A stretch of 64,000 nt of DNA from a virus: positions 21,895 through 85,894 of the IMG/VR virus record IMGVR_UViG_3300013104_000024; one strand, 5' to 3'. The notes beneath the pieces were generated by a model, which was not told where the DNA came from, made no database searches, and saw only the letters and a list, made by a program, of their open reading frames with translations. How positions within the stretch are numbered: the stretch's first letter is position 1; every line of letters begins with the position of its first letter. Positions 1 through 64,000 of the stretch are shown one piece after another. The position numbers and the translations under genes are program-made.

Positions 1-600
1 AACTTCTTTGACGCAGTCGGCATGCAGCTGCTCGAAGACAAAATCCAAGACATGGCACTGAAGCTGCCAATGTTCTCGGGTTGCTCAGACTTCAGTAACT
101 TCAAGTCTCAGCCCCGACGGATGGTGGATGACTTGCATTACTACTGTCTGAATTACAAGACAGACGAAACGCCGAATGGTCTCATGATTGCGACCACCTC
201 GGATAACATGCGCGATGAGCTTGATGCAAAGACCGTTGATCCGGAAGGCTGGATCATTACGCTACCGGCTCACTTGGTGCACGACAACGGGTTGCAGATT
301 ATCAAGCATGCTCCGTGGTTGCGAACCAACTATCGTGGACACACGGGTGACTTGGACGTCTCGGCCTCTTACCCGACCAATGAAGAAGTGATGAACATCT
401 CGAAAGAGACGACGCATCGCGAACTCATCGGGATTGATGGTATCTCGCTGCATGAGCGCAAGATGGCAGGGATTAACTTAAGCGGTGGCCAAACCAACGC
501 TGTTGAAATCGCTACGACTTTGTTCGGACTTCCTGAATTGGATACTTTACTAGCTGCATTTGAAGAGGATATGAAGAATGGCGTTATCCAAAGCAGTTAA
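1..600 (+). CDS. Unknown protein, 5' end outside window
   Basis: The reading frame is open from base 1, so the gene probably starts upstream; the first internal ATG is at 22. The visible part is a mixed soluble protein with no signal peptide or membrane segment. I see no motif I recognise. It overlaps the start of the next plus-strand gene by 23 bases, so the two are probably translated together. It could be a virion or assembly protein given the large number of such genes in phages of this type, but nothing in the sequence shows that. Confidence 0.75.
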   Translation, partial: NFFDAVGMQLLEDKIQDMALKLPMFSGCSDFSNFKSQPRRMVDDLHYYCLNYKTDETPNGLMIATTSDNMRDELDAKTVDPEGWIITLPAHLVHDNGLQIIKHAPWLRTNYRGHTGDLDVSASYPTNEEVMNISKETTHRELIGIDGISLHERKMAGINLSGGQTNAVEIATTLFGLPELDTLLAAFEEDMKNGVIQSS

Positions 601-856
601 AACACGAATCAAGGAAAAGAAACGATATCGTCGAGAGATGTGGAGAATGAGTCAGATTCATGGACCGCATTACCGCATTTTCGTCAAAACTCGCCTGACC
701 ATTTCGTACAACCTTCGGGCTGCACAGAAGGATGTATTCGGCGAGTTGTTCTTCCCGACAGAAGTGATTGTATTACCGCCTTGGCAACCCACGGCACGCA
801 ACATTCGCAGAGCAGCGCAACTCGCACGAAGAAACAATATGGCCAATGGGGCATAA
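578..856 (+). CDS. Small basic protein, unknown function
   Basis: A 92-residue protein rich in Arg and Lys, especially at the N terminus (KTRIKEKKRYRR) and C terminus (RRAAQLARR). A GAGG about ten bases before the ATG serves as ribosome binding site inside the end of the previous gene. The charge pattern would suit nucleic-acid binding, but there is no recognisable fold. It is the last gene of a plus-strand unit that ends at the double hairpin just downstream and converges on the minus-strand endolysin. Confidence 0.7.
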   Translation: MALSKAVKTRIKEKKRYRREMWRMSQIHGPHYRIFVKTRLTISYNLRAAQKDVFGELFFPTEVIVLPPWQPTARNIRRAAQLARRNNMANGA

Positions 857-902
857 AGCCCCAGTCCAAGACTACCACGCTTAACCGGCAGGGTAGTCTT
901 GG
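849..902. terminator. Double hairpin between convergent genes
   Basis: Two inverted repeats lie between the convergent genes: a small GGGGC/GCCCC stem around ATAAA, and a larger AAGACTACC/GGTAGTCTT stem (866-902). On the minus strand the small hairpin contains TTTATGCC, the tail shared by many terminators in this window. It probably stops transcription from both sides. Confidence 0.6.
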
Positions 903-917
903 GCGGGTCATATGCGC

Positions 918-1733
918 TTATGCCAGCGCAGTGCTCTTCCAGAGGTCGAAGTTCGACGCCATCTTCGGGGCGTAATCACCTACGTTCTTCGGACCATTGT
1001 AGATGGTTGCGAAGCCCGTGAAGTCGTTCTTCTTCATCGCCGTCCAGAGTGCACCCTGACGGTACGACTTGATGAACTGCACGAAGGCCGCTACGTGCTT
1101 CTTCTCCGAGACCTTCATGTCGGCCACGTAATTGAAGATGCTGCTGTAGCCGCAGAACGAGAAGTTCGCACCCATGATCTGGAACAAACCCCACGAGGCC
1201 GATTGCAGCGCACAGGCTTGGTCGATCGACATGGCCAGATTCAATCGCTGGTATTCAGCCGGACCGCCCGAATAACCACCGGGGGTCGGATTGACGACGG
1301 TCGGGAAGCGATTGGCCAAGCCATTGGCTACGCCCGGCGTCTTGGCTGCCGAGAGCAGGTTGTACATGTAGTGTCGCTCAAACAGGATTTGGCACGTACC
1401 GTCAGCGAAGAACCCGGAGCCTTTGGATTCCGTCTCACATACCGCAAGCACCGAGGCAACTGACACACCGAGCGTCGCAGCAGCCGACTGGAAGTCTGCC
1501 ATCAAGGCGTACTTCTGCTGGATGAACGGATCGAGCAGTGCGGCCGTCGCCGGACCGTAGACGCCATCGGGCGTCAGATTGTTTTGCTTTTGGAACGTCT
1601 GGAGAGCCGTCACCGACTTCGCTCCGAAGTTGCCATCGATCACGAGTGCCGGACTCACACGCGTCTTTTCGTTCAACGCCTTTTGAATCCCTCGACGTTG
1701 AAAGATGTCATAGTTTGCAGGTAATGCACCCAT
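918..1733 (-). CDS. Endolysin: peptidoglycan-binding domain plus N-acetylmuramidase
   Basis: A 271-residue modular lysis enzyme. Residues 10-68 form a peptidoglycan-binding type 1 repeat (DGNFGAKSVTALQTFQ and DGVYGPATAALL). Residues 80-271 match the bacterial N-acetylmuramidase family (DUF3380-like), with the likely catalytic glutamate in VCETES (E100 or E102) and a conserved GLFQIMG stretch. It would cleave the glycan backbone of the host cell wall at the end of infection. There is no signal peptide or membrane segment, so it needs a holin or other route out; none is identified nearby. The domain order resembles endolysins of other Pseudomonas jumbo phages. Confidence 0.88.
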   Translation of the reverse strand: MGALPANYDIFQRRGIQKALNEKTRVSPALVIDGNFGAKSVTALQTFQKQNNLTPDGVYGPATAALLDPFIQQKYALMADFQSAAATLGVSVASVLAVCETESKGSGFFADGTCQILFERHYMYNLLSAAKTPGVANGLANRFPTVVNPTPGGYSGGPAEYQRLNLAMSIDQACALQSASWGLFQIMGANFSFCGYSSIFNYVADMKVSEKKHVAAFVQFIKSYRQGALWTAMKKNDFTGFATIYNGPKNVGDYAPKMASNFDLWKSTALA

Positions 1734-1767
1734 TTCTTAACCCCAGATTGTGGTAACGACATAATTA

Positions 1768-1824
1768 GGAATAGAGGTAGCCAAGCCCTCCAAATGATGG
1801 AGAGCCTGGACTACCCTATTCCCT
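1768..1824 (-). terminator. Imperfect long hairpin after low-complexity gene
   Basis: An extended inverted repeat (AGGAATAG..GGTAG on one side, CTACC..TATTCC on the other) lies just after the stop of the 432-residue gene. It is bordered by GGCATAA/TTATGCC and ATTATGTCG sequences, the same boundary motif seen at other terminators of this phage. Confidence 0.5.
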
Positions 1825-1843
1825 TATGCCGACCCCAGAGGGA

Positions 1844-3142
1844 TCACAGACGGAAGAACGTGCGCACGCGGTTGCGGCCGCTTTCCGAGACGCCGTGTTC
1901 CATCGCCTTGTTGATGTCGATCTGCTTGAGCATGCTCTGGCGATCGGACGGCGCGGACAGCGACGTGAGCAGGTGCACCATGTTCTGGTACGCGATCCGG
2001 TCCTTGGTGCCGAGCTGATGCGCTTGGTCCATGAAACGGAAGCGATGCGTTTCGGCGAACACGCCGCTCGAATGGTGTTCGAACAGCTTGAGCACAGCCG
2101 GGAAGACCTGGCTGAAGTCGCCTTCCACGCGGTTGAACAGCGTCGACAGATTGCGGAACAGGTTGACCTGCTGGCGTGCGCCGTCTTCCGGCGTCACCGG
2201 CATGTTCGGACGCATGTTCGCGATGTACTGGTACACACCTTCGACGACGGTCTTGCCGATGTCGCTTGCGTCCTTGACCAGCGCCCAGACGGCCTGGTTG
2301 ACAGACACGTCGGTCAGTTGACGACCGTCGTCGCCGGGACCAGCGGGGATCGAATCGGTGCTCGGGGGAATCACCACGCCACCCGTGGCTTGACCTGCGT
2401 CAGCAGCCGGCGCAGACGTGTCCGAAGCATCCGTTGCGGTAGAGGCACCACTCGCATCGTTTCCCGGCGTCACTTCGCCTTGTGCAGCGCCAGCGTCGCT
2501 TTGCCCGTCGCCGCTGACCTGTCCACCTGCTTGGTCACCGGTAGCCCCGTTATCGCCAGTGGCTGCGCTGTCGCCAGCTGCCGGAGCGTCGCCATTTGCT
2601 GCTGCACCTGCTCCGTCGTCAGCGGATGCATCGGTTGCGGCACCGGTGCCAGCATCGCTGTTTGTGGGTTGAGCTTGTCCTGCATCGCTTGCTCCCGTGT
2701 CGGTCACTGCGGGTGTCCCAGCACCGCCGGACTGTTGGTCACCGCTTCCCGTTGCGCCGCCGTTGTCGACCACGGTTGCGGGTTGTTCAGCGCTGCCGGA
2801 CTGATCCCCAGCTTGCTGAGTCGTTCCGGTGTCGGCAGTTCCCGTGCCGTTTGCGACAGATCCTGCATCAGCCGCTGATCCGACGTCGCCTTGAACGGGC
2901 TGTCCGGTGCTTGCTGCGTCTGCGGTCCCCACGTCGGTTCCGACTGCGGGTTGTTGGTCGGCAGTTCCACCTGCTGCTGCTCCAGCTCCTGCCACGTCGC
3001 CTTGGCTCGTTCCAGCGCCTGCGTCGCCAGCGGTGCTGCCTGCTGCTTGAGCCGTTCCAGCATCGCCTGCGGGCTGTCCTGCGGCGGATTGTTGTCCATC
3101 GGTGGCTCCGTTGTTCAGTTGATCTTCGTCGGTCGTCGACAT
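1844..3142 (-). CDS. Low-complexity Ala/Gly/Thr/Gln-rich protein with helical C-terminal domain
   Basis: A 432-residue protein of two distinct halves. Residues 1 to about 260 are a long, disordered run of Ala, Gly, Thr, Gln, Asp and Ser with no aromatic residues. The last 170 residues look folded and helical (TDVSVNQAVWALVKDASDIGKTV onward, in two blocks). The start was set at the ATG 3142 because GGAG lies eight bases upstream, 11 codons inside the longest frame. It follows the beta' fragment gene directly. A virion or ejected protein is plausible, as is a condensate-forming protein; neither is shown by sequence. Confidence 0.75.
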   Translation of the reverse strand: MSTTDEDQLNNGATDGQQSAAGQPAGDAGTAQAAGSTAGDAGAGTSQGDVAGAGAAAGGTADQQPAVGTDVGTADAASTGQPVQGDVGSAADAGSVANGTGTADTGTTQQAGDQSGSAEQPATVVDNGGATGSGDQQSGGAGTPAVTDTGASDAGQAQPTNSDAGTGAATDASADDGAGAAANGDAPAAGDSAATGDNGATGDQAGGQVSGDGQSDAGAAQGEVTPGNDASGASTATDASDTSAPAADAGQATGGVVIPPSTDSIPAGPGDDGRQLTDVSVNQAVWALVKDASDIGKTVVEGVYQYIANMRPNMPVTPEDGARQQVNLFRNLSTLFNRVEGDFSQVFPAVLKLFEHHSSGVFAETHRFRFMDQAHQLGTKDRIAYQNMVHLLTSLSAPSDRQSMLKQIDINKAMEHGVSESGRNRVRTFFRL

Positions 3143-3210
3143 GAATAACTCCAGTGGTTTTGGGTTGAGACGCACATCCTCAGACTATCTCTGGACCCAA
3201 TAAGAAAAAA

Positions 3211-4521
3211 CTAAATGATCGCTTCTCGGTAATCCATCTTGGTCAGCAGCAGTGCTTTCGCGTGTGCGCTGGCCATGAAGAGTGACAAGAACGCGCTCCC
3301 GTATGCTGCCACCGCTGCCGAGATGGCGTTTGGATTGGCTGCGAGTCGGTCTCCTACGCATACTGCACAGAAGTCAGTTTTCGGCATCTTGCAATACATC
3401 GGTGAGCGAATCATCACCTTCTTCCCAAGATACTCGCCTGCACTTTCTTCCGTGATTTTGATCGGGCCTTTCTCGCCTACGATACTGAACCCGAAGTAAC
3501 GCTTTTTGTTTTCGTCGTTAAGCGCCACCGGATTGCCAAGCTTGGAACCACAATCCGGAGCCGTCACCGACATGTTCGACGAAGCACGCAGCAGCCACTT
3601 CACCGACTCACCCCCCAGCATCGTCTGTGCGCCTCGGTTAAACGAGCCGGCGCGCAACGAGTTGTTCATCGCCGGGAACTTGCTGATGTCCCAGCCTTCA
3701 GCAAGCGAAGGCTGGATGTAGTCCACGTTCTGGGATTCGTCCAATCCCATTTCCGCACCCATCTGTAAGAAGAGCTTCTTGCGCACGATGTTGTACGCTT
3801 TACCCGAAAGCAGGAAGTGCTCAGCCGGGTCACCCTTGATCCATGCTTTGTCGTGCTTGACGAGTTCAGCATCGATCTTGGCAATCACTGCCGGATCATG
3901 CAGTCGATCCTTGTTCTCGGCGACGAGTTTCTTGCGCAACTCGTAGACCTTGGGATCAACCGTCATGGCTTTACGTGAACCCGCCGGGACGAACAACTGG
4001 GAGAGCGAACCCAGATAGAACATCGAATCGGCGAACTTCAAATACTCGTCCACGTAGACGTACTTCTCCTCGCGCGGCTCGCCCTCTTTGGGCGTATTGC
4101 GAAAACGCGGCAGGATCAACTTCTCGATGTTGGGTGAGGTGATCTCGTCGATCATGTACTTCATCTTGGTCGGACCAAATGGCCAGATGATCGAGGTGAA
4201 ATTCACCAGCAGATTACCGTAAGTAACCGTAGCACGATCTTGTCCCAGATTGGGGAACTCCGATTTGAGAATCGTCACCCATTCGCCAGCCCGGAAGATC
4301 GGCTCACCCGGCTTGGCGTTTTCAATCGGAAGCAGCTCGTCCCGATTCTCCGGATTGACGAAGAACATCCCAGTCGGCATCTGCACGATGCGGTAGGGAT
4401 AGTTATCCGTCCTCCATTTCTCCGGGTCTTCACGAATAAGCGCGAAGGCGGATATCACCCATGCCGTGCGACGGAATTCTTCGGCTCGACATGCTGCCAA
4501 AAAGTACGATCGCTTATCCAT
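3211..4521 (-). CDS. RNA polymerase beta' subunit, C-terminal-type fragment (probably virion RNAP)
   Basis: 436 residues that line up with the middle to C-terminal part of bacterial beta'. Visible correspondences: residues 290-330 (NSLRAGSFNRG, LGGESVKWLLR, then DCG at 323-325) match the bridge-helix region and its TEDDCG; residues 371-420 (IRSPMYC, CAVC, GS..MASAH) match RSVVSCDT..GVCAHCYG and the AAQSIGEPGTQLTMRTFH element. Cys377, 385 and 388 would be zinc ligands. The chain stops only 16 residues after the trigger-loop-like helix, so the rest of beta' must be encoded elsewhere. By gene order it resembles phiKZ gp80, a virion RNAP fragment injected to transcribe early genes. It overlaps the gene before it by eight bases. 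Confidence 0.82.
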   Translation of the reverse strand: MDKRSYFLAACRAEEFRRTAWVISAFALIREDPEKWRTDNYPYRIVQMPTGMFFVNPENRDELLPIENAKPGEPIFRAGEWVTILKSEFPNLGQDRATVTYGNLLVNFTSIIWPFGPTKMKYMIDEITSPNIEKLILPRFRNTPKEGEPREEKYVYVDEYLKFADSMFYLGSLSQLFVPAGSRKAMTVDPKVYELRKKLVAENKDRLHDPAVIAKIDAELVKHDKAWIKGDPAEHFLLSGKAYNIVRKKLFLQMGAEMGLDESQNVDYIQPSLAEGWDISKFPAMNNSLRAGSFNRGAQTMLGGESVKWLLRASSNMSVTAPDCGSKLGNPVALNDENKKRYFGFSIVGEKGPIKITEESAGEYLGKKVMIRSPMYCKMPKTDFCAVCVGDRLAANPNAISAAVAAYGSAFLSLFMASAHAKALLLTKMDYREAII

Positions 4522-5350
4522 GAGCGGCCGCCAGTTTCAGAAGGAGGTCGCCGACAGCCAGATCGATCTTGGTGATCTTGTCCATGTCGGAAACGTATTG
4601 TTCGAGATGCGCAGCAATAGCTGCACGCGGATTGTCCGAGGCATCGGAGGAAATCATGCACATGCCAACCAACTCGTTCGCGATGTACTTGGCTTCCATC
4701 TCCTCGAAGTCGTTACCGATGATGTTCAGATAGACCAGCAGCGGATGGCCGACATCCATGCCGTGCTCAAGCAGATACGCCACTTTCAGCTGCTTGATAT
4801 CCGCCACCGAGATAAAGCGCTTGTAGCGGTTGACACGTTCGCGCTTGGAGACGATCTCTTCATCACTTTGCGCGAAGTGCGTTTGGTCCAGCTGACGCAC
4901 GATTGCTTGCAGCAAGGCTTGACCGCAGTTCATCACGTAGCGATGCAGGCGCGCTGATTCCAGACCACTGACTTGTGCCACACAGTCAGCGATCAGTTCA
5001 GTCGGGTCATTCGGTTGCGAGAGGATGCCAAAGATAGCATCCGGGTTGTCGTAGTTCTCCAGACGCTTAAGGGCGTCCAGAAAGACGTTCAGAACAGACG
5101 GAGGCGCGTCTTCGTCGATGACGAGTTGGTGCTCCTCCAGAATCTTAAACTGCAAACTACGCGTCAGATCGTAGATGTCGTGCAGCGTCTTACCGGTGTC
5201 GACCTGATCGTCGGTCAGTAAAATTTCTTCGAAGCCCTGCTCGTATGTCTCCAGGCCGTAGCGATCGAACAATTCGTGAGCAGCGCGAATGGACTCCTTG
5301 AGTTCTGGGGATGCAGTATTACTCAAGTAGTCATCGAGGATATCGAGCAT
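4514..5350 (-). CDS. Unknown helical protein upstream of beta' fragment
   Basis: 278 residues, acidic and predicted mainly helical, with no motif I recognise. The start at 5350 (MLDILDDYLSN) was preferred over longer frames because GAGG sits seven bases upstream. Its last codons overlap the beta' fragment gene, implying coupled translation. That suggests a virion or RNAP-related role, but this is context only. Confidence 0.75.
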   Translation of the reverse strand: MLDILDDYLSNTASPELKESIRAAHELFDRYGLETYEQGFEEILLTDDQVDTGKTLHDIYDLTRSLQFKILEEHQLVIDEDAPPSVLNVFLDALKRLENYDNPDAIFGILSQPNDPTELIADCVAQVSGLESARLHRYVMNCGQALLQAIVRQLDQTHFAQSDEEIVSKRERVNRYKRFISVADIKQLKVAYLLEHGMDVGHPLLVYLNIIGNDFEEMEAKYIANELVGMCMISSDASDNPRAAIAAHLEQYVSDMDKITKIDLAVGDLLLKLAAAHG

Positions 5351-5477
5351 GTTTGCCTCATTTCGCACAAAAAAAGTAATTCGTTCCGGGATCCTGTAGC
5401 CGATTATCGCCGGATGGTCAAATAATTGAGCTGTCTGTCTGATTTTTGCAATAGAAACTAACATTAGGAGTCACATC

Positions 5478-6137
5478 GTGACCAAGAAGTCTGCAAGCCG
5501 CCGTATGCGGGACCTCCAAGCGTCGGGCAAAGCACCCGCACCTCGCACGTCTTACGTGGCCCCGGTGCACTCCATCCACCCGATGTTCCAGAAGAAGCTC
5601 GTCGAAGTCGCCAAGGACGAAGAAGAGCGCAAAAAGGCAGAAGGCTGGATGCCCGTCTACGACGAGCTGAACACCATGTACGTGAACTGCGCCAAGGGCG
5701 TGATGGCACCGGCCGTGCTGTCGAAGCTCGCGGCTCGCAAGGACATCATCGCGTTCATCCGTGACCACCAGAGCCTGCAACTGCGCATCGAGATGTTCAA
5801 GCGCGACATCGGCACGCTCAAGTCGGAACTGTCGGCAATCGCGTCTGAACACGCCGGCAAGACCGGCGGCACGTCCGACGAAGACGAGATCATGGCGGCG
5901 AACCTGATCGGCCAGAAGTACCAGCTTTTCCTGGAGCGTCTGGAAAGCACGATCCAGCCGTCGATCGCACACATCTTCGAGATCTTCACCGAAGCTGAAG
6001 TCCGCATGCTCGACTCGCAGGGTAAGCTGTCGGAAAACGGCCTGAAGCCGGAGCAAGATCCGAACGTCATCACCGACGTCTCGGCGACCGAAGTCGCCAG
6101 CACGGCTGCCAACGCCGTCGCTGAAATCAACTCGTAA
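5478..6137 (+). CDS. Unknown helical protein, first of plus-strand block
   Basis: 219 residues starting with GTG; AGGAG lies 8 bases upstream and no better ATG exists. The N terminus is basic (TKKSASRRMRDLQASGK), the middle is helical with many charged residues (coiled-coil-like, about 60-150), and the C terminus is Ala/Thr/Val-rich. It is followed after 12 bases by a larger gene on the same strand. The block sits as an island inside minus-strand RNAP genes, so it was probably inserted or inverted as a unit. Confidence 0.75.
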   Translation: MTKKSASRRMRDLQASGKAPAPRTSYVAPVHSIHPMFQKKLVEVAKDEEERKKAEGWMPVYDELNTMYVNCAKGVMAPAVLSKLAARKDIIAFIRDHQSLQLRIEMFKRDIGTLKSELSAIASEHAGKTGGTSDEDEIMAANLIGQKYQLFLERLESTIQPSIAHIFEIFTEAEVRMLDSQGKLSENGLKPEQDPNVITDVSATEVASTAANAVAEINS

Positions 6138-6149
6138 TCGAGAAGGAAC

Positions 6150-7739
6150 ATGGAAGAAAACCAACAAGGCGGCGCATCGACGCCTCCGCAGACGGGTGAG
6201 AACTCGCCCGCTGTCGATCCGGCAAAGATCAACCCCGTCGAGTCGACTCAGCCTGCGACGGAAGAGCTGCCGGAGCAGACGCCGGCAGCATCGGGGAATG
6301 CACCGGAACGCGACGCATGGCCCGGCCTGCCGCCGCTGGAGCCGTCGAAGACGGTGCGCCAAGACCACGAAACGTACAACCCGGATCTGACGCCCGGCTC
6401 GCTTGATCCGGCCAAGGGCGAATTCCTGATTCTGCCGGCGGATACGGAGAAGCGCGTCGAGCAGTATCACGCGGAGCGTCCCAACGAGCAAATCGGCGAC
6501 ACCGAAGGCGAGCGCATGTGGGCACAGCGCATGCTCGACGGTGAACTGACGCGTCCGGTCAATGCGCAATTCCAAGCATCGGTCGAGCGCGACGATGCCG
6601 ACTGGGGTCAGTCGGTCAAGTCGGAAATGGGCGAACTCATGGCGGCTCGTCCGCGCATGGCGCAACCCGGCGAATCGATGCTCACCGGCCAGCGGGCCGT
6701 GCAACGCGTGCGGGCGATCATCGGGATTGGCGGTCTTATCCAAGTCCCGCTGTGGAACTCGGGCTTCTGGATCACGCTGCGCGCACCCGATGAAGGCGAC
6801 CTGCTCGATCTGTTCCGTCGTACTTCCGAACAGAAGGTCACCCTCGGCCGTCGTACCTACGGTCTGGCATTCGCGAACTCCAGCTCCTTCATCGCCGAAG
6901 AGCTGGTGAACTTCGTGCTGGAACACCTGCACGACTCCACGCTCAAGATGGGCAACGAGTTCGTGCGCAAGTACCTGAAGGTGCACGATCTGCAAACCAT
7001 CGCTTGGGCCATGGCGTGCGCGATCTACCCGAAGGGCTTCCAGTACTCGCGTTCCGTCCTCGCTGGTGAGAACCAGGAGAAGAAGGAAGTCAAGGGTCTG
7101 CTCAACGTGTCGAAGCTGCAATTCGTCGACCGTCGCATGCTTACTCCCAAGCAGGTCGCTCACATGTCGCGTCGTGTTGGCAACACCATGACCGACGAGA
7201 TGCTGGAGAACTACCAAGCGGAGTTCAACCTGCGCGAGCGTCGCGTGCAGCTCGAAGAAGGGCTGGAAATGACGCTCAAGGTGCCGACCATCGACGAATA
7301 CCTGAGCGCGGGTCACCGCTGGATCGATTCGATCACCGACATGGTCGATCGGGCATTCGGCCGCGATCAAAGCGACGAACAGCGTGACCGCTACATCAGT
7401 CACAAGGGCAAGGCGACGGTGATGCGTCAGTTCGCGCACTGGGTCAAGGACGTGGTGGAAGCAGGCGATCGCGAAGTCGTCTTCAACGACACCGAAACCA
7501 TCGACATGATGATGGACACGCTCTCACAGGTGGATGACATCCGTACGAAGTATTTCGAAGCGATCCACAAGTTCATCGACGAAACCACGGTCAGCGTGAT
7601 CGCTACGCCGACGGTGGCTGCGAGCGAAGAGAACGTGCTGCCGCGCTTTCCGCACCTCGTGCCGATCGATGCGCTCTACACGTTTTTTACCCTGCTCGTG
7701 CAAAAGAACAATCGAATTCAGGCCCGTATGGACCTGTAA
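6150..7739 (+). CDS. Large unknown protein with disordered N terminus, possible tail or virion assembly factor
   Basis: 529 residues. The first 120 are Pro, Glu, Thr and Gln rich and probably disordered; the rest is a folded, charged helical protein. RBS GAAGGAAC precedes the ATG. It lies between a small helical protein and a 140-residue protein whose C terminus resembles T4-type hub/tail assembly chaperones. A role in tail or baseplate assembly is therefore possible. I recognise no catalytic motif. Confidence 0.72.
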   Translation: MEENQQGGASTPPQTGENSPAVDPAKINPVESTQPATEELPEQTPAASGNAPERDAWPGLPPLEPSKTVRQDHETYNPDLTPGSLDPAKGEFLILPADTEKRVEQYHAERPNEQIGDTEGERMWAQRMLDGELTRPVNAQFQASVERDDADWGQSVKSEMGELMAARPRMAQPGESMLTGQRAVQRVRAIIGIGGLIQVPLWNSGFWITLRAPDEGDLLDLFRRTSEQKVTLGRRTYGLAFANSSSFIAEELVNFVLEHLHDSTLKMGNEFVRKYLKVHDLQTIAWAMACAIYPKGFQYSRSVLAGENQEKKEVKGLLNVSKLQFVDRRMLTPKQVAHMSRRVGNTMTDEMLENYQAEFNLRERRVQLEEGLEMTLKVPTIDEYLSAGHRWIDSITDMVDRAFGRDQSDEQRDRYISHKGKATVMRQFAHWVKDVVEAGDREVVFNDTETIDMMMDTLSQVDDIRTKYFEAIHKFIDETTVSVIATPTVAASEENVLPRFPHLVPIDALYTFFTLLVQKNNRIQARMDL

Positions 7740-7747
7740 GACCACTG

Positions 7748-8170
7748 GTGCGTCAGCGTCTGGTGGCCGACGCAGATTTCGAGGACGGGATCAATATCAG
7801 CGTCATGTTGGAACGACTGCTGAAATCCGTTCCTCGGATCTGCTCTACCGATGCTCAATTGTTAATGCTGGAGCAGTACGAGACGTTATTCGGAATTTAC
7901 GACCATGGCAAAAATGATCTGAACCATCCCTTTGCTGCGGTCGAACTGCATACTGCTGAAGACAACTTGACGTACAGTCTTTTGTACGAGCGCATGGAGC
8001 AATTCGTCTACCATCGTGTCCACGAAGCGACAGGTGAAACGTGGTCTTCCTTTTTGAGGTTGCCGTGTTACGAAGCGACCGAGATGATGCGGATCGCTGC
8101 TATCCGGCGTGAGAAGGAAGAACGCGCAGCAGGTAATCTCACCAACGAATTGAAAGGACTGAAACCATGA
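7748..8170 (+). CDS. Small protein resembling tail/baseplate assembly chaperones
   Basis: 140 residues, GTG start nine bases after the previous stop, with a weak ribosome binding site. The C terminus (WSSFLRLPCYEATEMM followed by a charged RREKEERA helix) has the pattern of small myovirus hub or tail assembly chaperones such as T4 gp51/gp26-like proteins: a LP.YE motif then a charged helix. That likeness is weak and from memory. Its stop overlaps the start of the macrodomain gene (ATGA), so they are co-translated. Confidence 0.65.
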   Translation: MRQRLVADADFEDGINISVMLERLLKSVPRICSTDAQLLMLEQYETLFGIYDHGKNDLNHPFAAVELHTAEDNLTYSLLYERMEQFVYHRVHEATGETWSSFLRLPCYEATEMMRIAAIRREKEERAAGNLTNELKGLKP

Positions 8171-8622
8171 CGATTGTTTGGGAAGGAGTAGGCAACATCT
8201 TTGATTCGAAGATGCAGACTCTCGTGAATCCGGTCAACACGTTCGGAGCCATGGGTAAGGGTCTGGCGGTGCAGTTTAAGAAGCGGTATCCGGAGTACTA
8301 CGAGGCATACCGACGTGCGTGCACACGACGCGTATTCCAAATCGAAAAGTGCTTCGTGTACAATTTCGAAGATCGTGACCAAAAGATCTACTCGTTCCCG
8401 ACCAAGAGTCACTGGTCTCGACCCAGTCGCTGGGAGTGGATCGATGCGGGTTTGCTACATCTGGCTGAGAATCTGGAGAAGTATGGGATTACCGGTCTGG
8501 CAGTTCCGGCTTTAGGCTGCGGAGAAGGCGGTCTGGAGTGGGACATTGTGCAGGATCTTCTGTACAAGTATTGCGAACCCATGCCCATCGATGTCGAAAT
8601 CTATCAACCGATACGAAAGTAG
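8167..8622 (+). CDS. Macrodomain protein, DarG/TARG1-like ADP-ribosyl glycohydrolase
   Basis: 151 residues forming a single stand-alone macrodomain. Residues 21-34 (NPVNTFGAMGKGLA) and the following QFKKRYP are the ADP-ribose-binding loop of the DarG/TARG1/ALC1-like branch, and PALGCGEGGLEW near residue 120 is the second, phosphate-binding loop. In DarTG systems the DarG macrodomain removes ADP-ribose from thymidine in DNA and neutralises the DarT toxin. A phage copy without DarT would be well placed to undo host ADP-ribosylation of phage DNA or proteins. Function as an anti-defence enzyme is inference. It ends the plus-strand block and is followed by a strong bidirectional terminator. Confidence 0.88.
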   Translation: MTIVWEGVGNIFDSKMQTLVNPVNTFGAMGKGLAVQFKKRYPEYYEAYRRACTRRVFQIEKCFVYNFEDRDQKIYSFPTKSHWSRPSRWEWIDAGLLHLAENLEKYGITGLAVPALGCGEGGLEWDIVQDLLYKYCEPMPIDVEIYQPIRK

Positions 8623-8623
8623 A

Positions 8624-8684
8624 CAAAAAAAAGAAGGGTATAAAGCATGCCGCCGGCTGGGTTTCCCCAGCCGGCTTTATGCCC
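8624..8684. terminator. Bidirectional terminator
   Basis: A ten-pair stem (GCCGGCTGGG with CCCAGCCGGC, 8652-8675), extended by an outer TATAAAGC/GCTTTATG repeat, lies between convergent genes. Read on the plus strand it ends in TTTATGCCC; on the minus strand it ends in CTTCTTTTTTTTGTC. Both tails recur elsewhere in the window. Confidence 0.85.
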
Positions 8685-8710
8685 TCCCCTCTACCTCTCC
8701 CCGTGTTGGG

Positions 8711-9193
8711 TTACGCTGCCATGCGCAGCGATGTGGAATGGTGCGGACGCGAGTTGTACGACGGCTGCTTCTTGTCGTCGTCTTTCTTCTTGTCCTTGCC
8801 TTCGTCCTTCTCGTTCTTGACTTCCTTCTTCTCCGGGACTTCCGGAGCCGGACGCGGATTGCAACCGCCGTCCTTCAGACCGAACATCCAGGTCTGGAAG
8901 AGCGTGCCGTACGAGACCTTGTGATGTTGCAGGTCGACGAGATCGGGGGTCTCGACTTGATAGATGGCCCCGCCCGTGGTGGCGATATCCAGATGGACCT
9001 TGCCGTCGTCCGCCGGATACAGGCCGCGCAGATAGAAGTCGCGGTCCTTGAAAAGCGCGACCGCGTGTTCGCGCTTGTTCTGGATCAGGTGACCGATGCC
9101 GTCGAGTTTGATTTCCTCGCCGGTTTCGTCGTCGATGACGATGTTGCCGTTGTCTTCGATTTGCTTGGCCAGTTGTACGAATGCGTTGTTCAT
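8711..9193 (-). CDS. Unknown protein with charged Lys/Asp/Glu tail
   Basis: 160 residues. The start at 9193 is fixed by AAGGAG seven bases upstream; the longer frame has no such site. Residues 1-110 look folded (DDETGEEIKLDGIGHLI), and residues 115-145 are almost only Lys, Asp and Glu. Its 5' leader carries the TTCGAATG box and, about 70 bases upstream of the ATG, one of the six conserved promoters, so it is likely transcribed early from its own start. Function unknown. Confidence 0.78.
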   Translation of the reverse strand: MNNAFVQLAKQIEDNGNIVIDDETGEEIKLDGIGHLIQNKREHAVALFKDRDFYLRGLYPADDGKVHLDIATTGGAIYQVETPDLVDLQHHKVSYGTLFQTWMFGLKDGGCNPRPAPEVPEKKEVKNEKDEGKDKKKDDDKKQPSYNSRPHHSTSLRMAA

Positions 9194-9207
9194 GCTCAAC
9201 TCCTTAT

Positions 9208-9286
9208 TTCGAATGTCAATGAGAATGGATAACACTGATACTGCTACCAATGTCACGAAAGTTATATATGTCTGAAAAATTCTAGA
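9208..9286 (-). promoter_or_regulatory. Early-type promoter and TTCGAATG leader box
   Basis: On the minus strand the core reads CATATATAACTTTC (9258-9270 region) preceded by TCTAGAATTTTTCAGA, and the leader contains CATTCGAA (9208-9215). The core resembles the phiKZ early box TATATTAC. The stretch ACCAATGTCACGAAAG next to it recurs almost unchanged at the promoter near 50.3 kb. It points at the gene starting at 9193. Confidence 0.65.
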
Positions 9287-9290
9287 CTAC

Positions 9291-9319
9291 GGCATAAACA
9301 GGGAGCCGTAGCTCCCTGT
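9291..9319 (-). terminator. Hairpin with TTTATGCCGT tail
   Basis: Stem ACAGGGAGC/GCTCCCTGT with a four-base loop lies 20 bases after the stop of the 216-residue gene; on the minus strand it is followed immediately by TTTATGCCGT. It separates that gene from the promoter of the next one. Confidence 0.8.
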
Positions 9320-9338
9320 CAAATACTGCTTAATTCCC

Positions 9339-9989
9339 TCAGTTCAAAACCGCTGCGTCTGCTGCTTCGGCTTTCGACATCTTGCCGTAGATGTGGTTTG
9401 CTTTGACCGATAAAGCGCGCATCTCAATTCGATTCAACAGAATCTGAAGAATGTCGACTTTGCGCACGCCTTCTTTGTTGATGTCCTCTCTGGGCGTACC
9501 CGGAGGAAGTCCTACCATCGCAAACGAAGGTTCTCCTTTCTTCTCCACTCGTTCGCGCTCCAGTGCATCTCCCAGTACCATCTCCTGAAAGAAACGCACA
9601 GGCACGGTTGATTCTTCCCCGAATGCATCCCACGCCAGCAGAATCCAGAAAGCTTCCATGAACGTGTAGCCCAACCCATCGCGTAGCTTATACGTCGACG
9701 TGCGGATTTCGTCCAAAGAGATTTCGGATTCGAGACTCTCAAACGCCATGATGACCTTTCGGTAATTGCCCCGCATGATCTTGCGTTCAAAAGCCACTTG
9801 TGAAAGCGTCTCGTCTCTGACCGGAATGTACGACTTCTCGATAATCAGATTAAAGTCCATGAGCGTCTTATTCGCAAAGATGCGCCGCATCAACGTCATC
9901 AGATCGAAGAACTCGTTTTCTTCCAACGCAGTCGAGACGTAGGCCATCAAACGTCCGGTCAACATCTCTGTCCATGCGTTTATCATCAT
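9339..9989 (-). CDS. Unknown protein in RNAP/helicase operon
   Basis: 216 residues, mostly helical and acidic, no signal or membrane segment and no motif I recognise. GGAG lies nine bases before the ATG, inside the end of the preceding gene, which stops four bases earlier. The position in the run beta-C, beta'-C, helicase, two small genes matches phiKZ gene order around gp76-gp78 as I recall it, which suggests a conserved but uncharacterised core protein. Confidence 0.75.
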   Translation of the reverse strand: MMINAWTEMLTGRLMAYVSTALEENEFFDLMTLMRRIFANKTLMDFNLIIEKSYIPVRDETLSQVAFERKIMRGNYRKVIMAFESLESEISLDEIRTSTYKLRDGLGYTFMEAFWILLAWDAFGEESTVPVRFFQEMVLGDALERERVEKKGEPSFAMVGLPPGTPREDINKEGVRKVDILQILLNRIEMRALSVKANHIYGKMSKAEAADAAVLN

Positions 9990-9992
9990 CCG

Positions 9993-10538
9993 TTATTTCT
10001 CCAAGAGGTTCCCAAGATCGGAGATGCTCATGTAGATCTTGCCGTTGCGCATGTGGTAATTCTTGAACTGCATGATGCGCGTGAGCACTTCTCGCGTTTG
10101 ATCCGACGTACGCGCAGGGAGCGCCTGATCGTGAATCAGATACGCCAGCGCTTCGCGCGTAGCGCTCTCAATCAGATCGATCGAGTAGATCTTTGCCGTC
10201 GAGTTCTCCGTGAACTTCTGGTAGTTGAAACCTTGCTGTACGTGCCCCTTGCGATGCGGCAAGTACGGTTGAATCTCTTCGGTCGTATGTGTGTAGACGT
10301 AAAAGAAACCGTCCCATTGACGAAATTCGACCGATACCCAACGCACCGGAATATGCTTAGTCGGATTACTCGGATCCGACTGGTGAAAGATGAACTGCAA
10401 GAACGGGTTCTGGTTGTGCGTCATCGCCCGTTTGTAAATCCGGCCATTCTCAGGCCCCTTCGGACCCTGTTGAATCGCCAGCAACATCATAAAAGCGTCA
10501 GCCATGCTGGTGCTCTTAGCGGAAAGAATCGGGTCCAT
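9993..10538 (-). CDS. Unknown core protein downstream of helicase
   Basis: 181 residues, soluble, basic in the middle (YLPHRKGHVQQGFNYQKFTENS). No family recognised. Its leader contains the ATTCGAAACAAGAAACTA box 25-32 bases upstream of the ATG, which also precedes several other minus-strand genes, so it may have its own promoter in addition to read-through from the helicase. Confidence 0.75.
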   Translation of the reverse strand: MDPILSAKSTSMADAFMMLLAIQQGPKGPENGRIYKRAMTHNQNPFLQFIFHQSDPSNPTKHIPVRWVSVEFRQWDGFFYVYTHTTEEIQPYLPHRKGHVQQGFNYQKFTENSTAKIYSIDLIESATREALAYLIHDQALPARTSDQTREVLTRIMQFKNYHMRNGKIYMSISDLGNLLEK

Positions 10539-10624
10539 CTTCTTATACTCCTAGTTTCTTGTTTCGAATATCAAGTCTACTCCCCCCATCCAGACTTCGG
10601 ACGAGAGGAGTAGATCAGTGTGGT

Positions 10625-12178
10625 TTATAGCAGTGTGCCGTAGAACTGCGCGTTGAGAATTTTGGCACGCGTCCTGAGAAGCTCAACTTTCTTCTCATGA
10701 TAAGCTAGGGGGCGTGCAAACTGCTGCGCCACCAACCAGACGAATCGGGGAACTCGTCCGGGGGCTAACTTATCGCGTAACCGGCCCGCACCTTGGATGT
10801 TACTCTGGGTCGAATCGACACCGGTCGTCAGGAAAGCACACTTCAGATTCGGAATGTCGACGTTGGTTCCGGCGCTACCTAACGTCGTCACACAGATGTC
10901 TGAAGTCAGCAAATTGTCGTACTCATCATTCGCTGAACCGCAATATCGAGTAATCTTCAGATCAGGATGGCGCTTTCTGAGATCGTCACGCAAGATCGTG
11001 CAAAACTCTACGCCTGCTGCGTAGATAATCATCCGCTCGCCTTCCAGATGGTCAGTGAGCAGTTCTTTTCGCACAACCAAGTTAATCATATCCAGATAGC
11101 GACCCAGTACTTTCTTATCCTTCATCACGGAGTCTTCAAAGACGTGGTGCGAATACGTCCCTTGTTTCCCCATGACTCTGATGCGTTCGGGTTTTTCAAA
11201 CTCGAAACTAATCGACGTTGCGCTAATGTAGGGGACGTAGTCCACTTCAAAGCGATCGATCTTTGGATAAGCCAACTGCGCCATTCGATTTCGCGTTGCG
11301 TTATCGAACTGCATCGTTGCCGACAAAGAAATCGACAACGGTACATGCGTGTAGAGGTCTTGCAAGAAATTGAAGTGAAACTCCTGATGCACCTCATCAA
11401 TGACTCGCACCCCTACACCCAGCAGCTGATAGAAGTACTGCGGCGCTGAAGAGTAACCTACCACTTCAATGCCAGCGCCAAGCTTTTTGTAAAGGGAGAA
11501 CCAGATCTGCAACAGCTTGCTACTGATCAGGATCACCTTCACATCTGGCAGCTCGCTGACTGCCATAAAGAGCAACATCTTCAAGTCTTTCGTCTTGGAG
11601 ATGACCAACACATCTTCTACTGCCATGTCGTAAGTGCGCAGCAAATCCAGATGCGTCTTTTCGACATACTTGGCCTGTACAGACCAAACCGATAACTCTC
11701 CGAGGTTAGCAATCGCCTGCATCGTCGAATAGCTTTTGCCGTACCCCGGAGGCATCCCAAGCAGCTTACGAGGAATATCGCGGTTCGTGAGAAACGCAAT
11801 CGCCTCGGGCTGCTTGTATTCAGGATCAGGTACCCAACCAGACTGAACGCGAAGCTCCACCTTGCGCGGTTCATTGAGCGGAACGACACTGAACTTCACG
11901 TCCCTGTCAAAGTCCAGACCACAGACCTTCAAGTGATCCTTAAACTCCGACAATTGGTTGACGTGAAACCGGTATTCGGTCCGATCATCGGTGGCCGTTG
12001 CATAGACACAATCATCTTTGTTGCTTTGGTTCGCCTGAGCGTACCAAGAAGGTTTCTTCTTAACCTGCTTTTGCTCGATGAAGCGCCTCGCAAAGTGAGT
12101 AACTGCCGTCCGTGCTCGCGGGCTCAACTTCGTGATTTCAAAGTTGTGCGAGAACAGACGGACAGTACATTCAGCCAT
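10625..12178 (-). CDS. SF2 DNA/RNA helicase, UvsW-like
   Basis: 517 residues. Walker A is GMPPGYGKS (141-149), the DExH box is DEVH (261-264), motif III is SATM (286-289) and motif VI is QGAGRLRD near residue 470, in the correct order for superfamily 2. The N-terminal 130 residues are an accessory domain. UvsW of T4 remodels stalled forks and R-loops; phiKZ carries a similar helicase gene directly after its beta'-C gene, as here. AAGGAGG lies three bases before the ATG. It follows beta'-C after nine bases and is surely in the same transcript. Confidence 0.88.
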   Translation of the reverse strand: MAECTVRLFSHNFEITKLSPRARTAVTHFARRFIEQKQVKKKPSWYAQANQSNKDDCVYATATDDRTEYRFHVNQLSEFKDHLKVCGLDFDRDVKFSVVPLNEPRKVELRVQSGWVPDPEYKQPEAIAFLTNRDIPRKLLGMPPGYGKSYSTMQAIANLGELSVWSVQAKYVEKTHLDLLRTYDMAVEDVLVISKTKDLKMLLFMAVSELPDVKVILISSKLLQIWFSLYKKLGAGIEVVGYSSAPQYFYQLLGVGVRVIDEVHQEFHFNFLQDLYTHVPLSISLSATMQFDNATRNRMAQLAYPKIDRFEVDYVPYISATSISFEFEKPERIRVMGKQGTYSHHVFEDSVMKDKKVLGRYLDMINLVVRKELLTDHLEGERMIIYAAGVEFCTILRDDLRKRHPDLKITRYCGSANDEYDNLLTSDICVTTLGSAGTNVDIPNLKCAFLTTGVDSTQSNIQGAGRLRDKLAPGRVPRFVWLVAQQFARPLAYHEKKVELLRTRAKILNAQFYGTLL

Positions 12179-12187
12179 AGTTCCTCC

Positions 12188-14194
12188 TTATACCTCCAAG
12201 TGCTGTAAGACCTCGAACGGCATGAGCAAGGCATCGAACGGATGATCCATGCGATTGGGCGTGATGTAGTTACGCGGCTTATTGATACTGGCCAGCTGAT
12301 GCTCATACGCCATCTTCGCAGCCATCGAGCGGTTTTCGATCGTGAGATCGTAGACGCCCAAGGCCCGACCCGTACCAACCTTCGGCAATGCGAAGTCGTC
12401 GTTGGCAGCCGATACCACCATGCCGCCATACAGCACCACTTCCAACACACCGAGATTGACATTGAGTCGATGATTCACGTGGTCGAACAACTTGACCAGC
12501 GTGGCATCCACTGCTTCTTCCTTGTCCCGTTCCCCGAGTTCGTTGATGGACGCTTCGAGGATGTCGGCGATTTCTGCCGAATGGTCACTCATGTTGTACC
12601 GCTTGGCCGGCAAGGTCAGAATGGGCTTGTCGAAATCCCATCCTGTCATGTCGATCACATAGTGACCACGTTCATTGAGCGCATACCCATGCTTCTTGAT
12701 GTGCGCCAAGAACGGCATCGTCATGGACGCCATACGGCGATCCATTGCGACCTTCAGCGTGTCGACGATCAACTCTTCGCCGCTGCCCTCCATGATGCCG
12801 ATTTCCGGCAACTCGCTGATCCGCGTGATGCTCGTCAGTTGGTTGACGTCTTCGACGTTCTGGATGTCGGTGAAGTTTGCTGCGTACTGATGCGGGATGA
12901 TCAGCCGCACGTGCTTGCTCTTGAGCCGCTTGCTCAACAGATAGGACATGCGATCCTGGGAGACGTCCAGGAAGTGCTTCATGACCGAGTCCAGCACGAT
13001 CGCTTCCATGACTGCGCCGCCGACAAAGTGCTTGGTCGACAGCACCAGCTGAGAAACGACTTCGGTCATCGAGGTACAGTTGGTCTGACCCAGATTCCCG
13101 GTGAGCGGATCCAGAATCGAATACGCCAGTTCGCCGAAACACGTCGAGCAAATCCCATAAGGATCAGGGTGCTGACAGTGAAGTACCGAGCGCAGCTTCA
13201 GGGTGTGACCCAGCAGATGCTTATCGTCCTTCCGAATGGCAGTGAGGCCGCCATCGGAATTCAGGAAGTACTTCCCAGCCAGCAGTTCGAGGTCCGACTT
13301 CTGAACCACTGCACCTTCATCATCATACTGCTTGTCGCGTACGGTCCAGTACAGATACTCCTTCGAGCCACAGTCACCCATGTGCAGATTCCGAAGATTC
13401 TGACAGATGAGTTGCAACCGCCGACTGAAATACTCGGTCTGCTCAAGCGGGTCTTTAGCCTGAGCAAGCGACATGGACGCGTGTCGCGATTCGATGAACG
13501 AGTCGTGGAAACTACGGAAGCCTTCGGCAAAGCCGCGCATGATCGGACGCGGGAAATACGTCCCATCGATGTCGGAGATATAGCCCCGAGGTCCCACGCA
13601 CTGCAACACCTGACCCATGTTCGAGAGGCCCGACTTCACTGCCCGTGCAACCGGGTTATTGGCCAAGCGCTCGTCATTGAGCAGGGCTTTGGTGATCGTA
13701 TCTTGGATGTGAGCAATGGCTTGCTCGGTAGGCGGCGCATCCTTCTTCGACGCCAAGATATCCGGATGATCGAGGATCTCGATATAGTCCGTCACATCCA
13801 GCGAGGTCACATACTCCTCGCACCGATACGACAACTCGTTGTACATCGTGTTGACAATCCGATAGGTCATCTCCGACAACTGCTCGGTGGTGACCGTCTC
13901 GTCGTGGCGATACGTCGCGTGGACTTCCCACATCACGCTGCCCAACAGCTTCAAGTGAGTGGAATAGTTCAGGCGCTTGTTGCCGATCAGATGCTTGACG
14001 TGATGCTCCTTTCGCATCGGCGTCTTCGGATACTTGCGATGGAATTCCCACGCATAGCTGCTGTAGATGGTTTCGCGAGCATTCGTGAGAAGCTCTTCAC
14101 CATTGTCGAACACGAGCGTAAAGGGACCCTTGAGGGTGTTCCAGAGTTGCTCGGTCGACATGGTGATCAGAAAACGTGCACTCAAACGTTTCAA
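12188..14194 (-). CDS. RNA polymerase beta' subunit, C-terminal part (probably non-virion RNAP)
   Basis: 668 residues matching beta' from before the bridge helix onward. Residues 193-262 (MGQVLQCVGPRG, DIDGTYFPRPIMRGFAEGF, FSRRLQL) match the RQLAG.RG, F.EGL and YLTRRL stretches; DCG is at 274-276; C340, C349 and C352 form a zinc-like cluster; SQLVLSTKHF (381-390) replaces the TQLTMRTFH trigger element, and about 280 more residues follow. The TTG start overlaps the beta-C stop (TTGA) with GGGAG eight bases upstream; an ATG at 14161 is the alternative. Adjacency to beta-C mirrors phiKZ gp71-73/gp74, subunits of the polymerase that transcribes middle and late genes inside the phage nucleus. Confidence 0.88.
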   Translation of the reverse strand: MKRLSARFLITMSTEQLWNTLKGPFTLVFDNGEELLTNARETIYSSYAWEFHRKYPKTPMRKEHHVKHLIGNKRLNYSTHLKLLGSVMWEVHATYRHDETVTTEQLSEMTYRIVNTMYNELSYRCEEYVTSLDVTDYIEILDHPDILASKKDAPPTEQAIAHIQDTITKALLNDERLANNPVARAVKSGLSNMGQVLQCVGPRGYISDIDGTYFPRPIMRGFAEGFRSFHDSFIESRHASMSLAQAKDPLEQTEYFSRRLQLICQNLRNLHMGDCGSKEYLYWTVRDKQYDDEGAVVQKSDLELLAGKYFLNSDGGLTAIRKDDKHLLGHTLKLRSVLHCQHPDPYGICSTCFGELAYSILDPLTGNLGQTNCTSMTEVVSQLVLSTKHFVGGAVMEAIVLDSVMKHFLDVSQDRMSYLLSKRLKSKHVRLIIPHQYAANFTDIQNVEDVNQLTSITRISELPEIGIMEGSGEELIVDTLKVAMDRRMASMTMPFLAHIKKHGYALNERGHYVIDMTGWDFDKPILTLPAKRYNMSDHSAEIADILEASINELGERDKEEAVDATLVKLFDHVNHRLNVNLGVLEVVLYGGMVVSAANDDFALPKVGTGRALGVYDLTIENRSMAAKMAYEHQLASINKPRNYITPNRMDHPFDALLMPFEVLQHLEV

Positions 14195-16401
14195 TGTACC
14201 AGCTCCCGCGTTTTGCTGTTAAGTCCCGGAACGTACGGCGCGTACTCGAAAGACCAGCCGCCGCACAATGCCATGTGCTTCACCAATTGAAGCGGTTTGT
14301 TTCCTCCATACGGAACCACCTTCCGATCGACGATCTGTTCGATGTTGGTCGGGAAGGGCGCTTGCAACAGATTCTGAATGAGGTGCCGTGCAGTCCTCGG
14401 GTTGTTGTTGCGATCGAGAATGTCTGCGGTAACACGCGGCCCTGGGAACGACACGGAGATCCGAACTTCAGATTCACCCCATGCTCGAATAGCCTGCACG
14501 CGTTGCGGCGAGCTATGCTTATCCCAGCTGGTGATCTGCGAGATCACACCGAAGTGCTGACGCTTGGACGACGAGACCGAAGTCCAGTCATCGGCGATCT
14601 TCTCCAGCATGATGATGTACACACTAGCGATGCGCACCTTGTTCTTGGTCTTGCGAACCTGACCAGAGTAGCCTCGATAGGTGACCGGACCATGCAGCGG
14701 ACGATACTCGGGGTTAGCCTGAATCATCCGCACAGCGTCGGACAATTCACGCGGGTTTTCAGGCGGCCAATAAATCACAAAGCCATCCACCCCGTTGATG
14801 ACGCTCTCCATGAACATCGTCCGTGGGAACGTGTTCTTAAGGAGTCCTTTCTGCGTCGTCATTACTTCGCCGTGCGCATAGTACGGATACATCTTGTTCG
14901 GACTCATGATCTTCAGATACCCGAGGATGTAATCCCAGGCTCTGTCCATCTGTTCCTTGTGCGTCGTCTCCATCTGCTGGAGTCGCGTGGTGAGACCCGG
15001 ACCATTGGCCAGCAACCCGAGCATGTCCCGTACTTTCGCAGAGACGTTCGCACTGGCTGCATTGAAGAAATGCTCGTAGAGCCTGCCTACGTTCATCCGG
15101 CTATTGGTCGAGTTACCGTCCATGACGATCTCAGCGCGCACGCCGTTTTCGTCGACCGGCATGTCTTCCGGATCCACCACCTTACAGATCACACCCTTAC
15201 CGCCGTGGCAATCGGTAATCTTGAAACCTTCCGTCGGGATGATTTCATACTCGATCGTGAACTCCACACGCCAATCGTCGAGCGGGTTCTTGCGATGCAG
15301 CAGTTGCCGGCGTTCTTGGGAACCGTTTGCACGGTTATCCAGAATCGCACAGGCTTCCACGGCAAGCGCATGCAGCGGCTTGGAGATGTTCATCCGGTCC
15401 GGACCACCGCGACGCTTCTCGATGTCAGCGAGCGTATCGACCACTTCCCGATAGAAACGCTGCGACGCCCGATGATAGCGCATCGGTTGTCGTTCCATTT
15501 CTTCCGGCATGTTGGTGTTGGTATAGTCGTCGTGATAGATCTTGATGTCCACCACTTTACCACCCGCACCATTCGCATAAATGCGACGATCGTGGAAGAA
15601 GTCCACTTCTCGTGTAGCCGCGACGGACTGCTGCACCACGGAAAGCGAGCGGTCTTCGCGACGCAACACCATCAACAACCCGTCGCCGCGTACCACGTCC
15701 CCGATATTCGGAAACGGCCGATAGTCGCTCGGATCATTCGGATCGCCATAGAGGTTGAGCGGGAAATAGCGGCTGCCCCACTCGACTTCATAGGTGCGAT
15801 ACGTCTTGATCGCGAACTTCTTAAGCACGTCCCGCGAGACGAGAATCCCGTCTTCAGAGACTGCCGGATGGCTCATGTAAGCCACCCGACACTGCACGCC
15901 GTACTTATAGTCACCGGATTCGGTCACCGACGGCGAGTCCAGCAAGACCGTACCTTTCGCAATCGGCATGCCGGTACGAATGGAGTTGGTGATCTTGCGC
16001 GCTTGATACTCGAAACCGAAATACGTCTGGTCGGAGAAATGCCCCGGCAGGCGGATCATGCCGATTTCTTGACCCGGCTTCTGGGATTCGTAGATCAGGA
16101 TCGTTTCCGGGTTCTTGATCGAATCCGATCCCAAGGTTTCCTGATAGCGAGGAATCACTTTCAGGATGATGCCGTCTTCGGGCATCTTCACCGAAAAGGT
16201 TGTCTTAGCGTACTGCCGTTCCATCCCGGTCTGAATGAATCGCTCGGTTCCTCCTTTCACGACGAGACATTGACCGATGTGGCTAGAAAACATTTGCTTT
16301 CGCGGAGAACTATCCCCGACGTCCGCAAAGTTCAGACCGTTGACCCCCATCAACCGTCTGTCCATTTCATTGATTGCGCTCATGTACGCATCGTCAGACA
16401 T
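14191..16401 (-). CDS. RNA polymerase beta subunit, C-terminal part (probably non-virion RNAP)
   Basis: 736 residues. AVSEDGILVSRDVL (181-194) matches the beta element FEDSILISERV; DCHGGKGVI near residue 398 matches GRHGNKGV; MNVGRLYE near 436 matches NVGQ.LE. These belong to the C-terminal half of beta, which lines the active site. The N-terminal half is not in this window. AGGAAA lies before the ATG at 16401, with a GTG just upstream as a less likely start. It has its own promoter of the conserved type and a TTCGAATG leader box, and heads an operon with beta'-C and the helicase. Confidence 0.88.
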   Translation of the reverse strand: MSDDAYMSAINEMDRRLMGVNGLNFADVGDSSPRKQMFSSHIGQCLVVKGGTERFIQTGMERQYAKTTFSVKMPEDGIILKVIPRYQETLGSDSIKNPETILIYESQKPGQEIGMIRLPGHFSDQTYFGFEYQARKITNSIRTGMPIAKGTVLLDSPSVTESGDYKYGVQCRVAYMSHPAVSEDGILVSRDVLKKFAIKTYRTYEVEWGSRYFPLNLYGDPNDPSDYRPFPNIGDVVRGDGLLMVLRREDRSLSVVQQSVAATREVDFFHDRRIYANGAGGKVVDIKIYHDDYTNTNMPEEMERQPMRYHRASQRFYREVVDTLADIEKRRGGPDRMNISKPLHALAVEACAILDNRANGSQERRQLLHRKNPLDDWRVEFTIEYEIIPTEGFKITDCHGGKGVICKVVDPEDMPVDENGVRAEIVMDGNSTNSRMNVGRLYEHFFNAASANVSAKVRDMLGLLANGPGLTTRLQQMETTHKEQMDRAWDYILGYLKIMSPNKMYPYYAHGEVMTTQKGLLKNTFPRTMFMESVINGVDGFVIYWPPENPRELSDAVRMIQANPEYRPLHGPVTYRGYSGQVRKTKNKVRIASVYIIMLEKIADDWTSVSSSKRQHFGVISQITSWDKHSSPQRVQAIRAWGESEVRISVSFPGPRVTADILDRNNNPRTARHLIQNLLQAPFPTNIEQIVDRKVVPYGGNKPLQLVKHMALCGGWSFEYAPYVPGLNSKTRELVH

Positions 16402-16425
16402 CACGATTTCCTTTCTTGATGTTGA

Positions 16426-16484
16426 TTCGAATGTGAATAGCTTACACTACTCTTAAAGATGATATGTGTTTGAATCTTTCTAGA
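16426..16484 (-). promoter_or_regulatory. Early-type promoter in divergent region
   Basis: On the minus strand: TCTAGAAAGATTCAAACA, then CATATCATCTTT, then a leader with CATTCGAA 25 bases before the beta-C start. The same motif lies on the other side 10-40 bases before the plus-strand gene at 16495, so it could in principle serve either direction; the spacing to minus-strand genes is the one conserved between copies. Confidence 0.6.
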
Positions 16485-16494
16485 GAGTATCGTT

Positions 16495-16833
16495 ATGCAA
16501 GTCGATAGCCTGATGGTGAAAGACGGGGCCGCCTCGTATTACACGGACTCCATGCGCAATACGCTCGAAGACTTCATGACGAAGTTTCGAAGCAGCATCC
16601 AATCCCCAACCACCGTCGCCCCCGCCACAGCAGAGCGATTTGCTGGCGACCTCTTTGGTCTTCTTACTTTTCTTAACATCCCGATGACGATGCATTACGC
16701 CGTCATGCGGGCGAACAAACTCAATTCGTCAGACGAATACCAACCGTGGATGACAAATCTGCTGGTACCCAGTCAAGCTGATGTTCAGCGTATTCAGCAG
16801 ACCAACAACTCGACGAATCGGGCCACGACGTAA
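16495..16833 (+). CDS. Small unknown protein
   Basis: 112 residues, single gene on the plus strand between two large minus-strand units. No clear Shine-Dalgarno precedes the ATG; the leader from the conserved promoter motif would be very short. Composition is ordinary with Met-rich patches (IPMTMHYAVMRAN). Function unknown. It is closed by a strong bidirectional terminator. Confidence 0.7.
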   Translation: MQVDSLMVKDGAASYYTDSMRNTLEDFMTKFRSSIQSPTTVAPATAERFAGDLFGLLTFLNIPMTMHYAVMRANKLNSSDEYQPWMTNLLVPSQADVQRIQQTNNSTNRATT

Positions 16834-16840
16834 ATCGAGG

Positions 16841-16885
16841 ACAAAAAAAGAAGAGCGCGATGTTCTGCGCTCTTCTTGGCTTTAT
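16841..16885. terminator. Bidirectional terminator
   Basis: Stem AAGAAGAGCGC/GCGCTCTTCTT (16848-16877). The plus-strand tail is TTTATGCCGTC and the minus-strand tail is TTCTTTTTTTGTC, so it ends both the 112-residue gene and the Pro/Tyr/Gln-rich gene. Confidence 0.88.
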
Positions 16886-16905
16886 GCCGTCACTTCACCG
16901 AAGCA

Positions 16906-18522
16906 TCAGAACTTGGTCTGATAACCCGGCGGTACGTAGCCCGGCGGATACGACTGGTAGGTCTGCTGTTGCGGATAGCCTTGTTGTTGCTGCGGATACC
17001 CCGGCTGCTGATACACCGAGCGTTGCGTACCGTACTGCTGCGTGACGAAGGTCGGTTCATCGCGCTGCATCGGAGGATAGCCATACGGCACCATCCCCGG
17101 CGACGGATACGAACCCGGCGCACCCACAGCTGCCGCTGCCAGTGCCGGATTGCGCCGCATCAGCTCGTGGAAGTCAGCCCCACGTCCCGTATTGGGAATC
17201 GGGCCAGCAGGCGGTTGCTGAGCAGGCGGCATCGCTCCCGGAGGCATCATGCGCGGATCAGGCGCACCCGCGTAAGCATGCGGATAACCCGGTTGCGGAT
17301 ACGGTGCGCCGGGATACGCTGCACCCGGATAAGGCATCTGCGGCTGTTGCTGCGGTACATGAGCCGGCTGAGCCGTCGGCGGGATCGTCTTGGGCGGCAA
17401 CGAGAAACCAGCCGGAGCATGTTTCTCTTCCACCGGAGCCGATTCGCTGGCTGCCGGTGCTTGTTCTGCCGCTTGGCCGAGATAGGCCGGCGTCTTCACA
17501 TGCTCGACGATCGTGCGTGCTTCTGCTTCGACTGCTTTCTTCATCTCTGGCGTTTGCACTGCTGCCGTTTCCGGGAACGGAATCATCCGGATTTCCGCTT
17601 GCAGCGGAGCCAGATTGACGAAGTCGTCGACCCACTTGTCTTCCACCCGCATGATGATCCGTGCGGTTTCCGACAGCTTGTCGCCGAAGCGCTCGACCAG
17701 ATCGTTGATCGGCCCAGCCAGTCGTTCAGCCGAATGCATCACAGCGTCCAGCGACGGTGCGATGTTGCTGTTCGATGCAGCCGAATACGCATCGGCTTCG
17801 TCGATTCCCGGCACCATGTACTGGAACAGCTTGATGAAGGAGTCGCGATCGACTTGTCGCAGCGATACGCCATACGTTTCGTTGGGTACCGCCGGCAACT
17901 TGTCGTCTGCCTTCGCGTCTTTCTTCTTCGGCTGCTTCTTGCGTGCTTCCATCTCGGCTTCACGCTTCTCGCCGTCTTCGACCAGCTGCTTGTACAGCGG
18001 GAACGAAACGATGGCTGCACGATGGACCGACTTCCCGTGCAGCACGCCGCCTTTCTTCAGATACATCGACACGAACGCCTTCTGGTTTTGACCATCGGGC
18101 ATGGCCTTCCAGAGTGCATCGAACTTCTTGAGCATCGTCTCGTCCGCTTCCGGCACGAACGAGAGGAACTCGGACTGCTCCGGTGTGAGCGTCGCGTGCA
18201 TCTGCTGGGAAGCTGCGATCGTGAGCAGTTCGCTGGCCATGGCCATGAACGTCAGATGCAGCCGCTCCGTCAATGCCCGACGATACTCGGCGACTTGCTT
18301 CGATTCGCCCCGCGCCAGATGTTCGAACAGCGGATGGAAGATCGTCGTCGTGCCCGGCGGTTGCTTGAGTTGCTCGTCGAGCGGCAACACGGCAGGCAAG
18401 TTGTCGATGAACCACGGTTCCTTCGTATCGCCACGGATCTTCTTGATGAATCCTTCTTCATCCGTAACGAGATGGGCCGCTTTCAAGATCGACTTGTAAA
18501 GCGGGATGAGTTTCTTTGTCAT
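16906..18522 (-). CDS. Protein with long Pro/Tyr/Gln/Gly low-complexity tail
   Basis: 538 residues. Residues 1-340 are folded and mainly helical with a Lys-rich segment near 195-210 (RKKQPKKKDAKADDK). From about 375 to the end the chain is almost only Pro, Tyr, Gln, Gly and Ala, including repeats such as PGYPQQQQGYPQQQ. Such tails are typical of proteins that are disordered or self-associate. It is third in a likely operon behind the presumed non-virion RNAP subunit, in the place of phiKZ gp70. GAAAGGAAAG precedes the ATG. Function unknown. Confidence 0.8.
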   Translation of the reverse strand: MTKKLIPLYKSILKAAHLVTDEEGFIKKIRGDTKEPWFIDNLPAVLPLDEQLKQPPGTTTIFHPLFEHLARGESKQVAEYRRALTERLHLTFMAMASELLTIAASQQMHATLTPEQSEFLSFVPEADETMLKKFDALWKAMPDGQNQKAFVSMYLKKGGVLHGKSVHRAAIVSFPLYKQLVEDGEKREAEMEARKKQPKKKDAKADDKLPAVPNETYGVSLRQVDRDSFIKLFQYMVPGIDEADAYSAASNSNIAPSLDAVMHSAERLAGPINDLVERFGDKLSETARIIMRVEDKWVDDFVNLAPLQAEIRMIPFPETAAVQTPEMKKAVEAEARTIVEHVKTPAYLGQAAEQAPAASESAPVEEKHAPAGFSLPPKTIPPTAQPAHVPQQQPQMPYPGAAYPGAPYPQPGYPHAYAGAPDPRMMPPGAMPPAQQPPAGPIPNTGRGADFHELMRRNPALAAAAVGAPGSYPSPGMVPYGYPPMQRDEPTFVTQQYGTQRSVYQQPGYPQQQQGYPQQQTYQSYPPGYVPPGYQTKF

Positions 18523-18537
18523 GATTTCTTTCCTTTC

Positions 18538-20139
18538 TTAGAACGCCGAAGCATCAAACAACGGCGCACCACCCGTTTCGTGTTGATCCGGCGGCGCAAC
18601 TGCGTGCAGCAGATGGTTGAAGTCGTCCGCCACTTGCACGACGTGATTGTGGTCACGAGTCACCAGCGGAGTGAGCAGCGCATCAGCAAACGACGGCGTG
18701 ACGAACTGCTCGATCGGACGACCATCGAGCGAGATGTTCACCACGGTTTCGCCCGTCAGATCACAGATCACTTCGAGCATGAAGCGCACCTGATTGTCGA
18801 AGCACAGATCCTTCATGACTTCGAACCAGAAACGCTTCTCGAACGCGAACATCGCCGGCGAGAGATCCTGATCGCCGAAACCAGCGATGTTGACAATCGC
18901 CATGTCCGGCTGATAACCCGGACGACCCAAGAACGTCGTCGGATCGACGGCCGAATAGTTGCCCGAAACCGCCATCTCGTTATGCATCTTGAAATGCATC
19001 ACGGTCAGCGCCAGATCGGCCATGATACCCGGCACACACTGACTGATGATCGTCGCGGCCAGCGTCACGGGATCTCGACCATACCACTCGTTGGTTTCGC
19101 CCTGTGCATGCATGCCTTGGATCTTCTGCGTGCGGCCCGAGCAACGACCCAGTACACGACCTTGGATCGTCGGATCGAGCTTGAGCAGATCCCGATAGCG
19201 GAACGTGTTGCCGATCGGCTCGCCGCGCAGGTCTGCAATCATCCGCAGCACCTGATCGCCCGATACCAGACCATCGTTCGCATACTGCCGCGCATTCGTG
19301 AAGAAGTCACCGCCCGTCGTACCCGGATCGGTGCTGGTAGCGGATGCATTGCTCCAGTTTTCCACGACACGCGCCATGTACGACGCCGGAATCACATTGC
19401 CACGCAGCGACATCGCCGCCATCGTGCTGTTCGCGTTGCGCGCATCGAAGAGCTTGTTGCCCGCGCCGGGGATCTGGCCGTTCTCATCACGCAGTGCGTT
19501 CAGGTGACTGCGGCTCATCACCGCAAACAGATCCGTCGGCCGCATGCGCTCCAGATGGTCAGGCTGATACATCGACTGGAAGTTGTTGTCGGCGAGAATG
19601 TGCGCATTCTTGGCCACCGCCGCCACTTCCCGCATGCCTGCCGGACCATACTGCTGGCTGATTTGCAGATGGATGGTCGAGTTCACGAAGAACTGCATTT
19701 CGTTGTCGACGAGCAGCTGCTGCGCTTCGGTCGAAGTATAGCCCGACTGCGGCATCGCACCGACGTGGGTGGTATAGCCCGTCAGGATTTCTTGGAAGCG
19801 CGTACCGATGTGGCTTTCGTACTCGACCACCATCATGAAGCGACAGCGACGCTCACCCCAGCCTTGGGGAATGGCGATCTGGCCGCGCTGCATGTCGACG
19901 TTTGCCGACGGCTTCAGAAAGCTTTGGGCAATCCCGCTGAAGCTGGCCGGCGAATAGTGCTTCACACCTTGCAGCTGTTCGTTGAATTGCGAAAGAACAT
20001 GACCGTCGAAGTTAGTCGTATAGGGACGACTCCATTGCTGGTTATACTCGCCGGTCTCGTAAATCAGCAACTTTGTGATTTGGGCCTGAGGGGGAACACG
20101 CCCGAATCCGCGATTGCCTAGTGTGGTAAGCTCGTTCAT
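18538..20139 (-). CDS. Large conserved unknown protein in RNAP operon
   Basis: 533 residues, no membrane segments, ordinary composition with many Asn and Gln and a structural feel (long beta-rich stretches). Start and stop overlap the previous gene as TAATG. In gene order it corresponds to phiKZ gp69, for which I know no function. The codon use here is strongly biased: the opposite strand stays free of stop codons across this and the next gene, which points to high expression. A virion or RNAP-associated role are both possible. Confidence 0.78.
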   Translation of the reverse strand: MNELTTLGNRGFGRVPPQAQITKLLIYETGEYNQQWSRPYTTNFDGHVLSQFNEQLQGVKHYSPASFSGIAQSFLKPSANVDMQRGQIAIPQGWGERRCRFMMVVEYESHIGTRFQEILTGYTTHVGAMPQSGYTSTEAQQLLVDNEMQFFVNSTIHLQISQQYGPAGMREVAAVAKNAHILADNNFQSMYQPDHLERMRPTDLFAVMSRSHLNALRDENGQIPGAGNKLFDARNANSTMAAMSLRGNVIPASYMARVVENWSNASATSTDPGTTGGDFFTNARQYANDGLVSGDQVLRMIADLRGEPIGNTFRYRDLLKLDPTIQGRVLGRCSGRTQKIQGMHAQGETNEWYGRDPVTLAATIISQCVPGIMADLALTVMHFKMHNEMAVSGNYSAVDPTTFLGRPGYQPDMAIVNIAGFGDQDLSPAMFAFEKRFWFEVMKDLCFDNQVRFMLEVICDLTGETVVNISLDGRPIEQFVTPSFADALLTPLVTRDHNHVVQVADDFNHLLHAVAPPDQHETGGAPLFDASAF

Positions 20140-21704
20140 TACAGACTCCGATTTGCTACTGCAATTGAAAGTTCAGCGAATTGACTGCGGATGTCAGTGG
20201 GGAGAATGATCCGCCGACTCGCTGTATCTTTGTTGATCACTCGAACCTTGTCGTTGGGCAAGGTCATCAACCAACCAAACTGGTCGAACTGCTTGGTCAC
20301 GGCATCGACATTCAATACACTCGCGTTCTGAAGTCGACCCGATTCCTTTTGCTGTTTGCTGCTGGGGCGGTAGTGATAGGGATAGAAGACCGTCAGCTGT
20401 TCGCCAAGTTCCTTTCGGATCCTACCATGGCCGCCCATGCCGACTTCGGCGAATTCTGCATCCGACGTCTCAGCGATCGCACTTACCAGTCCTGCAACCA
20501 GATAGTGCTTGTTGTGCCAAAGCACGGCTTGAGTAACAGCCAGTGCTTGCACGAACAGATCCTTTTCGAGGTGATCCAACCCGTGCGGCTTAATCGCCGG
20601 GTCAAGCACCCACTGCATGATCGTTTTCTGAGGTTGTTGGATGCGGACATTCATCAGCACACGAGTGGTCTCCAATGCTTCGTTGACCAAACTCATGTCA
20701 ATCGTCGGGGAAATGGCACGAGCGATACGATAGGGGTCACGCGCACCTTGAACAATGATGCCGATCTCGCCTTCCGCCAGCTCTTGTCGGATCTTGTATC
20801 CTTCAAGCCGTGACAGCTTATTCTCGTCGCCGTCGATTTCCTTTCGATTGTTCTTCTCCCGAACGTGTCCGATGAAACTGGACTCACCCGGATTCAGCCG
20901 ATTGAGCGTATAGCTGTGGATCGACGAAACCAGATGCGATTCAGGATTGCTGTTCCGAATGTCGCCAGTGCAGACCCGACGAAAGACGATAACCCCAAGC
21001 AACCATTCAGGGAAGTCCTCACTTCCCACGCCAGCAAGAATCGCTGAGTGTGGTCGCTTCGATTTATCGGTCGGGATAAAAGCGTTCACATACCCGCGAA
21101 GCTTGACCATGGCTTCGCAGTACATCAGGTGCGTGCCGGACAACAACCGATACGCGTTGTACTCTTTCCAGTTCGTTCCCCAGATTTTGTGTTTTTCCGT
21201 ATAGGCGATGGTTTCACCCCAGACGGGAACGATGGTACGCAACGCCAAAGCCAATACGAGCAACTTGTGATAGTCGTCTCGCGTATAGGTCTTGAGTCGC
21301 GTATTGGAGAGATCATCGCTCTCCACGAATTTCTCGCCGATCTTCTCCGGAATCCGGATGCCGGACTTGAACTTGACCCAATGATCGAGGTCATCGATCG
21401 GATGCAAGTTGCAAAGCTCGATCAGGAGCGGGCCTAACATAGAAGTCAGGCTAGTCGTATTTTCCGTGTTTTCGAATGCATCTTTGATGCGGACATATAC
21501 GCTGAAGATCGCATCTTGGTGCGGTTTCTCCAGTTGCTCCCAATACTCGTTGATCTCGTCAAACAAACTCCCAGTGGTCGTAGACTCCTTTCCTTGTTGT
21601 TTCTTGAACGCTGCGTAGTTCCAGATGATCGTAATGCCATCATGGACCATCTGCGCATCAGACGAAGAACCGCCGCTCCCCATCCGATCAACGATAATTT
21701 TCAT
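20139..21704 (-). CDS. Probable fifth subunit of non-virion RNA polymerase (phiKZ gp68-like, by position)
   Basis: 521 residues, helical, without recognisable polymerase motifs. PhiKZ non-virion RNAP has four beta/beta' fragments plus gp68, a phage-specific subunit of about this size encoded two genes before the beta-C gene; the gene here has that place and length. This call rests on gene order and size, not on similarity I can demonstrate. GGAG lies nine bases before the ATG and a conserved early-type promoter lies about 50 bases upstream, so it heads its own operon. Confidence 0.5.
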   Translation of the reverse strand: MKIIVDRMGSGGSSSDAQMVHDGITIIWNYAAFKKQQGKESTTTGSLFDEINEYWEQLEKPHQDAIFSVYVRIKDAFENTENTTSLTSMLGPLLIELCNLHPIDDLDHWVKFKSGIRIPEKIGEKFVESDDLSNTRLKTYTRDDYHKLLVLALALRTIVPVWGETIAYTEKHKIWGTNWKEYNAYRLLSGTHLMYCEAMVKLRGYVNAFIPTDKSKRPHSAILAGVGSEDFPEWLLGVIVFRRVCTGDIRNSNPESHLVSSIHSYTLNRLNPGESSFIGHVREKNNRKEIDGDENKLSRLEGYKIRQELAEGEIGIIVQGARDPYRIARAISPTIDMSLVNEALETTRVLMNVRIQQPQKTIMQWVLDPAIKPHGLDHLEKDLFVQALAVTQAVLWHNKHYLVAGLVSAIAETSDAEFAEVGMGGHGRIRKELGEQLTVFYPYHYRPSSKQQKESGRLQNASVLNVDAVTKQFDQFGWLMTLPNDKVRVINKDTASRRIILPTDIRSQFAELSIAVANRSL

Positions 21705-21748
21705 TCAATTACTTCTCCTTACAAACGTAGTCCACTCCAACTACATGC

Positions 21749-21777
21749 AAGTGATATATTGCTGAATCTTTCTTGAA
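21749..21777 (-). promoter_or_regulatory. Early-type promoter
   Basis: Minus-strand sequence TTCAAGAAAGATTCAGC followed by AATATATCACTT, the closest copy in this window to the phiKZ early TATATTAC box. It lies 50 bases before the start of the presumed fifth RNAP subunit gene and directly after the terminator hairpin of the SSB-like gene. Confidence 0.68.
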
Positions 21778-21780
21778 TGT

Positions 21781-21800
21781 GGGAAGCCCGAAGGCTTCCC
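21781..21800 (-). terminator. Hairpin after SSB-like gene
   Basis: Perfect eight-pair stem GGGAAGCC/GGCTTCCC with CGAA loop, 27 bases after the stop of the SSB-like gene. No long U-run follows on the minus strand, so efficiency is uncertain. Confidence 0.65.
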
Positions 21801-21826
21801 TTTCCTACTTGGTTGCCGACGATTCC

Positions 21827-22582
21827 TTAGAAGGGAACGTCGTCGTCGTAGCCGTCGCTGTCCGGGGTGTCGTTGTTGCTGCCCGAACCCGAACGGCCGC
21901 CGCCGTCGTAATTGCCACCACCGCGATTGTTGCCGTAGCTACCACCGCCACCACCACGGTTACCACCGTTGTTGCCGCCTTCCTTCTTCTCGGGTTCCTT
22001 GTACGTGTCGATCGCCAGCGTCGGGATCGAATGCTTCAGGAACAGCAGGTTGGCTTTCGCGACCAGCACCGAAGTTTCCGCGTTGGTCATCGCTTCGCCG
22101 TTGCCGTTGTAGAACGCCGTGTACATCGTGTTGCCGAACGGGAACTTGATGCGCGGACGGTTCTTGTCCTTCGAGACGAGCGACATCCAGACTTCGCCGT
22201 CTTTCTTACCGACGTAGAGCGTACCCTGCACTTCGACATCTTTGGACTTTTCCCGGCCGAACCAGGAGTAGTCCTTGATTTCCATCCAGTGCTTGTGGTC
22301 GCCCGTGTCCGGGAAGTTGATCGCCATCTCCAACAGCACGAGGAACTTGCAGAAGTCCGTCGGTGGCATCTTGACGTCGATCTTGCCGTTGTTGTTGCGC
22401 TTGTCCGACTGATCGTCCGGATCGTTCGTCCAGAGGGTCAGGCGAGCTTGGTTACCGAAGTAACCCCAGTTCAACGATGCCCACTTTCCCTTTGCGGACG
22501 AAGGAGCCGACAGACCGACGCGACGGTCATCGAGGACATTCTTCGGACGTTGCGGAAAGGAGCGATTGTTGTCGTATGCCAT
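21827..22582 (-). CDS. Probable single-stranded DNA-binding protein
   Basis: 251 residues. Residues 30-190 look like a beta-rich OB-fold region with many aromatic residues (WASLNWGYFG, WMEIKDYSWFG, MYTAFYNG). A Gly/Asn/Arg-rich linker follows (about 200-235), and the chain ends in DGYDDDVPF, the acidic tip ending in PF that bacterial and phage SSBs use to recruit partner enzymes. It would coat single-stranded DNA during replication. The start MAYDNN at 22582 was chosen over a longer frame because the extra 27 residues look non-coding; the ribosome binding site is weak either way. Neighbours are a recombination nuclease and RNAP genes. Confidence 0.68.
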   Translation of the reverse strand: MAYDNNRSFPQRPKNVLDDRRVGLSAPSSAKGKWASLNWGYFGNQARLTLWTNDPDDQSDKRNNNGKIDVKMPPTDFCKFLVLLEMAINFPDTGDHKHWMEIKDYSWFGREKSKDVEVQGTLYVGKKDGEVWMSLVSKDKNRPRIKFPFGNTMYTAFYNGNGEAMTNAETSVLVAKANLLFLKHSIPTLAIDTYKEPEKKEGGNNGGNRGGGGGSYGNNRGGGNYDGGGRSGSGSNNDTPDSDGYDDDVPF

Positions 22583-22696
22583 GGTTTTTCTCGATTGAAG
22601 ATAATGTACGGACGCACTCAGAAAATGCTCCGGGTACGTAAATTCCCAGTGTTTCCCCGACAAACGCCTACAAATTCTAAAAATTTATGACGTTTT

Positions 22697-23560
22697 TTAG
22701 GGCACTAGCATCGCTTTCAGCTTTGCTTTGAAGTAGGGATTCTTGAGTTGCTCGATGCTATATCGCAACTTATCGATGGTTGTCAGACTGGTCCACTTGT
22801 ACTTTTCCGCTACCTCCATTAGCTCGCGTCTTTGTTCAATCGGGTATGGGTGAAACATCTCGTGGTCGCCAAAGATCTGTAAGAGATCTTCCCGGAACGG
22901 CATTCTGGTCAGATCTTTGCCTTGCAGATACTTGGTGTACCACTGTGCCTTTTCCTTGATCGCCCCGGTGTGCGACTCCAACAGCGTCAACTCACCGAAA
23001 TGCTTGGCACTGCACAAGTCCAAAGGAACGTGTGTCAGTATCATCGTCTTCACCGACACTGTGGGTTTCAGTGTCGTGTTAAAGACTCGCACCCGTGATT
23101 CAATCTTCAGGTGCGCCGGCGGTTGCTCGGCCAAGATCAGATGTTGAAGTGCATCCATCATGGTCTTGGTGTAGAGCTTTTGCTTCGCCGTCGTGTCCAT
23201 CCGAATTCGAGCATTCGGATACTTCTGCTGGAGATGGTTGTAGTTGCAGGCGTAGTACACCACCTTCACGTTGTACTCGTCTCCAATCATGGAGTCGATA
23301 CGATCCATCTCATGGCGAATCTCTTCGCCAACGGGCACACCCAACACTTGGTTCATGGCGTCCGCTTGCAAGGACCCTACCATGTTGCGGTAGAGCGTCT
23401 TCAAGTTGACCCAGAACTCCGTGTACTGCCGAATCGGTGGTGCATTCACCTTGATGTCAGGGTGGATGCCGAGCGCCGATTCAATAGCCAGCGAAGTGCC
23501 CACGGACAGCGGCAACTGTCCAATCGTTCGCTCCGACAAGTGCCGTTCACTTACGCTCAT
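22697..23560 (-). CDS. Unknown protein translationally coupled to SbcD-like nuclease
   Basis: 287 residues, soluble, mostly helical. The pattern near the N terminus (LPLSVGTSLAIES) and the central ILTHVPLDLCS and LLESHTGAIK stretches look like conserved motifs, and I believe similar proteins occur in unrelated large phages, but I cannot name the family. Its ATG overlaps the stop of the nuclease gene (ATGA), so the two are made together and may act together in DNA processing. Confidence 0.72.
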   Translation of the reverse strand: MSVSERHLSERTIGQLPLSVGTSLAIESALGIHPDIKVNAPPIRQYTEFWVNLKTLYRNMVGSLQADAMNQVLGVPVGEEIRHEMDRIDSMIGDEYNVKVVYYACNYNHLQQKYPNARIRMDTTAKQKLYTKTMMDALQHLILAEQPPAHLKIESRVRVFNTTLKPTVSVKTMILTHVPLDLCSAKHFGELTLLESHTGAIKEKAQWYTKYLQGKDLTRMPFREDLLQIFGDHEMFHPYPIEQRRELMEVAEKYKWTSLTTIDKLRYSIEQLKNPYFKAKLKAMLVP

Positions 23561-24687
23561 GACACCACCTTTTCAAGTTGTTCCCGAACCACATCGATAA
23601 GATCCGCCTCAATGTCAGGATGCAACATGATGCGATTCATCATCATCTCCACGATGTTATCGCGAGTGATCTGGATCGGTTTGTACTCGTCTTCGATTTC
23701 CGGCTCAGCAATGAGTTCTTCTTCACCGGTATCCCTGACAATCTTTTCCCACGTAATCAACGGCCACCGTCGAATCAACGTGTCGGTGCTGGCTAGGAGA
23801 GGATGGTCGCGATCAAGATCCAAACGAATGTGGGAGTAGGGCGGTAAAGTCTGCACCAACTCGTTAATCTCGACCAGCGTTTCCTCCAGCGAAGTCTCCT
23901 GACACTTGAGCGTAACGAACTTCTTCGCTCCAGTATTTTCGACAAAGTTTGCCTCCCACTCGCCACTGTTGTACAACGTGGCGCGGTAATGCCCCTTGGG
24001 CTCTTCTTGCCCATGAGACAGCCGATCAAATGACCCTTGCGCGATGATGCGTGCCAAGGTGCTGGAAGTGTGGACGTGCCCGATAAAGATCAGGTACTTG
24101 ACCATTTCCAGATAAGCATTCGAATCGTGTTTGTGGTCGCTTGCCAGATACGGAATCTGGTAATCAAAGCAACCATGCATGATCGCAAGATCAACCTGCT
24201 CCAATCCCCTTGCTGCCATCACTTCCTTAGCGATGCGCAGTGTCTTCTCAGGCGACTCCGTAGCCTCGTCCGGGATGTACAAGACATCCAACCCGAATTC
24301 CTCGATGTGCTCCACCGAAATCTTCGTAACCCATTTCAGATCCACCGCATGACCCATCACTTCGTTAATCAGCACAAAGCGATTCGATTGCAAGCGGTCA
24401 TGACGCGGTGTGCCTTCTAGCACCCGCAGCTTAATGCCGTACTTTGCGCACAAAGTCAGCAAATGGTAGATCCAAAGATCGATCTCGTAGACATCGTCAT
24501 CATTTAGCAAGAGCAAGTCATCGAAGACGTCTCCGGCCAGGAAAATGATGTCGAGTTGTGCAGTCGAGGCATCGTCCGCAACAGCAACCCTGAGATTCTT
24601 AATGATCTCAGAGGTGCTGTTGCGTTTATGCCCGAGATGAATGTCGGAGAGGACGGCCAGATTAATCTTCTTAACCTTCATGGCCAT
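23557..24687 (-). CDS. SbcD/Mre11-like metallophosphoesterase, DNA nuclease
   Basis: 376 residues. Ordered metal-binding motifs: DIHLGH (15-20), GDVFDD near 55, EGTPRHD near 97, an HG near 172 and GHVH near 204. This is the calcineurin-like fold of SbcD/Mre11. The usual GNHD is replaced by GTPRHD, a form I recall from other phage members. Such enzymes trim DNA ends with an ATPase partner (SbcC/Rad50); no such partner is in the window. The start at 24687 has GGAG seven bases upstream and avoids two earlier in-frame ATGs. It lies between a virion-like gene and a coupled unknown gene. Confidence 0.85.
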   Translation of the reverse strand: MAMKVKKINLAVLSDIHLGHKRNSTSEIIKNLRVAVADDASTAQLDIIFLAGDVFDDLLLLNDDDVYEIDLWIYHLLTLCAKYGIKLRVLEGTPRHDRLQSNRFVLINEVMGHAVDLKWVTKISVEHIEEFGLDVLYIPDEATESPEKTLRIAKEVMAARGLEQVDLAIMHGCFDYQIPYLASDHKHDSNAYLEMVKYLIFIGHVHTSSTLARIIAQGSFDRLSHGQEEPKGHYRATLYNSGEWEANFVENTGAKKFVTLKCQETSLEETLVEINELVQTLPPYSHIRLDLDRDHPLLASTDTLIRRWPLITWEKIVRDTGEEELIAEPEIEDEYKPIQITRDNIVEMMMNRIMLHPDIEADLIDVVREQLEKVVS

Positions 24688-24705
24688 GTAGCTCTCCATG
24701 AAGGA

Positions 24706-25341
24706 TTACAGCGGGTCGAAGCCAACGACTTCATCATTGCTGATGTTACCGTTGTTCTTCTGATCCTTTTCGTTCGAGATAGCCGGAACGAGCGGCTTGC
24801 GACCGTAGAACGCGAAGATCTTGTTCCACGCAGCCGCGTTCTTGAGCATCGTCTCCGGGTGATACATCCGGGTCAAACGCTCGCCGAGGTAGTCGATCAG
24901 GTACTGCTCGCCCTGCGATTTCGACATGTTGCTGATGTGCCCGGCGTTCACCACTGCGCCGTACACGGACGGACGGCCTTCAAGCTTTTCGGTCGGTTCC
25001 ATCATTTCCCGATCGAGCAGCGGCGGTACGGTGAAAAGCAGCGTACGCTTGCCTTCGACCAGACCGTAGACGTCGACTTCATGCAACATGCTCGTGGCCA
25101 CGTTCGTCCACGTACGCAGAGCAGTCCGGCGGGCTTCTTCGCCTTCGCCGAAGTACATCATCTTTTCTTCACCCGTGAAGACGTCCACGAATGCACGGAA
25201 GTAGAACTCGTCCAGTTCCACCCGAGCCGTCGGGTTGATGTCCTTCATCAGGTCTTCGACTTTGTCCAACTCGCTAGATAAGCGAGCCGAACGTTGCTGG
25301 ATGAACTGCTCCACCAGCGTTTGTCGCGTGGGTTGATTCAT
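24706..25341 (-). CDS. Unknown soluble protein
   Basis: 211 residues, start at 25341 set by GGAG upstream (a longer frame starts 24 bases earlier). Acidic and helical at the N terminus; a central beta-rich part (RTLLFTVPPLLDREMM) and an Asn-rich C-terminal tail. Ends 18 bases before the nuclease start. No family recognised; virion protein or replication accessory are both open. Confidence 0.72.
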   Translation of the reverse strand: MNQPTRQTLVEQFIQQRSARLSSELDKVEDLMKDINPTARVELDEFYFRAFVDVFTGEEKMMYFGEGEEARRTALRTWTNVATSMLHEVDVYGLVEGKRTLLFTVPPLLDREMMEPTEKLEGRPSVYGAVVNAGHISNMSKSQGEQYLIDYLGERLTRMYHPETMLKNAAAWNKIFAFYGRKPLVPAISNEKDQKNNGNISNDEVVGFDPL

Positions 25342-25400
25342 TGCTTTTTCTCCGGGTTTCTCCACTACAGCATGAACACACTGCGTGAAAAAACATCTGA

Positions 25401-25841
25401 TTAGAATGCCGAGCCGTTGTTGTTAAGCCGGGCAATTTTGCTGATGATGGAATTCTCAGCCGAGACGAGATAACCAAAGGAATACTGGGTACCTTGTTCC
25501 GTAACGGTTGCCGAGATCGTGATCTCGTAGACCGAGCCTTGCCATGTCGGACTAGTGGCCGGAGAAGTGACATTCACGGTTACGCCATCCGGATAGTAGC
25601 GCAACAGATACTTCTCCAAGGTTTGCCGCACATTCGTCACGAGTTTGACTGGATCACTGTTGAACTGCTGAACCAGTCCTTGCATGCTGCTGACGTTGCC
25701 AGCATACAGATTCGATTGATACGCATCCGATTCGAAGAAGTTAGACAGGATGCCATCTGCCTTTTCATTCAACGAATACGTCCAGCCGGTCGTGGAAAAC
25801 TTCGGCAACGGGATGATTCCATCGGTGTTAAGAGTCGACAT
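25401..25841 (-). CDS. Probable virion structural protein
   Basis: 146 residues. The layout, an N-terminal segment followed by a helix (DPVKLVTNVRQTLEKYLLRYYPDG) and then alternating beta strands with Thr and Ser (TVTEQGTQYSFGYLV), resembles small tail/baseplate proteins of myophages. I cannot assign it to a named family. It lies downstream of the poly-U terminator at 25.9 kb, so it must have its own promoter in the 50 bases before the ATG, where GATAATGC is the only suggestive sequence. Confidence 0.68.
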   Translation of the reverse strand: MSTLNTDGIIPLPKFSTTGWTYSLNEKADGILSNFFESDAYQSNLYAGNVSSMQGLVQQFNSDPVKLVTNVRQTLEKYLLRYYPDGVTVNVTSPATSPTWQGSVYEITISATVTEQGTQYSFGYLVSAENSIISKIARLNNNGSAF

Positions 25842-25889
25842 AAGTTACCTGTGAGTGTTCCTAGTACACAGCATTATCATCTTACGTCG

Positions 25890-25920
25890 ACAAAAAAAGA
25901 AGGGGAGCCGAAGCCCCCCT
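25890..25920 (-). terminator. Terminator with CTTCTTTTTTTGTC tail
   Basis: Stem GGGGAGC/GCCCCCC with CGAA loop (25902-25919), followed on the minus strand by CTTCTTTTTTTGTCGAC. It ends the transcript of the 203-residue gene. Confidence 0.85.
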
Positions 25921-25946
25921 GAAGGTCATACCACTTGCGCAATTCT

Positions 25947-26558
25947 TTACAGCATGCCGCCGGACTGCGAGGTCGGATCTTCTTGCCCCGCATCGATCAA
26001 ACCACGCAACGTTTCCCACGTCGCCATGATCTTGACCTTTTCGTCGATCTGAAGCGGGAGGATATTGTCCGGCAGATCATCCAGCACAACCCGGATATGG
26101 AAGTCATGCTCGGGGTGATCTACTGCAATCCCGTTCATCACTTGCCGATATACCGGATCATTCCAACCGATTGCACCCGGATTGGTGTCGACCCAGCTTC
26201 CCGAATAACCATCGAGTCGCTGATCGTAATACATCTGCTTCACTTCCGGATGCGCCATGATGTACCCTTGCATCATGGGCGTGGCTGACTGGAATTGGCC
26301 GATGGTCGTATAGTACTGCGCTTCATTGCGCAAATACATGCCGTCCAGCAGCTTTTCCTTGACAGCCCGAGCTTTACGCATCGCAGCAGAACCCATGAAC
26401 TGGTCCCACATTTGACGCGCATCAGCCATGAACTCACGACCCCTGTCGGTCAGTGCGGTTGACAGGGTATCAAACTTCTGGCGTATGTAAGTGAGAGTCC
26501 CAGGGTGAGGAGTCCCAAACGCCAGCGCGTTAAAGTCACTCTGTGCAGGAGTGTACAT
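25947..26558 (-). CDS. Unknown protein downstream of beta' N-terminal subunit
   Basis: 203 residues, helical N-terminal half, Met-rich in the middle (MMQGYIMAHPEVKQMYYDQR). A strong AAGGAGG precedes the ATG. It follows the beta'-N gene after 22 bases in the place of phiKZ gp56. Function unknown; because it is co-transcribed with an RNAP subunit and ends at a terminator, it may be part of the same regulon. Confidence 0.75.
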   Translation of the reverse strand: MYTPAQSDFNALAFGTPHPGTLTYIRQKFDTLSTALTDRGREFMADARQMWDQFMGSAAMRKARAVKEKLLDGMYLRNEAQYYTTIGQFQSATPMMQGYIMAHPEVKQMYYDQRLDGYSGSWVDTNPGAIGWNDPVYRQVMNGIAVDHPEHDFHIRVVLDDLPDNILPLQIDEKVKIMATWETLRGLIDAGQEDPTSQSGGML

Positions 26559-26580
26559 CTTTCACTCACCTCCTTGCGAG

Positions 26581-28056
26581 TTATGCGTCGGGTAACGATT
26601 CCATCATGCGAATTTCTTCGGGCGTGAGAGGTCCTTCATCGTCGTGCATCCATTCCGCCATACTGCTGACGACCGGCTTGGGGAAAGCCAGACTTGCGGA
26701 AATGTGATACGGTTCATCCAAATCCAGCGCGCTCATGTGGGGAGCAAGTGCGCGTTGGTCTCGTGCAGTACGGTTGTCCATTGCCAGCGACACGTTGACC
26801 TGATCGCCATCGAAGTCGGCATTGAAGCTACGGAGCACGAGCACGGACAGCGAAATAGTCGGGATCTGCACATCATGCTTCACCTTACTAATAAACAACT
26901 GTTGTGTCGAGCCGCGCTGCAATGACGGATTGCGACCTAGGATCACAGGGATCCGACCACCCGGTGCTTCTGCGATGAGTTCGTCGAGCAACTTGGCGAG
27001 CAGCGGATGAAACTTCAGTGCATGCTCGTCGATGAACTCCACGATCTTGTTGGCCAGCCAGCCCATCTTGTCGAGCTTGTTTGCCAGATGCAAGCGGAAG
27101 ACTGACACAGCAATGCCCCAGCTGATGTAGATGTCATCATACCGGTGTGCGTCACTGATCGAGTCGATCACTGCACGGAAACTGAAGTCCGACCGCGAGC
27201 CGCAGATGTGCTTTCGCAAAATGCCAGGCTTACCCGCCAGCGACTTGGAAGCCCACTCTTGATGGAATTCCGCATACTGACAGATGGTCTTAATCGTCCG
27301 GTTCTCCTTAACTCGGACAGAGTAATTGTTTTCGGGAAGATCAATCCCGGTCATTGTTCGGATCGCATCGACCACGCCGCTAATCGTGGTGTCGATATAC
27401 GTACCGACATTACTGCGCTCAATGACCACCAGCGCTTTGTTGGGAAACGGGACATACTGCGGAAACAAGCAATGACGATACCGGCGCATCAGTTCCATTA
27501 AATCGGCAGCCATTTCCCTCTTTTTTGGCGTCCGATAAACCTTCAACTCCATCAACGCTTCTACAATCGGGAAGAAGTTGTCGATGAGGTAGTTGTAACC
27601 ACGATCCGGAATCACTGCTTTTACTGCATCCATCACGGCAGGCACGCGCACCACCGGATGATAGTTCGTGTCCGCGATCCAGCGCAAGACGTCGAAATTG
27701 CTTCGCGAGAAGAACTCCGAAATCATCGTCCAGAACTCGGGATTGATGAGTGACCTGACCCCATTCGGAGCCCTCATCCACACGATCGGCTGAAGATCCT
27801 GCATTGCTGCATCAACCACGAGTGAGTGACACTCGGGGCAGGTTTCGCCTTTGTTGGGCTCGCCCGTCGTCGCACCGCACGAACAGGTAGGCAGATTGCT
27901 CAGCAAGTCGTCGCCGGAGAACTTCGTATAGATCTTACGGTTGAAGTCCTCTTTCTCGCTTGCCAGCGCTACCGATATGTCATTCACGATGTGGATGTCA
28001 TACGGAGAGCTGAGCCTGACGGCGTCCAGATCCGCCAGAATTAATGAGACGCCCAT
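26581..28056 (-). CDS. RNA polymerase beta' subunit, N-terminal part with catalytic NADFDGD loop (probably non-virion RNAP)
   Basis: 491 residues. NADFDGD at 412-418 is the universally conserved catalytic loop whose three aspartates hold the active-site magnesium. GRNPSLQRG about 40 residues before it matches the RPPTLHR element. Near the N terminus C58, C60, C73 and C76 (CSCG..CPEC) form the zinc ribbon of beta'. The chain ends soon after the catalytic loop, where the C-terminal beta' gene would continue, so this is one half of a split beta'. Adjacency to the presumed chimallin mirrors phiKZ gp54/gp55. GAGGAG lies before the ATG. Confidence 0.92.
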   Translation of the reverse strand: MGVSLILADLDAVRLSSPYDIHIVNDISVALASEKEDFNRKIYTKFSGDDLLSNLPTCSCGATTGEPNKGETCPECHSLVVDAAMQDLQPIVWMRAPNGVRSLINPEFWTMISEFFSRSNFDVLRWIADTNYHPVVRVPAVMDAVKAVIPDRGYNYLIDNFFPIVEALMELKVYRTPKKREMAADLMELMRRYRHCLFPQYVPFPNKALVVIERSNVGTYIDTTISGVVDAIRTMTGIDLPENNYSVRVKENRTIKTICQYAEFHQEWASKSLAGKPGILRKHICGSRSDFSFRAVIDSISDAHRYDDIYISWGIAVSVFRLHLANKLDKMGWLANKIVEFIDEHALKFHPLLAKLLDELIAEAPGGRIPVILGRNPSLQRGSTQQLFISKVKHDVQIPTISLSVLVLRSFNADFDGDQVNVSLAMDNRTARDQRALAPHMSALDLDEPYHISASLAFPKPVVSSMAEWMHDDEGPLTPEEIRMMESLPDA

Positions 28057-28086
28057 TCACTTCTCCTCACGATAGCCTTAAGAAAA

Positions 28087-28114
28087 AAAGAGAGGACCCG
28101 AAGGTCCTCTCTTT
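28087..28114 (-). terminator. Terminator with symmetric A/T flanks
   Basis: Twelve-pair stem AAAGAGAGGACC/GGTCCTCTCTTT with CGAA loop and an A-run on its left side that becomes a U-run on the minus strand. It lies 27 bases after the stop of the presumed chimallin gene and before the beta'-N gene, so it isolates or limits read-through from that highly expressed gene. Confidence 0.85.
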
Positions 28115-28140
28115 TCACACTACTTCAGCTGCCGTGCGGA

Positions 28141-30093
28141 TTAGTTCCAGCGACCGCGCCATGCGCCGCCGAACTGGCCGCCGGGTTGCGGATTCAGGCC
28201 ACCTTGCTGGAACAGGTTGGTGGTCTGGTAGCCGCCGAGCGCTTGCTGGACGAACTGGTACTGCGGCACGTCGAAGCCTTGCACTTCGCCGAACGGAGCC
28301 GATTCGCGGATCGCGAGACCGGTGCCAGCCGCAGCCGTCGTGAACGCTTGCAGGAAGTCGTCACGGAAGGTGATACGCGTCGCGAAGCCCGTGATCTTCA
28401 GGCTCGGGATCAGCGTCTGGAGGATGTGGATGCGTGCGTCGAGACGCTGCTCGATCGGCAGGTCGCTACGCAGATACGTATCCGTCCAGTCACGTGCAAC
28501 CTTGATGTCACGCTCGCCCATCAGGTTGTACATCGCCACCGTGTCGACGTCGCGGACGTCGCGCAGTTCGCCGTCGGCACCCGGATAGTTGCCCAGCACG
28601 ATGCGGTTGTTTTCGTTGAAGCAGATTTCGCTGCCACGCACGAAGCCGGTCTTTTCCAGCCCGCCGTTGGTCAGGTAGTTCACCGCATCGTACAGCTTTT
28701 CCGAAGCTTCACGCTTGCGCGCTGCTTCTTCCTGGCTGTTCGGCATGCGGGCTGCTTCCGCGAAGTCCACGTTCGGCCACGTGGAGTCGCCGCATTCTTC
28801 GACGTCGAGCGAGATCACCAGACCGTCGCGAACCGTGGCGTGCAGCAGCGCGCCCAGATCCTGCGCACGGAACGTGTCCGTCTTCGTGTTGATGCGCGTG
28901 CCGACGCCCGTCGCCGGATCGATCATCGTTTCGAGGCCGATCGCGCCGATGTCCTTGATGTCCAGATCCTTGTCGCGGCCGAGGTTGTACTGCGGCTTGA
29001 ACGCGGGATACCAGGCACCCGGCTTGCGCAGCGTGTAGACGGTCAGCAGGGCCAGCAGCTGCTTGCCGAGCGTCGCGCCGTTGTCGGTGCGCAGGTTGGT
29101 GATGACGAAGCGCGGGATGAACTGCTTGAACTGCTCGATGTTCTGGCCCGGCTGGAACTGGAACTGCGGCGGCAGATACGGGTTGATCTGCGGCTGACGC
29201 TGGTGGATCAGATCGATGAAGCCGGCGATACGGGTGATGTCCGTCGGCTTTTCGAGGTTCTGCGACTGCTGCACTTGCTGGTTGCGCTGTGCTTGACCGG
29301 CACGGAACACCACGCGAACGTCGGCACGCACTGCCTGGCCGGTCGTGTCGACCAGTTGCGGCTGATGGAACTGCGTGTTCAACGTGAGCGTGCCGTCCTG
29401 CTCGATCTTGCGCAGGTTCAGATCGCGGAAGCCCGGAATCGACTTCGCCAGCGCCATGGTCGCAGCCGACACGGCGTCCACACGCAGGAACTTCTCTGCG
29501 TTTTCTTCCGACCACTTGAAGTCGGCACGCACGACGCGGCCTTCGCCCGAGTGCAGCGGAACGTTCGGGAACTGGCGGCTCAGTTCCTTGCGGATTTCGG
29601 CGCGCATGATTTCGTCATACGCGTCGCCGATCACTTGCTTCAGTTCGACCGTACGGCCTTGGCCGATGTTGACCGACACCGGGTTCGGTTCCGGTGCGCT
29701 TTCCGCGAGCAGCAGTGCGTGATAGCCGACGCCCAGTTGCGGTTGTTGCTTGAGCGACACGCAGATGACGAGCAGCGACACGCCGAGGTTCAGCGCCGGG
29801 TTTTCGCGGTCCAGCGCGACGACACGGATGTCGAACGTCGAATCGGGCAGCGACTTCAGATCAGCGTCCACGACAGCACGAGCCTTCGTCAGAACTTCCG
29901 ACTGCGCGTTTGCGGCAGCCGGCATTTCGAACATCGAGCCGAGCGCACGGAAGCTCAGCAGCGGATCTTGGTGCGACGCTTGTGCTTGTTGGCTGCTTGC
30001 TTGTTGACCAGCGGGTTGCTGCTTGGCTTGTGCCTCGTCGAAAGCGTGACCGAGGTTGCCGCGTTGCTGGCCTTGGGAGGTTTTCAGGCTCAT
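28141..30093 (-). CDS. Candidate chimallin (phage-nucleus shell protein)
   Basis: 650 residues. A Gln/Ala-rich disordered N-terminal arm (about 45 residues) and a flexible Gln/Gly-rich C-terminal tail ending in WRGRWN flank a folded core. This architecture, the size and the position directly before the beta'-N gene match phiKZ gp54, the shell-forming chimallin with flexible terminal segments. It has its own early-type promoter and a private terminator, and codon bias strong enough that the opposite strand has no stops, all expected for a very abundant protein. AGGAAAATC precedes the ATG. Similarity to known chimallins was not tested; a different abundant protein remains possible. Confidence 0.55.
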   Translation of the reverse strand: MSLKTSQGQQRGNLGHAFDEAQAKQQPAGQQASSQQAQASHQDPLLSFRALGSMFEMPAAANAQSEVLTKARAVVDADLKSLPDSTFDIRVVALDRENPALNLGVSLLVICVSLKQQPQLGVGYHALLLAESAPEPNPVSVNIGQGRTVELKQVIGDAYDEIMRAEIRKELSRQFPNVPLHSGEGRVVRADFKWSEENAEKFLRVDAVSAATMALAKSIPGFRDLNLRKIEQDGTLTLNTQFHQPQLVDTTGQAVRADVRVVFRAGQAQRNQQVQQSQNLEKPTDITRIAGFIDLIHQRQPQINPYLPPQFQFQPGQNIEQFKQFIPRFVITNLRTDNGATLGKQLLALLTVYTLRKPGAWYPAFKPQYNLGRDKDLDIKDIGAIGLETMIDPATGVGTRINTKTDTFRAQDLGALLHATVRDGLVISLDVEECGDSTWPNVDFAEAARMPNSQEEAARKREASEKLYDAVNYLTNGGLEKTGFVRGSEICFNENNRIVLGNYPGADGELRDVRDVDTVAMYNLMGERDIKVARDWTDTYLRSDLPIEQRLDARIHILQTLIPSLKITGFATRITFRDDFLQAFTTAAAGTGLAIRESAPFGEVQGFDVPQYQFVQQALGGYQTTNLFQQGGLNPQPGGQFGGAWRGRWN

Positions 30094-30143
30094 GATTTTC
30101 CTTTCTTTGCTAAAAAGATGTTTGCGCAAACACAGTGTTACCA

Positions 30144-30329
30144 CTATGCAAGAGAGTGATATATAGCCAAGAAATCTTTGATTCCGGCAATATCGACATC
30201 AACTGACATCACAGGTGGTGCCCCAGCCCGGTTGGGACCGGGCCAGGTAAAAGGTGAGTGGGTCTCACCTCCTATAAGATAAGGGTGGTGGTGATAAAAT
30301 TCTAATGCGAAATCAATCCTACCCTTCAC
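30144..30329 (-). CDS. Small unknown protein, GTG start
   Basis: About 61 residues beginning at a GTG that overlaps the previous stop (GTGA). Contains a Tyr/His-rich patch (EFYHHHPYLIGG) and ends IAGIKDFLAIYHSLA. The frame also continues upstream to an ATG at 30404, but the overlap start fits local practice. Function unknown; reality of the gene is moderately supported by the coupling and non-random composition. Confidence 0.5.
   Translation of the reverse strand: MKGRIDFALEFYHHHPYLIGGETHSPFTWPGPNRAGAPPVMSVDVDIAGIKDFLAIYHSLA
30155..30182 (-). promoter_or_regulatory. Early-type promoter for candidate chimallin
   Basis: Minus-strand sequence ATCAAAGATTTCTTGGC followed by TATATATCACTC. It lies 60 bases before the gene start and inside the last codons of the upstream 61-residue gene. 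Confidence 0.66.
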
Positions 30330-30514
30330 CAGTGCCTGCGCTTCCCTCTTTGATCGAGCCGAGGGGGTGGTTGCGTACGCCGAATCCGTTTGGATTCTAT
30401 CCATCCAGACAAGGCTTCACTCTTGGTATCGCCATACCCAGAGTACTTCCCATCCGTACATTGCCAGAGTACACCTCTGCACGGATCAGGAACAAACTCA
30501 ATCCTTCTTCCCAT
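30326..30514 (-). CDS. Small unknown protein with aromatic/Gly motif
   Basis: About 62 residues from the ATG at 30514, which lies inside the end of the upstream gene just after TTGGAG. The stretch WQCTDGKYSGYGDTKSEAL resembles small phage and bacterial proteins that read W.C..G..GYG.T..EA..W, a pattern I have seen but cannot name. C terminus is basic. Coupled to both neighbours. Confidence 0.55.
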   Translation of the reverse strand: MGRRIEFVPDPCRGVLWQCTDGKYSGYGDTKSEALSGWIESKRIRRTQPPPRLDQRGKRRHW

Positions 30515-30767
30515 TCTCCAACTGTTCAAGAAGAAGTCTAGCTCTTGCGCCTGCGTGGTCAAACTGGTTGTACAATCGTTCTGGCACGATGTAATAGAAC
30601 TGCTCACCCAGTTTGACAGGCGATTCGAGCTTCGCTGCATCGTGCAGGTATCGTGTCCGACAGATGCTCTGCGCGATGACAAAGATGTAGGCTAGGACGA
30701 TGCCTAGCGCAAGGCCGGGAACGAACCCAGCGGATTCAACGATTTCCCAAAGATGTTGCCACTGCAT
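30498..30767 (-). CDS. Small membrane protein, one transmembrane helix
   Basis: 89 residues with a hydrophobic helix at about 14-34 (FVPGLALGIVLAYIFVIA), then a soluble, charged C-terminal part (YIVPERLYNQFDHAGARARLLLEQL). Weak GGTGG site before the ATG. First gene of a three-gene overlapping set. Likely an inner-membrane protein of the host; role unknown. Confidence 0.7.
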   Translation of the reverse strand: MQWQHLWEIVESAGFVPGLALGIVLAYIFVIAQSICRTRYLHDAAKLESPVKLGEQFYYIVPERLYNQFDHAGARARLLLEQLENGKKD

Positions 30768-30892
30768 GTCGATTTTCCACCCCGTAAATTCTCATCGCGT
30801 ACTTATTTCTTCTTTCGAGATACTCCTACATAGAACACACGGGGTCTATGTTTTTTAACTCTCCGTATAGCCCCGGTTGGCAAACAGCCGTT

Positions 30893-31378
30893 TTACCTCC
30901 GGGGTTTAAGAGGGATGGAATAGATCTGCTGGTAGAAGGACAAATCCAGTAACGTGCCCTTTGTGCAATGCAGCATCTCGTAGTCGATCACGTGTTGGTT
31001 GTGCAGGCCAATACCTAGGTACTCGTGGAACGAGTTCTTCGGATACATGTTACAATCCAACCATGTCGACACCGCCTCGCTCGTTTCCGGATCTGGTTCG
31101 ATGTGATAACCCCAAACCGTACCGTCTTTGTTGAACAACAAACCTTCATCTTCCCGACGCAGCGCGGCGATACTGATCTGGTTACCCATGCTATCGCCAA
31201 TCGAAGCACAGAAATGCGGACGACCATAATACTCGTACGCAGCATGGATGTGGTCGTCGTGACTCGATGCTGAGGACGCCAGCATTCCATCAACAATCGA
31301 TCTCACTCGCTGATCCACATGTCCACAATGCAATGCATTGCCGTGCTCGTCGAACAATCTCCCAATTCGAGCCATCAT
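30893..31378 (-). CDS. Unknown soluble protein
   Basis: 161 residues, His-rich (HCGHVDQ, SSHDDHIHAAYEYYGRPH). Overlaps the previous stop as ATGA with GGAG upstream. Last of a chain of six overlapping small genes (33.9 to 30.9 kb). No family recognised; the spaced His and Asp residues could bind a metal, but there is no clear site. Confidence 0.7.
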   Translation of the reverse strand: MMARIGRLFDEHGNALHCGHVDQRVRSIVDGMLASSASSHDDHIHAAYEYYGRPHFCASIGDSMGNQISIAALRREDEGLLFNKDGTVWGYHIEPDPETSEAVSTWLDCNMYPKNSFHEYLGIGLHNQHVIDYEMLHCTKGTLLDLSFYQQIYSIPLKPRR

Positions 31379-31593
31379 TTTTCTCCGAGTGATTTCATCT
31401 TGACAGTAAGTGGAAGAGGAAACACGTCGTCAACCATCGCTTTCATGATGGGAAGTTCTCCGATACGTCGAAACGGCCACGGCTTCATAATCCACGCCTT
31501 GACATGGGCGTTATGCAGTTGGTGAATGGCTGCGATAACATGCATCTCGTATTTCTCAGGCCGTTCCCAACTGTCTTCCATTGTGAAAGCCAT
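31375..31593 (-). CDS. Small unknown protein
   Basis: 72 residues, overlapping both neighbours (TAATG at its start, ATGA at its end). Trp- and Met-containing, basic in the middle (HVKAWIMKPWPFRRIG). Function unknown. Confidence 0.68.
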   Translation of the reverse strand: MAFTMEDSWERPEKYEMHVIAAIHQLHNAHVKAWIMKPWPFRRIGELPIMKAMVDDVFPLPLTVKMKSLGEK

Positions 31594-32165
31594 TATCTCT
31601 TCCCTTGCCGCCTTGTCTTCCGGTTACCCAGTTGACCACCGCGCGCCTTGTAGTTGAGGGAAATGGTCGTGCCCGGTTTCACACCAGAGATCGTGATTGT
31701 GCCCATTTCCCGGTCGGCGAGCGACTTGAAGTACGCCGTGTGGTCCACGCGCAAAGCGTAACCCATATGCGCCTCAAACGCTTCGATGGAGTAACCTTGC
31801 AACGCCTGAGAAAGCGTACGCCACAGTCTCATCTTGCTCACCGGTTTGGACTCATCACGAAAGAAGACGAACTTGCCGGTGATGTAACCCATCCAGTCGC
31901 TCATCCAGTCACTCATCATCTTCGTCACATGGAACGAATAACTGGGAGGCCACGTACAATGAAGATCGTCGATATACCAGCCCTTAGCGCGAGCATGATC
32001 CGTTTCCGACATCGGTTGTACTGCCGGATGGGAAACACCTTCCGCGTAGATTTCGTACGCCCAGTTCGTCAGATCGTTCAACTGATACGTTTTCACCGGT
32101 CGAGCAATCATCGAGAAACGAGACTGGGCAAACAACGGATGCTTCGGGTCAATTAAAATAGTCAT
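31593..32165 (-). CDS. Unknown protein with basic C-terminal tail
   Basis: 190 residues. Start at 32165 overlaps the preceding stop (TAATG), with TGGTGGAA acting as ribosome binding site; an in-frame ATG lies 15 bases further upstream. A Trp/Met-rich segment in the middle (VTKMMSDWMSDWMGYI, 88-103) and a strongly basic tail (GNRKTRRQGKR). Function unknown. Confidence 0.7.
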   Translation of the reverse strand: MTILIDPKHPLFAQSRFSMIARPVKTYQLNDLTNWAYEIYAEGVSHPAVQPMSETDHARAKGWYIDDLHCTWPPSYSFHVTKMMSDWMSDWMGYITGKFVFFRDESKPVSKMRLWRTLSQALQGYSIEAFEAHMGYALRVDHTAYFKSLADREMGTITISGVKPGTTISLNYKARGGQLGNRKTRRQGKR

Positions 32166-32947
32166 TATCGATTCCACCATTTTCCGCGTTGGTTTTTGGT
32201 ACGACGCGGACCCTTGGGGCGATTCTTGGGTTTCACGTCTTTCTGTTCTTCCTCGGAAAACACCGCGACACCACGAGGGTATAACGGTTGATTCGGGAAC
32301 TTGAAATCATGGCACGAGTCAAGGATCACTTTTCCAGCATCGACGAATGTTTCATGCAACCTCTTGATCTTGTCAAGAAGCAGCTGAGAGTGATGGCCAT
32401 GGACGCTTTCAATAGCCATTACCGGACCACTCAGGTGCTGGATCGCGCCAGGGATCGTCTCGTCACGATTGTTGCGCTCCGACCAATCATCAGGCAGCAA
32501 ACCGATCGAATCGAAGCCTTCGGCACGCATGAGATGTGTGAACTCGTCCATGTTGCCAGCGAGTCGAACAGCCTCGTACAACTCGCTTATCGTCATGATC
32601 TTGAAGTTGCCGGACGGGGACTTACTCTTCTCGATCTTGTCCAGATTATCGAAGAACGACCTTTTCTCGACCGGTACGTAACTCCGCCCTTCCTTCAGTG
32701 TGACTTGCGGCATCGGACCGACAAAGCCCGGATACTTCGCAGGGGTGTAAGTCACCGTCAGATCGTCTGCGAAGAACGGCCGATACTCGATATTGACCGG
32801 TTCTTCATCCTTCCAAGCATCGTAGATGTAGAAAAACACCTCGGCTTTGGCAGCAGCATCTTCCCAGTTCGACCCGTGATGCGCCATCATGCATTTGAAC
32901 TCTTGTTCAGAAACCGGCCAAAAGCCTTCGGGATATTCTCTATTCAT
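32165..32947 (-). CDS. Unknown protein ending in a basic KWWNR tail
   Basis: 260 residues, start at 32947 with AAGGAG upstream. Acidic, folded body and a C-terminal tail of about 25 residues rich in Lys, Arg and Pro that ends GKWWNR. A neighbouring 77-residue gene ends almost the same way (RKWWNK). The TGGTGG codons also provide the ribosome binding site of the downstream gene. Function unknown. Confidence 0.72.
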   Translation of the reverse strand: MNREYPEGFWPVSEQEFKCMMAHHGSNWEDAAAKAEVFFYIYDAWKDEEPVNIEYRPFFADDLTVTYTPAKYPGFVGPMPQVTLKEGRSYVPVEKRSFFDNLDKIEKSKSPSGNFKIMTISELYEAVRLAGNMDEFTHLMRAEGFDSIGLLPDDWSERNNRDETIPGAIQHLSGPVMAIESVHGHHSQLLLDKIKRLHETFVDAGKVILDSCHDFKFPNQPLYPRGVAVFSEEEQKDVKPKNRPKGPRRTKNQRGKWWNR

Positions 32948-33404
32948 CTTCTTCTCCTTTTGGAGCCGGAAGCTCCTTCGGGGTTTCAACTACACGCGCT
33001 TCCACATCGATCACATTCGGGTCTGGGCCATAAGTGCAGGTCATCTTAATCAGGCCAAGACCAACTTGCTCTGGCGTCACGTTGTGCGGGTTTCTGAGAT
33101 CAACATCGATAGGCCAAGACCAACCCTTTTCTGCGAGGTTGGGTTCTTGTTTGATCTCCGTGAACGGGGCTTCCGTGCCTTCCCAAACAGGCGGGATCGG
33201 AACAAAGTGCGCAGAAACATTAGCCGGCGTGTAGTAACCGATCTCGTCCGGCGTCTCGATGCGGAGTTCGTTCTCAGTAACAGGAATCTTCCTGAGGAGT
33301 CCGGCAACAATCGGCGGTTGCGGCATGGGAGACATGTCGACCATCAAGGATGCCGCCAGCCAGTCCCAGACGTGTTGTTCATGCAAGATTACTTGTTCCA
33401 CCAC
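32940..33404 (-). CDS. Unknown acidic protein
   Basis: About 154 residues with GTG start (two adjacent GTGs, GGGAG three to six bases before them) overlapping the 77-residue gene. Pro- and Glu-rich, few charged helices, several Trp; looks beta-rich (NVSAHFVPIPPVWEGTEAPF). No family recognised. Confidence 0.68.
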   Translation of the reverse strand: MVEQVILHEQHVWDWLAASLMVDMSPMPQPPIVAGLLRKIPVTENELRIETPDEIGYYTPANVSAHFVPIPPVWEGTEAPFTEIKQEPNLAEKGWSWPIDVDLRNPHNVTPEQVGLGLIKMTCTYGPDPNVIDVEARVVETPKELPAPKGEEDE

Positions 33405-33622
33405 TTTCTCCCTTTTCCATTTCCACCACGTTTGCCTCGACCTGGTTCACGTCGTGGATTCGGTTCCACGAAATAGACATTGGCCATCCCGCCTGAGAAC
33501 TCGTCTTCTTCCTGCTTGGGCAACTTAATCGGCTCGTGTTTGCCAGCTCGCGCTGATGCACCTGCTGCCAAAGCTGCAATGGCTACCGCAGCTGAGAGTC
33601 GTCCAGCGATTCGTCGAGTCAT
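33389..33622 (-). CDS. Small secreted-looking protein with RKWWNK tail
   Basis: 77 residues. Starts MTRRIAGRLSAAVAIAALAAGASARA, which reads like a signal peptide with n-region, hydrophobic core and AxA-type site at 24-26, though weakly hydrophobic. The remainder is Gly/Arg/Lys-rich and disordered, ending GKGRKWWNK. ATGA overlap with the upstream stop. Export from the cytoplasm is possible but unproven. Confidence 0.6.
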   Translation of the reverse strand: MTRRIAGRLSAAVAIAALAAGASARAGKHEPIKLPKQEEDEFSGGMANVYFVEPNPRREPGRGKRGGNGKGRKWWNK

Positions 33623-33930
33623 TGTTGTGCAAGCTCCATCGCGCGATTGACCACTGCGGCCAAGGCTTTCAAATCGTCCAGTTCCCAGACAGCGAAAAGC
33701 TGATCCTTGTCACGGGCACACGCGTCTCGATAAGGCGTTTCCAAATTGACGGGTTCGCTGGTATCGCTTGCGTGTAGGAAACTGGCCGAGTTCGAGATGT
33801 CGACACAGCAAAAGTCATCCATGACCGTCTCGTCTTTGATGTGAATCTCATCGGCTACGCATGGTTGATACTTCGAATATAGCGTTCCTACGGGGAGCTT
33901 CAGAAACTCTTCACGTGTGACAATTTTCAT
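33619..33930 (-). CDS. Small unknown protein, first of six-gene overlapping chain
   Basis: 103 residues. AGGAGTAGGAA precedes the ATG. The N terminus MKIVTREEFLKLPVGTLY is a pattern I recall from small proteins of other large phages. Acidic. No enzymatic motif. It opens the minus-strand chain to 30.9 kb and is divergent to the plus-strand gene at 34.0 kb. Confidence 0.72.
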   Translation of the reverse strand: MKIVTREEFLKLPVGTLYSKYQPCVADEIHIKDETVMDDFCCVDISNSASFLHASDTSEPVNLETPYRDACARDKDQLFAVWELDDLKALAAVVNRAMELAQQ

Positions 33931-34001
33931 TTCCTACTCCTTTGTGGAAATTCCCGGCAGTATTTTATAGCCTCTATTCTTCTTGCTTGGATCCGATATC
34001 C

Positions 34002-35108
34002 ATGTACAGCTTATTCAATTCCATGCCAGAATCTTTGAGCGCTGTCGCGAGAGTGCCGGGATGGAATAACATTCGCGATGGGCTGAAACGAAATCTGGAC
34101 ACGGTGATTCGGTACTACCGCAATCACCCAATGGCAGTTCAATCCGACCATTTCTTGGTGCGACTGATCCAGTCCATCGATGTGCCGTTGTCGCAAAACA
34201 TCGAACGCTACGTCGATAACGTGCAAGCCATGGCGTTGAATCTCTCGATGGCGTTAAAGATGACGTCGTCCATTTACCGGGGGCAGATTTTCCCCGGAGT
34301 CTTCTATGGTCCCGAAACCTTTGAAGTACTGGTCGCGGACAATGAAGACTTTGATGTCTTTGATGCGGAAAAGAACTGGAAGGATTTGCAACCCATCCGA
34401 GTCCTTCGTCATCCCATTACTGACATCGCTTTAAAATTACCTAATGGCGTGGATAACTCCACCGATTCAGGGGTTGCAGTAATCCTGATCAACATCCCCA
34501 TGCTGGCTGCCATGTACCGGTCGTTTCGACTGGAGCAAGCCAACTGGCAGGAGTTGTATCAGGAAAACCAGATGAGTACGATGCAGTTCGTGCACATGTA
34601 CGTCTTGCCGAATATGCTCTACTCGCATCTGGATCTCGCCATCTTTAACCGCATCCATGCAATTGCACGCGGTGCTCCGATTGGAGAAGCCAAACGGCCT
34701 CATTCGTTCCCGTTGGTTGATTGGGATCAGCGACTGACGCAATGGCAAACCAAGATGCTGGAGTTGATGGAAAAGATTGGTCGGGACTTTCGTGGCATGA
34801 TGCATGAGATCCCGATGGTGACTGCACGCGATCTGGATGATGTCATGAAGTTGCCCGACATCGTGCCGACGCAGCAAGTCGTCTGGTCGTTGAGCATTTC
34901 CCGCTTGCCGGTATTGGACTTCTTGGTCCGTGTCAGTAAGGCAGGTGCGTCGACTACCAATCGCAACGAAGTGAACTATGTACTGCGTCAGATCCGCATG
35001 TACAAGCGCAACAGCATGATGAAGGTCTTGACGCCTAACGTCTTGACCGAAGTCATGTTCGAGATCGATACCATCGAAAACATGTTGGTGGATGTCAACG
35101 GCCGTTAA
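34002..35108 (+). CDS. Unknown conserved-looking protein, possibly virion
   Basis: 368 residues, helical and Met-rich, no motif I know. The ATG at 34002 was preferred to a frame starting 60 bases earlier, whose extra residues look non-coding. It stands alone on the plus strand between minus-strand units and ends at a strong bidirectional terminator. The size, the absence of membrane segments and the isolated position would fit a late structural gene. Confidence 0.72.
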   Translation: MYSLFNSMPESLSAVARVPGWNNIRDGLKRNLDTVIRYYRNHPMAVQSDHFLVRLIQSIDVPLSQNIERYVDNVQAMALNLSMALKMTSSIYRGQIFPGVFYGPETFEVLVADNEDFDVFDAEKNWKDLQPIRVLRHPITDIALKLPNGVDNSTDSGVAVILINIPMLAAMYRSFRLEQANWQELYQENQMSTMQFVHMYVLPNMLYSHLDLAIFNRIHAIARGAPIGEAKRPHSFPLVDWDQRLTQWQTKMLELMEKIGRDFRGMMHEIPMVTARDLDDVMKLPDIVPTQQVVWSLSISRLPVLDFLVRVSKAGASTTNRNEVNYVLRQIRMYKRNSMMKVLTPNVLTEVMFEIDTIENMLVDVNGR

Positions 35109-35148
35109 GGGCATATCGGGGAGGCCAAAAGCCTCCCCTCTTTATGCC
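35109..35148. terminator. Bidirectional terminator
   Basis: Eight-pair stem GGGGAGGC/GCCTCCCC (35118-35138) framed by GGGCATAT and TTTATGCCG, between the plus-strand 368-residue gene and the minus-strand micro membrane protein genes. Confidence 0.85.
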
Positions 35149-35157
35149 GTTGGTCTC

Positions 35158-35286
35158 TTAGCGCCGCCAGCGCTTCAGATCGCAAGGATCGGGCAACCAG
35201 TACCGGGTCGTTGCGATCCCGATCAAGGTTGCCACGCTCAATGCGCCGAGCACCAATTTAGCCGTTGTTGGAAGACTGCTTATCAT
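35158..35286 (-). CDS. Micro membrane protein (42 residues)
   Basis: ATG at 35286 lies inside the preceding gene, shortly after GAGCAAGG; the product begins MISSLPTTAKLVLGALSVAT and has one hydrophobic helix (about 9-28) then a short basic cytoplasmic end (CDLKRWRR). Below usual length cut-offs, but the coupled start, clean hydrophobic segment and stop just before the terminator support it. Last gene of the polymerase/P-loop unit. Confidence 0.6.
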   Translation of the reverse strand: MISSLPTTAKLVLGALSVATLIGIATTRYWLPDPCDLKRWRR

Positions 35287-35440
35287 CCTTGCTCACCACG
35301 TCCTTGATGTTGTTGGTAACGTTGGTGACGGTTTGATCGACCTGTGCCGAGGTCTTCTTGAACCACGGACCATAGCGCACCGCTACGACACAGGCGATGA
35401 CAAAACCGATACCGCCGTAAATGACAAGATGGGAAATCAC
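35258..35440 (-). CDS. Micro membrane protein (60 residues)
   Basis: GTG start at 35440 overlaps the preceding stop (GTGA) with GGGG ten bases upstream. One hydrophobic helix at about 4-22 (HLVIYGGIGFVIACVVAV) and a polar helical C terminus rich in Asn, Thr, Val and Lys (VDQTVTNVTNNIKDVVSKDD). Topology suggests a small inner-membrane protein. A holin/spanin-like role is possible but unsupported. Confidence 0.65.
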   Translation of the reverse strand: MISHLVIYGGIGFVIACVVAVRYGPWFKKTSAQVDQTVTNVTNNIKDVVSKDDKQSSNNG

Positions 35441-35856
35441 GATGTAGTACCCCTTTGTGCGTCGACGATCTCCGACAACTGTGAGTTGTAGCCGATCATC
35501 CACAAGATGGCGTCAAACGCCGTGTTCGACGTCAGTTTCGCCAGATACGGGTTTGACAACACGGGCTGTTTCTGCAAACAAGCCTCGCGTCCTTCCCCAT
35601 ATGCTTTCTCATGGGAAATCTGCAAAGGAGACAACTGGCGAAGTCCCTCTTCCTTCAATACCACCACCGGCTTGGTGCGTTCCAGTTCAGATTGCCAGTC
35701 TGCGCCAGTCAGGTTCAGTTCTTGTTGCCATGCTTCCGGGTTGTCGAACCGATAGGGAACTCGCATTGCCCGCATCAGGATTTCGATTTCACCAAGGAGT
35801 GCTGATTTACCCGAACCGACCGGCCCTCGAACGACGATTTCGACTTCTTGATCCAT
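35437..35856 (-). CDS. Small P-loop NTPase
   Basis: 139 residues beginning MDQEVEIVVRG then GPVGSGKS (Walker A, 11-18). No clear Walker B or helicase motif; the central KPVVVLKEEGL (about 62-72) has a strand followed by Glu residues that could act as one. The length suits a minimal nucleotide-binding switch or kinase-like protein. It lies between two micro membrane protein genes and overlaps one of them, so it may act at the membrane. Substrate unknown. Confidence 0.72.
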   Translation of the reverse strand: MDQEVEIVVRGPVGSGKSALLGEIEILMRAMRVPYRFDNPEAWQQELNLTGADWQSELERTKPVVVLKEEGLRQLSPLQISHEKAYGEGREACLQKQPVLSNPYLAKLTSNTAFDAILWMIGYNSQLSEIVDAQRGTTS

Positions 35857-35860
35857 ACAG

Positions 35861-36010
35861 CTACTCCTTTTCGGATGTTTGTTTCAGCCACTCGAAATAG
35901 CCCGGCGGCGGTTCCGGTATTCTGGATGGCGGCTTCATCCAGATCACTTTCATCGCCATCGCAACCAGTATGACAATTCCCCCAATCAGCAAACCTTGCA
36001 CGGTAGCCAT
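35861..36010 (-). CDS. Micro membrane protein (49 residues)
   Basis: The ATG overlaps the polymerase stop (TAATG). The product begins MATVQGLLIGGIVILVAMAM, a single membrane helix, followed by a Pro-rich part and a short charged end. AAGGAG inside its stop serves the P-loop gene five bases downstream. Too short for automatic calling but strongly supported by coupling and hydrophobic pattern. Confidence 0.65.
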   Translation of the reverse strand: MATVQGLLIGGIVILVAMAMKVIWMKPPSRIPEPPPGYFEWLKQTSEKE

Positions 36011-38220
36011 TAGTAGTAGTCCGAGAAGAGCTTCGTCCTTTTATCGTTGAGCAGGTAAATCCCGAACGATTCAGCGATCTTGTAAAAGACAGCTGTCGAT
36101 TCGATGATCATGTTGCGCACGTCCACGACCTGCAACAACTCCTTCGGGATTCCTCGCACCGTCACGATCTGTTCCGGCAGCAGCACCATCCCAAGATACC
36201 GCTTGTTGTGTTTCTTCATCCACGCAGTCAACCGATCCGCCAATGCCCGGTTTTCCATCTTCGCCAACCATTCAATCGTCTTACCCGACGTATCCAGATT
36301 GGTGGAGAGTTTCAAACAGGTGTACGGAGGTGGGGGCACTTGACCGTAGTCTTGCGCGAAAACGTCTTCCCACATCGTGTGGAAACGATAGGGCGTACGC
36401 GAGAGGAACGCAGCGTCCGTTTCCTTTTCTTTGCGCTTGTACGACTCCAGCGGGTTGACTCGGCCAAAGCGGAAGAAGTCGTGCGAACCCAACTCGATCG
36501 AGTGCTTGATGTTACGCTCGATATCCGCGAACTTCTTCAAGTAAGCCTTCAAGTCAATCAGCTCACCCTTCATGATGTTCTCCATCGTCTCCACCATCGT
36601 GTCCTTGGCGATCTTCATGATCTCCTTGTTCACGTTGGAGTTCTTCAGGTGAACACCCTTAATCTCGGGCTTGAGCTTGTCGTACACCTTCCCTTCTTGC
36701 GACGAGATGACCGCGAAATAATGCTTGGCTTCGTTGGTCGGAACGAACACGTCGAACTTGAACTCGTTCTTCATCGCGATGTTGTGGATCATCGAGTTGT
36801 CGATGCCAAAGTTCGCTGACATGCGAGCAAGCACGTGCGTGATCGTCGCCGACGCCATGTAGATCATGGTCGTCGAGAGGTTGTTCTCCTCGTCGCTAAA
36901 TCCCACTTTCCCGAATGCCCACTCGACCCATTCCTGTGCCGTGAAAATCGTGGAGTCCGTATCCGACATCAACGCGGTATGTCGGATGGATTCCGGGAAA
37001 TATGCCATCGATGCAGGCACGTTATCCGTCACAAAGAACGTACTGATGAAGTCGGCGTAATCCTGCACCGTGCTGTAGATGTTCTCGATCGTCGAGGCAG
37101 CAACTGCGTAGGGCTTCGGATGCTCCTTGAGCTTATCCGGATCGATACCCTTGGTCACATGCGAGCAGATCGTGATGCCGAGGTTACGCTGATCTTCGAA
37201 GCAACGCTTAAATGCGCTGTCCGGATCGGGATGCTCCGTATCGACACGCTTGGAAAGCCGCATGACCAATTCACGTGCCAACGCGTCGTTGTACTTACGG
37301 ATGTGGTAGAAGTCACCCGTGTAGACAAACGCTGCGCGCTGCAAGGGCGACAAGTTCTTCGCCAGCATGTAAAGACGCATGTGCGTGTCCGTGTTACGCC
37401 ACGTCGTGCCCCAGTAATGCTTGGCCGAGTAATCGATCACATCGATCACGTCTTCAGCTGTGGGCAGATACATCCCGTACTTCTGGATCACGGCTTCCAA
37501 TTGCTTGTAGTCCGTGTGTCGGATGATCGAGACGATGTTGTTCGTGCAGATCGCAGGAGACCAGTAATGGCGATTACCAGCCAAGAACTTCTCGTTGTTG
37601 GCATTGCCATAGCCCGAGGTCGCGCGGCAGGTTGAGGTCAGGGTCGAGTGAGCCGTCTTGTTAAAGAGCGGCGTAGACGTCGAGTTGTGGCCGCCAGACA
37701 GGGAGTTGTTCTTCTGCTTGGCGTAGACCTGTTCCACTTTCTTGAAGTCGTACAACGCAGCCTGTCGGACCCACTCTGCATGCTGGCCATTCTTCTTCGC
37801 CGCATCACGCGCCATTTCCGCCGTGAACATCTCGTGCTTGGCTTTGTTGCGCCGTTTCTTGCCCTGTCCGATGTAAAGTGCGTAGAGCGACTTTTTCTTC
37901 TTCGGGTGCAGATACGTCGTGAACGTCGGTGCGATGATGTCGTTTTCTTTGACACTCGTGGTCAGAAACCACGAGAGCGTATTCTCTTTCAACTCACGAT
38001 CGCCATGATCGTTACGTTCCGTGAAGGTAATCTTCGGATCACGGAATTCGAATCGACCGCCTTTGGCCAAGGTTCCCTTGATGTAGTTATGGCAGTCGAG
38101 GTAGGAGCGACCCGTCATGAGCGACAGGTAGGTCGACGCTTGGTCGAGATAATGCTTCAGAACGTTGATATCGCGCTTGTATTCTTCGGGTTTTCGCACG
38201 AAGGGATTCACCAATTCCAT
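36010..38220 (-). CDS. Family-B-like DNA polymerase, palm/fingers chain (split polymerase)
   Basis: 736 residues. KQKNNSLSGG (168-177) corresponds to the family B motif K...NSxYG that binds incoming nucleotide, and SDTDST (419-424) is motif C with the two catalytic aspartates; ATSGYGNANN near 202 is a further conserved-looking Gly/Asn stretch. The proofreading exonuclease motifs are absent, so that domain must be encoded elsewhere, as expected for phiKZ-type phages whose polymerase is divided. It would replicate the genome inside the phage nucleus. GGAG precedes the ATG. Three micro membrane proteins and a P-loop protein follow in the same unit. Confidence 0.8.
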   Translation of the reverse strand: MELVNPFVRKPEEYKRDINVLKHYLDQASTYLSLMTGRSYLDCHNYIKGTLAKGGRFEFRDPKITFTERNDHGDRELKENTLSWFLTTSVKENDIIAPTFTTYLHPKKKKSLYALYIGQGKKRRNKAKHEMFTAEMARDAAKKNGQHAEWVRQAALYDFKKVEQVYAKQKNNSLSGGHNSTSTPLFNKTAHSTLTSTCRATSGYGNANNEKFLAGNRHYWSPAICTNNIVSIIRHTDYKQLEAVIQKYGMYLPTAEDVIDVIDYSAKHYWGTTWRNTDTHMRLYMLAKNLSPLQRAAFVYTGDFYHIRKYNDALARELVMRLSKRVDTEHPDPDSAFKRCFEDQRNLGITICSHVTKGIDPDKLKEHPKPYAVAASTIENIYSTVQDYADFISTFFVTDNVPASMAYFPESIRHTALMSDTDSTIFTAQEWVEWAFGKVGFSDEENNLSTTMIYMASATITHVLARMSANFGIDNSMIHNIAMKNEFKFDVFVPTNEAKHYFAVISSQEGKVYDKLKPEIKGVHLKNSNVNKEIMKIAKDTMVETMENIMKGELIDLKAYLKKFADIERNIKHSIELGSHDFFRFGRVNPLESYKRKEKETDAAFLSRTPYRFHTMWEDVFAQDYGQVPPPPYTCLKLSTNLDTSGKTIEWLAKMENRALADRLTAWMKKHNKRYLGMVLLPEQIVTVRGIPKELLQVVDVRNMIIESTAVFYKIAESFGIYLLNDKRTKLFSDYY

Positions 38221-38280
38221 TCTTCTTTGCTCCGGTTTGGTACACTCGTACTATTGATCCCGCCACTGAAAAAAGAATCG

Positions 38281-38329
38281 ACAAAAAAAAACACGTTGAG
38301 GGGAAAAAAGGGAGACCCGAAGGTCTCCC
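38281..38329 (-). terminator. Terminator upstream of DNA polymerase
   Basis: Eight-pair stem GGGAGACC/GGTCTCCC with CGAA loop (38310-38329), followed on the minus strand by TTTTTTCCCC and then a second U-run ending TTTTTTTTTGTC. It stops minus-strand transcripts coming from the non-coding region before they enter the polymerase gene. Confidence 0.85.
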
Positions 38330-38645
38330 GAAGTTTCCTACAGACGCGTTCAAGAATGGGTGCCGCTGCACATCCCAAGCCAAAGGGGTGAGTGAAGTCC
38401 CTTCAGCGCCCCGGCAGGCCAGCGCTTTCGCACAATGGCACGGCTGACGGCCGATACAGGAGGCAGCGGCGGGTACAACACTGACGATCCAAGGTACTCC
38501 CCAGCACCCTAGTTCTAGCTACTCCCCCGCGACCACACTAGCGCAGGGTTGAACCAGCGATCCGGACGTGTCAGTTACGCCCTTACCCTCTCATGCACAA
38601 CATGGGGTGGCCAGTTAAAAAAACAGACGAGACCAATGGAATTGC
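38330..38645 (-). other. Non-coding region of 316 bases, possible structured RNA
   Basis: No convincing frame on either strand. It is more G+C-rich than most gaps and contains short inverted repeats such as AGCGC/GCGCT around GGCCTGCCGG. A U-rich stretch (minus strand, 38618-38625) follows the 138-residue gene, and a terminator closes the region at 38310, so any minus-strand RNA made here would be about 300 bases. No tRNA cloverleaf was found. Confidence 0.4.
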
Positions 38646-39062
38646 TTAGTTGCTTTTCACCGAGATCTCAATCGGTGTGCCCGAGGGCAGCAGCTGTGCC
38701 AGTGCCAACTGCACACGCGGAGCCCACGTCGCGGCATCGACATTGCCGATGGTCACTTGCAGGGTCTGTGCGTTGACGAGTTCCACGGTCGAGTCGGAGA
38801 TCCACGGAACCGCAACGATCGTCGTCTGGCCCGATTGAAGCTTCAGGCGCAGGTACTGATACTGGGTCGGATCGCTGGGTGTACCCGGCGGCAGACTCGC
38901 GTAGAGGTTCTTGTGTACTCCCCAGATGTCAACCCCCAGTTGTTGCACCGTGGTGGCATCGAGAATTGCCAACACCACCACGTTCTGGAAATTGTTCCCC
39001 AGTTGAGCCACCGGGTACACCTGGAAGGAGTACGTACTCCCGATTTGGTACTGTGTCGTCAT
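38646..39062 (-). CDS. Probable virion structural protein
   Basis: 138 residues, beta-rich, Gln/Thr/Val-rich and nearly free of charged helices (QVYPVAQLGNNFQNVVVLAI; RVQLALAQLLPSGTPIEIS). The stretch LRLKLQSGQTTIVAVPWI then STVELV resembles small structural proteins repeated in phiKZ-like virions, from memory. It lies alone before the non-coding region. Confidence 0.65.
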   Translation of the reverse strand: MTTQYQIGSTYSFQVYPVAQLGNNFQNVVVLAILDATTVQQLGVDIWGVHKNLYASLPPGTPSDPTQYQYLRLKLQSGQTTIVAVPWISDSTVELVNAQTLQVTIGNVDAATWAPRVQLALAQLLPSGTPIEISVKSN

Positions 39063-39089
39063 GATCGCCTTCGAAAAGTGACGACACGG

Positions 39090-39503
39090 TCAATACGGGA
39101 TATGGAAAAAGACTACGTCATTTCCAACCATCTTCTCGAAGGCATAAGGGAATCGATTGGCAAAGCGATAGGAATCGAACGCCTTGAATTCTTCCAGACG
39201 ATCGTAAATCGCTACCGCCAAATCGAATGTTGCTGCCTTAAGCAGATGTTGCCGCTCAACCGTGTCAAGAAATTGCTTACACGCTATACGATTGAATTGC
39301 GGCAGACTCCGAAACAACTGGATCGTCTTCTTACGATCCTTCGCGTCGATTTCATCCGAGATCTGGTTGATGATTTCGCGCAGATCGTAATTACTGACGG
39401 AATGAGGGAGTAAGTCCTTGTGGAACTTCTCCACGAGATCAGACGTGTGAAGGATGAAATTGGACGGGATGACTTGTGCAACTACCAACTCACCAAGCGC
39501 CAT
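39090..39503 (-). CDS. Tandem paralogue family, member A
   Basis: 137 residues; AGGAG seven bases before the ATG at 39503. Belongs to a run of seven adjacent genes that share a loose layout: a start FILHTSDLVEKF, helices in the middle, and an end FPYAFEKMVGNDVVFF. The last part matches member C (FPYTFRTMISDGCLFF). The family is unknown to me and lacks enzyme motifs. Confidence 0.72.
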   Translation of the reverse strand: MALGELVVAQVIPSNFILHTSDLVEKFHKDLLPHSVSNYDLREIINQISDEIDAKDRKKTIQLFRSLPQFNRIACKQFLDTVERQHLLKAATFDLAVAIYDRLEEFKAFDSYRFANRFPYAFEKMVGNDVVFFHIPY

Positions 39504-39514
39504 GTGTTCTCCTT

Positions 39515-39949
39515 TCAATGCAGCTTGTCGTCTTCGCTGGGGACGTTCATCTGAAGATCGTCGTACTCAAGCGAGCGCAGCACCAGATCCCCGTTCAGAT
39601 CCTGATAATAGCAATAGATCAGGTAACCGTTGTGGTACGCCTTGAGCTTTCGCAACTGCCCCAGGATCTCACGACCCAGTTTCAAAATCAGGCGGGAAGT
39701 CCATTCGGCATAATCGCCGTGGCCACCCTCGATCATCATGGTCTCGACGTCACGAGCATGCGACTCCAACTGCAAGTCCGCAACGTTGTCATAACCGATG
39801 CATTCGAGGATGTTTCTAAAGACCTCGCCTTCCTGTACCGGCAGATACTGAGTCAGAAACGCCAACTCAGTCGCCTCCTTTTCAGAATTGAGGATCAGGA
39901 ATTCGGGAATCATAGATGCTTTCGTTTTTAGAAAAGAATAAACATCCAT
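39515..39949 (-). CDS. Tandem paralogue family, member B
   Basis: 144 residues from 39949, or 132 from the internal ATG at 39913 (MIPEFLILNS), which would reduce the overlap with member C from 68 to 32 bases; neither has a good ribosome binding site. Shares with its neighbours the EFLILNSEKE start and the GDLVLRSLEY end; C terminus acidic. Confidence 0.68.
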   Translation of the reverse strand: MDVYSFLKTKASMIPEFLILNSEKEATELAFLTQYLPVQEGEVFRNILECIGYDNVADLQLESHARDVETMMIEGGHGDYAEWTSRLILKLGREILGQLRKLKAYHNGYLIYCYYQDLNGDLVLRSLEYDDLQMNVPSEDDKLH

Positions 39950-40355
39950 CGGAAATCATCGTTCGGAATGTGTAAGGGAAGACGCCCCGATGATAAGCCA
40001 CCATGCACAGGAGTCGCTCCTTCATTTCGAGCCCTGCGCGATAGATGATCTTCTCTAAGGCATCCATTATTGTTGGTTCATAGATTCCTTCAAAGATTCC
40101 GTACTCACCGCACGCCATGTTGACCGCGCAGTCGTGAAGGTTCTGGTGATCGCGATGCCACGACGCCTGACACCAACGATCCACGTTACAGATAGCTTCC
40201 GGAAAGAGTATGGAAAAGAAAAGGTCCCAATCAACAGGCTGCGACCAGATCATTGAAACGTCCCGACGCAGCTTCCAGAAGATATCTTCAAAATCCAGAA
40301 TCAACTGCTCCGGGAACTCCTGAAACTCAAGCCACGCCTGTTTATAATGGCCCAT
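39882..40355 (-). CDS. Tandem paralogue family, member C
   Basis: 157 residues, Trp- and Cys-rich, overlapping member D by 14 bases. Start region LILDFEDIFWKL and end FPYTFRTMISDGCLFF correspond to member A. No catalytic motif visible. Confidence 0.72.
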   Translation of the reverse strand: MGHYKQAWLEFQEFPEQLILDFEDIFWKLRRDVSMIWSQPVDWDLFFSILFPEAICNVDRWCQASWHRDHQNLHDCAVNMACGEYGIFEGIYEPTIMDALEKIIYRAGLEMKERLLCMVAYHRGVFPYTFRTMISDGCLFFSKNESIYDSRIPDPQF

Positions 40356-40809
40356 CGTACTCCTCCGGCAGTGAAACTACAGTCACTACCAAATCGTTAC
40401 CTATCCAAGCCGAGTCTTGACCCTCCGTCATCTCTGAGACTCGAAACCGATTCGAGTCTGTCAGGCGATGCAGCATCTGATCGACCTCCTCTTCGATCTG
40501 CTCGACGACGATCTGGATCACTTCTCGATCCATTTTGTTTTGTCCTTGGAGATAGTCGTGCACCAAGTGCGGACTGTGGTCCAAGGACATATCGATTGCG
40601 CGCTCCCAATCACGAGAAACCAGTCCCGCTAAAGACGTGCCCCAAACCAAATCGGAATCATAATCGCCCCAGTAACTGACCTTTTTCGAGCCAGCTCTCA
40701 GGACGGCTTCTTTGATGATATCTTTGATCCCGTTCTCGTAGAAGCTAAACAGAGGATCGTAGGCCGTATAGCGACGGACTAGATCGTCTGTATCTAAGAT
40801 CACGTGCAT
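40342..40809 (-). CDS. Tandem paralogue family, member D
   Basis: 155 residues from the ATG at 40809 (GGGG five bases upstream; a TTG precedes it). Start HVILDTDDLVRRY is the clearest version of the family's N-terminal motif, and WIGNDLVVTVVSLP the clearest C-terminal one. Acidic, helical. Confidence 0.73.
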   Translation of the reverse strand: MHVILDTDDLVRRYTAYDPLFSFYENGIKDIIKEAVLRAGSKKVSYWGDYDSDLVWGTSLAGLVSRDWERAIDMSLDHSPHLVHDYLQGQNKMDREVIQIVVEQIEEEVDQMLHRLTDSNRFRVSEMTEGQDSAWIGNDLVVTVVSLPEEYDGPL

Positions 40810-40819
40810 CAATTCCCCT

Positions 40820-41266
40820 TTACCAGCGGTTATCCTCGATCAACTGTACCGGAACAGACAAGGTGAGCACCAGATCAAACTCATTGAGCATCTGGAACTC
40901 GACCTTATCCTCTTCCATGAAGACGAGGCTTGGAAAACTAGTGGCGAGCAGGTCTACACACATCTCGAAAACCCGCTGCACACATTCCTGAACCACCGAC
41001 GGTTTCATGCCGTCTTTGATCAACAACTTTTCAGCTTGCTCCAGATCGTAGTCGGCACCTCCATGCCGACTCGACGGAGTGTTGAAGATCGCTTGACCGA
41101 GCAACTCCATGAAGAGCTTGGCGGGATAATCGAGTGCTTTGATGAGCAGCATCCCGTCACGCTGAAAGTCTTCTGAAGTGTACCGATGGTGGTCACGCAT
41201 GTACTGCTTCGCCAACATGGCAGGTTCCATGAGCGAGATGCAGTACGTCTGGGTTATGACTCGCAT
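40820..41266 (-). CDS. Tandem paralogue family, member E
   Basis: 148 residues, overlapping member F by 13 bases. N-terminal motif degenerate; C-terminal FQMLNEFDLVLTLSVP fits the family. Helical, acidic, two Cys in the middle. Function unknown. Confidence 0.7.
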   Translation of the reverse strand: MRVITQTYCISLMEPAMLAKQYMRDHHRYTSEDFQRDGMLLIKALDYPAKLFMELLGQAIFNTPSSRHGGADYDLEQAEKLLIKDGMKPSVVQECVQRVFEMCVDLLATSFPSLVFMEEDKVEFQMLNEFDLVLTLSVPVQLIEDNRW

Positions 41267-41970
41267 TCCTGCGACTCCCGTTTCAGTCGCTCGTGGTAGA
41301 TGTAGATCCGATAGTCAATAAACGCATCGATGACCAAGTCACCCCCCATGCGCCGGACCGTATAGATCACCCACTTGTTTGAACCCATGAATTCACGGAC
41401 GTTTGAAAGAATGGGGTCGAGCAGATAGAAGATCTCCGAGATGAAATACTCAGCCGCCTGAAGATCCACCTTCCTCAACTCCTCGAAATCTGCCAGCATT
41501 TCTTCCGACAGATAACTTTCGAGCAAGTTGACGAGTCCCTTACCCTCTTTCTCGAACACCGGAATCCGCGAGTGACTGTAGTCGCTCACGTAATCCTCGA
41601 TGAAGTTCAACATCCGCACCGGATCGGACGGTTCGACTTTGAGCCGGACGGTATCTTTGGCTCTGACGACCAGCCGATCATGTTGATCGTAAATGTCTTG
41701 GCTCGTTATGTCCTTCCACGACTTAACGGGCACATGTACTACCTCCCCCGGTTTCAGGGGATCTTTATCCGTCACCATGCAGTAGGAGTTCTTGCTGAAG
41801 TCCATCACTGCGCGACTGGAGTAATCGAAGTAGAGTTGCTCTCCTGTGTAAGGTTTGAAGTAATGGCCATACGTGCGCTCCATTCGGTCGGCTATATCGA
41901 GGATGTCGATGTATGCTTTCCGGCTGGAATGCTCGTTCTGGGTAATTTCTTCCAAAAGCGCGAGGTCCAT
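41254..41970 (-). CDS. Tandem paralogue family, member F (longest)
   Basis: 238 residues, the largest of the run. The C-terminal RMGGDLVIDAFIDYRI fits the family motif; an extra N-terminal region of about 90 residues contains beta-like stretches (VVHVPVKSWKDI). Nine bases separate it from member G. Confidence 0.72.
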   Translation of the reverse strand: MDLALLEEITQNEHSSRKAYIDILDIADRMERTYGHYFKPYTGEQLYFDYSSRAVMDFSKNSYCMVTDKDPLKPGEVVHVPVKSWKDITSQDIYDQHDRLVVRAKDTVRLKVEPSDPVRMLNFIEDYVSDYSHSRIPVFEKEGKGLVNLLESYLSEEMLADFEELRKVDLQAAEYFISEIFYLLDPILSNVREFMGSNKWVIYTVRRMGGDLVIDAFIDYRIYIYHERLKRESQECES

Positions 41971-41978
41971 GTTGTTTC

Positions 41979-42371
41979 TTAGAATTTCAAATCGGATTGC
42001 ATGCCATTTCGATAGTACTGAATGTACAGATCCGCTACCTGGTCTGCGTAGTGGAGATCGACTTGGACGAATGGGTTCTCGTAAATACGTGGTGCTTTGA
42101 TGTGGGCTGGGATCAAGCGCTCCAGCGGCACTGATAATGCTCGGTCAAGCTTGTTGCGTATCTTTCGGTACGGGTCTAATCGTTGAATGTGACCGATGCA
42201 GGATAGACCGTAGACCACCTCGATCTCTTCCCGTATTATCCACTCGAAGACGTGTTTCTCACTCGCATACGTGCTGGGGTGATACTTAGCCAACACGAAT
42301 GCCAGAGGCCCCTTCAGATACGCAACCAGCTCGCTGGCATCCTGGATCAAGGTTGCGTTATAGTTTGGCAT
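41979..42371 (-). CDS. Tandem paralogue family, member G (first of the run)
   Basis: 130 residues; start region NATLIQDASELVAYL resembles the family N-terminal motif, C-terminal part more diverged (FVQVDLHYADQVADL). Its upstream side is the tRNA terminator with TTTATGCCGC, so transcription of the seven-gene run probably starts here. Confidence 0.7.
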   Translation of the reverse strand: MPNYNATLIQDASELVAYLKGPLAFVLAKYHPSTYASEKHVFEWIIREEIEVVYGLSCIGHIQRLDPYRKIRNKLDRALSVPLERLIPAHIKAPRIYENPFVQVDLHYADQVADLYIQYYRNGMQSDLKF

Positions 42372-42510
42372 CGATTTTCCCGGCTTGGTACTACAATATT
42401 GAGGGGTATGATAAAAAAGGATACGACAGACGCTTATACGCGTTTCTGGCGCGTTCTAGAGGCATTCCTGAACCCATTTCTATCTGGCCGTGCTCCAAGG
42501 AGTTAGCGGC

Positions 42511-42572
42511 ATAAATCAGTTTCCCTATCCGCCCCTTCCGCCTAAGAAGAGAACCGATAGGGAAACTGATTT
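42511..42572 (-). terminator. Terminator after tRNA genes
   Basis: Perfect 17-pair stem AAATCAGTTTCCCTATC/GATAGGGAAACTGATTT (42513-42529 with 42556-42572), the longest in the window, ending TTTATGCCGC on the minus strand. It terminates the tRNA transcript. Confidence 0.88.
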
Positions 42573-42581
42573 GAAAATGAA

Positions 42582-42669
42582 TGGCGGAAGCGGTGAGATT
42601 CGAACTCACGGACAGTTTCCCGTCGCCGGTTTTCAAGACCGGTGCCTTAAACCGCTCGGCCACGCTTCC
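42582..42669 (-). tRNA. tRNA-Ser (anticodon UGA)
   Basis: 88 bases including an encoded CCA. Acceptor GGAAGCG/CGCTTCC, anticodon loop CTTGAAA (UGA), a long variable arm typical of serine, and a T loop GTTCGAATC. All arms pair. Confidence 0.95.
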
Positions 42670-42672
42670 ATA

Positions 42673-42748
42673 TGGTGCCGGTTGTAGGATTCGAACCCAC
42701 GACCAACTGATTACAAATCAGCTGCTCTACCAACTGAGCTAAACCGGC
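42673..42748 (-). tRNA. tRNA-Thr (anticodon UGU)
   Basis: 76 bases including encoded CCA. Acceptor GCCGGTT/AACCGGC, D arm GCTCAGTTGGTAGAGC, anticodon loop TTTGTAA (UGU), T loop GTTCGAATC. Three bases upstream of tRNA-Ser and in the same transcript. Confidence 0.95.
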
Positions 42749-42749
42749 G

Positions 42750-43221
42750 CTACTTTACAACGAATAGGGAAGAGGGTCCTCCGGCTACGTCCGATGCGCC
42801 CCTTAGGACGGGATGTCGGATTAGCTCTCAAGGAGGCCCCCTTAAGGCGTTTCGTGCTGGTTGGTCCAGACGTATTGTCCACTCTCATCGGGTCTACGAA
42901 TTCAAACGTAGGTAGGACCGACTCTCTAGTGCGTCTTCAGTTCTCTCAACCGCTATGCCTGACTTGACAAATCTGACAAGTTTTAAACGAAGATCATCGG
43001 GATCTGATTCAGGAAGTCTAGGGGTGGATTCCGTCGGGATTTCGCAATCCCCTAGACTTTACGCGAAAGCGTGGTCCTTGCGCCTCCCCTTGAGGCGAGG
43101 GGGCCACGCGGCCGTTATGCGTCTAGCGGTCACTTTTAAAGCGGCCGACCGAAGTGGCCGCACCCGACGGAGTGGACTAACCCACGCTAACGCAACTACC
43201 CAGAACTTCCAGTCAAGGTGC
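42750..43221 (-). ncRNA. Structured non-coding region between PhuZ and the tRNA genes
   Basis: About 470 bases with no credible gene but several strong inverted repeats on the minus strand: GCGGCC/GGCCGC followed by TTTAAAA (about 43140-43165), GCGTGG/CCACGC enclosing a CCCCTCGCCT..AGGGGAGGCG element (about 43070-43115), and a ten-pair AGTCTAGGGG/CCCCTAGACT stem (about 43015-43060). They lie directly downstream of PhuZ and upstream of the tRNAs. One or more structured RNAs, or processing sites that release the tRNAs, would explain this. I do not recognise an RNA family. Confidence 0.45.
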
Positions 43222-44226
43222 TTAGAGCACCAGACCAGACGGAGTAGGTTTATCAGCATCGGTCAGGAAACCCTCCTTCTTTTCGCGCGAACGCGCAAGA
43301 ACTTCATGTTGTTTGAGCGTCGCTTTCAGCAGTTCGTTGACTTCCTCGAACATGCCGTCGGTGACGAAGAAATGCGTCGGCAGCTTTTCCTGCAAGGATG
43401 CCGGCGCATCGTCGGCCAAGTAGCCGCGATACTGCACTTCCGGTGCCGGGTCGAGCGTGGTGTCCTGGCCGGGAGCCGCGAGCGTCGCCACCGAGATGAC
43501 TTGCCCGCCGTTCTTGTCGACCACTTCTTCACCCGACTGCACGAGCGACAGATGCGCGACTTGCGGTTCGAACGTCGTCGGGATGTGGAAGTTCAGGAAG
43601 TTGTACAGATCCTTCGAATCCAGTTCCCGGTTGTTGCCCGACCACAGGATTGCGATCGACACGGCAGTGCCGACGATGTTGCGGTCCACGTCCTCGCGCT
43701 TGTTCTCGCGGCTGTTCAGCTGGAACGACAGCACGACTGGCAGGTTGCGCAGCTGCGAGATCGAGTCGTAGGTCTTGAGCGTGTTCATCGTGTTCGAGGC
43801 GTCCAGACGCGTCGAAGCATCGCCGACGACCAGCATGATGACTGCCTTCTTCGCTTCGAGCAGCGCCGACGCGATCGAGGGGCCGACCACCGAGCCAGTG
43901 CCGCCCGACATCGAGTGAATCACGATCGACAGATCCGCCGGCGGGAACTTTTCGAGGATCGGGGCAACCTTGGCCGAGATTTCGTTGGCGTTTTCCCGAC
44001 GAATGCCGCCGGAGCCGTCACGGCCCTGGAACAGGAAGGTTCGTTCTTCGTCGACGTTCAGATGCTTGAGGTTCGAGCGCGACGTATCGATGTAGGCGAT
44101 GTCCATCGAGGCGATGGCCGAACTGTTGTTGCTACGATACGATTCGAGCAGCGAACCGATGTTCGAGCCGCATCCACCGCAGGCGTACACTCGAACGCTG
44201 CCACGGGTATGAATTTCTTGGGTCAT
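43222..44226 (-). CDS. phuZ: PhuZ, phage tubulin/FtsZ-like GTPase
   Basis: 334 residues. GGCGSN (17-22) is the first nucleotide loop and SGGTGS (107-112) is the tubulin signature loop that contacts GTP phosphates. The length is close to phiKZ and 201phi2-1 PhuZ, and the acidic, charged C terminus (REKKEGFLTDADKPTPSG) suits the tail that makes filament contacts. PhuZ filaments form a spindle that centres the phage nucleus and carries capsids. GGAG lies nine bases before the ATG; the frame continues upstream but that part is non-coding. A conserved early-type promoter lies about 110 bases upstream. Confidence 0.92.
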   Translation of the reverse strand: MTQEIHTRGSVRVYACGGCGSNIGSLLESYRSNNSSAIASMDIAYIDTSRSNLKHLNVDEERTFLFQGRDGSGGIRRENANEISAKVAPILEKFPPADLSIVIHSMSGGTGSVVGPSIASALLEAKKAVIMLVVGDASTRLDASNTMNTLKTYDSISQLRNLPVVLSFQLNSRENKREDVDRNIVGTAVSIAILWSGNNRELDSKDLYNFLNFHIPTTFEPQVAHLSLVQSGEEVVDKNGGQVISVATLAAPGQDTTLDPAPEVQYRGYLADDAPASLQEKLPTHFFVTDGMFEEVNELLKATLKQHEVLARSREKKEGFLTDADKPTPSGLVL

Positions 44227-44332
44227 TGAGATTACTCCAGTGATGACGAATCTACGCATAGCAAGGGGGAGGCGCAGTAAAAAAATCCACGCAGTCCTTC
44301 CACTCAAAGGATTGTATGGATACCTGACCTCA

Positions 44333-44362
44333 GGTGATGATATATGACCAAGTTTCTTTAGA
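44333..44362 (-). promoter_or_regulatory. Early-type promoter in divergent region PhuZ / 267-residue gene
   Basis: Minus strand CTAAAGAAACTTGGT then CATATATCATC. It lies about 110 bases before phuZ, further than the 50-70 bases of the other copies, and only nine bases before the plus-strand ATG at 44371, so the target gene is less certain here. Confidence 0.58.
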
Positions 44363-44370
44363 GGGATAAC

Positions 44371-45174
44371 ATGGATTGCGTACGCTATGCACTTGCCAAC
44401 GTCAAGCGTATCATCCCGATGGACATCCTGCGCACGGTCTTCACGCCTGTCGTGAACGGCTACCGGGACGCCATGATGGATCTGGATGAGCAGCTGATGG
44501 CGTTGGTGATTCGCCCCCATGTGCTGGTCGACTGCAATCTGGTCGGCGGCACGGAAGTCTTCATTCCTTTGGACGGTATTCCGGTGTACCGTCAGAACGA
44601 CTACACGTCGATCTACCGGATTCCGAAAGACAAGACGCAAGGTCGTTCGATCATGAGCGTGATGAACATCACGTTCTCGGACCCGACCAAGGTGTCGTCT
44701 TACGGCGTGGCAGCAGGTGACCAAAACACCTTCATGCTACAAGGCGCGCAAGCGGTCATGGACGCCATGGGTACGATTCCTGTGACCTCCACTGCGTATG
44801 TGCAACTGATCGGCGAGAACGTCGTGATGGTGCGCGATACGGTGGTGTTGCCTGCCAACATCTACCTGCGCTGCCAGCTGGCGAACGACGAAAACATGTC
44901 GCACATCCAACTGCGCTCATTCCGGGCTTTTGCCAAGCTGGTCGAGTACGCAGTGAAGTCGTACGTGTTCAGCCAGTACATCATCCAGATGGATAAGGGT
45001 CAACTCTTCGGCGGCCAGACGATCGGGCGCTTCAAGGAAGTGGTCGACAGCTGGGCTGATGCAGAAGAACTGTACCAGACGTTCCTGACGGAGAAGTGGA
45101 CGAAGATCGCACTCATGAACGATCGCGAATCGTGGACACGTCAGATCCGACTGACCACGGGGGGATTCCGCTAA
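44371..45174 (+). CDS. Unknown protein, possibly virion
   Basis: 267 residues, beta-rich core with many Val, Gln and Tyr (VNGYRDAMMDLDEQLMALVI, then YVQLIGENVVMVRDTVVL). No motif recognised. No proper ribosome binding site precedes the ATG other than GAGGG. First gene of a four-gene plus-strand unit with two micro membrane proteins. Confidence 0.72.
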   Translation: MDCVRYALANVKRIIPMDILRTVFTPVVNGYRDAMMDLDEQLMALVIRPHVLVDCNLVGGTEVFIPLDGIPVYRQNDYTSIYRIPKDKTQGRSIMSVMNITFSDPTKVSSYGVAAGDQNTFMLQGAQAVMDAMGTIPVTSTAYVQLIGENVVMVRDTVVLPANIYLRCQLANDENMSHIQLRSFRAFAKLVEYAVKSYVFSQYIIQMDKGQLFGGQTIGRFKEVVDSWADAEELYQTFLTEKWTKIALMNDRESWTRQIRLTTGGFR

Positions 45175-45305
45175 TGTTTCCAGATGGATGGTGGATTCCT
45201 CCATTGATCACGGCCATCGTGATCATCGGCGGGGGAGCAGTAGCGCTGGACGAATTGATCCGGTTCGTCATTCGGCACTGGGCGTTTGTTCAGCATCTCT
45301 TCTAG
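45174..45305 (+). CDS. Micro membrane protein (43 residues)
   Basis: ATG overlaps the previous stop (TAATG). Product MFPDGWWIPPLITAIVIIGG and onward, one membrane helix (about 10-25) and a second amphipathic part. Unknown role. Confidence 0.6.
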   Translation: MFPDGWWIPPLITAIVIIGGGAVALDELIRFVIRHWAFVQHLF

Positions 45306-45314
45306 GAGGTTGCT

Positions 45315-45503
45315 ATGACGGCATTGCTGATTCACCTACTGATTGTGCTGATCATTCTCGGTTTGGTGTATTGGTTAATTACCACGCTACCCATTCCTGC
45401 ACCATTCGCGCTGGCAGTACGAATCATCTTCATCATCATCTGCTTGCTAATCCTGCTCTCGATGTTCGGTCCCGCGTTGGGATTTAACCACGGAGTCTGG
45501 TAG
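45315..45503 (+). CDS. Micro membrane protein, two helices
   Basis: 62 residues with AGGAGG five bases before the ATG. Two hydrophobic helices (about 4-24 and 34-52) with PIPAPF between. The layout resembles short two-helix membrane proteins found in many bacteria and phages (Thivi_2564-like, from memory). Could act in lysis timing or membrane adaptation; not shown. Confidence 0.72.
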   Translation: MTALLIHLLIVLIILGLVYWLITTLPIPAPFALAVRIIFIIICLLILLSMFGPALGFNHGVW

Positions 45504-45532
45504 CTCGCAGCACTGGAATAAAAGGAGAGGTG

Positions 45533-45814
45533 ATGAGAGATATGGAATTGCGTCCAGTCTTCGTTGACACCATCAGCGGTGAACTGGAGCAAGGCGTGCT
45601 GTACGTCTCGGAGAAATTCCAGACGGCCATCCACCTGTGTGCTTGCGGGACGTGCGGGATCAAAACGGTCACGCCGTTTCGCGATAACGATCGCGGTTGG
45701 AAGTATACGCGGGATGAACAAGACCGCGTAACACTCTGTCCTTCGATCGGTAATCAGCAATTTCCTTGCCAGTCGCATTACTGGATTGAGGAAAACCGCA
45801 TCAAGTGGTGCTGA
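45533..45814 (+). CDS. Zinc-binding protein, DUF6527-like
   Basis: 93 residues. CACGTCG near 37-43, LCPSIGN near 69-75 and CQSHYWI near 79-85 give Cys and His ligands in the order typical, as I recall, of DUF6527 proteins. Those are found beside ubiquitin-like and ThiF/JAB genes in bacteria and also alone in phages. GGAG lies six bases before the ATG. A stand-alone phage copy might interfere with such host systems, but this is speculation. Confidence 0.7.
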   Translation: MRDMELRPVFVDTISGELEQGVLYVSEKFQTAIHLCACGTCGIKTVTPFRDNDRGWKYTRDEQDRVTLCPSIGNQQFPCQSHYWIEENRIKWC

Positions 45815-45816
45815 AG

Positions 45817-45866
45817 ACAAAAAAAGAAGGAAGAGCGAAGAGGGGGCGAAAGCCCCCTTTATGCCG
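45817..45866. terminator. Bidirectional terminator
   Basis: Six-pair stem GGGGGC/GCCCCC with GAAA loop (45842-45857), tail TTTATGCCGTC on the plus strand and CTTCCTTCTTTTTTTGTC on the minus strand, between convergent genes. Confidence 0.87.
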
Positions 45867-46127
45867 TCATTCGAACTTGTTCTCGAATGCGTTACTTTCG
45901 AGCACGAGGTCAGCGGTCTTGGTACCGTCTTCCATATCTCGAAGGTTCAGCGCCATCGCGACCACTACCGGGGACGACCACCCGCGACCCGTCTCGATCC
46001 AGACTTCTGTCGGTTCTCCGTAGTTGGTGACTTCCGGCCAGTCCTTGACGAGTTCCTTCAACTCCTTGACCGTCATCCCTCTTACAAAGGGATAGGGTCC
46101 GCCTTCCACCGGATTCTTGGTTTGCAT
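45867..46127 (-). CDS. Small unknown protein
   Basis: 86 residues, GGAG ahead of the ATG. Contains VKELKELVKDWP then a beta-like part WIETGRGWSSPVVVAMALNLRD. The pattern looks like a conserved small phage protein with a helix-strand-strand layout, but I cannot name it. Last gene of a minus-strand run. Confidence 0.7.
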   Translation of the reverse strand: MQTKNPVEGGPYPFVRGMTVKELKELVKDWPEVTNYGEPTEVWIETGRGWSSPVVVAMALNLRDMEDGTKTADLVLESNAFENKFE

Positions 46128-46140
46128 GTTGCTTGACTCC

Positions 46141-46494
46141 CTAGAAATACTTCGTGGTGTTCTTGTCCGGCACGTATCCGTCGTTATCAGGTTTCTTCTT
46201 GCGTGCGGGGTTCTTGTGCTTCATGTCCTTCAAATTCCCACAGATGACTTCTGGCAAACCTTGCCAAGGAATCATCGTGCAAGAAGTCAGGTGCGGGTTC
46301 ATCCACACCTGCTCCTTGGCGCTTTCCATCCCTGCGACTTCCTCTGCCACTTGCCGAGCTTGAAACTCGGTATCGGCACGCACCACCAGTTCATGGTTGC
46401 GTTTGACACTGTAGGCCCATGGATCGGCTGACCACGTCTTGGCCTGTGTACGGCGCTCCAAGGGCAGTTTCTTCAAAAGCCAAAGAGTCGACAT
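46141..46494 (-). CDS. Small unknown protein
   Basis: 117 residues; AGGAG upstream of the ATG. The segment HELVVRADTEFQARQVAEEVAG (23 residues in a longer helix) then SCTMIPWQGLPEVIC resembles small phage proteins that follow a strand-helix-strand plan. Basic, disordered C terminus (KHKNPARKKKPDN). Function unknown. Confidence 0.7.
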   Translation of the reverse strand: MSTLWLLKKLPLERRTQAKTWSADPWAYSVKRNHELVVRADTEFQARQVAEEVAGMESAKEQVWMNPHLTSCTMIPWQGLPEVICGNLKDMKHKNPARKKKPDNDGYVPDKNTTKYF

Positions 46495-46514
46495 CTTTCT
46501 TTCTCCTACCTACT

Positions 46515-47075
46515 TCAGTATTTCGCGACGTTGGTGTAAAGAATGGCGAAGATGGGATAATCGACACCCGTCGTACTGACAGAGAGCACCTTATCAGCGA
46601 GGTCATGCTCGTTGAGCCAGTCGCACACATCTTGAAGGGTTGAACCGGCCGGCATGGCATGGAAAAATACCTTTCGCTGTATCTTTTCGGATGTCACGAT
46701 GCGCTCACATTCCTGACCGAGACTGACTCGATCGCGATCCAGATGCGAGACGCACTGTGCTTGCTTCGGAATCCACGTCTTGTACTCGTGGTCCTCGGGC
46801 AAGAAGATGGGCGGAACACTAAAGTGCCTGAAGACTAGCATGTCGAGCGAAGGCCACTCTTCGACATTGCGTGTCGAATAGGTTTCTTTCTTGCCGTTCT
46901 GGGATACCACGATGTTGATATCGCCCAGAGGTGTATTGACCGATTCCATCGAAAGAATCGGCAGTACCTCCAGCGAACCGCGCTCCAAGTTGTTACGCTT
47001 GAGCAGAAGCACCGGTTCGGATTTAGCTGTGTCGAGAAACTCGACGGTCCACTGCCGCAGTGCGAGTAAGTTCAT
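46515..47075 (-). CDS. Unknown protein
   Basis: 186 residues, start preceded by AAGGAAAGGAAA. Beta-rich N-terminal half (LLLKRNNLERGSLEVLPIL), a Pro/Phe patch (FSVPPIFLPEDHEYKTW) and a final strand-helix part. No family recognised. Confidence 0.7.
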   Translation of the reverse strand: MNLLALRQWTVEFLDTAKSEPVLLLKRNNLERGSLEVLPILSMESVNTPLGDINIVVSQNGKKETYSTRNVEEWPSLDMLVFRHFSVPPIFLPEDHEYKTWIPKQAQCVSHLDRDRVSLGQECERIVTSEKIQRKVFFHAMPAGSTLQDVCDWLNEHDLADKVLSVSTTGVDYPIFAILYTNVAKY

Positions 47076-47094
47076 TTTCCTTTCCTTTCTTGAA

Positions 47095-47122
47095 AAAAGA
47101 GAGGACCGAAGTCCTCTCTTTT
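47095..47122 (-). terminator. Terminator with CGAA loop
   Basis: Twelve-pair stem AAAAGAGAGGAC/GTCCTCTCTTTT, A/T-flanked on both sides, ten bases after the stop of the acidic protein gene. Almost the same sequence as the terminator at 28.1 kb. Confidence 0.85.
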
Positions 47123-47131
47123 CATCGACGA

Positions 47132-47548
47132 TTACGACTCGTCGTCCTCGTCTTCACGATCGCCCGTGTCGAGCGGCGACTCGTCTTCGGCGAAGCGTTC
47201 GACGATGAGCGTGACGTGCTTGGTCTGCACCACCCGGATTTCTTCTTCGTTGACGATGCGGTCTTCGAAGGTGAAGCCGAAGTTGGCGAAGTCATCGACA
47301 ATGCCGTGCGGCAGGCCGCCGTACGGGTATTCGCCGAGCGCACCGATTCCGTTGTAGATCGTGACCAGTTGCTCGACCGCGTCGTTGAAGCCCTGCGACA
47401 TGAAGTCGAAGTCTTCGAACGTGTCCTGCACGAACAGCTGCATGAGCGCTTCGATGTCGATCACGCCGTTGCGGTTGAAGGCGATGAAGGTGTCGTTCAG
47501 CGAAACATCGACCGAACGGATGTTGTTGATGATTTCTTGCATTTGCAT
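47132..47548 (-). CDS. Very acidic small protein
   Basis: 138 residues with a strongly negative charge, ending in DTGDREDEDDES. N-terminal helices carry Asn and Asp; central part Gly/Tyr-rich. AGGAAC before the ATG. Acidic proteins of this size are sometimes DNA mimics, but no specific likeness is visible. High-expression codon style. Confidence 0.72.
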   Translation of the reverse strand: MQMQEIINNIRSVDVSLNDTFIAFNRNGVIDIEALMQLFVQDTFEDFDFMSQGFNDAVEQLVTIYNGIGALGEYPYGGLPHGIVDDFANFGFTFEDRIVNEEEIRVVQTKHVTLIVERFAEDESPLDTGDREDEDDES

Positions 47549-47572
47549 GATGGTTCCTTGGGAGGAGGGGGG

Positions 47573-48433
47573 TTAATGGGATGCTTCCATGGATTCCGAC
47601 AGCTTGTGGGCAGCCGGATTCAGGTCTTTGGCGAGCTGGTAGTACTGCCCGTTCAGCACGTCGAGGTTGTTGCCGAGGAACTCGTCGAACGAGAGATTGA
47701 GCAGCGCTTCGGCTTGCCACTTCGTGAGCCGATACAGACCCTTGTCGGTGAGTCCGTAGCCGTCCGTGCGAAACGGAATCGAGTTGTGCTCGTGTGCTTC
47801 ACGAATCACGAGCGGCACTTCCCACGGAGCCGACAGCAGTGCATCGACTACCTGCATCTGCGTGGGCGAACCTTGGATCATCGCGAACATGTCCTTGAAG
47901 TTGTGCGCCATCAAGAGAATGGCTTCGAACCGACGGAAGCGCAGATTCTTCGTCAGACGCCCACCTTGCTTCATGTACGTGAGCAGGTGCTCCAACCGTA
48001 CGCCGACGTTGTAGACCGGCTGGACACCGTTGCCGAAGATGCTGACGAGTTGATCGATCGACAGCGGACCTTCGGTACCGATCAACTCGGTGTGCCGAAT
48101 CATGTCCGGCATGTTGATCGTGATCGGTCCCTTGAGCGTGCCGTCTTCAGCCGGCGTCATGCGCTCGAACACGACGACGTTGCCGTAGCGCGTCTTGACG
48201 ATCAGGATGCGGCGGTTGTTGGGGGCCGGCGAACGGCTACGGCCGACTTGTCCGACGCCGAGTTCAGCCATGTCCGCTTTGACAGCGCCGTCGTAGTAGC
48301 CCGTGCCGTTGGCCCATTCCGGATCGTAGGCAATGTCCTTGCTCACGAATGCGTCGTCGTTGTAGAGGATGTTCCAGAAGTCGTTGACGTTGTTGTTGTC
48401 GATAGCTGCCATCAGAGCGTGATTGTACGTCAT
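47573..48433 (-). CDS. Unknown protein of accessory region
   Basis: 286 residues, start with AGGAG nine bases upstream and the CATTCGAA box in its leader. Soluble, mixed alpha/beta; a basic turn SRSPAPNNRRILIVKTRYG near residue 66. High-expression codon style like the acidic gene that follows it by 24 bases; the two may work together. Function unknown. Confidence 0.73.
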   Translation of the reverse strand: MTYNHALMAAIDNNNVNDFWNILYNDDAFVSKDIAYDPEWANGTGYYDGAVKADMAELGVGQVGRSRSPAPNNRRILIVKTRYGNVVVFERMTPAEDGTLKGPITINMPDMIRHTELIGTEGPLSIDQLVSIFGNGVQPVYNVGVRLEHLLTYMKQGGRLTKNLRFRRFEAILLMAHNFKDMFAMIQGSPTQMQVVDALLSAPWEVPLVIREAHEHNSIPFRTDGYGLTDKGLYRLTKWQAEALLNLSFDEFLGNNLDVLNGQYYQLAKDLNPAAHKLSESMEASH

Positions 48434-48491
48434 GGTGTTTCTCCTTTCTTTCGAATGTGATGTGTCTTAAGGGATTGATTGGTACTGCGTA

Positions 48492-48881
48492 TTACAGAAC
48501 AGCTGCGTCGAGCACTTCGTCGTACAGTTCGTACGAGACCCAGAATTCACCGGCTGCGTGAATCCCGAATTCGCCATTAACTTCTCCGCCTTCTGCGAAC
48601 AGGCACGGTTGGCCGACCCAGTCGGTTGATTCCTTCCAGCCAGTTGCAGCCTTGATCTTTTCGTAGACATCGAAACGCGCCTGCGTGTTTTCATTGTCAG
48701 AAGCGTTTTCGCTGTAGGGATACTTGGGGATGATGCAGAACCCCGTTTTCTTTTCGTTCGAGTTGTGCGCATAGCGCAGCGTCACGATGTTATCGATTTC
48801 GAGCACGCGATCTTCAAAGCCCGCAGCTGCTTCGAGTTTATTACCGACGATTGCGCAGGGAAAGTTCAGGATGAGTTTCAT
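48492..48881 (-). CDS. Small unknown protein
   Basis: 129 residues, acidic; leader carries the ACATTCGAAGAAACTA box 12-19 bases before the ATG and lacks a classical ribosome binding site. Contains FCIIPKYPYSENASDNE. Ends 58 bases before the next gene, so it is probably monocistronic. Function unknown. Confidence 0.7.
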   Translation of the reverse strand: MKLILNFPCAIVGNKLEAAAGFEDRVLEIDNIVTLRYAHNSNEKKTGFCIIPKYPYSENASDNENTQARFDVYEKIKAATGWKESTDWVGQPCLFAEGGEVNGEFGIHAAGEFWVSYELYDEVLDAAVL

Positions 48882-48911
48882 GGTCTAGTTTCTTCGAATG
48901 TAGTGGTTATC

Positions 48912-48940
48912 GGGGGCATAAGCCCCCGGCTTTTATGCTG
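48912..48940 (-). terminator. Hairpin after HslV-like gene
   Basis: Stem GGGGGC/GCCCCC with ATAA loop (48912-48927), preceded on the minus strand by GCATAAAAGCC; the stem itself contains TTATGCC. It lies six bases after the HslV-like stop. Confidence 0.75.
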
Positions 48941-49673
48941 CTCGTTTTTCTGCCAGAAAAGCGTCGAGGCGGCGATCCAGTTCAGCATCGAAATCACCCC
49001 CGACCGGCAGACGGCTATCGGGTTGTTCATCAGCGAACTGCTTAGCGACGTGAACAGGCGGGTCAACTTCCACCACCCGATGACCGTGTTCTTCACACCA
49101 GACGCGCAGATTGCCACCGGAATAGGGATCGCAGACAATCCCGAGTTGCACGATCTTACGCGCCGACGTCTTCTTGAAGTCATCCAGCGTTACTTCCCCG
49201 CCGAGTTTCTTTTCGTCCTTCATCGCTGCAAGGATTTCTTCTGCCCCCGTGCCGGCGAGGATGTAGTCGTCTTTCTGCACCTTCTGGAGCGTCCAGATGA
49301 TGCCGCCACCATTGCGCGGGACCATCTCCAACAGGTAATTACTGGCGGTGCCGACGATGATCAAGAACGATTTCATCTTGATCAGTGCTGCGAATTGAAC
49401 GTAGAATGCCGGATCTTGAAAATCCTTCACCACTACAATGTCCGTATCGGGCACGACGTTGTTGTCGTTGAGCTTGGACAGAATGCTGATCAAGCGATCG
49501 GTACCCGAGATCGCAATCGCTTTGACCACATCGCCGTCGACGTAAAACGACGTCGGTGCGTAGATCTTGCAGACTTCATTGTCGGTGTGGCTAAGCTTCT
49601 TGCCTGCCTCGTCGAAATACGAGACGCGGCTATCGGCCACCAGTTCGTTCTTGTTCCAGCAAATGGTCGTCAT
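48933..49673 (-). CDS. HslV/proteasome-like Ntn-hydrolase
   Basis: 246 residues. After Met removal the chain starts TTICWNKNELVADSR, the N-terminal Thr and strand pattern of HslV and proteasome beta subunits; Asp13 and Lys35 stand where the catalytic Asp17 and Lys33 of HslV are. A central AISGTDRLISIL part and the length agree with the fold. If active it would be a threonine protease or a related Ntn-hydrolase, perhaps working with a host unfoldase. The C terminus has an extra 50-residue acidic helix. Leader with ACATTCGAAGAAACTA. The call rests on the pattern only. Confidence 0.72.
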   Translation of the reverse strand: MTTICWNKNELVADSRVSYFDEAGKKLSHTDNEVCKIYAPTSFYVDGDVVKAIAISGTDRLISILSKLNDNNVVPDTDIVVVKDFQDPAFYVQFAALIKMKSFLIIVGTASNYLLEMVPRNGGGIIWTLQKVQKDDYILAGTGAEEILAAMKDEKKLGGEVTLDDFKKTSARKIVQLGIVCDPYSGGNLRVWCEEHGHRVVEVDPPVHVAKQFADEQPDSRLPVGGDFDAELDRRLDAFLAEKRAA

Positions 49674-49723
49674 GATTGTTCTTCCTTAGTTTCTTCGAAT
49701 GTAATTGAGGATGAGTGTACTGC

Positions 49724-49906
49724 TTACCAGAAAAACGTTACGACCCGCACCACACGTCGCGCCCACTTGCGCCACGTCGGTTCCGGCCGGTACTTCGAGA
49801 TGATCGCTGAAAAGTCAATCATCGGCGCATCGCCCTTCAACGGACGAAGCGTGGCCAAGCTCTTGCGCATCGGGATGAGCGGTTGCAATTGTTGCACTTC
49901 TTTCAT
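49724..49906 (-). CDS. Small basic protein
   Basis: 60 residues, GGAG seven bases before the ATG, start 13 bases after the previous stop. The C terminus TWRKWARRVVRVVTFFW is amphipathic and basic, as in membrane-associating or antimicrobial-like peptides. Function unknown. Confidence 0.6.
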   Translation of the reverse strand: MKEVQQLQPLIPMRKSLATLRPLKGDAPMIDFSAIISKYRPEPTWRKWARRVVRVVTFFW

Positions 49907-49919
49907 CTTGTTCTCTCCA

Positions 49920-50258
49920 TTAACGAATCGGAATTGCGCGTTCTTTCAGGCAGTTGTACCGCCATTCCAGTTCTTCGACTTGATCGAAGATAAACGGTTC
50001 GTATAACTTACGTCCGACAAAACGCATGATATCGCGGAACTGTTGTTGAGTGAGTTCGTCACGTGCGTATTGCTCAACCACCTTGACTAGCTCCTGATCG
50101 GTCATCTTCGTATAGAACCGGTAAAGATCCATGAGTCGCAGACATTCATCCGGACCAATCTCCCGCTGCCGCATCGTCAATTGCTCGATCTGGCGCTGTT
50201 GGGGATTCATCTGAATGAACGCTCGGACTTCTTGCATGAACTTCTCTTGGTTATTCAT
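49920..50258 (-). CDS. Small helical protein with early-type promoter
   Basis: 112 residues, helical and charged throughout (RQIEQLTMRQREIGPDECLR). Leader contains ATTCGAACAAACTA; GGAG lies before the ATG. A conserved early-type promoter lies about 55 bases upstream, so it may be an early host-takeover protein. Confidence 0.72.
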   Translation of the reverse strand: MNNQEKFMQEVRAFIQMNPQQRQIEQLTMRQREIGPDECLRLMDLYRFYTKMTDQELVKVVEQYARDELTQQQFRDIMRFVGRKLYEPFIFDQVEELEWRYNCLKERAIPIR

Positions 50259-50279
50259 TCTTAAGACTCCATTAGTTTG

Positions 50280-50343
50280 TTCGAATTTAATTGATTAGGT
50301 AACCAATGTCGCGAAAGTTATATGTGACTGAAAATTTCTAGAA
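50280..50343 (-). promoter_or_regulatory. Early-type promoter and TTCGAA leader box
   Basis: Minus-strand TCTAGAAATTTTCAGTC followed by ACATATAACTTTC, then GCGACATTGGT and the leader box at 50280-50287. Nearly the same 45-base arrangement as the promoter at 9.2 kb. Confidence 0.66.
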
Positions 50344-50356
50344 TCGGTTTCTTAAC

Positions 50357-50391
50357 GGCATAAAGCCGATAGAGGTTTTATGCCCCTATCG
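50357..50391 (-). terminator. Hairpin with TTTATGCCGT tail
   Basis: Stem CGATAG.GG/CC.CTATCG (50367-50391) and a TTTATGCCGT tail on the minus strand, just after the 198-residue gene and before the promoter at 50.3 kb. A second GGCATAAA/TTTTATGCC repeat interlocks with it. Confidence 0.8.
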
Positions 50392-50402
50392 ACCCTATGT
50401 TC

Positions 50403-50999
50403 TTATTGGAAGCTCGGATGGACGGGATCAAAGATCGTCAAGGTAACCGAGTCTCTGTCGTCCGTTTCTTTCCAGATCACCGAAGCAGCCAAGAGTTTGC
50501 TCGAATCAGGCAACAACCAGATCGAGGGATTGCCGGGTAGATTCAAGAAGAACTTCATCAAGGATCTCAATCCCAATTCGATCGGAAGGTTCCCCTTCTC
50601 TTGTGCTTTCATGCGGTAACGATGCAAGGTCTTCAGAGCGACTTCCAAGCTCTTGAACTTCTCAAGCTTGTTCTTATCGACCTCATGCCCCATCGCCCAG
50701 TTATCCTGCAAGCCGACATTCACGTACATGGCGTTACGATGAATCAACGTGTAGATCTCACGCTGACCATCTACCATCTCATGCAACTGAACCGTCGTGT
50801 GCTGAGGCTCCACGCCCAAGTCTGACTGCAAATCCCGAATCAGTTCCCGAACAGCAAAAAAACGAAAGAACTGGTCAGGACGGTAACGCCACCAAAGTTT
50901 CTGGTGGCACTCGTTCATCATCTCGGCACTGAAGTCAAAGCTCTTGAGGATATGCTTCTCGGTGATCTTGTCCTCGTCAGGCAGCTGCGGCAAGTTCAC
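50403..50999 (-). CDS. Unknown protein
   Basis: 198 residues with GTG start, overlapping the preceding gene by 23 bases. Trp/Arg/Phe-rich segment (CHQKLWWRYRPDQFFRFF) near 31-48; helical. The start is not certain because no clear ribosome binding site precedes it. Family unknown. Confidence 0.68.
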   Translation of the reverse strand: MNLPQLPDEDKITEKHILKSFDFSAEMMNECHQKLWWRYRPDQFFRFFAVRELIRDLQSDLGVEPQHTTVQLHEMVDGQREIYTLIHRNAMYVNVGLQDNWAMGHEVDKNKLEKFKSLEVALKTLHRYRMKAQEKGNLPIELGLRSLMKFFLNLPGNPSIWLLPDSSKLLAASVIWKETDDRDSVTLTIFDPVHPSFQ

Positions 51000-51636
51000 G
51001 CTTGGCTGCGCTCGGAATGTGCAGACGGATCAGTACCTGGAACCGATCGTCTTGTTTCGCTTCACCGTCGGCGTACTGATGCTGCATCTGATCGAGCGGA
51101 CGACCCAGCAGGAAGTACTCTTCACGTGCGCTGTTGTAGTTCACGTAAAAGCCGAGCTTGTCCGACAGACCACACACCAGGTTCTGCAACTGGTGGTAGA
51201 TCGAGGTGAACTGGATGTGCGGGTGATTCATGTCGCTACCCAGACACAGGTACTGACGATCGGCTGCTCGCTTGACCGGATGCAGCGACGCTTTCTTCAT
51301 CGGCTGGAAATCCGGGTAGTGGATGTCGTCCCCCGAGACCAGCGAGACGCTGAACATCTTCACGCCGATATTCGTGCTGGCGATGTACTGCTCGTTCATC
51401 AGCACGCGCCCCACGCCTTCTTGCTTATTGGAGAACACCGACATGCGCATCTTCAGCTGCGCGTCGTTGGTGAATTCTCCCATGGCCCGACGAATCACTT
51501 CCACCGTCGCTTCGTCCTGCTCGCTATAGTACTGCTTGGAGAGGAAGTTCACGAAGCCCGCAATCGGAGCCTGCGGGGTGTACTCGTTGCTGCGGTAGGT
51601 GAATTCTTGCTCGGGCGCAATGGTCTTTTGCGACAT
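50977..51636 (-). CDS. Unknown protein
   Basis: 219 residues, soluble, beta-rich centre (IGVKMFSVSLVSGDDIHYP). Ends AAKRELAAAA. No family recognised. Codon style similar to highly expressed genes here. Overlapped by the next gene. Confidence 0.72.
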   Translation of the reverse strand: MSQKTIAPEQEFTYRSNEYTPQAPIAGFVNFLSKQYYSEQDEATVEVIRRAMGEFTNDAQLKMRMSVFSNKQEGVGRVLMNEQYIASTNIGVKMFSVSLVSGDDIHYPDFQPMKKASLHPVKRAADRQYLCLGSDMNHPHIQFTSIYHQLQNLVCGLSDKLGFYVNYNSAREEYFLLGRPLDQMQHQYADGEAKQDDRFQVLIRLHIPSAAKRELAAAA

Positions 51637-51663
51637 TTTTCCGTACTCGTGAATAGATACTGG

Positions 51664-52176
51664 TTAAAACAAGGAGTGGCTTGTGATCTTCGGCAAGCTA
51701 ATCATGCAAGCGAAGGAATCCGGGTAATTCTTCAAACGTACCCAAATGTGGATGAGTTCGTCATTCGGATCAACCACCGCCACCTCCACACTACCCGTGT
51801 AGCCATGGAGCTGATTGATCAGCAAATTCAAGATACTGCTCATCCGCACAGGATACTGACTACCGGGTACGAGGTAATGGCAGTCTTGCCAGACCTTTAC
51901 CCACGTCATGATGTCACGCTGAAACTCGCGAACATTCGTCCAAAACAAGGCTTCGGGAGCAGATTGATGCAACGAGAGTTCGGCCCTTTCCCAAATAAGA
52001 TCGCCCAATACGACCCAATGATGACTCAGCCGGGATGCCTGCTGAGCACTCGGTTGCGAATTCCGGTACGCACCGTGTGTGCCATGAAATCCTTGGAGTC
52101 CATAAATCGAATTGAGCCATCCGAGAAGACCCTCGTGAACCCATTCAATCCGGTCCCTGATTCGTTCTTCGGTCAC
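51664..52176 (-). CDS. Unknown protein, GTG start
   Basis: 170 residues; AAGGAAAAGCC before the GTG. Trp-rich helical N-terminal half, then strands (SVEVAVVDPNDELIHIWVRL). The final part loosely recalls the DLV.. ends of the 39-42 kb paralogues, but too weakly to join the family. First gene of a three-gene run. Confidence 0.7.
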   Translation of the reverse strand: MTEERIRDRIEWVHEGLLGWLNSIYGLQGFHGTHGAYRNSQPSAQQASRLSHHWVVLGDLIWERAELSLHQSAPEALFWTNVREFQRDIMTWVKVWQDCHYLVPGSQYPVRMSSILNLLINQLHGYTGSVEVAVVDPNDELIHIWVRLKNYPDSFACMISLPKITSHSLF

Positions 52177-52822
52177 GGCTTTTCCTTTCTTCTTAATCAG
52201 AGATTAGTGAAGTTGAAATTATCGTTGTTTTGTATTGCTCTCTGTACGATACCTTAAGGACATAGGTTTTCAATACACTCCCCTATGTTACCTTCCGCAC
52301 ATACGCAAACTACGAACTCCCGCTAGGGGGAACCTTTTTCCGAAATTTTCCTGGTAACAAGTTCTGTTACATTTAGTAACAACTCGCCAGTATGCGCGCA
52401 GTGTAGATAGTGACGGCATAACTGCCCGGCCACAAGAGCCGGGCTTAACAGGTTAGGACTCGTCTGATATAGAAGGATTAGATCTCGTCCTCCTCTAGAG
52501 GACTCGATAGGGTGGTAACGCTTCGCTTATGCAGGAGCATAAGCTTCGCTAAAAGTGCCTCGCTTTGCCTTTGGCTCGCTCGGATCGGGGTGGGTGCAAA
52601 AAATTGCATATCGTCATAAAAAAATTTGATGAAAGAAAGTTTTTTGTCTTTGATTGCAAGGAGATTTCCCCCGAAGGAGGAATCGACAGCAATCACACAG
52701 ACACAATAGAAGACTGTTAGCTTGTCGCTTGCGCAGACTGGTTTTGAAAGAGAGGATCAGGGCGCGCGCGAACCTTACAAATAGCTTACAATTGTAAGAT
52801 TGGAAAAACAAGAGGATTGAGA
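52177..52822. other. A+T-rich intergenic region with repeats and hairpins, possible replication or regulatory region
   Basis: About 650 bases between divergent genes without a credible gene. Contains GTAAC repeats on both strands (GTAACAAGTTCTGTTAC, then TTAGTAAC), a seven-pair hairpin GCCCGGC/GCCGGGC (52424-52444) next to CGGCATAA, a perfect GCTTATGC/GCATAAGC hairpin near 52530-52550, an A-run/T-run stretch (52595-52640) and a CTTACAATTGTAAG palindrome near 52785. A 72-codon frame on the minus strand is probably chance. Origin, packaging-related or promoter functions are all possible. Confidence 0.45.
52424..52444. terminator. Hairpin with TTATGCCGT flank
   Basis: Perfect seven-pair stem GCCCGGC/GCCGGGC with CACAAGA loop; on the minus strand it is followed by AGTTATGCCGTC, the conserved tail. 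It lies far from any minus-strand gene end, so it may stop antisense transcription or an unseen small RNA. Confidence 0.6.
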
Positions 52823-52861
52823 ATGCTATACCTAATCTATCGCGAGGTGCCCCATGAGTAA
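52823..52861 (+). CDS. Possible 12-residue leader peptide
   Basis: AGGATTGAGA then ATG, encoding MLYLIYREVPHE; the stop lies inside the first codons of the next gene, whose start is enclosed. Such an arrangement permits translational coupling or attenuation. Very short, so chance cannot be excluded. Confidence 0.3.
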   Translation: MLYLIYREVPHE

Positions 52862-53222
52862 AGCTTCTGATGTTCGCCGTCGTCGACAATTGATTCGTCG
52901 AATTGGCAAGACACGTGTTATCCGACAATTTATTGTCGGAGTTGTGGCTGCACCCAAGGAAGTCTTTATCCATCGTCGCAGATTGTTGCCGGTTGTAATC
53001 AAGCGCGAACAAGTCGATTACGATGGCAAACTTGGTGAACGCTTGGCTCTTGAAGGATTCGTCAAGCAAGGCGAGTATCCGGTGTGGTTCAATCCCAAAG
53101 CGACACTCGACGATGTGGTTCGGATGTGTGAGATGAAGATTGTCGGTGCTCCCCAACTGAACTTCATGGGTATCAGAGTCACACCCAAGACCGTGATGCG
53201 CATTCAAGACCAATCGCGTTGA
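52854..53222 (+). CDS. Small basic protein
   Basis: 122 residues, N terminus very basic (RRRRQLIRRIGKTRVIRQ), then a compact folded-looking part. GAGG lies eight bases before the ATG. Nucleic-acid binding is plausible. Stands alone on the plus strand with an A+T-rich upstream region and ends at a strong bidirectional terminator. Confidence 0.73.
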   Translation: MSKASDVRRRRQLIRRIGKTRVIRQFIVGVVAAPKEVFIHRRRLLPVVIKREQVDYDGKLGERLALEGFVKQGEYPVWFNPKATLDDVVRMCEMKIVGAPQLNFMGIRVTPKTVMRIQDQSR

Positions 53223-53231
53223 CGACATAAC

Positions 53232-53253
53232 GGGGGAGGCAAAAGCCTCCCCC
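53232..53253. terminator. Bidirectional terminator
   Basis: Nine-pair stem GGGGGAGGC/GCCTCCCCC with AAAA loop, between convergent genes; TTAAAAA on the plus side and GTTATGTCGTC on the minus side. Confidence 0.85.
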
Positions 53254-53263
53254 TTAAAAACCG

Positions 53264-53677
53264 TTAGCTGTTAAACTGGTCTTCTGGTTTCATTCGCTGA
53301 ATCAGCAGATCCAGATAGCACTCGATGGCTGCGTCTTTCTGGAATTCGGTACTCAAAAATTCCGGAACTGGAGATGGAATCCTAATCTCCAATGAGCATG
53401 CATCCTTAAGCGACTGAGGCGCATCCTGACTTACCACGCTGTAGACATGGTAGAGGTCGATATTTGTTGTCGGGATATACCACCGGGCATGGACTTTTTG
53501 GAGTCGTTGCCGGCTACAGTAGATGCGTATCTGGTATCCAGTCACGGAATACCCCGTTAGGGTACCAACCAGATCTTTATCTTCAGGATTGGATACGTCT
53601 CTGAACGTCGTGTTTCCCTTTAAACGTTTCTCCACAAACAGGAAACATCGAGACAACAACCGTCTGATGAAGTACAT
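53264..53677 (-). CDS. Unknown protein
   Basis: 137 residues from the ATG at 53677 (AGGTGG upstream); an earlier in-frame start at 53710 is possible. The N terminus MYFIRRLLSRCFLFV is hydrophobic and basic and could be a membrane anchor. Rest soluble. Last gene of the terminase unit. Confidence 0.65.
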   Translation of the reverse strand: MYFIRRLLSRCFLFVEKRLKGNTTFRDVSNPEDKDLVGTLTGYSVTGYQIRIYCSRQRLQKVHARWYIPTTNIDLYHVYSVVSQDAPQSLKDACSLEIRIPSPVPEFLSTEFQKDAAIECYLDLLIQRMKPEDQFNS

Positions 53678-53738
53678 GATAGAGACCACCTGAGAACGAC
53701 AGGCTCCCATCCCGCCGAGAGCCTCCCTAAGGGTCCTA

Positions 53739-54971
53739 CTAACCTGCGTAATGGGTCATGGTCAAAGCACGGGCCACCAAGTACAGCAGCAACGCAGTCC
53801 GCACACTCGCCAATGTGGACTCGTTTTTGCTCTTTGTTGCCATTTCAACCAAATGTTCCGCATTCTCACGCAGCTTCATAAGAACCGGATCCGTGGAGCG
53901 ACTGGAAGTGTAGACCCCCTTCAGGCGACTAAGTAACGTCGTCAAGTTGGGATTGCCGCGCACATACTCCCGATGTTCGTCGAAGTAACTGAAGGAATGG
54001 ATGAGCGTTTCGTTGATGACCTGCTCGATAATTCCGTAATTGCTTTGACGATAGTGTTGGCTCATCCACTTAAGCGTCTGTTCAAAGACACTGGGCGGAG
54101 CCGTGTGCATCAACTGCAAGATCACACGCACCAGTTCCTCACGAATGAAGGAGTTCTGATCGGTGATCACGCTGTTCAGGTAACGGGTGTACGAATTCAG
54201 GTTGGTGCTCTTGTCCTTCAGAATCTTCTCACCGTCGTGATCCGTCACAGCGGAAGTACTCTGGATGGCTTGGCCTGAATTGTGCACGCGATCGTACACT
54301 GAGTAGATGTTTTTCATCACGTCGCGAATGCGACCTTGCACGTCGTTCAGAAAATAGATGACGCCTTCATCGTCATCGAAGTTCAGGAGGGTGCCGTTCT
54401 TCATGTGCGGACTGTCCTTGGCGAGAATAGTCTCTGCACGATCCTTAAAGAGTGCACCCCACGTACCGACTTGCTTGATGGTGAACTTATCCGACAAGGC
54501 TGCGTACGTCGCTTCCGCTACTTCCGGTTTCGCGGGATAACGGAAGTAGTGAAAAAGCAACGACGTGAAGAACTTGTACTGGAGGATCAGCAGCACGTCC
54601 ATCATGCCCTGATGCTTTTGCTGCGGTGTCAAAGCCTTGGAAGCATGGATGGCGTAGATGAGCCATGCGCACGACAGGTTCATCGTGTTGCTCGACACCT
54701 TCCAGTCTTTGTTCACCGTGGGCAGCGCCAACAGCTTTTGCTCCAGTGCCAATTCATCAGCCCGGATGATCTCGTCAAACCAACGCATCTGGTCGGACGG
54801 GAGAAACTTGACGGGATTCACCCCTAAGAGATGACCGCCAAAGAAGGCGATGTGATCGGCGTTGCGTCCCACAAAACTGCTTTCGTAGACCCGCAGGCGC
54901 TTGATGAGATTGGCGTCGATGGGAAGCTTACCGCACTCCTCCAGAAATACGCCCTTGATGAGTCCGCTCAT
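53739..54971 (-). CDS. Probable virion protein near terminase
   Basis: 410 residues, helical, start at ATG 54971 with AAGG 11 bases upstream (a GTG 30 bases earlier is the alternative). No motif known to me. Located two genes after the terminase, where phiKZ gp26/gp27-type structural genes stand. Portal or head protein cannot be claimed from sequence. Confidence 0.7.
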   Translation of the reverse strand: MSGLIKGVFLEECGKLPIDANLIKRLRVYESSFVGRNADHIAFFGGHLLGVNPVKFLPSDQMRWFDEIIRADELALEQKLLALPTVNKDWKVSSNTMNLSCAWLIYAIHASKALTPQQKHQGMMDVLLILQYKFFTSLLFHYFRYPAKPEVAEATYAALSDKFTIKQVGTWGALFKDRAETILAKDSPHMKNGTLLNFDDDEGVIYFLNDVQGRIRDVMKNIYSVYDRVHNSGQAIQSTSAVTDHDGEKILKDKSTNLNSYTRYLNSVITDQNSFIREELVRVILQLMHTAPPSVFEQTLKWMSQHYRQSNYGIIEQVINETLIHSFSYFDEHREYVRGNPNLTTLLSRLKGVYTSSRSTDPVLMKLRENAEHLVEMATKSKNESTLASVRTALLLYLVARALTMTHYAG

Positions 54972-55013
54972 TTTGAGGATACCTTGATTTTGAATACTCA
55001 CACAAAATTACGG

Positions 55014-55045
55014 CATAAAAAGCTAGGGAGCCGAAGCCCCCTAGC
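55014..55045 (-). terminator. Hairpin with TTTTTATGCCGT tail
   Basis: Stem GCTAGGG.GC/GC.CCCTAGC with CGAA loop (55022-55045); on the minus strand it is followed by TTTTTATGCCGTAA. Ends the acidic 173-residue gene. Confidence 0.83.
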
Positions 55046-55058
55046 CGGACCATGAAGC

Positions 55059-55580
55059 TTAGTCCTTTTTCACGCGTGTTGCGGCGTACTCTTGCAGCGA
55101 GCGGAAGACCTGGCCGCCGTTGGCCTTGACGAACGACTCCAGTGCGCTCGTGAGCAGCTCCGCACGTTCAGCCGGAATCGAATCGTCGGGGCTGTTCGGA
55201 CCCGGTTGCACACCGTCGACGATCAGCACCAGCTTGTCGTCACCTTCGAACTCCTTGCTGATGTCGACGAAGTCGTCGTTGTCGACCGACGCAGCCGACA
55301 CGCCGTACACGGTGGTCTGACCGCCACTGTCGTCACCCTGAGGCGGGTTGTTGAAATCCGACGCGAGTGCCTGCATCATCAGTGCGTCGTTGGCTTGCGA
55401 TTCGAGCGCGGCTCCGTCGATCCCGCCTTCGGGTTTCGCGTACACCTTGTTGAGCGCTTCGGTGAACACTTCCGAGAGCGGACCCTTCATGACGATCAGG
55501 TCCTTCTTGTCGGAACCATCCTCCCCGCCCGTATTGGACGAATCGTAAGCTTCCAGCGCTTGCCTGAAAAGTCGAGACAT
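55059..55580 (-). CDS. Acidic unknown protein downstream of terminase
   Basis: 173 residues, Asp/Ser/Gly-rich with disordered segments; start at 55580 with GGAG six bases upstream. High-expression codon style. Ends AATRVKKD. A scaffold-like or virion role is possible; no similarity seen. Confidence 0.7.
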   Translation of the reverse strand: MSRLFRQALEAYDSSNTGGEDGSDKKDLIVMKGPLSEVFTEALNKVYAKPEGGIDGAALESQANDALMMQALASDFNNPPQGDDSGGQTTVYGVSAASVDNDDFVDISKEFEGDDKLVLIVDGVQPGPNSPDDSIPAERAELLTSALESFVKANGGQVFRSLQEYAATRVKKD

Positions 55581-55617
55581 GTGGTACTCCATCAGTTAAA
55601 TCTACAAGATACAGTGT

Positions 55618-57873
55618 TTAACCGTACCTCCTACGGTAGATTTCGTTGGCAGACATAGGGCGGTCAGAGAACTCACCCTGATGCGCGCCGTTGGCGTAGC
55701 CCAGTTGTTGATGAATGGACTGGCCCCGGTTGTAAAGCCCAGCGCGCTTGCGTTCTCGACGAGTCTCCCGTGCTTGACGGATCAATTCGTCGATCGAGAC
55801 AGCGTCCTCTTCCTGACTGGTGAGACGCATGGATAACGATTTGAGCATGTGCTCCAGTCGCATACATATATTCTCATCCGATTCATTTTGAAGTCGCTTG
55901 TAGTGTTCCTCCATTTGAGATTTGATCTGCTGTTGCTCACGCAGCTCGCGCTGCTCAGCAATCGACAAAACCTTCTGCGGCATTGCTTTCGACAGAATGC
56001 AACGCGAGTCAATCCCGTAGAATTGCAGGTTAGTCGCCTTAGTCATGAGCCAGTGACACAACAGCCAACCGATCACCATGTCGTCGTGCTGACCACGCGG
56101 GTGATCCACTCGACCGTCCTTGACGATCAAACTCAACGCCTGATCAATGAGCGTCTTATCGCGCATCTTCGTGCACGAACGCTGCATGGCGGTGGTGAGC
56201 GTATCCGAGTACAGCTCGGCACGCGAGGTAGCGCCTGAACCACTCGTTGCAAACCCGAAGTACTTGCGATAGCGTGTACCGATGTCCGACGAACGCCGGT
56301 TCACGTGCATGTTGACTTCTTTGTACCGATCCGGATATTCCAAGTGATCGTTCACCACCCAGTTGAAGATCCGCTTGAAGGGGTCTTCGCCAAACTGCGG
56401 CAAAATCCACATCAATGCATCCAACAGCGCAGCACCTGACGAACGCTTTTCGATAATGGCCGTGACGTTCTTGTACGTGACCAGAATCGATGCCACCCAA
56501 CGGAAGAAGGGTGTAGTGTTCGTGTTGTTGAATGTCCCGCAAGCGATCGTCTCGCCCGTTTCGATGTCGACAAGCACCATGCCGATATCGTCACCGCCAG
56601 ACGCATCCGACGTATCCATCCCCAGTACGAATTTCCCATTGGCCATCCGGCGCTCAATGGTTGCCTCCGGAATGTACCAGCGCGTTACGTACGGTTCAGG
56701 TTTGCCGATGTCGATGTAAAGCGGCTCCATCTCCGACTTGGCTGCCTTTTCACCCAGTTCAAGGTCAAACGGCATCGACTGCGAACCACTCGTCCAGCGA
56801 TTAAAGAAGTCGCGGTCGGCGTCTTCGCCTTTGGCCTTCACCCGCTGAATCGTTTCGTACAACCACTTGTCGCTCTTGCCGAGTTGGATGTGATTGAAGG
56901 TAGCGACCACCTGATAGAACGTTTCGCCGTACTCGTTGGGCCGGCTCATGCCGCGCACGACCTTCTCCAACTCTTCACGGTTCTTGCAGTCAAACAACTT
57001 CTCGGTCCACTGGGCCGATTCCTGAACGATGCCGTAGACGTACGCACCGTCCTTGTCGTTCTTCTTGCCCGCCGTCGTCGTCATGACCGTGCCATACGGC
57101 GTGTCGTTTTCAATAGCAGCGGTAACGGCTGCCGTCGTTGCAGCCAGTGCTGCCGGCAACGCGATCGAAATGTTCGGTTGGAACGGACCTTCGTCAATCT
57201 GGAAGATCGGCGACGTCATCCCGCGACCCAAGTTGTACGCCCGCTTTTCCTGCATCTGCGGTACGTGCGCCTTGTACTTGTTGTCCCGCAAATTCACGGT
57301 GATCATTTCCGTGTTGTTTGCGTCATCCCGTCCACGCAAATCCAGATAGCGTGGCAAGTCTAACATGATGTTCTTCAGACGATCGATGTTTTCCTTACGG
57401 AGCTGATCGTCCTTAGTCATCAGGTTAATCGTCGTGTGCTCGCACATCAGCTCCAGACACAATCCCCAGAGCAAGTCTGTCGAAAACGACTTACCGGTCT
57501 GACGAATCTGAATCAGGATGATGAAGACGTGGTTAAAGAAACACCACCACAGACACAGGTTGCCCCGGTTGGCTTCCACCGGCACCGACTCCATCGTACC
57601 CTGTTGGGGGGCTCGTCCGCATTCACGGAAGAAGTACCACGGGTTTTCTTTGCACTCCGCCGCGATCATGAGTTTCAACTCATCCGTGAGATTCTCGTAA
57701 TCAAACGGATCGACGCCTTGGAGTAAGGGGTTGTGTAGGGCCAGCATGAAGGTGTGGTTCGAAATACCCATCGAACGGTACACTCCTGCCATCCGGAGGA
57801 AACTGGTGTTCTTCGTTTTGAAGTCAGCAATTGCATCCGGGTACTTGGCCCAATCTTCTTCGAACAGAATCAT
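55618..57873 (-). CDS. terL: Terminase large subunit (phiKZ gp25-like)
   Basis: 751 residues. ATPase: Walker A variant RQTGKS (124-129), Walker B IFQIDE (223-228), and TTTAGK near 265 as coupling motif. Nuclease: GMDTSDASGGDD (418-429) with the first metal-binding Asp, and QHDDMVIGW near 595 with the last acidic pair, as in RNase H-fold terminases. It packages the genome into capsids by ATP-driven translocation and cuts the DNA. A C-terminal charged helical extension (about 640-751) is extra. It precedes the structural-protein genes as in related phages. Confidence 0.93.
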   Translation of the reverse strand: MILFEEDWAKYPDAIADFKTKNTSFLRMAGVYRSMGISNHTFMLALHNPLLQGVDPFDYENLTDELKLMIAAECKENPWYFFRECGRAPQQGTMESVPVEANRGNLCLWWCFFNHVFIILIQIRQTGKSFSTDLLWGLCLELMCEHTTINLMTKDDQLRKENIDRLKNIMLDLPRYLDLRGRDDANNTEMITVNLRDNKYKAHVPQMQEKRAYNLGRGMTSPIFQIDEGPFQPNISIALPAALAATTAAVTAAIENDTPYGTVMTTTAGKKNDKDGAYVYGIVQESAQWTEKLFDCKNREELEKVVRGMSRPNEYGETFYQVVATFNHIQLGKSDKWLYETIQRVKAKGEDADRDFFNRWTSGSQSMPFDLELGEKAAKSEMEPLYIDIGKPEPYVTRWYIPEATIERRMANGKFVLGMDTSDASGGDDIGMVLVDIETGETIACGTFNNTNTTPFFRWVASILVTYKNVTAIIEKRSSGAALLDALMWILPQFGEDPFKRIFNWVVNDHLEYPDRYKEVNMHVNRRSSDIGTRYRKYFGFATSGSGATSRAELYSDTLTTAMQRSCTKMRDKTLIDQALSLIVKDGRVDHPRGQHDDMVIGWLLCHWLMTKATNLQFYGIDSRCILSKAMPQKVLSIAEQRELREQQQIKSQMEEHYKRLQNESDENICMRLEHMLKSLSMRLTSQEEDAVSIDELIRQARETRRERKRAGLYNRGQSIHQQLGYANGAHQGEFSDRPMSANEIYRRRYG

Positions 57874-57891
57874 GGTCAGCCTCGCTCAGGC

Positions 57892-58392
57892 TTAATTGAT
57901 CGGCTGCGCCTGCGCCAGTTGCGGGTAAAGCAACAACTGTTCGACGATTGTCGAACCATCAACGTAGGTGCCAGTGATCAGAACTGCCTTCCCGATATAG
58001 CCCTTGATCTTGTTATCGCTCGGGTCGGGTGTGGGCAGGTTGGGGTTGACTTTCAACAACTGCTGGTTGTCGCCGTAGATACTGCCAGAATCGACGCCTT
58101 GCAGCGAGGCGTACTGGGTCGAATCAATCGACCAGCTCACCGGCTGCACAGCGGCCAGCCACGGCGTGCCTTGCTGGAGCACAGCCAGATTGACGAGCGT
58201 GTTCTGCTTGATGGTCAGAATCCCGTGACGAATCCATTTCCAATTCTTGAGGTTAGCGATCGTGGGTGGAGCATTCCACGTCTCACCCCCGATGATGGAT
58301 GGAAAGTACGTGGCTTCCTGTCCCGTGAGCGCATTCGCCCATGCAGCGCGCATGGCGATGATCGGTGGATGGTAAGTCAGCAAGTCAGACAT
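57892..58392 (-). CDS. Probable virion structural protein
   Basis: 166 residues, Gln/Leu/Thr-rich, mainly beta, few charges (STIVEQLLLYPQLAQAQPIN). GGAG-like GAGAG before the ATG. Between terminase and two long structural genes, so a tail or baseplate component is likely. Confidence 0.7.
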   Translation of the reverse strand: MSDLLTYHPPIIAMRAAWANALTGQEATYFPSIIGGETWNAPPTIANLKNWKWIRHGILTIKQNTLVNLAVLQQGTPWLAAVQPVSWSIDSTQYASLQGVDSGSIYGDNQQLLKVNPNLPTPDPSDNKIKGYIGKAVLITGTYVDGSTIVEQLLLYPQLAQAQPIN

Positions 58393-58414
58393 AAGGACTC
58401 TCTCGACGTTATAG

Positions 58415-58472
58415 ATAGGTCATAAAAAAGACCACTCTCCCCTCCCCGATGTTCTGGAGAAGGGAGAAGTGG
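58415..58472 (-). terminator. Rho-independent terminator with U-tract
   Basis: Stem CCACT.CTCCC/GGGAG.AGTGG with a long loop; on the minus strand it is followed by TCTTTTTTATG. Ends the 558-residue gene. Confidence 0.83.
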
Positions 58473-58484
58473 CGGGAACCGATC

Positions 58485-60161
58485 TTAGTTCTGCTGATAC
58501 ACCGGGAAGCCAGCGACCGCCAATTGGAGATCGTTGTCCGGCGTGCGCTTGAAGAAACGCACGAACAGCGTGCTCGAATCCGGAATGGCTTGATTCGAGA
58601 CGAGGTCCTGATTCCACTGCGAAATCGGGAACTCGTATTCGGTTGCACCGACCAAGAGCGAGAAGTGCGTCGGAGTCAGAGGACCCGGTTCCTTCTGCGT
58701 GTCGTACAGCGGCAGCGTTGCGCCATAGACGCGCGGCAGCCAGTTGTCGATGTCGGTCTCGCCCATTGCGAGGTTCACCTTCCAGAGGTTCTGGTTGACG
58801 AACGTCGTTGCCGCGTAGTCGTTCACGCCAAACTGCGGCGATTGACCCGGTGCAAACGCAATGGTCCAGTTGGTGCTGCGCTCCGTGCCCTGATTGAGCA
58901 GCGACACCCACACGGTCTGCGTGAAGTTGAAGTTCAGGAACGAACCGTTGACCTTTTGCAGGTTCAGTTGCACCTGAAGCTTTTGCTGCACGCCATACGC
59001 GAGCGGATTGAACGCATTCTGGTAGACGATGTAAGGCGTCACGTCGTACCAGACCGTCCGGTCGAGGTTCAACAGGAACCAACGCAGACGATAGCCGTTG
59101 ACCGCATCCACCCAGATCGGGTAGCAGAAGAGCTTGACCGTGTACTGGTTGTTCGGCTCCACCGTCGTGGCGGTGAATTCGCGCGTGAGGAAGTTGCCTT
59201 GGTTGGCAGTCGACCCGTACGCGATTTCGTCCGCCGAGAGGTTGTACTTCAACACCAGCGGCACCTTCTGACCGATCACAGTAGCGACGAAGCCCGTATT
59301 GAAACCGAACAGCTGGAACTTCGTGCCATCGACTGGCAGCACACGTTGCGAACCGTCGGAGTAGTTCACCACCCCCATCAGGTTCAAGCCTTGCAGCGGT
59401 ACGTTCAGCGGGTACAGGATCTGCGTCGGATCAGCAGACGAGAGGAACGGCGACTGCAAGCCGATACTCGTCACGTACTTCGTACCCAGTGCCGGCGAAC
59501 GGATGAACGCCGTATTGCGCACACGCAGCTGGCTTTGCGAAACCAGATCGCCCGTATCCGAGTAGAACTCAGCCGTGACGATTTCTCCGTCCGTCAGATC
59601 TTCCGTGGTATTGAACGGCGGAACCACCTTAACCGCGTTGGTGCCGTCGACAATTTCCAGCTGGATGTCCTGACTGACGAGGTTGCCCGCGTTGTCGTAC
59701 GCCGCGCTGATGACTTTGCGCGTGCCGTTGAGTGCCGAGCCAATCACCACACGGCAGGTGCGCGTGGCAGTGCCCATCACGTACAGACGTGCGTCGAGTG
59801 CAGCAGTGAAAGGTTTCGTGTTCTTGTTCACGTACATGAGGTACGTGTTCGAACGCGGACCCGGACCCGGAGACAGCAATCGATCGGCGTCGGTGAATTC
59901 ATCCGACGGAATCGGCCCTTGGATCTTCTGCAAGGTCGCCACGAACGTGGTTGGATCGATAGCCGTCACCTTGTAGAACTGGTTCAGACTCGTATCCACT
60001 GCCCAGTCACCTACGTTCGGCACGTAGTGATTGGTACCCGGCGTTTGCGGACCCATGAAGAGTTCCGCCACATTCCAGATTTTCCACGTATTGTTTTTGG
60101 GCCAATACGGTACGACGCCATCATTACCGGCCGGCGGCGTCGCGGTAATTGGAGTTGACAT
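58485..60161 (-). CDS. Large beta-rich virion structural protein
   Basis: 558 residues, dominated by short beta strands, Asn, Thr, Gln and Val, and few charged helices, the usual look of tail or baseplate proteins. GGGAG precedes the ATG. A Pro/Gly start (MSTPITATPPAGN) and repeated NxxG turns. Shares style with the 873-residue gene upstream, 15 bases away. Specific role not assignable. Confidence 0.75.
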   Translation of the reverse strand: MSTPITATPPAGNDGVVPYWPKNNTWKIWNVAELFMGPQTPGTNHYVPNVGDWAVDTSLNQFYKVTAIDPTTFVATLQKIQGPIPSDEFTDADRLLSPGPGPRSNTYLMYVNKNTKPFTAALDARLYVMGTATRTCRVVIGSALNGTRKVISAAYDNAGNLVSQDIQLEIVDGTNAVKVVPPFNTTEDLTDGEIVTAEFYSDTGDLVSQSQLRVRNTAFIRSPALGTKYVTSIGLQSPFLSSADPTQILYPLNVPLQGLNLMGVVNYSDGSQRVLPVDGTKFQLFGFNTGFVATVIGQKVPLVLKYNLSADEIAYGSTANQGNFLTREFTATTVEPNNQYTVKLFCYPIWVDAVNGYRLRWFLLNLDRTVWYDVTPYIVYQNAFNPLAYGVQQKLQVQLNLQKVNGSFLNFNFTQTVWVSLLNQGTERSTNWTIAFAPGQSPQFGVNDYAATTFVNQNLWKVNLAMGETDIDNWLPRVYGATLPLYDTQKEPGPLTPTHFSLLVGATEYEFPISQWNQDLVSNQAIPDSSTLFVRFFKRTPDNDLQLAVAGFPVYQQN

Positions 60162-60176
60162 TCAGGTTTCTCCCGA

Positions 60177-62798
60177 TTATGCAGCTGCGATTTGTTCGAT
60201 GTTGACCCACGTCGACATGTCCACGCGATTGTGCAGATACAGCGCCGCAACTCGCGAGAGGAACTTGTAGATGTAGATCGACACAGTGACAGGTTGATCG
60301 AAGATGTGCGGCTGCACGACCATGTACTCCGTATCGGCAAGCTGAGCATCCTGCGTCTGATCGAAAACCAGCAACCACTCATACGAAGCGCAGGCATTCT
60401 TCACGTCCTGATCGGAATAGTTCCCCATCAAGAAGGAAGGTGCCAGTTGCCCGGAGAGCAGGTCAGCCATGATCCGACTGAAGAACGGACTGTAGACGCG
60501 CCACAGATCGGGGATCACAGACGGGATGTCCGGATCACTTTCTTGCAGACGAGCCGTCATGTAGGCCGAGACGACTTGGTCGATCACTTGCGATTGTGCC
60601 CGCAAGCTGTACGTGTCTGCATTGACGAGTCCGTCCAGTGGCACGACGATGTCGCGAATCTGATACGGCTCACCGTTGCGAGCGTCTTGCGGAATCACCG
60701 CACCTGTCGTTTCTTGGAACGTCAGCTGCGTACGATCGTACGCGCGTCCACCCACGATAAACGACATCACTTTGTCATCTCGAATGTCGAACATGTTGTT
60801 GTCCGACAGCCGTCCGTACTTCACCCAACCCACGTCTTGCGCGGCAGTACGCGTCATGTCTGCATTGCAAAAGCCCATGAAACGCACCATGATGTTTTGC
60901 GGGTCGGTAGCGACATTCTTCAGGAAGGTCTTGTTGGTGATGACCACTTGCGGGAACTTCACGAAGTAGTCGACCCCTTCGATCAGGGCGTTGTCGTTCA
61001 TCCAGAGTTGCAACTCACCCATCGGGATTTCCATCACGATGTTCTGGATCTGACTGAAGCGCACTGCTTGCTGCGTCAGATTGAATTGCAACATACCTGC
61101 CGTCATCGGCAGCGCCAGCTCATACGCCAAGAAGCGCGTATCACCGCGCACCAGCGTGTAGAACTTGGTGGTGTCGATCAACCACGTCGCTTGGTTGTTC
61201 TGCACGGCGTACTGGCCGCTTCCCGTCACATCCGTCCAGACGAAGGTCGGTCGGCTTGTGACCGGATCAATCGGGCAGGTGTAGTACCGGTAATTACGTC
61301 CCGGAATCAACGCCACTTGGTTTTGACCATAGGTCTCATCCAGCAACTGACCACCTTGACCCGATACCATCTCGACCAGATTGCACAGCGAAGACGAGGC
61401 AACGTAGGTCGTACCACCGCGATGCTGGAAGAAACCCAGCAGCTGACCATTCACGTCGTATTCGTAGCCCGTGCAATTATCCGAGAGCGAGTACGGAATA
61501 TCCGCGATCGTCTGTCCCGAATAGACCCGCGTGAATTGCGGAGTGTCACCGATGAGCTTCGAGATTGCGTTGTAGCCGTACGCGTTCTGAACCATCAGGT
61601 TCGTGATGTCGTTGGTTTTCACCTGACGCATGATCTGCGTGTACGCCGAGGCTTCAAGCGTTGCTGCTTGCCAGTTCGGCACCGTCGCATTCACCCCGAC
61701 CATGGCCTGCACGATCTCCGCATCCGGCAGCTTGTACAGCTCATGAATGCGGTTGTTCTCGAACACCAGCGGTCGACTCATGCCGCCCTTGCGGATTTGC
61801 ATGCGCAGCGTCAGCTTCGTGAGGTCGCCCCACGCCGTCTGTCCCGTTGCGTAAGCTTGCACGTACGTGGTCGGAATCGCGTAGTCCTTATGCGTGACCA
61901 TGCGTACGGCATCCGCGTTATTGCGGTGGTAGTACAACCCCGACCAACGTCCTTGCTGGTCTCCTGCGATGGGTTGGTACAAAAAAAAGTCGATGTCGTC
62001 TTGGTAGTCGATTTGCTGATCACCCAGTCCAGCGTAGTGGACCAAGTACTTCAGCTTCGAATCCAGTGTCGAGGTGAACACCGGCATGCTACTGACGGGG
62101 ACATCGATCACCGCGTAGATGGAGCTGTCGTAGATATACTCCACGCAGTCACCAATCTTCGCAGTGAAAAGATCGATTTGACTGACGCGCCAGCCGTTGA
62201 CGAACGCGTAGACTTCTCCTTTCGGAATCGTCCCGGCAGCCATCTGCGCCTGAAGCGTTTGATACTCGTTTTGCAGCGCCACGATGGCTGTGCTGTTGAG
62301 TACCTTCGAGCCATTCGTCTTGATGAAGTCAGCAACCTTCGAAGACGCTTGGCTGTTGTAGAACGCGTTCGAATAGAAACGCACATAGATCGGATCGTTA
62401 TCCAGATCGATGTTGATGGTGCTTTGGTCCTGCACTGCGATGACGAGGTCTTTATCCTTCGTCATCATGTACCAGCAGGCAAATCGCGGCATCTGCACGC
62501 CTGATGCGGCATAAATGTCGACGATCAGCGGCACTGCATTCATTGCCGCTTGGAAGCTGGTCCATTTCCCGTAGCTGTCGGGTAGCCCGAGCAGTGAGTT
62601 GTTAAACTGGCCGATGTTGTACAGATGGAAATGCGTGTTCGCCACCGGCAGCTGAATGTCGCGCCACATGAGTCGAACCGTATTCCAGACCCCGCCCAAG
62701 GGCGTGATCTTGAAAGGCTCCAAAATAGCCTGCCGGTCCTGATTCGGGACGCACCACACGTGTTTCTGCGCGTGGTCGACAACGAAATCGAATGTCAT
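60177..62798 (-). CDS. Very large virion structural protein, possibly baseplate or tail
   Basis: 873 residues, start at 62798 with AGGG eight bases upstream (an in-frame start 36 bases earlier is poor). Alternating beta and loop pattern, many aromatic and Asn/Gln residues, no catalytic motif. Lies first of the large structural block ending at the terminator at 58.4 kb. Likely on the outside of the particle; could be fibre- or baseplate-related. Confidence 0.75.
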   Translation of the reverse strand: MTFDFVVDHAQKHVWCVPNQDRQAILEPFKITPLGGVWNTVRLMWRDIQLPVANTHFHLYNIGQFNNSLLGLPDSYGKWTSFQAAMNAVPLIVDIYAASGVQMPRFACWYMMTKDKDLVIAVQDQSTINIDLDNDPIYVRFYSNAFYNSQASSKVADFIKTNGSKVLNSTAIVALQNEYQTLQAQMAAGTIPKGEVYAFVNGWRVSQIDLFTAKIGDCVEYIYDSSIYAVIDVPVSSMPVFTSTLDSKLKYLVHYAGLGDQQIDYQDDIDFFLYQPIAGDQQGRWSGLYYHRNNADAVRMVTHKDYAIPTTYVQAYATGQTAWGDLTKLTLRMQIRKGGMSRPLVFENNRIHELYKLPDAEIVQAMVGVNATVPNWQAATLEASAYTQIMRQVKTNDITNLMVQNAYGYNAISKLIGDTPQFTRVYSGQTIADIPYSLSDNCTGYEYDVNGQLLGFFQHRGGTTYVASSSLCNLVEMVSGQGGQLLDETYGQNQVALIPGRNYRYYTCPIDPVTSRPTFVWTDVTGSGQYAVQNNQATWLIDTTKFYTLVRGDTRFLAYELALPMTAGMLQFNLTQQAVRFSQIQNIVMEIPMGELQLWMNDNALIEGVDYFVKFPQVVITNKTFLKNVATDPQNIMVRFMGFCNADMTRTAAQDVGWVKYGRLSDNNMFDIRDDKVMSFIVGGRAYDRTQLTFQETTGAVIPQDARNGEPYQIRDIVVPLDGLVNADTYSLRAQSQVIDQVVSAYMTARLQESDPDIPSVIPDLWRVYSPFFSRIMADLLSGQLAPSFLMGNYSDQDVKNACASYEWLLVFDQTQDAQLADTEYMVVQPHIFDQPVTVSIYIYKFLSRVAALYLHNRVDMSTWVNIEQIAAA

Positions 62799-62827
62799 GA
62801 ATATCCCTGTTTTGCGTATAAGCGAGC

Positions 62828-62873
62828 GAGGCACCCCATTTGAAACCGCTTGGCCTCAAATGGAAGGTGCCTC
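62828..62873 (-). terminator. Long hairpin without U-tract
   Basis: Inverted repeat GAGGCACC..ATTTGA/TCAAAT..GGTGCCTC between the 307- and 873-residue genes. It lacks the usual tail and may be a processing or attenuating site rather than a full terminator. Confidence 0.55.
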
Positions 62874-62888
62874 ACCGCTTAGTGGAGA

Positions 62889-63812
62889 TCATGCCTGGGC
62901 TGCGTCCAGAGCAACGGTAACAGCTCGCGCGAAGTTCACACCCTTGTCACGCCGATCGAGGTTCTCCAGCAGTCGATTGACTGCGGAGTTTTTGAACGAA
63001 CGATCTTGTGAAGCCATGCAGATCATCGCGATCCAGGTCGGCGGATGTTCCAGTGCAACGGCCACCACTTCTTGGCTGTTGACACCAAACCACGTGCTCT
63101 TCAGGATTGCGTACAGCACGCCGACGTTGAACTCCTTCAGGCGGATCGAACGCACGACTTCGTGAGCGAGCGCGCAGAACTCTTCGATACCCGTGAGGGG
63201 TTTCTCGAAGTGTTCGACAACTTCGGTCACTTCCTTGCCCGAGAGGCCCGTCGACTTCATGATCGTGGCCATGGCGCGATGCTTGAGCACGGCGTTCATT
63301 GCGTGGTCGTCTTGGAAAAGACTCCAGTAGAAGAACGCCGAGTAGATTTGGAGCATGAGCTTTTCACGTGCGTCCAATAAAAACTTCTTCGTCACGTTTT
63401 CCGCAATCCATGCAGCGAAGAGTTTCATGCCGAGTGCCCCGACGTTGAGCAACAGCGACGGGGCGTCTTTCACCCAGCAGTTGTTCAGCCGTGCCCGCAG
63501 CACTTGAAAACTGTACTCGGTGCGGTTGCGGATGACAAAGTCACCCACATGGGAGTCGTACTTACCGAACGAACGCACATCCACTACGATCGGCGGCTCG
63601 TCATGGGCACCAACCGTTTTGTCGATCTGAATCGGGTGCGCAAAAGCAGGGACCTCGTTTGCCAGCGGCGAGCCGCCCTGCAATTGCAGCGCTCCGGAAC
63701 GAGGAATATTTTGCAGCTGGCCAGTGTGATACACGGCATCCAGGGCATGCCGTACCTTCGTCATCACGAAGGGCTGGCAAACGAAAGTATCGTAAGCAGT
63801 TTTATAGATCAT
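62889..63812 (-). CDS. Unknown protein, first of structural block
   Basis: 307 residues from the ATG at 63812 (AGGATG about 12 bases upstream); 38 extra in-frame residues upstream look non-coding. Helical C-terminal two thirds with many Ala, Val and Leu. Virion location is likely from context. No motif recognised. Confidence 0.7.
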   Translation of the reverse strand: MIYKTAYDTFVCQPFVMTKVRHALDAVYHTGQLQNIPRSGALQLQGGSPLANEVPAFAHPIQIDKTVGAHDEPPIVVDVRSFGKYDSHVGDFVIRNRTEYSFQVLRARLNNCWVKDAPSLLLNVGALGMKLFAAWIAENVTKKFLLDAREKLMLQIYSAFFYWSLFQDDHAMNAVLKHRAMATIMKSTGLSGKEVTEVVEHFEKPLTGIEEFCALAHEVVRSIRLKEFNVGVLYAILKSTWFGVNSQEVVAVALEHPPTWIAMICMASQDRSFKNSAVNRLLENLDRRDKGVNFARAVTVALDAAQA

Positions 63813-64000
63813 CGCAGGGCATCCTGAATGAGGTTGTTTGAGCCCGACGGTGATCGAGCTAGTGTATCTTTTTTCCCGAGGGCAAGTTTCATCTAATTTT
63901 ATAGAAATCATCCCGGAAATCCCCAATAGGCATCCCGGTAAAATTTCAAATAAGTATGATGCTTGCCATCGCCTTCGAAACTATACCATTAACTCAGGAA
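63813..64000. other. Non-coding stretch at right edge
   Basis: 188 bases with no credible gene; A+T-rich, with T-runs. Probably holds the promoter of the structural block. It contains TTCGAAACTATACC (63968-63981), similar to the TTCGAA leader boxes, but farther from the gene. No conserved early-type core found. Confidence 0.5.

Follow-up and report, generated by a model that had tools for sequence, protein, structure and literature searches.

A stand-alone DarG-type macrodomain in a nucleus-forming phage, a candidate antidote to host ADP-ribosylation

What does a DarG-type macrodomain do in a phage when it stands alone? The question is raised by the window analyzed here, 64 kb of an 85.9-kb virus record, in which an open reading frame at 8167–8622 (+), with an ATG at 8167 and a stop at 8620–8622, encodes a protein of 151 residues. 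Both peptides quoted in the first-pass annotation, NPVNTFGAMGKGLA and GCGEGGLEW, are present in it. The notion that a phage macrodomain counters DarTG is not new: it was raised as a possibility in 2022 by Iyer et al., who wrote that certain phage Macro and NADAR domains might oppose the ADP-ribosylation of DNA by TA systems, favored small-molecule targets, and reported phage macrodomains in 56% of jumbo phages (PMC9503650). Stand-alone DarG-like macrodomains are indeed common in phages, occurring in 261 records, and phiKZ gp104 is a member of this family. A literature search, with preprints and most subscription journals outside its scope, returned no report of de-ADP-ribosylation by such a protein, which is weak evidence of absence. 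The fold, family, active-site residues, stand-alone state, phage context and conservation of the protein are directly established.

The record belongs to a phage, as had been claimed. A homologue of chimallin (ChmA) is encoded at 28141–30144 (−) and matches PF25677 at 7.3e-34 (117 bits against a cut-off of 27); by this criterion for Chimalliviridae, the phage is a nucleus-forming relative of phiKZ. We examined 14 records, picked as large, that have a stand-alone homologue of the macrodomain, and 10 of them also matched the chimallin. Megablast against known phages gave no match. A related record of 244.6 kb shows 98–99% DNA identity over the 16 kb compared, and another of 243.4 kb encodes a macrodomain protein that is 78% identical.

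The macrodomain gene is the last of a cassette. The first gene (5478–6137, +) encodes 219 residues of unassigned function, with FLC9 gp359 as its counterpart, and is followed at 6150–7739 (+) by a gene for 529 residues (phrog_4585), whose product matches PhiPA3 gp074, itself annotated for its similarity to phiKZ gp077, and has matches in 204 phage records. The gene immediately upstream of the macrodomain (7748–8170, +; 140 residues, phrog_12109) has counterparts in FLC9 gp361, Goslar_00082, L003 and L038, and ends in a TGA that shares bases with the start codon of the macrodomain gene (ATGA at 8167–8170). The cassette order is conserved in FLC9, Goslar and a Sulfuriferula-binned contig, and in LucasX with one inserted gene; in PhiPA3 and 201phi2-1, the homologue lies at another locus. 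The Sulfuriferula-binned contig (L038, JARLJL010000015.1, 245 kb) carries a 63% identical macrodomain in the same cassette, and its assembly also encodes a 55% identical chimallin; the contig very likely comes from a jumbo phage. A betaproteobacterial host is suggested on the basis of FLC9 and the Sulfuriferula bin.

By family, the product of 8167–8622 is a DarG-type macrodomain and nothing else, i.e., a predicted stand-alone ADP-ribosylhydrolase. It matches Pfam Macro (PF01661) at 1.6e-12 (47.9 bits against a curated cut-off of 22), the PADLOC DarG profile at 1.1e-53, and NCBIfam DarG (NF048014) at 1.8e-49, the last in the macrodomain part of the profile only (positions 6–149 of 338), so that its 168.8 bits miss the whole-protein cut-off of 250. 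A sequence search of the PDB returned DarG of M. tuberculosis (2.4e-34) and T. aquaticus (8.5e-34), and T. africanus DarG was also placed well above TARG1. The AlphaFold2 model, built from 48 sequences, has a mean pLDDT of 95.9, and its fold matches are macrodomains, with T. aquaticus DarG in complex with ADP-ribose as the top match of the predicted structure (TM 0.92). DarG ranks first by four routes, namely NCBIfam, PADLOC, PDB sequence and fold. The DarG2 macrodomains of DarTG2 (T. aquaticus 5M3E, M. tuberculosis 5M3I, and T. africanus 7OMU) share the fold of the phage protein with 38–41% identity and TM values of 0.88–0.92, compared with ~24% identity and TM values of 0.71–0.77 for TARG1. 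Membership in a DarG/TARG1 group, as first assigned, is borne out by K80 and the pocket residues described below, although the protein is much nearer to DarG than to TARG1.

The same searches bear on another substrate class. The protein might act on small ADP-ribose derivatives such as ADP-ribose-1''-phosphate or O-acetyl-ADP-ribose, or on signals or products of NAD-consuming defenses. Relatives are annotated as "Appr-1-p processing", phrog_335 is labeled "phosphatase", Poa1p is among the fold matches (TM up to 0.80), and Iyer et al. argue that phage Macro domains mostly target such molecules (PMC9503650). However, identity to Poa1p is 21–22%, well below the values for DarG, and the Lys and Trp of DarG are retained. 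KptA, which makes Appr-1''-p, was not found in the phage record or in two near-complete sister genomes, although hosts may have it; an RNA-repair partner was thereby ruled out as well. We regard action on small molecules as unlikely.

Alignment with T. aquaticus DarG shows that the active site is preserved. Comparison with the catalytic Lys of DarG had been proposed from the start, and K80 is present (K80 in T. aquaticus DarG, K84 in TARG1); the loss of active-site residues that would have spoken against the assignment did not occur. Also shared are N24, K31, T79, H82, W83 and the glycines G117, G119 and G121, which correspond to N22, K29, T79, H82, W83, G117, G119 and G121 of T. aquaticus DarG. 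Jankevicius et al. (2016, PMC5179494) found that enzyme to lose its activity with K80A and to be impaired by N22A, K29E or G119E, and all four of these positions are conserved in the phage protein. Moreover, neither the 55 viral stand-alones nor the 85 DarTG-linked sequences compared show any variation at K80, N22, T79, G117 or G121 (T. aquaticus numbering). The phage protein departs from DarTG-linked DarG at two residues that contact ADP-ribose: T20 is replaced by P22 and N120 by E120. The position of the catalytic Asp125 of TARG1 is occupied by Gly, as in DarG, which argues against the reversal of protein ADP-ribosylation made by a host enzyme or an unrecognized phage ART. TARG1, the nearest eukaryotic relative, works on proteins, and ARTs are frequent in jumbo phages (PMC7824862); nevertheless, none of the ART and SIR2 families searched for was matched in the sister genomes, and a protein substrate appears very unlikely.

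The first-pass annotation had taken "NPVN" as a hallmark of DarG, and here it was mistaken. In a comparison of 147 sequences, the residue before V-N (T. aquaticus residue 20; residue 22 here) is T in 80 of 84 DarTG-linked macrodomains, whereas in stand-alone macrodomains it is P in 41 of 63 and T in 14 of 63. At the sequence level, most phage stand-alones can be told from DarTG-linked DarG by P at this position. The association is strong, but once phylogeny was controlled only five supported pairs were left, on average four of them pointing in one direction, a number too small for a claim of convergence, and the signature was set aside as proof of a functional change. One short macrodomain without T20 (L044) is nested among DarTG sequences.

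The C-terminal DarT-binding region of DarG is missing, and DarT (PF14487) was matched neither in the record of the window nor in the near-complete sister genomes G001 and G002, nor was it found in 13 further macro-bearing phage records. The positive control, Thermus phage phiMa, was found at 5.8e-61. This phage carries DarT together with full-length DarG (L010, 3300–5056), for which the annotations read "hypothetical" and "ADP-ribose 1-phosphate phophatase related protein". A phage-borne DarTG antitoxin was ruled out for the window on both grounds, the absent DarT and the absent DarT-binding region. We surveyed the best 80 bacterial and the best 80 viral loci, a sample that is not random and whose relatives are not independent. 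Among closed ORFs, 55 of 78 viral ones were short without DarT nearby and 20 were long with DarT; for the 77 bacterial ones, these numbers were 7 and 63 (Fisher p 1.6e-15, for best-match loci). The typical bacterial macrodomain forms the N terminus of a long DarG beside DarT, whereas the typical viral one consists of ~150 residues alone. In Betaproteobacteria, the class to which the host may belong, DarT adjoins related macrodomains, Paraburkholderia being one example (L060, L057, L062). In a tree, the window protein clusters with those of L003 and L038 (support 96), followed by other phage stand-alones; a recent capture of a host DarG is unsupported by this grouping. Some other stand-alones nest among DarTG sequences in the same tree, for which TARG1 is an unreliable root (end branch 8.6).

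The missing half and the altered T20 and N120 could indicate a remnant antitoxin or a non-catalytic binding module, and FLC9 offers an example of how an inactive-looking copy can arise. In that phage, a second macrodomain (gp363; L004, 8467–8919) lies in tandem with gp362 and is 45% identical to it; its K80 is replaced by R and its MGxG loop by GGGG, and it is probably an inactive duplicate beside the intact gp362. For the window protein, such a loss of function is extremely improbable given the invariant pocket residues and the selection on the gene. It differs from a sister genome by five nucleotides and no amino acids, and dN against the 78% identical homologue is 0.15, given alone because dS is saturated. 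The gene looks genuine and selected, and these comparisons indicate strong purifying selection.

We consider it moderately probable that the protein is a DarG-type ADP-ribosylhydrolase that depends on K80 and reverses base ADP-ribosylation by a host toxin. It would be produced from the conserved three- or four-gene cassette and bind ADP-ribose in the macrodomain cleft, where Lys80, as in T. aquaticus DarG, would free thymine, and possibly uracil, bases of ADP-ribose. The modifications reversed would be those made by host ADP-ribosyltransferase toxins such as DarT2, and the phage genome could then go on being replicated or expressed. Catalysis and substrate are what we infer here, and a counter-defense role is plausible. 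Since the DarT-binding half is missing, the protein would be expected to act by repair only, without a direct block of DarT. This absence is compatible with an antidote, because the T. aquaticus macrodomain by itself rescued cells from DarT (PMC5179494). No DarT, KptA, SIR2 or exotoxin-type ART was matched in the record or the two sister genomes, with few families searched for the latter two; an ART or sirtuin of the phage's own was thus discarded for the families tested, and the maker of the substrate is probably the host's. When phiKZ gp104 was knocked down, less ChmA accumulated but plaques on PAO1 were not clearly reduced; its authors predict that the gene is of benefit under competition or where the host has other defenses (PMC12571901). 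If the antidote reading is true, a large phage family labeled "Appr-1-p processing", "phosphatase" or "hypothetical", and for the most part unlabeled, would come to be seen as ADP-ribosylation antidotes, and a repair-type answer to DarTG would join AdfA, AdfB and NADAR. It would also pose the question of which ADP-ribosylated substrate needs repair in nucleus-forming phages while the DNA is shielded.

In such phages, the DNA lies first in a vesicle and later in a protein nucleus. DarT may be unable to reach it there, which counts against a DNA-repair role; the chimallin gene thus complicates a simple model in which the enzyme repairs phage DNA, and the substrate may be exported RNA instead. 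Under this alternative, uracil-linked ADP-ribose would be removed from exported phage mRNA (or tRNA) in the cytoplasm, with NADAR handling guanine adducts. The possibility is raised by the finding that T. aquaticus DarG, TARG1 and SCO6735 free RNA of uracil-linked ADP-ribose, although the activity of T. aquaticus DarG is below that of TARG1 (PMC13036486). NADARs reverse guanosine-ADP-ribose in RNA (PMC11833690), and RNA-targeting anti-phage ARTs are known, CmdTAC being one (PMC11618068). However, the CmdT mark is described as lying on adenine N6 in GA dinucleotides rather than on uracil (PMC11833690), and no uracil-marking bacterial defense was found. RNA as the main substrate deserves attention as an alternative but is not likely.

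NADAR itself is encoded in both near-complete sister genomes, at 197710–198150 in G001 (L023), where a zinc-ribbon-like protein gene comes next, and at 160858–161274 in G002 (L022). Of 13 further phage records with a macrodomain, 7 have a NADAR match above the cut-off, and no NADAR was found within the window or the 85.9-kb record. The gene had been described as distinct from the NADAR-type factor; this holds for the fold, which is unrelated, yet the sister genomes carry both, at separate places. NADARs reverse base ADP-ribosylation by DarT-type toxins on guanine, not thymine. As DarTG2 combines thymine with a macrodomain and DarTG1 guanine with NADAR (PMC11543638), the two phage enzymes together would cover both DarT types. 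A more specific version, which we hold to be rather doubtful, is that the DarG-like macrodomain (thymine, uracil) and NADAR (guanine) form a two-enzyme kit that cleans nucleic acids in nucleus-forming phages, the exposed substrate being exported cytoplasmic phage RNA, for which the pocket has changed (T20 to P, N120 to others).

Among known proteins, phiKZ gp104, PhiPA3 gp108, 201phi2-1 gp167 and Goslar_00083 are also stand-alone macrodomains (~160–190 residues) of nucleus-forming phages, and Goslar_00083 shares the gene order of the window; their identity to the window protein is merely ~29–35%. TARG1 of animals and SCO6735 of Streptomyces stand alone too, reverse thymine- and uracil-ADP-ribose, and protect from DarT (PMC9411070, PMC13036486), but they are cellular genes with ~20–24% identity, and SCO6735 lacks the Lys. 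AdfB of ICP1 is a phage gene that counters macrodomain-type DarTG; unlike the protein studied here, it has 77 residues, is <15% similar to DarG, and is proposed to bind and inhibit DarT directly (PMC11481870).

Downstream of the cassette, a perfect GC-rich hairpin of 10 bp, GCCGGCTGGG-TTTC-CCCAGCCGGC (8652–8675; z −4.81), lies between convergent genes. It is flanked by a short T run on the plus strand and by an A tract at 8625–8632 that forms a T run on the minus strand; it was not called by the terminator scan, and its sequence makes it a possible bidirectional transcription end. Beyond the convergent genes lies a helicase-like gene (10625–12178, −; phrog_16, 9.1e-19), with similar ORFs in L003 and L038. 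Elsewhere in the window, adjacent tRNA genes for Ser(tga) and Thr(tgt) are located at 42582–42748 (−).
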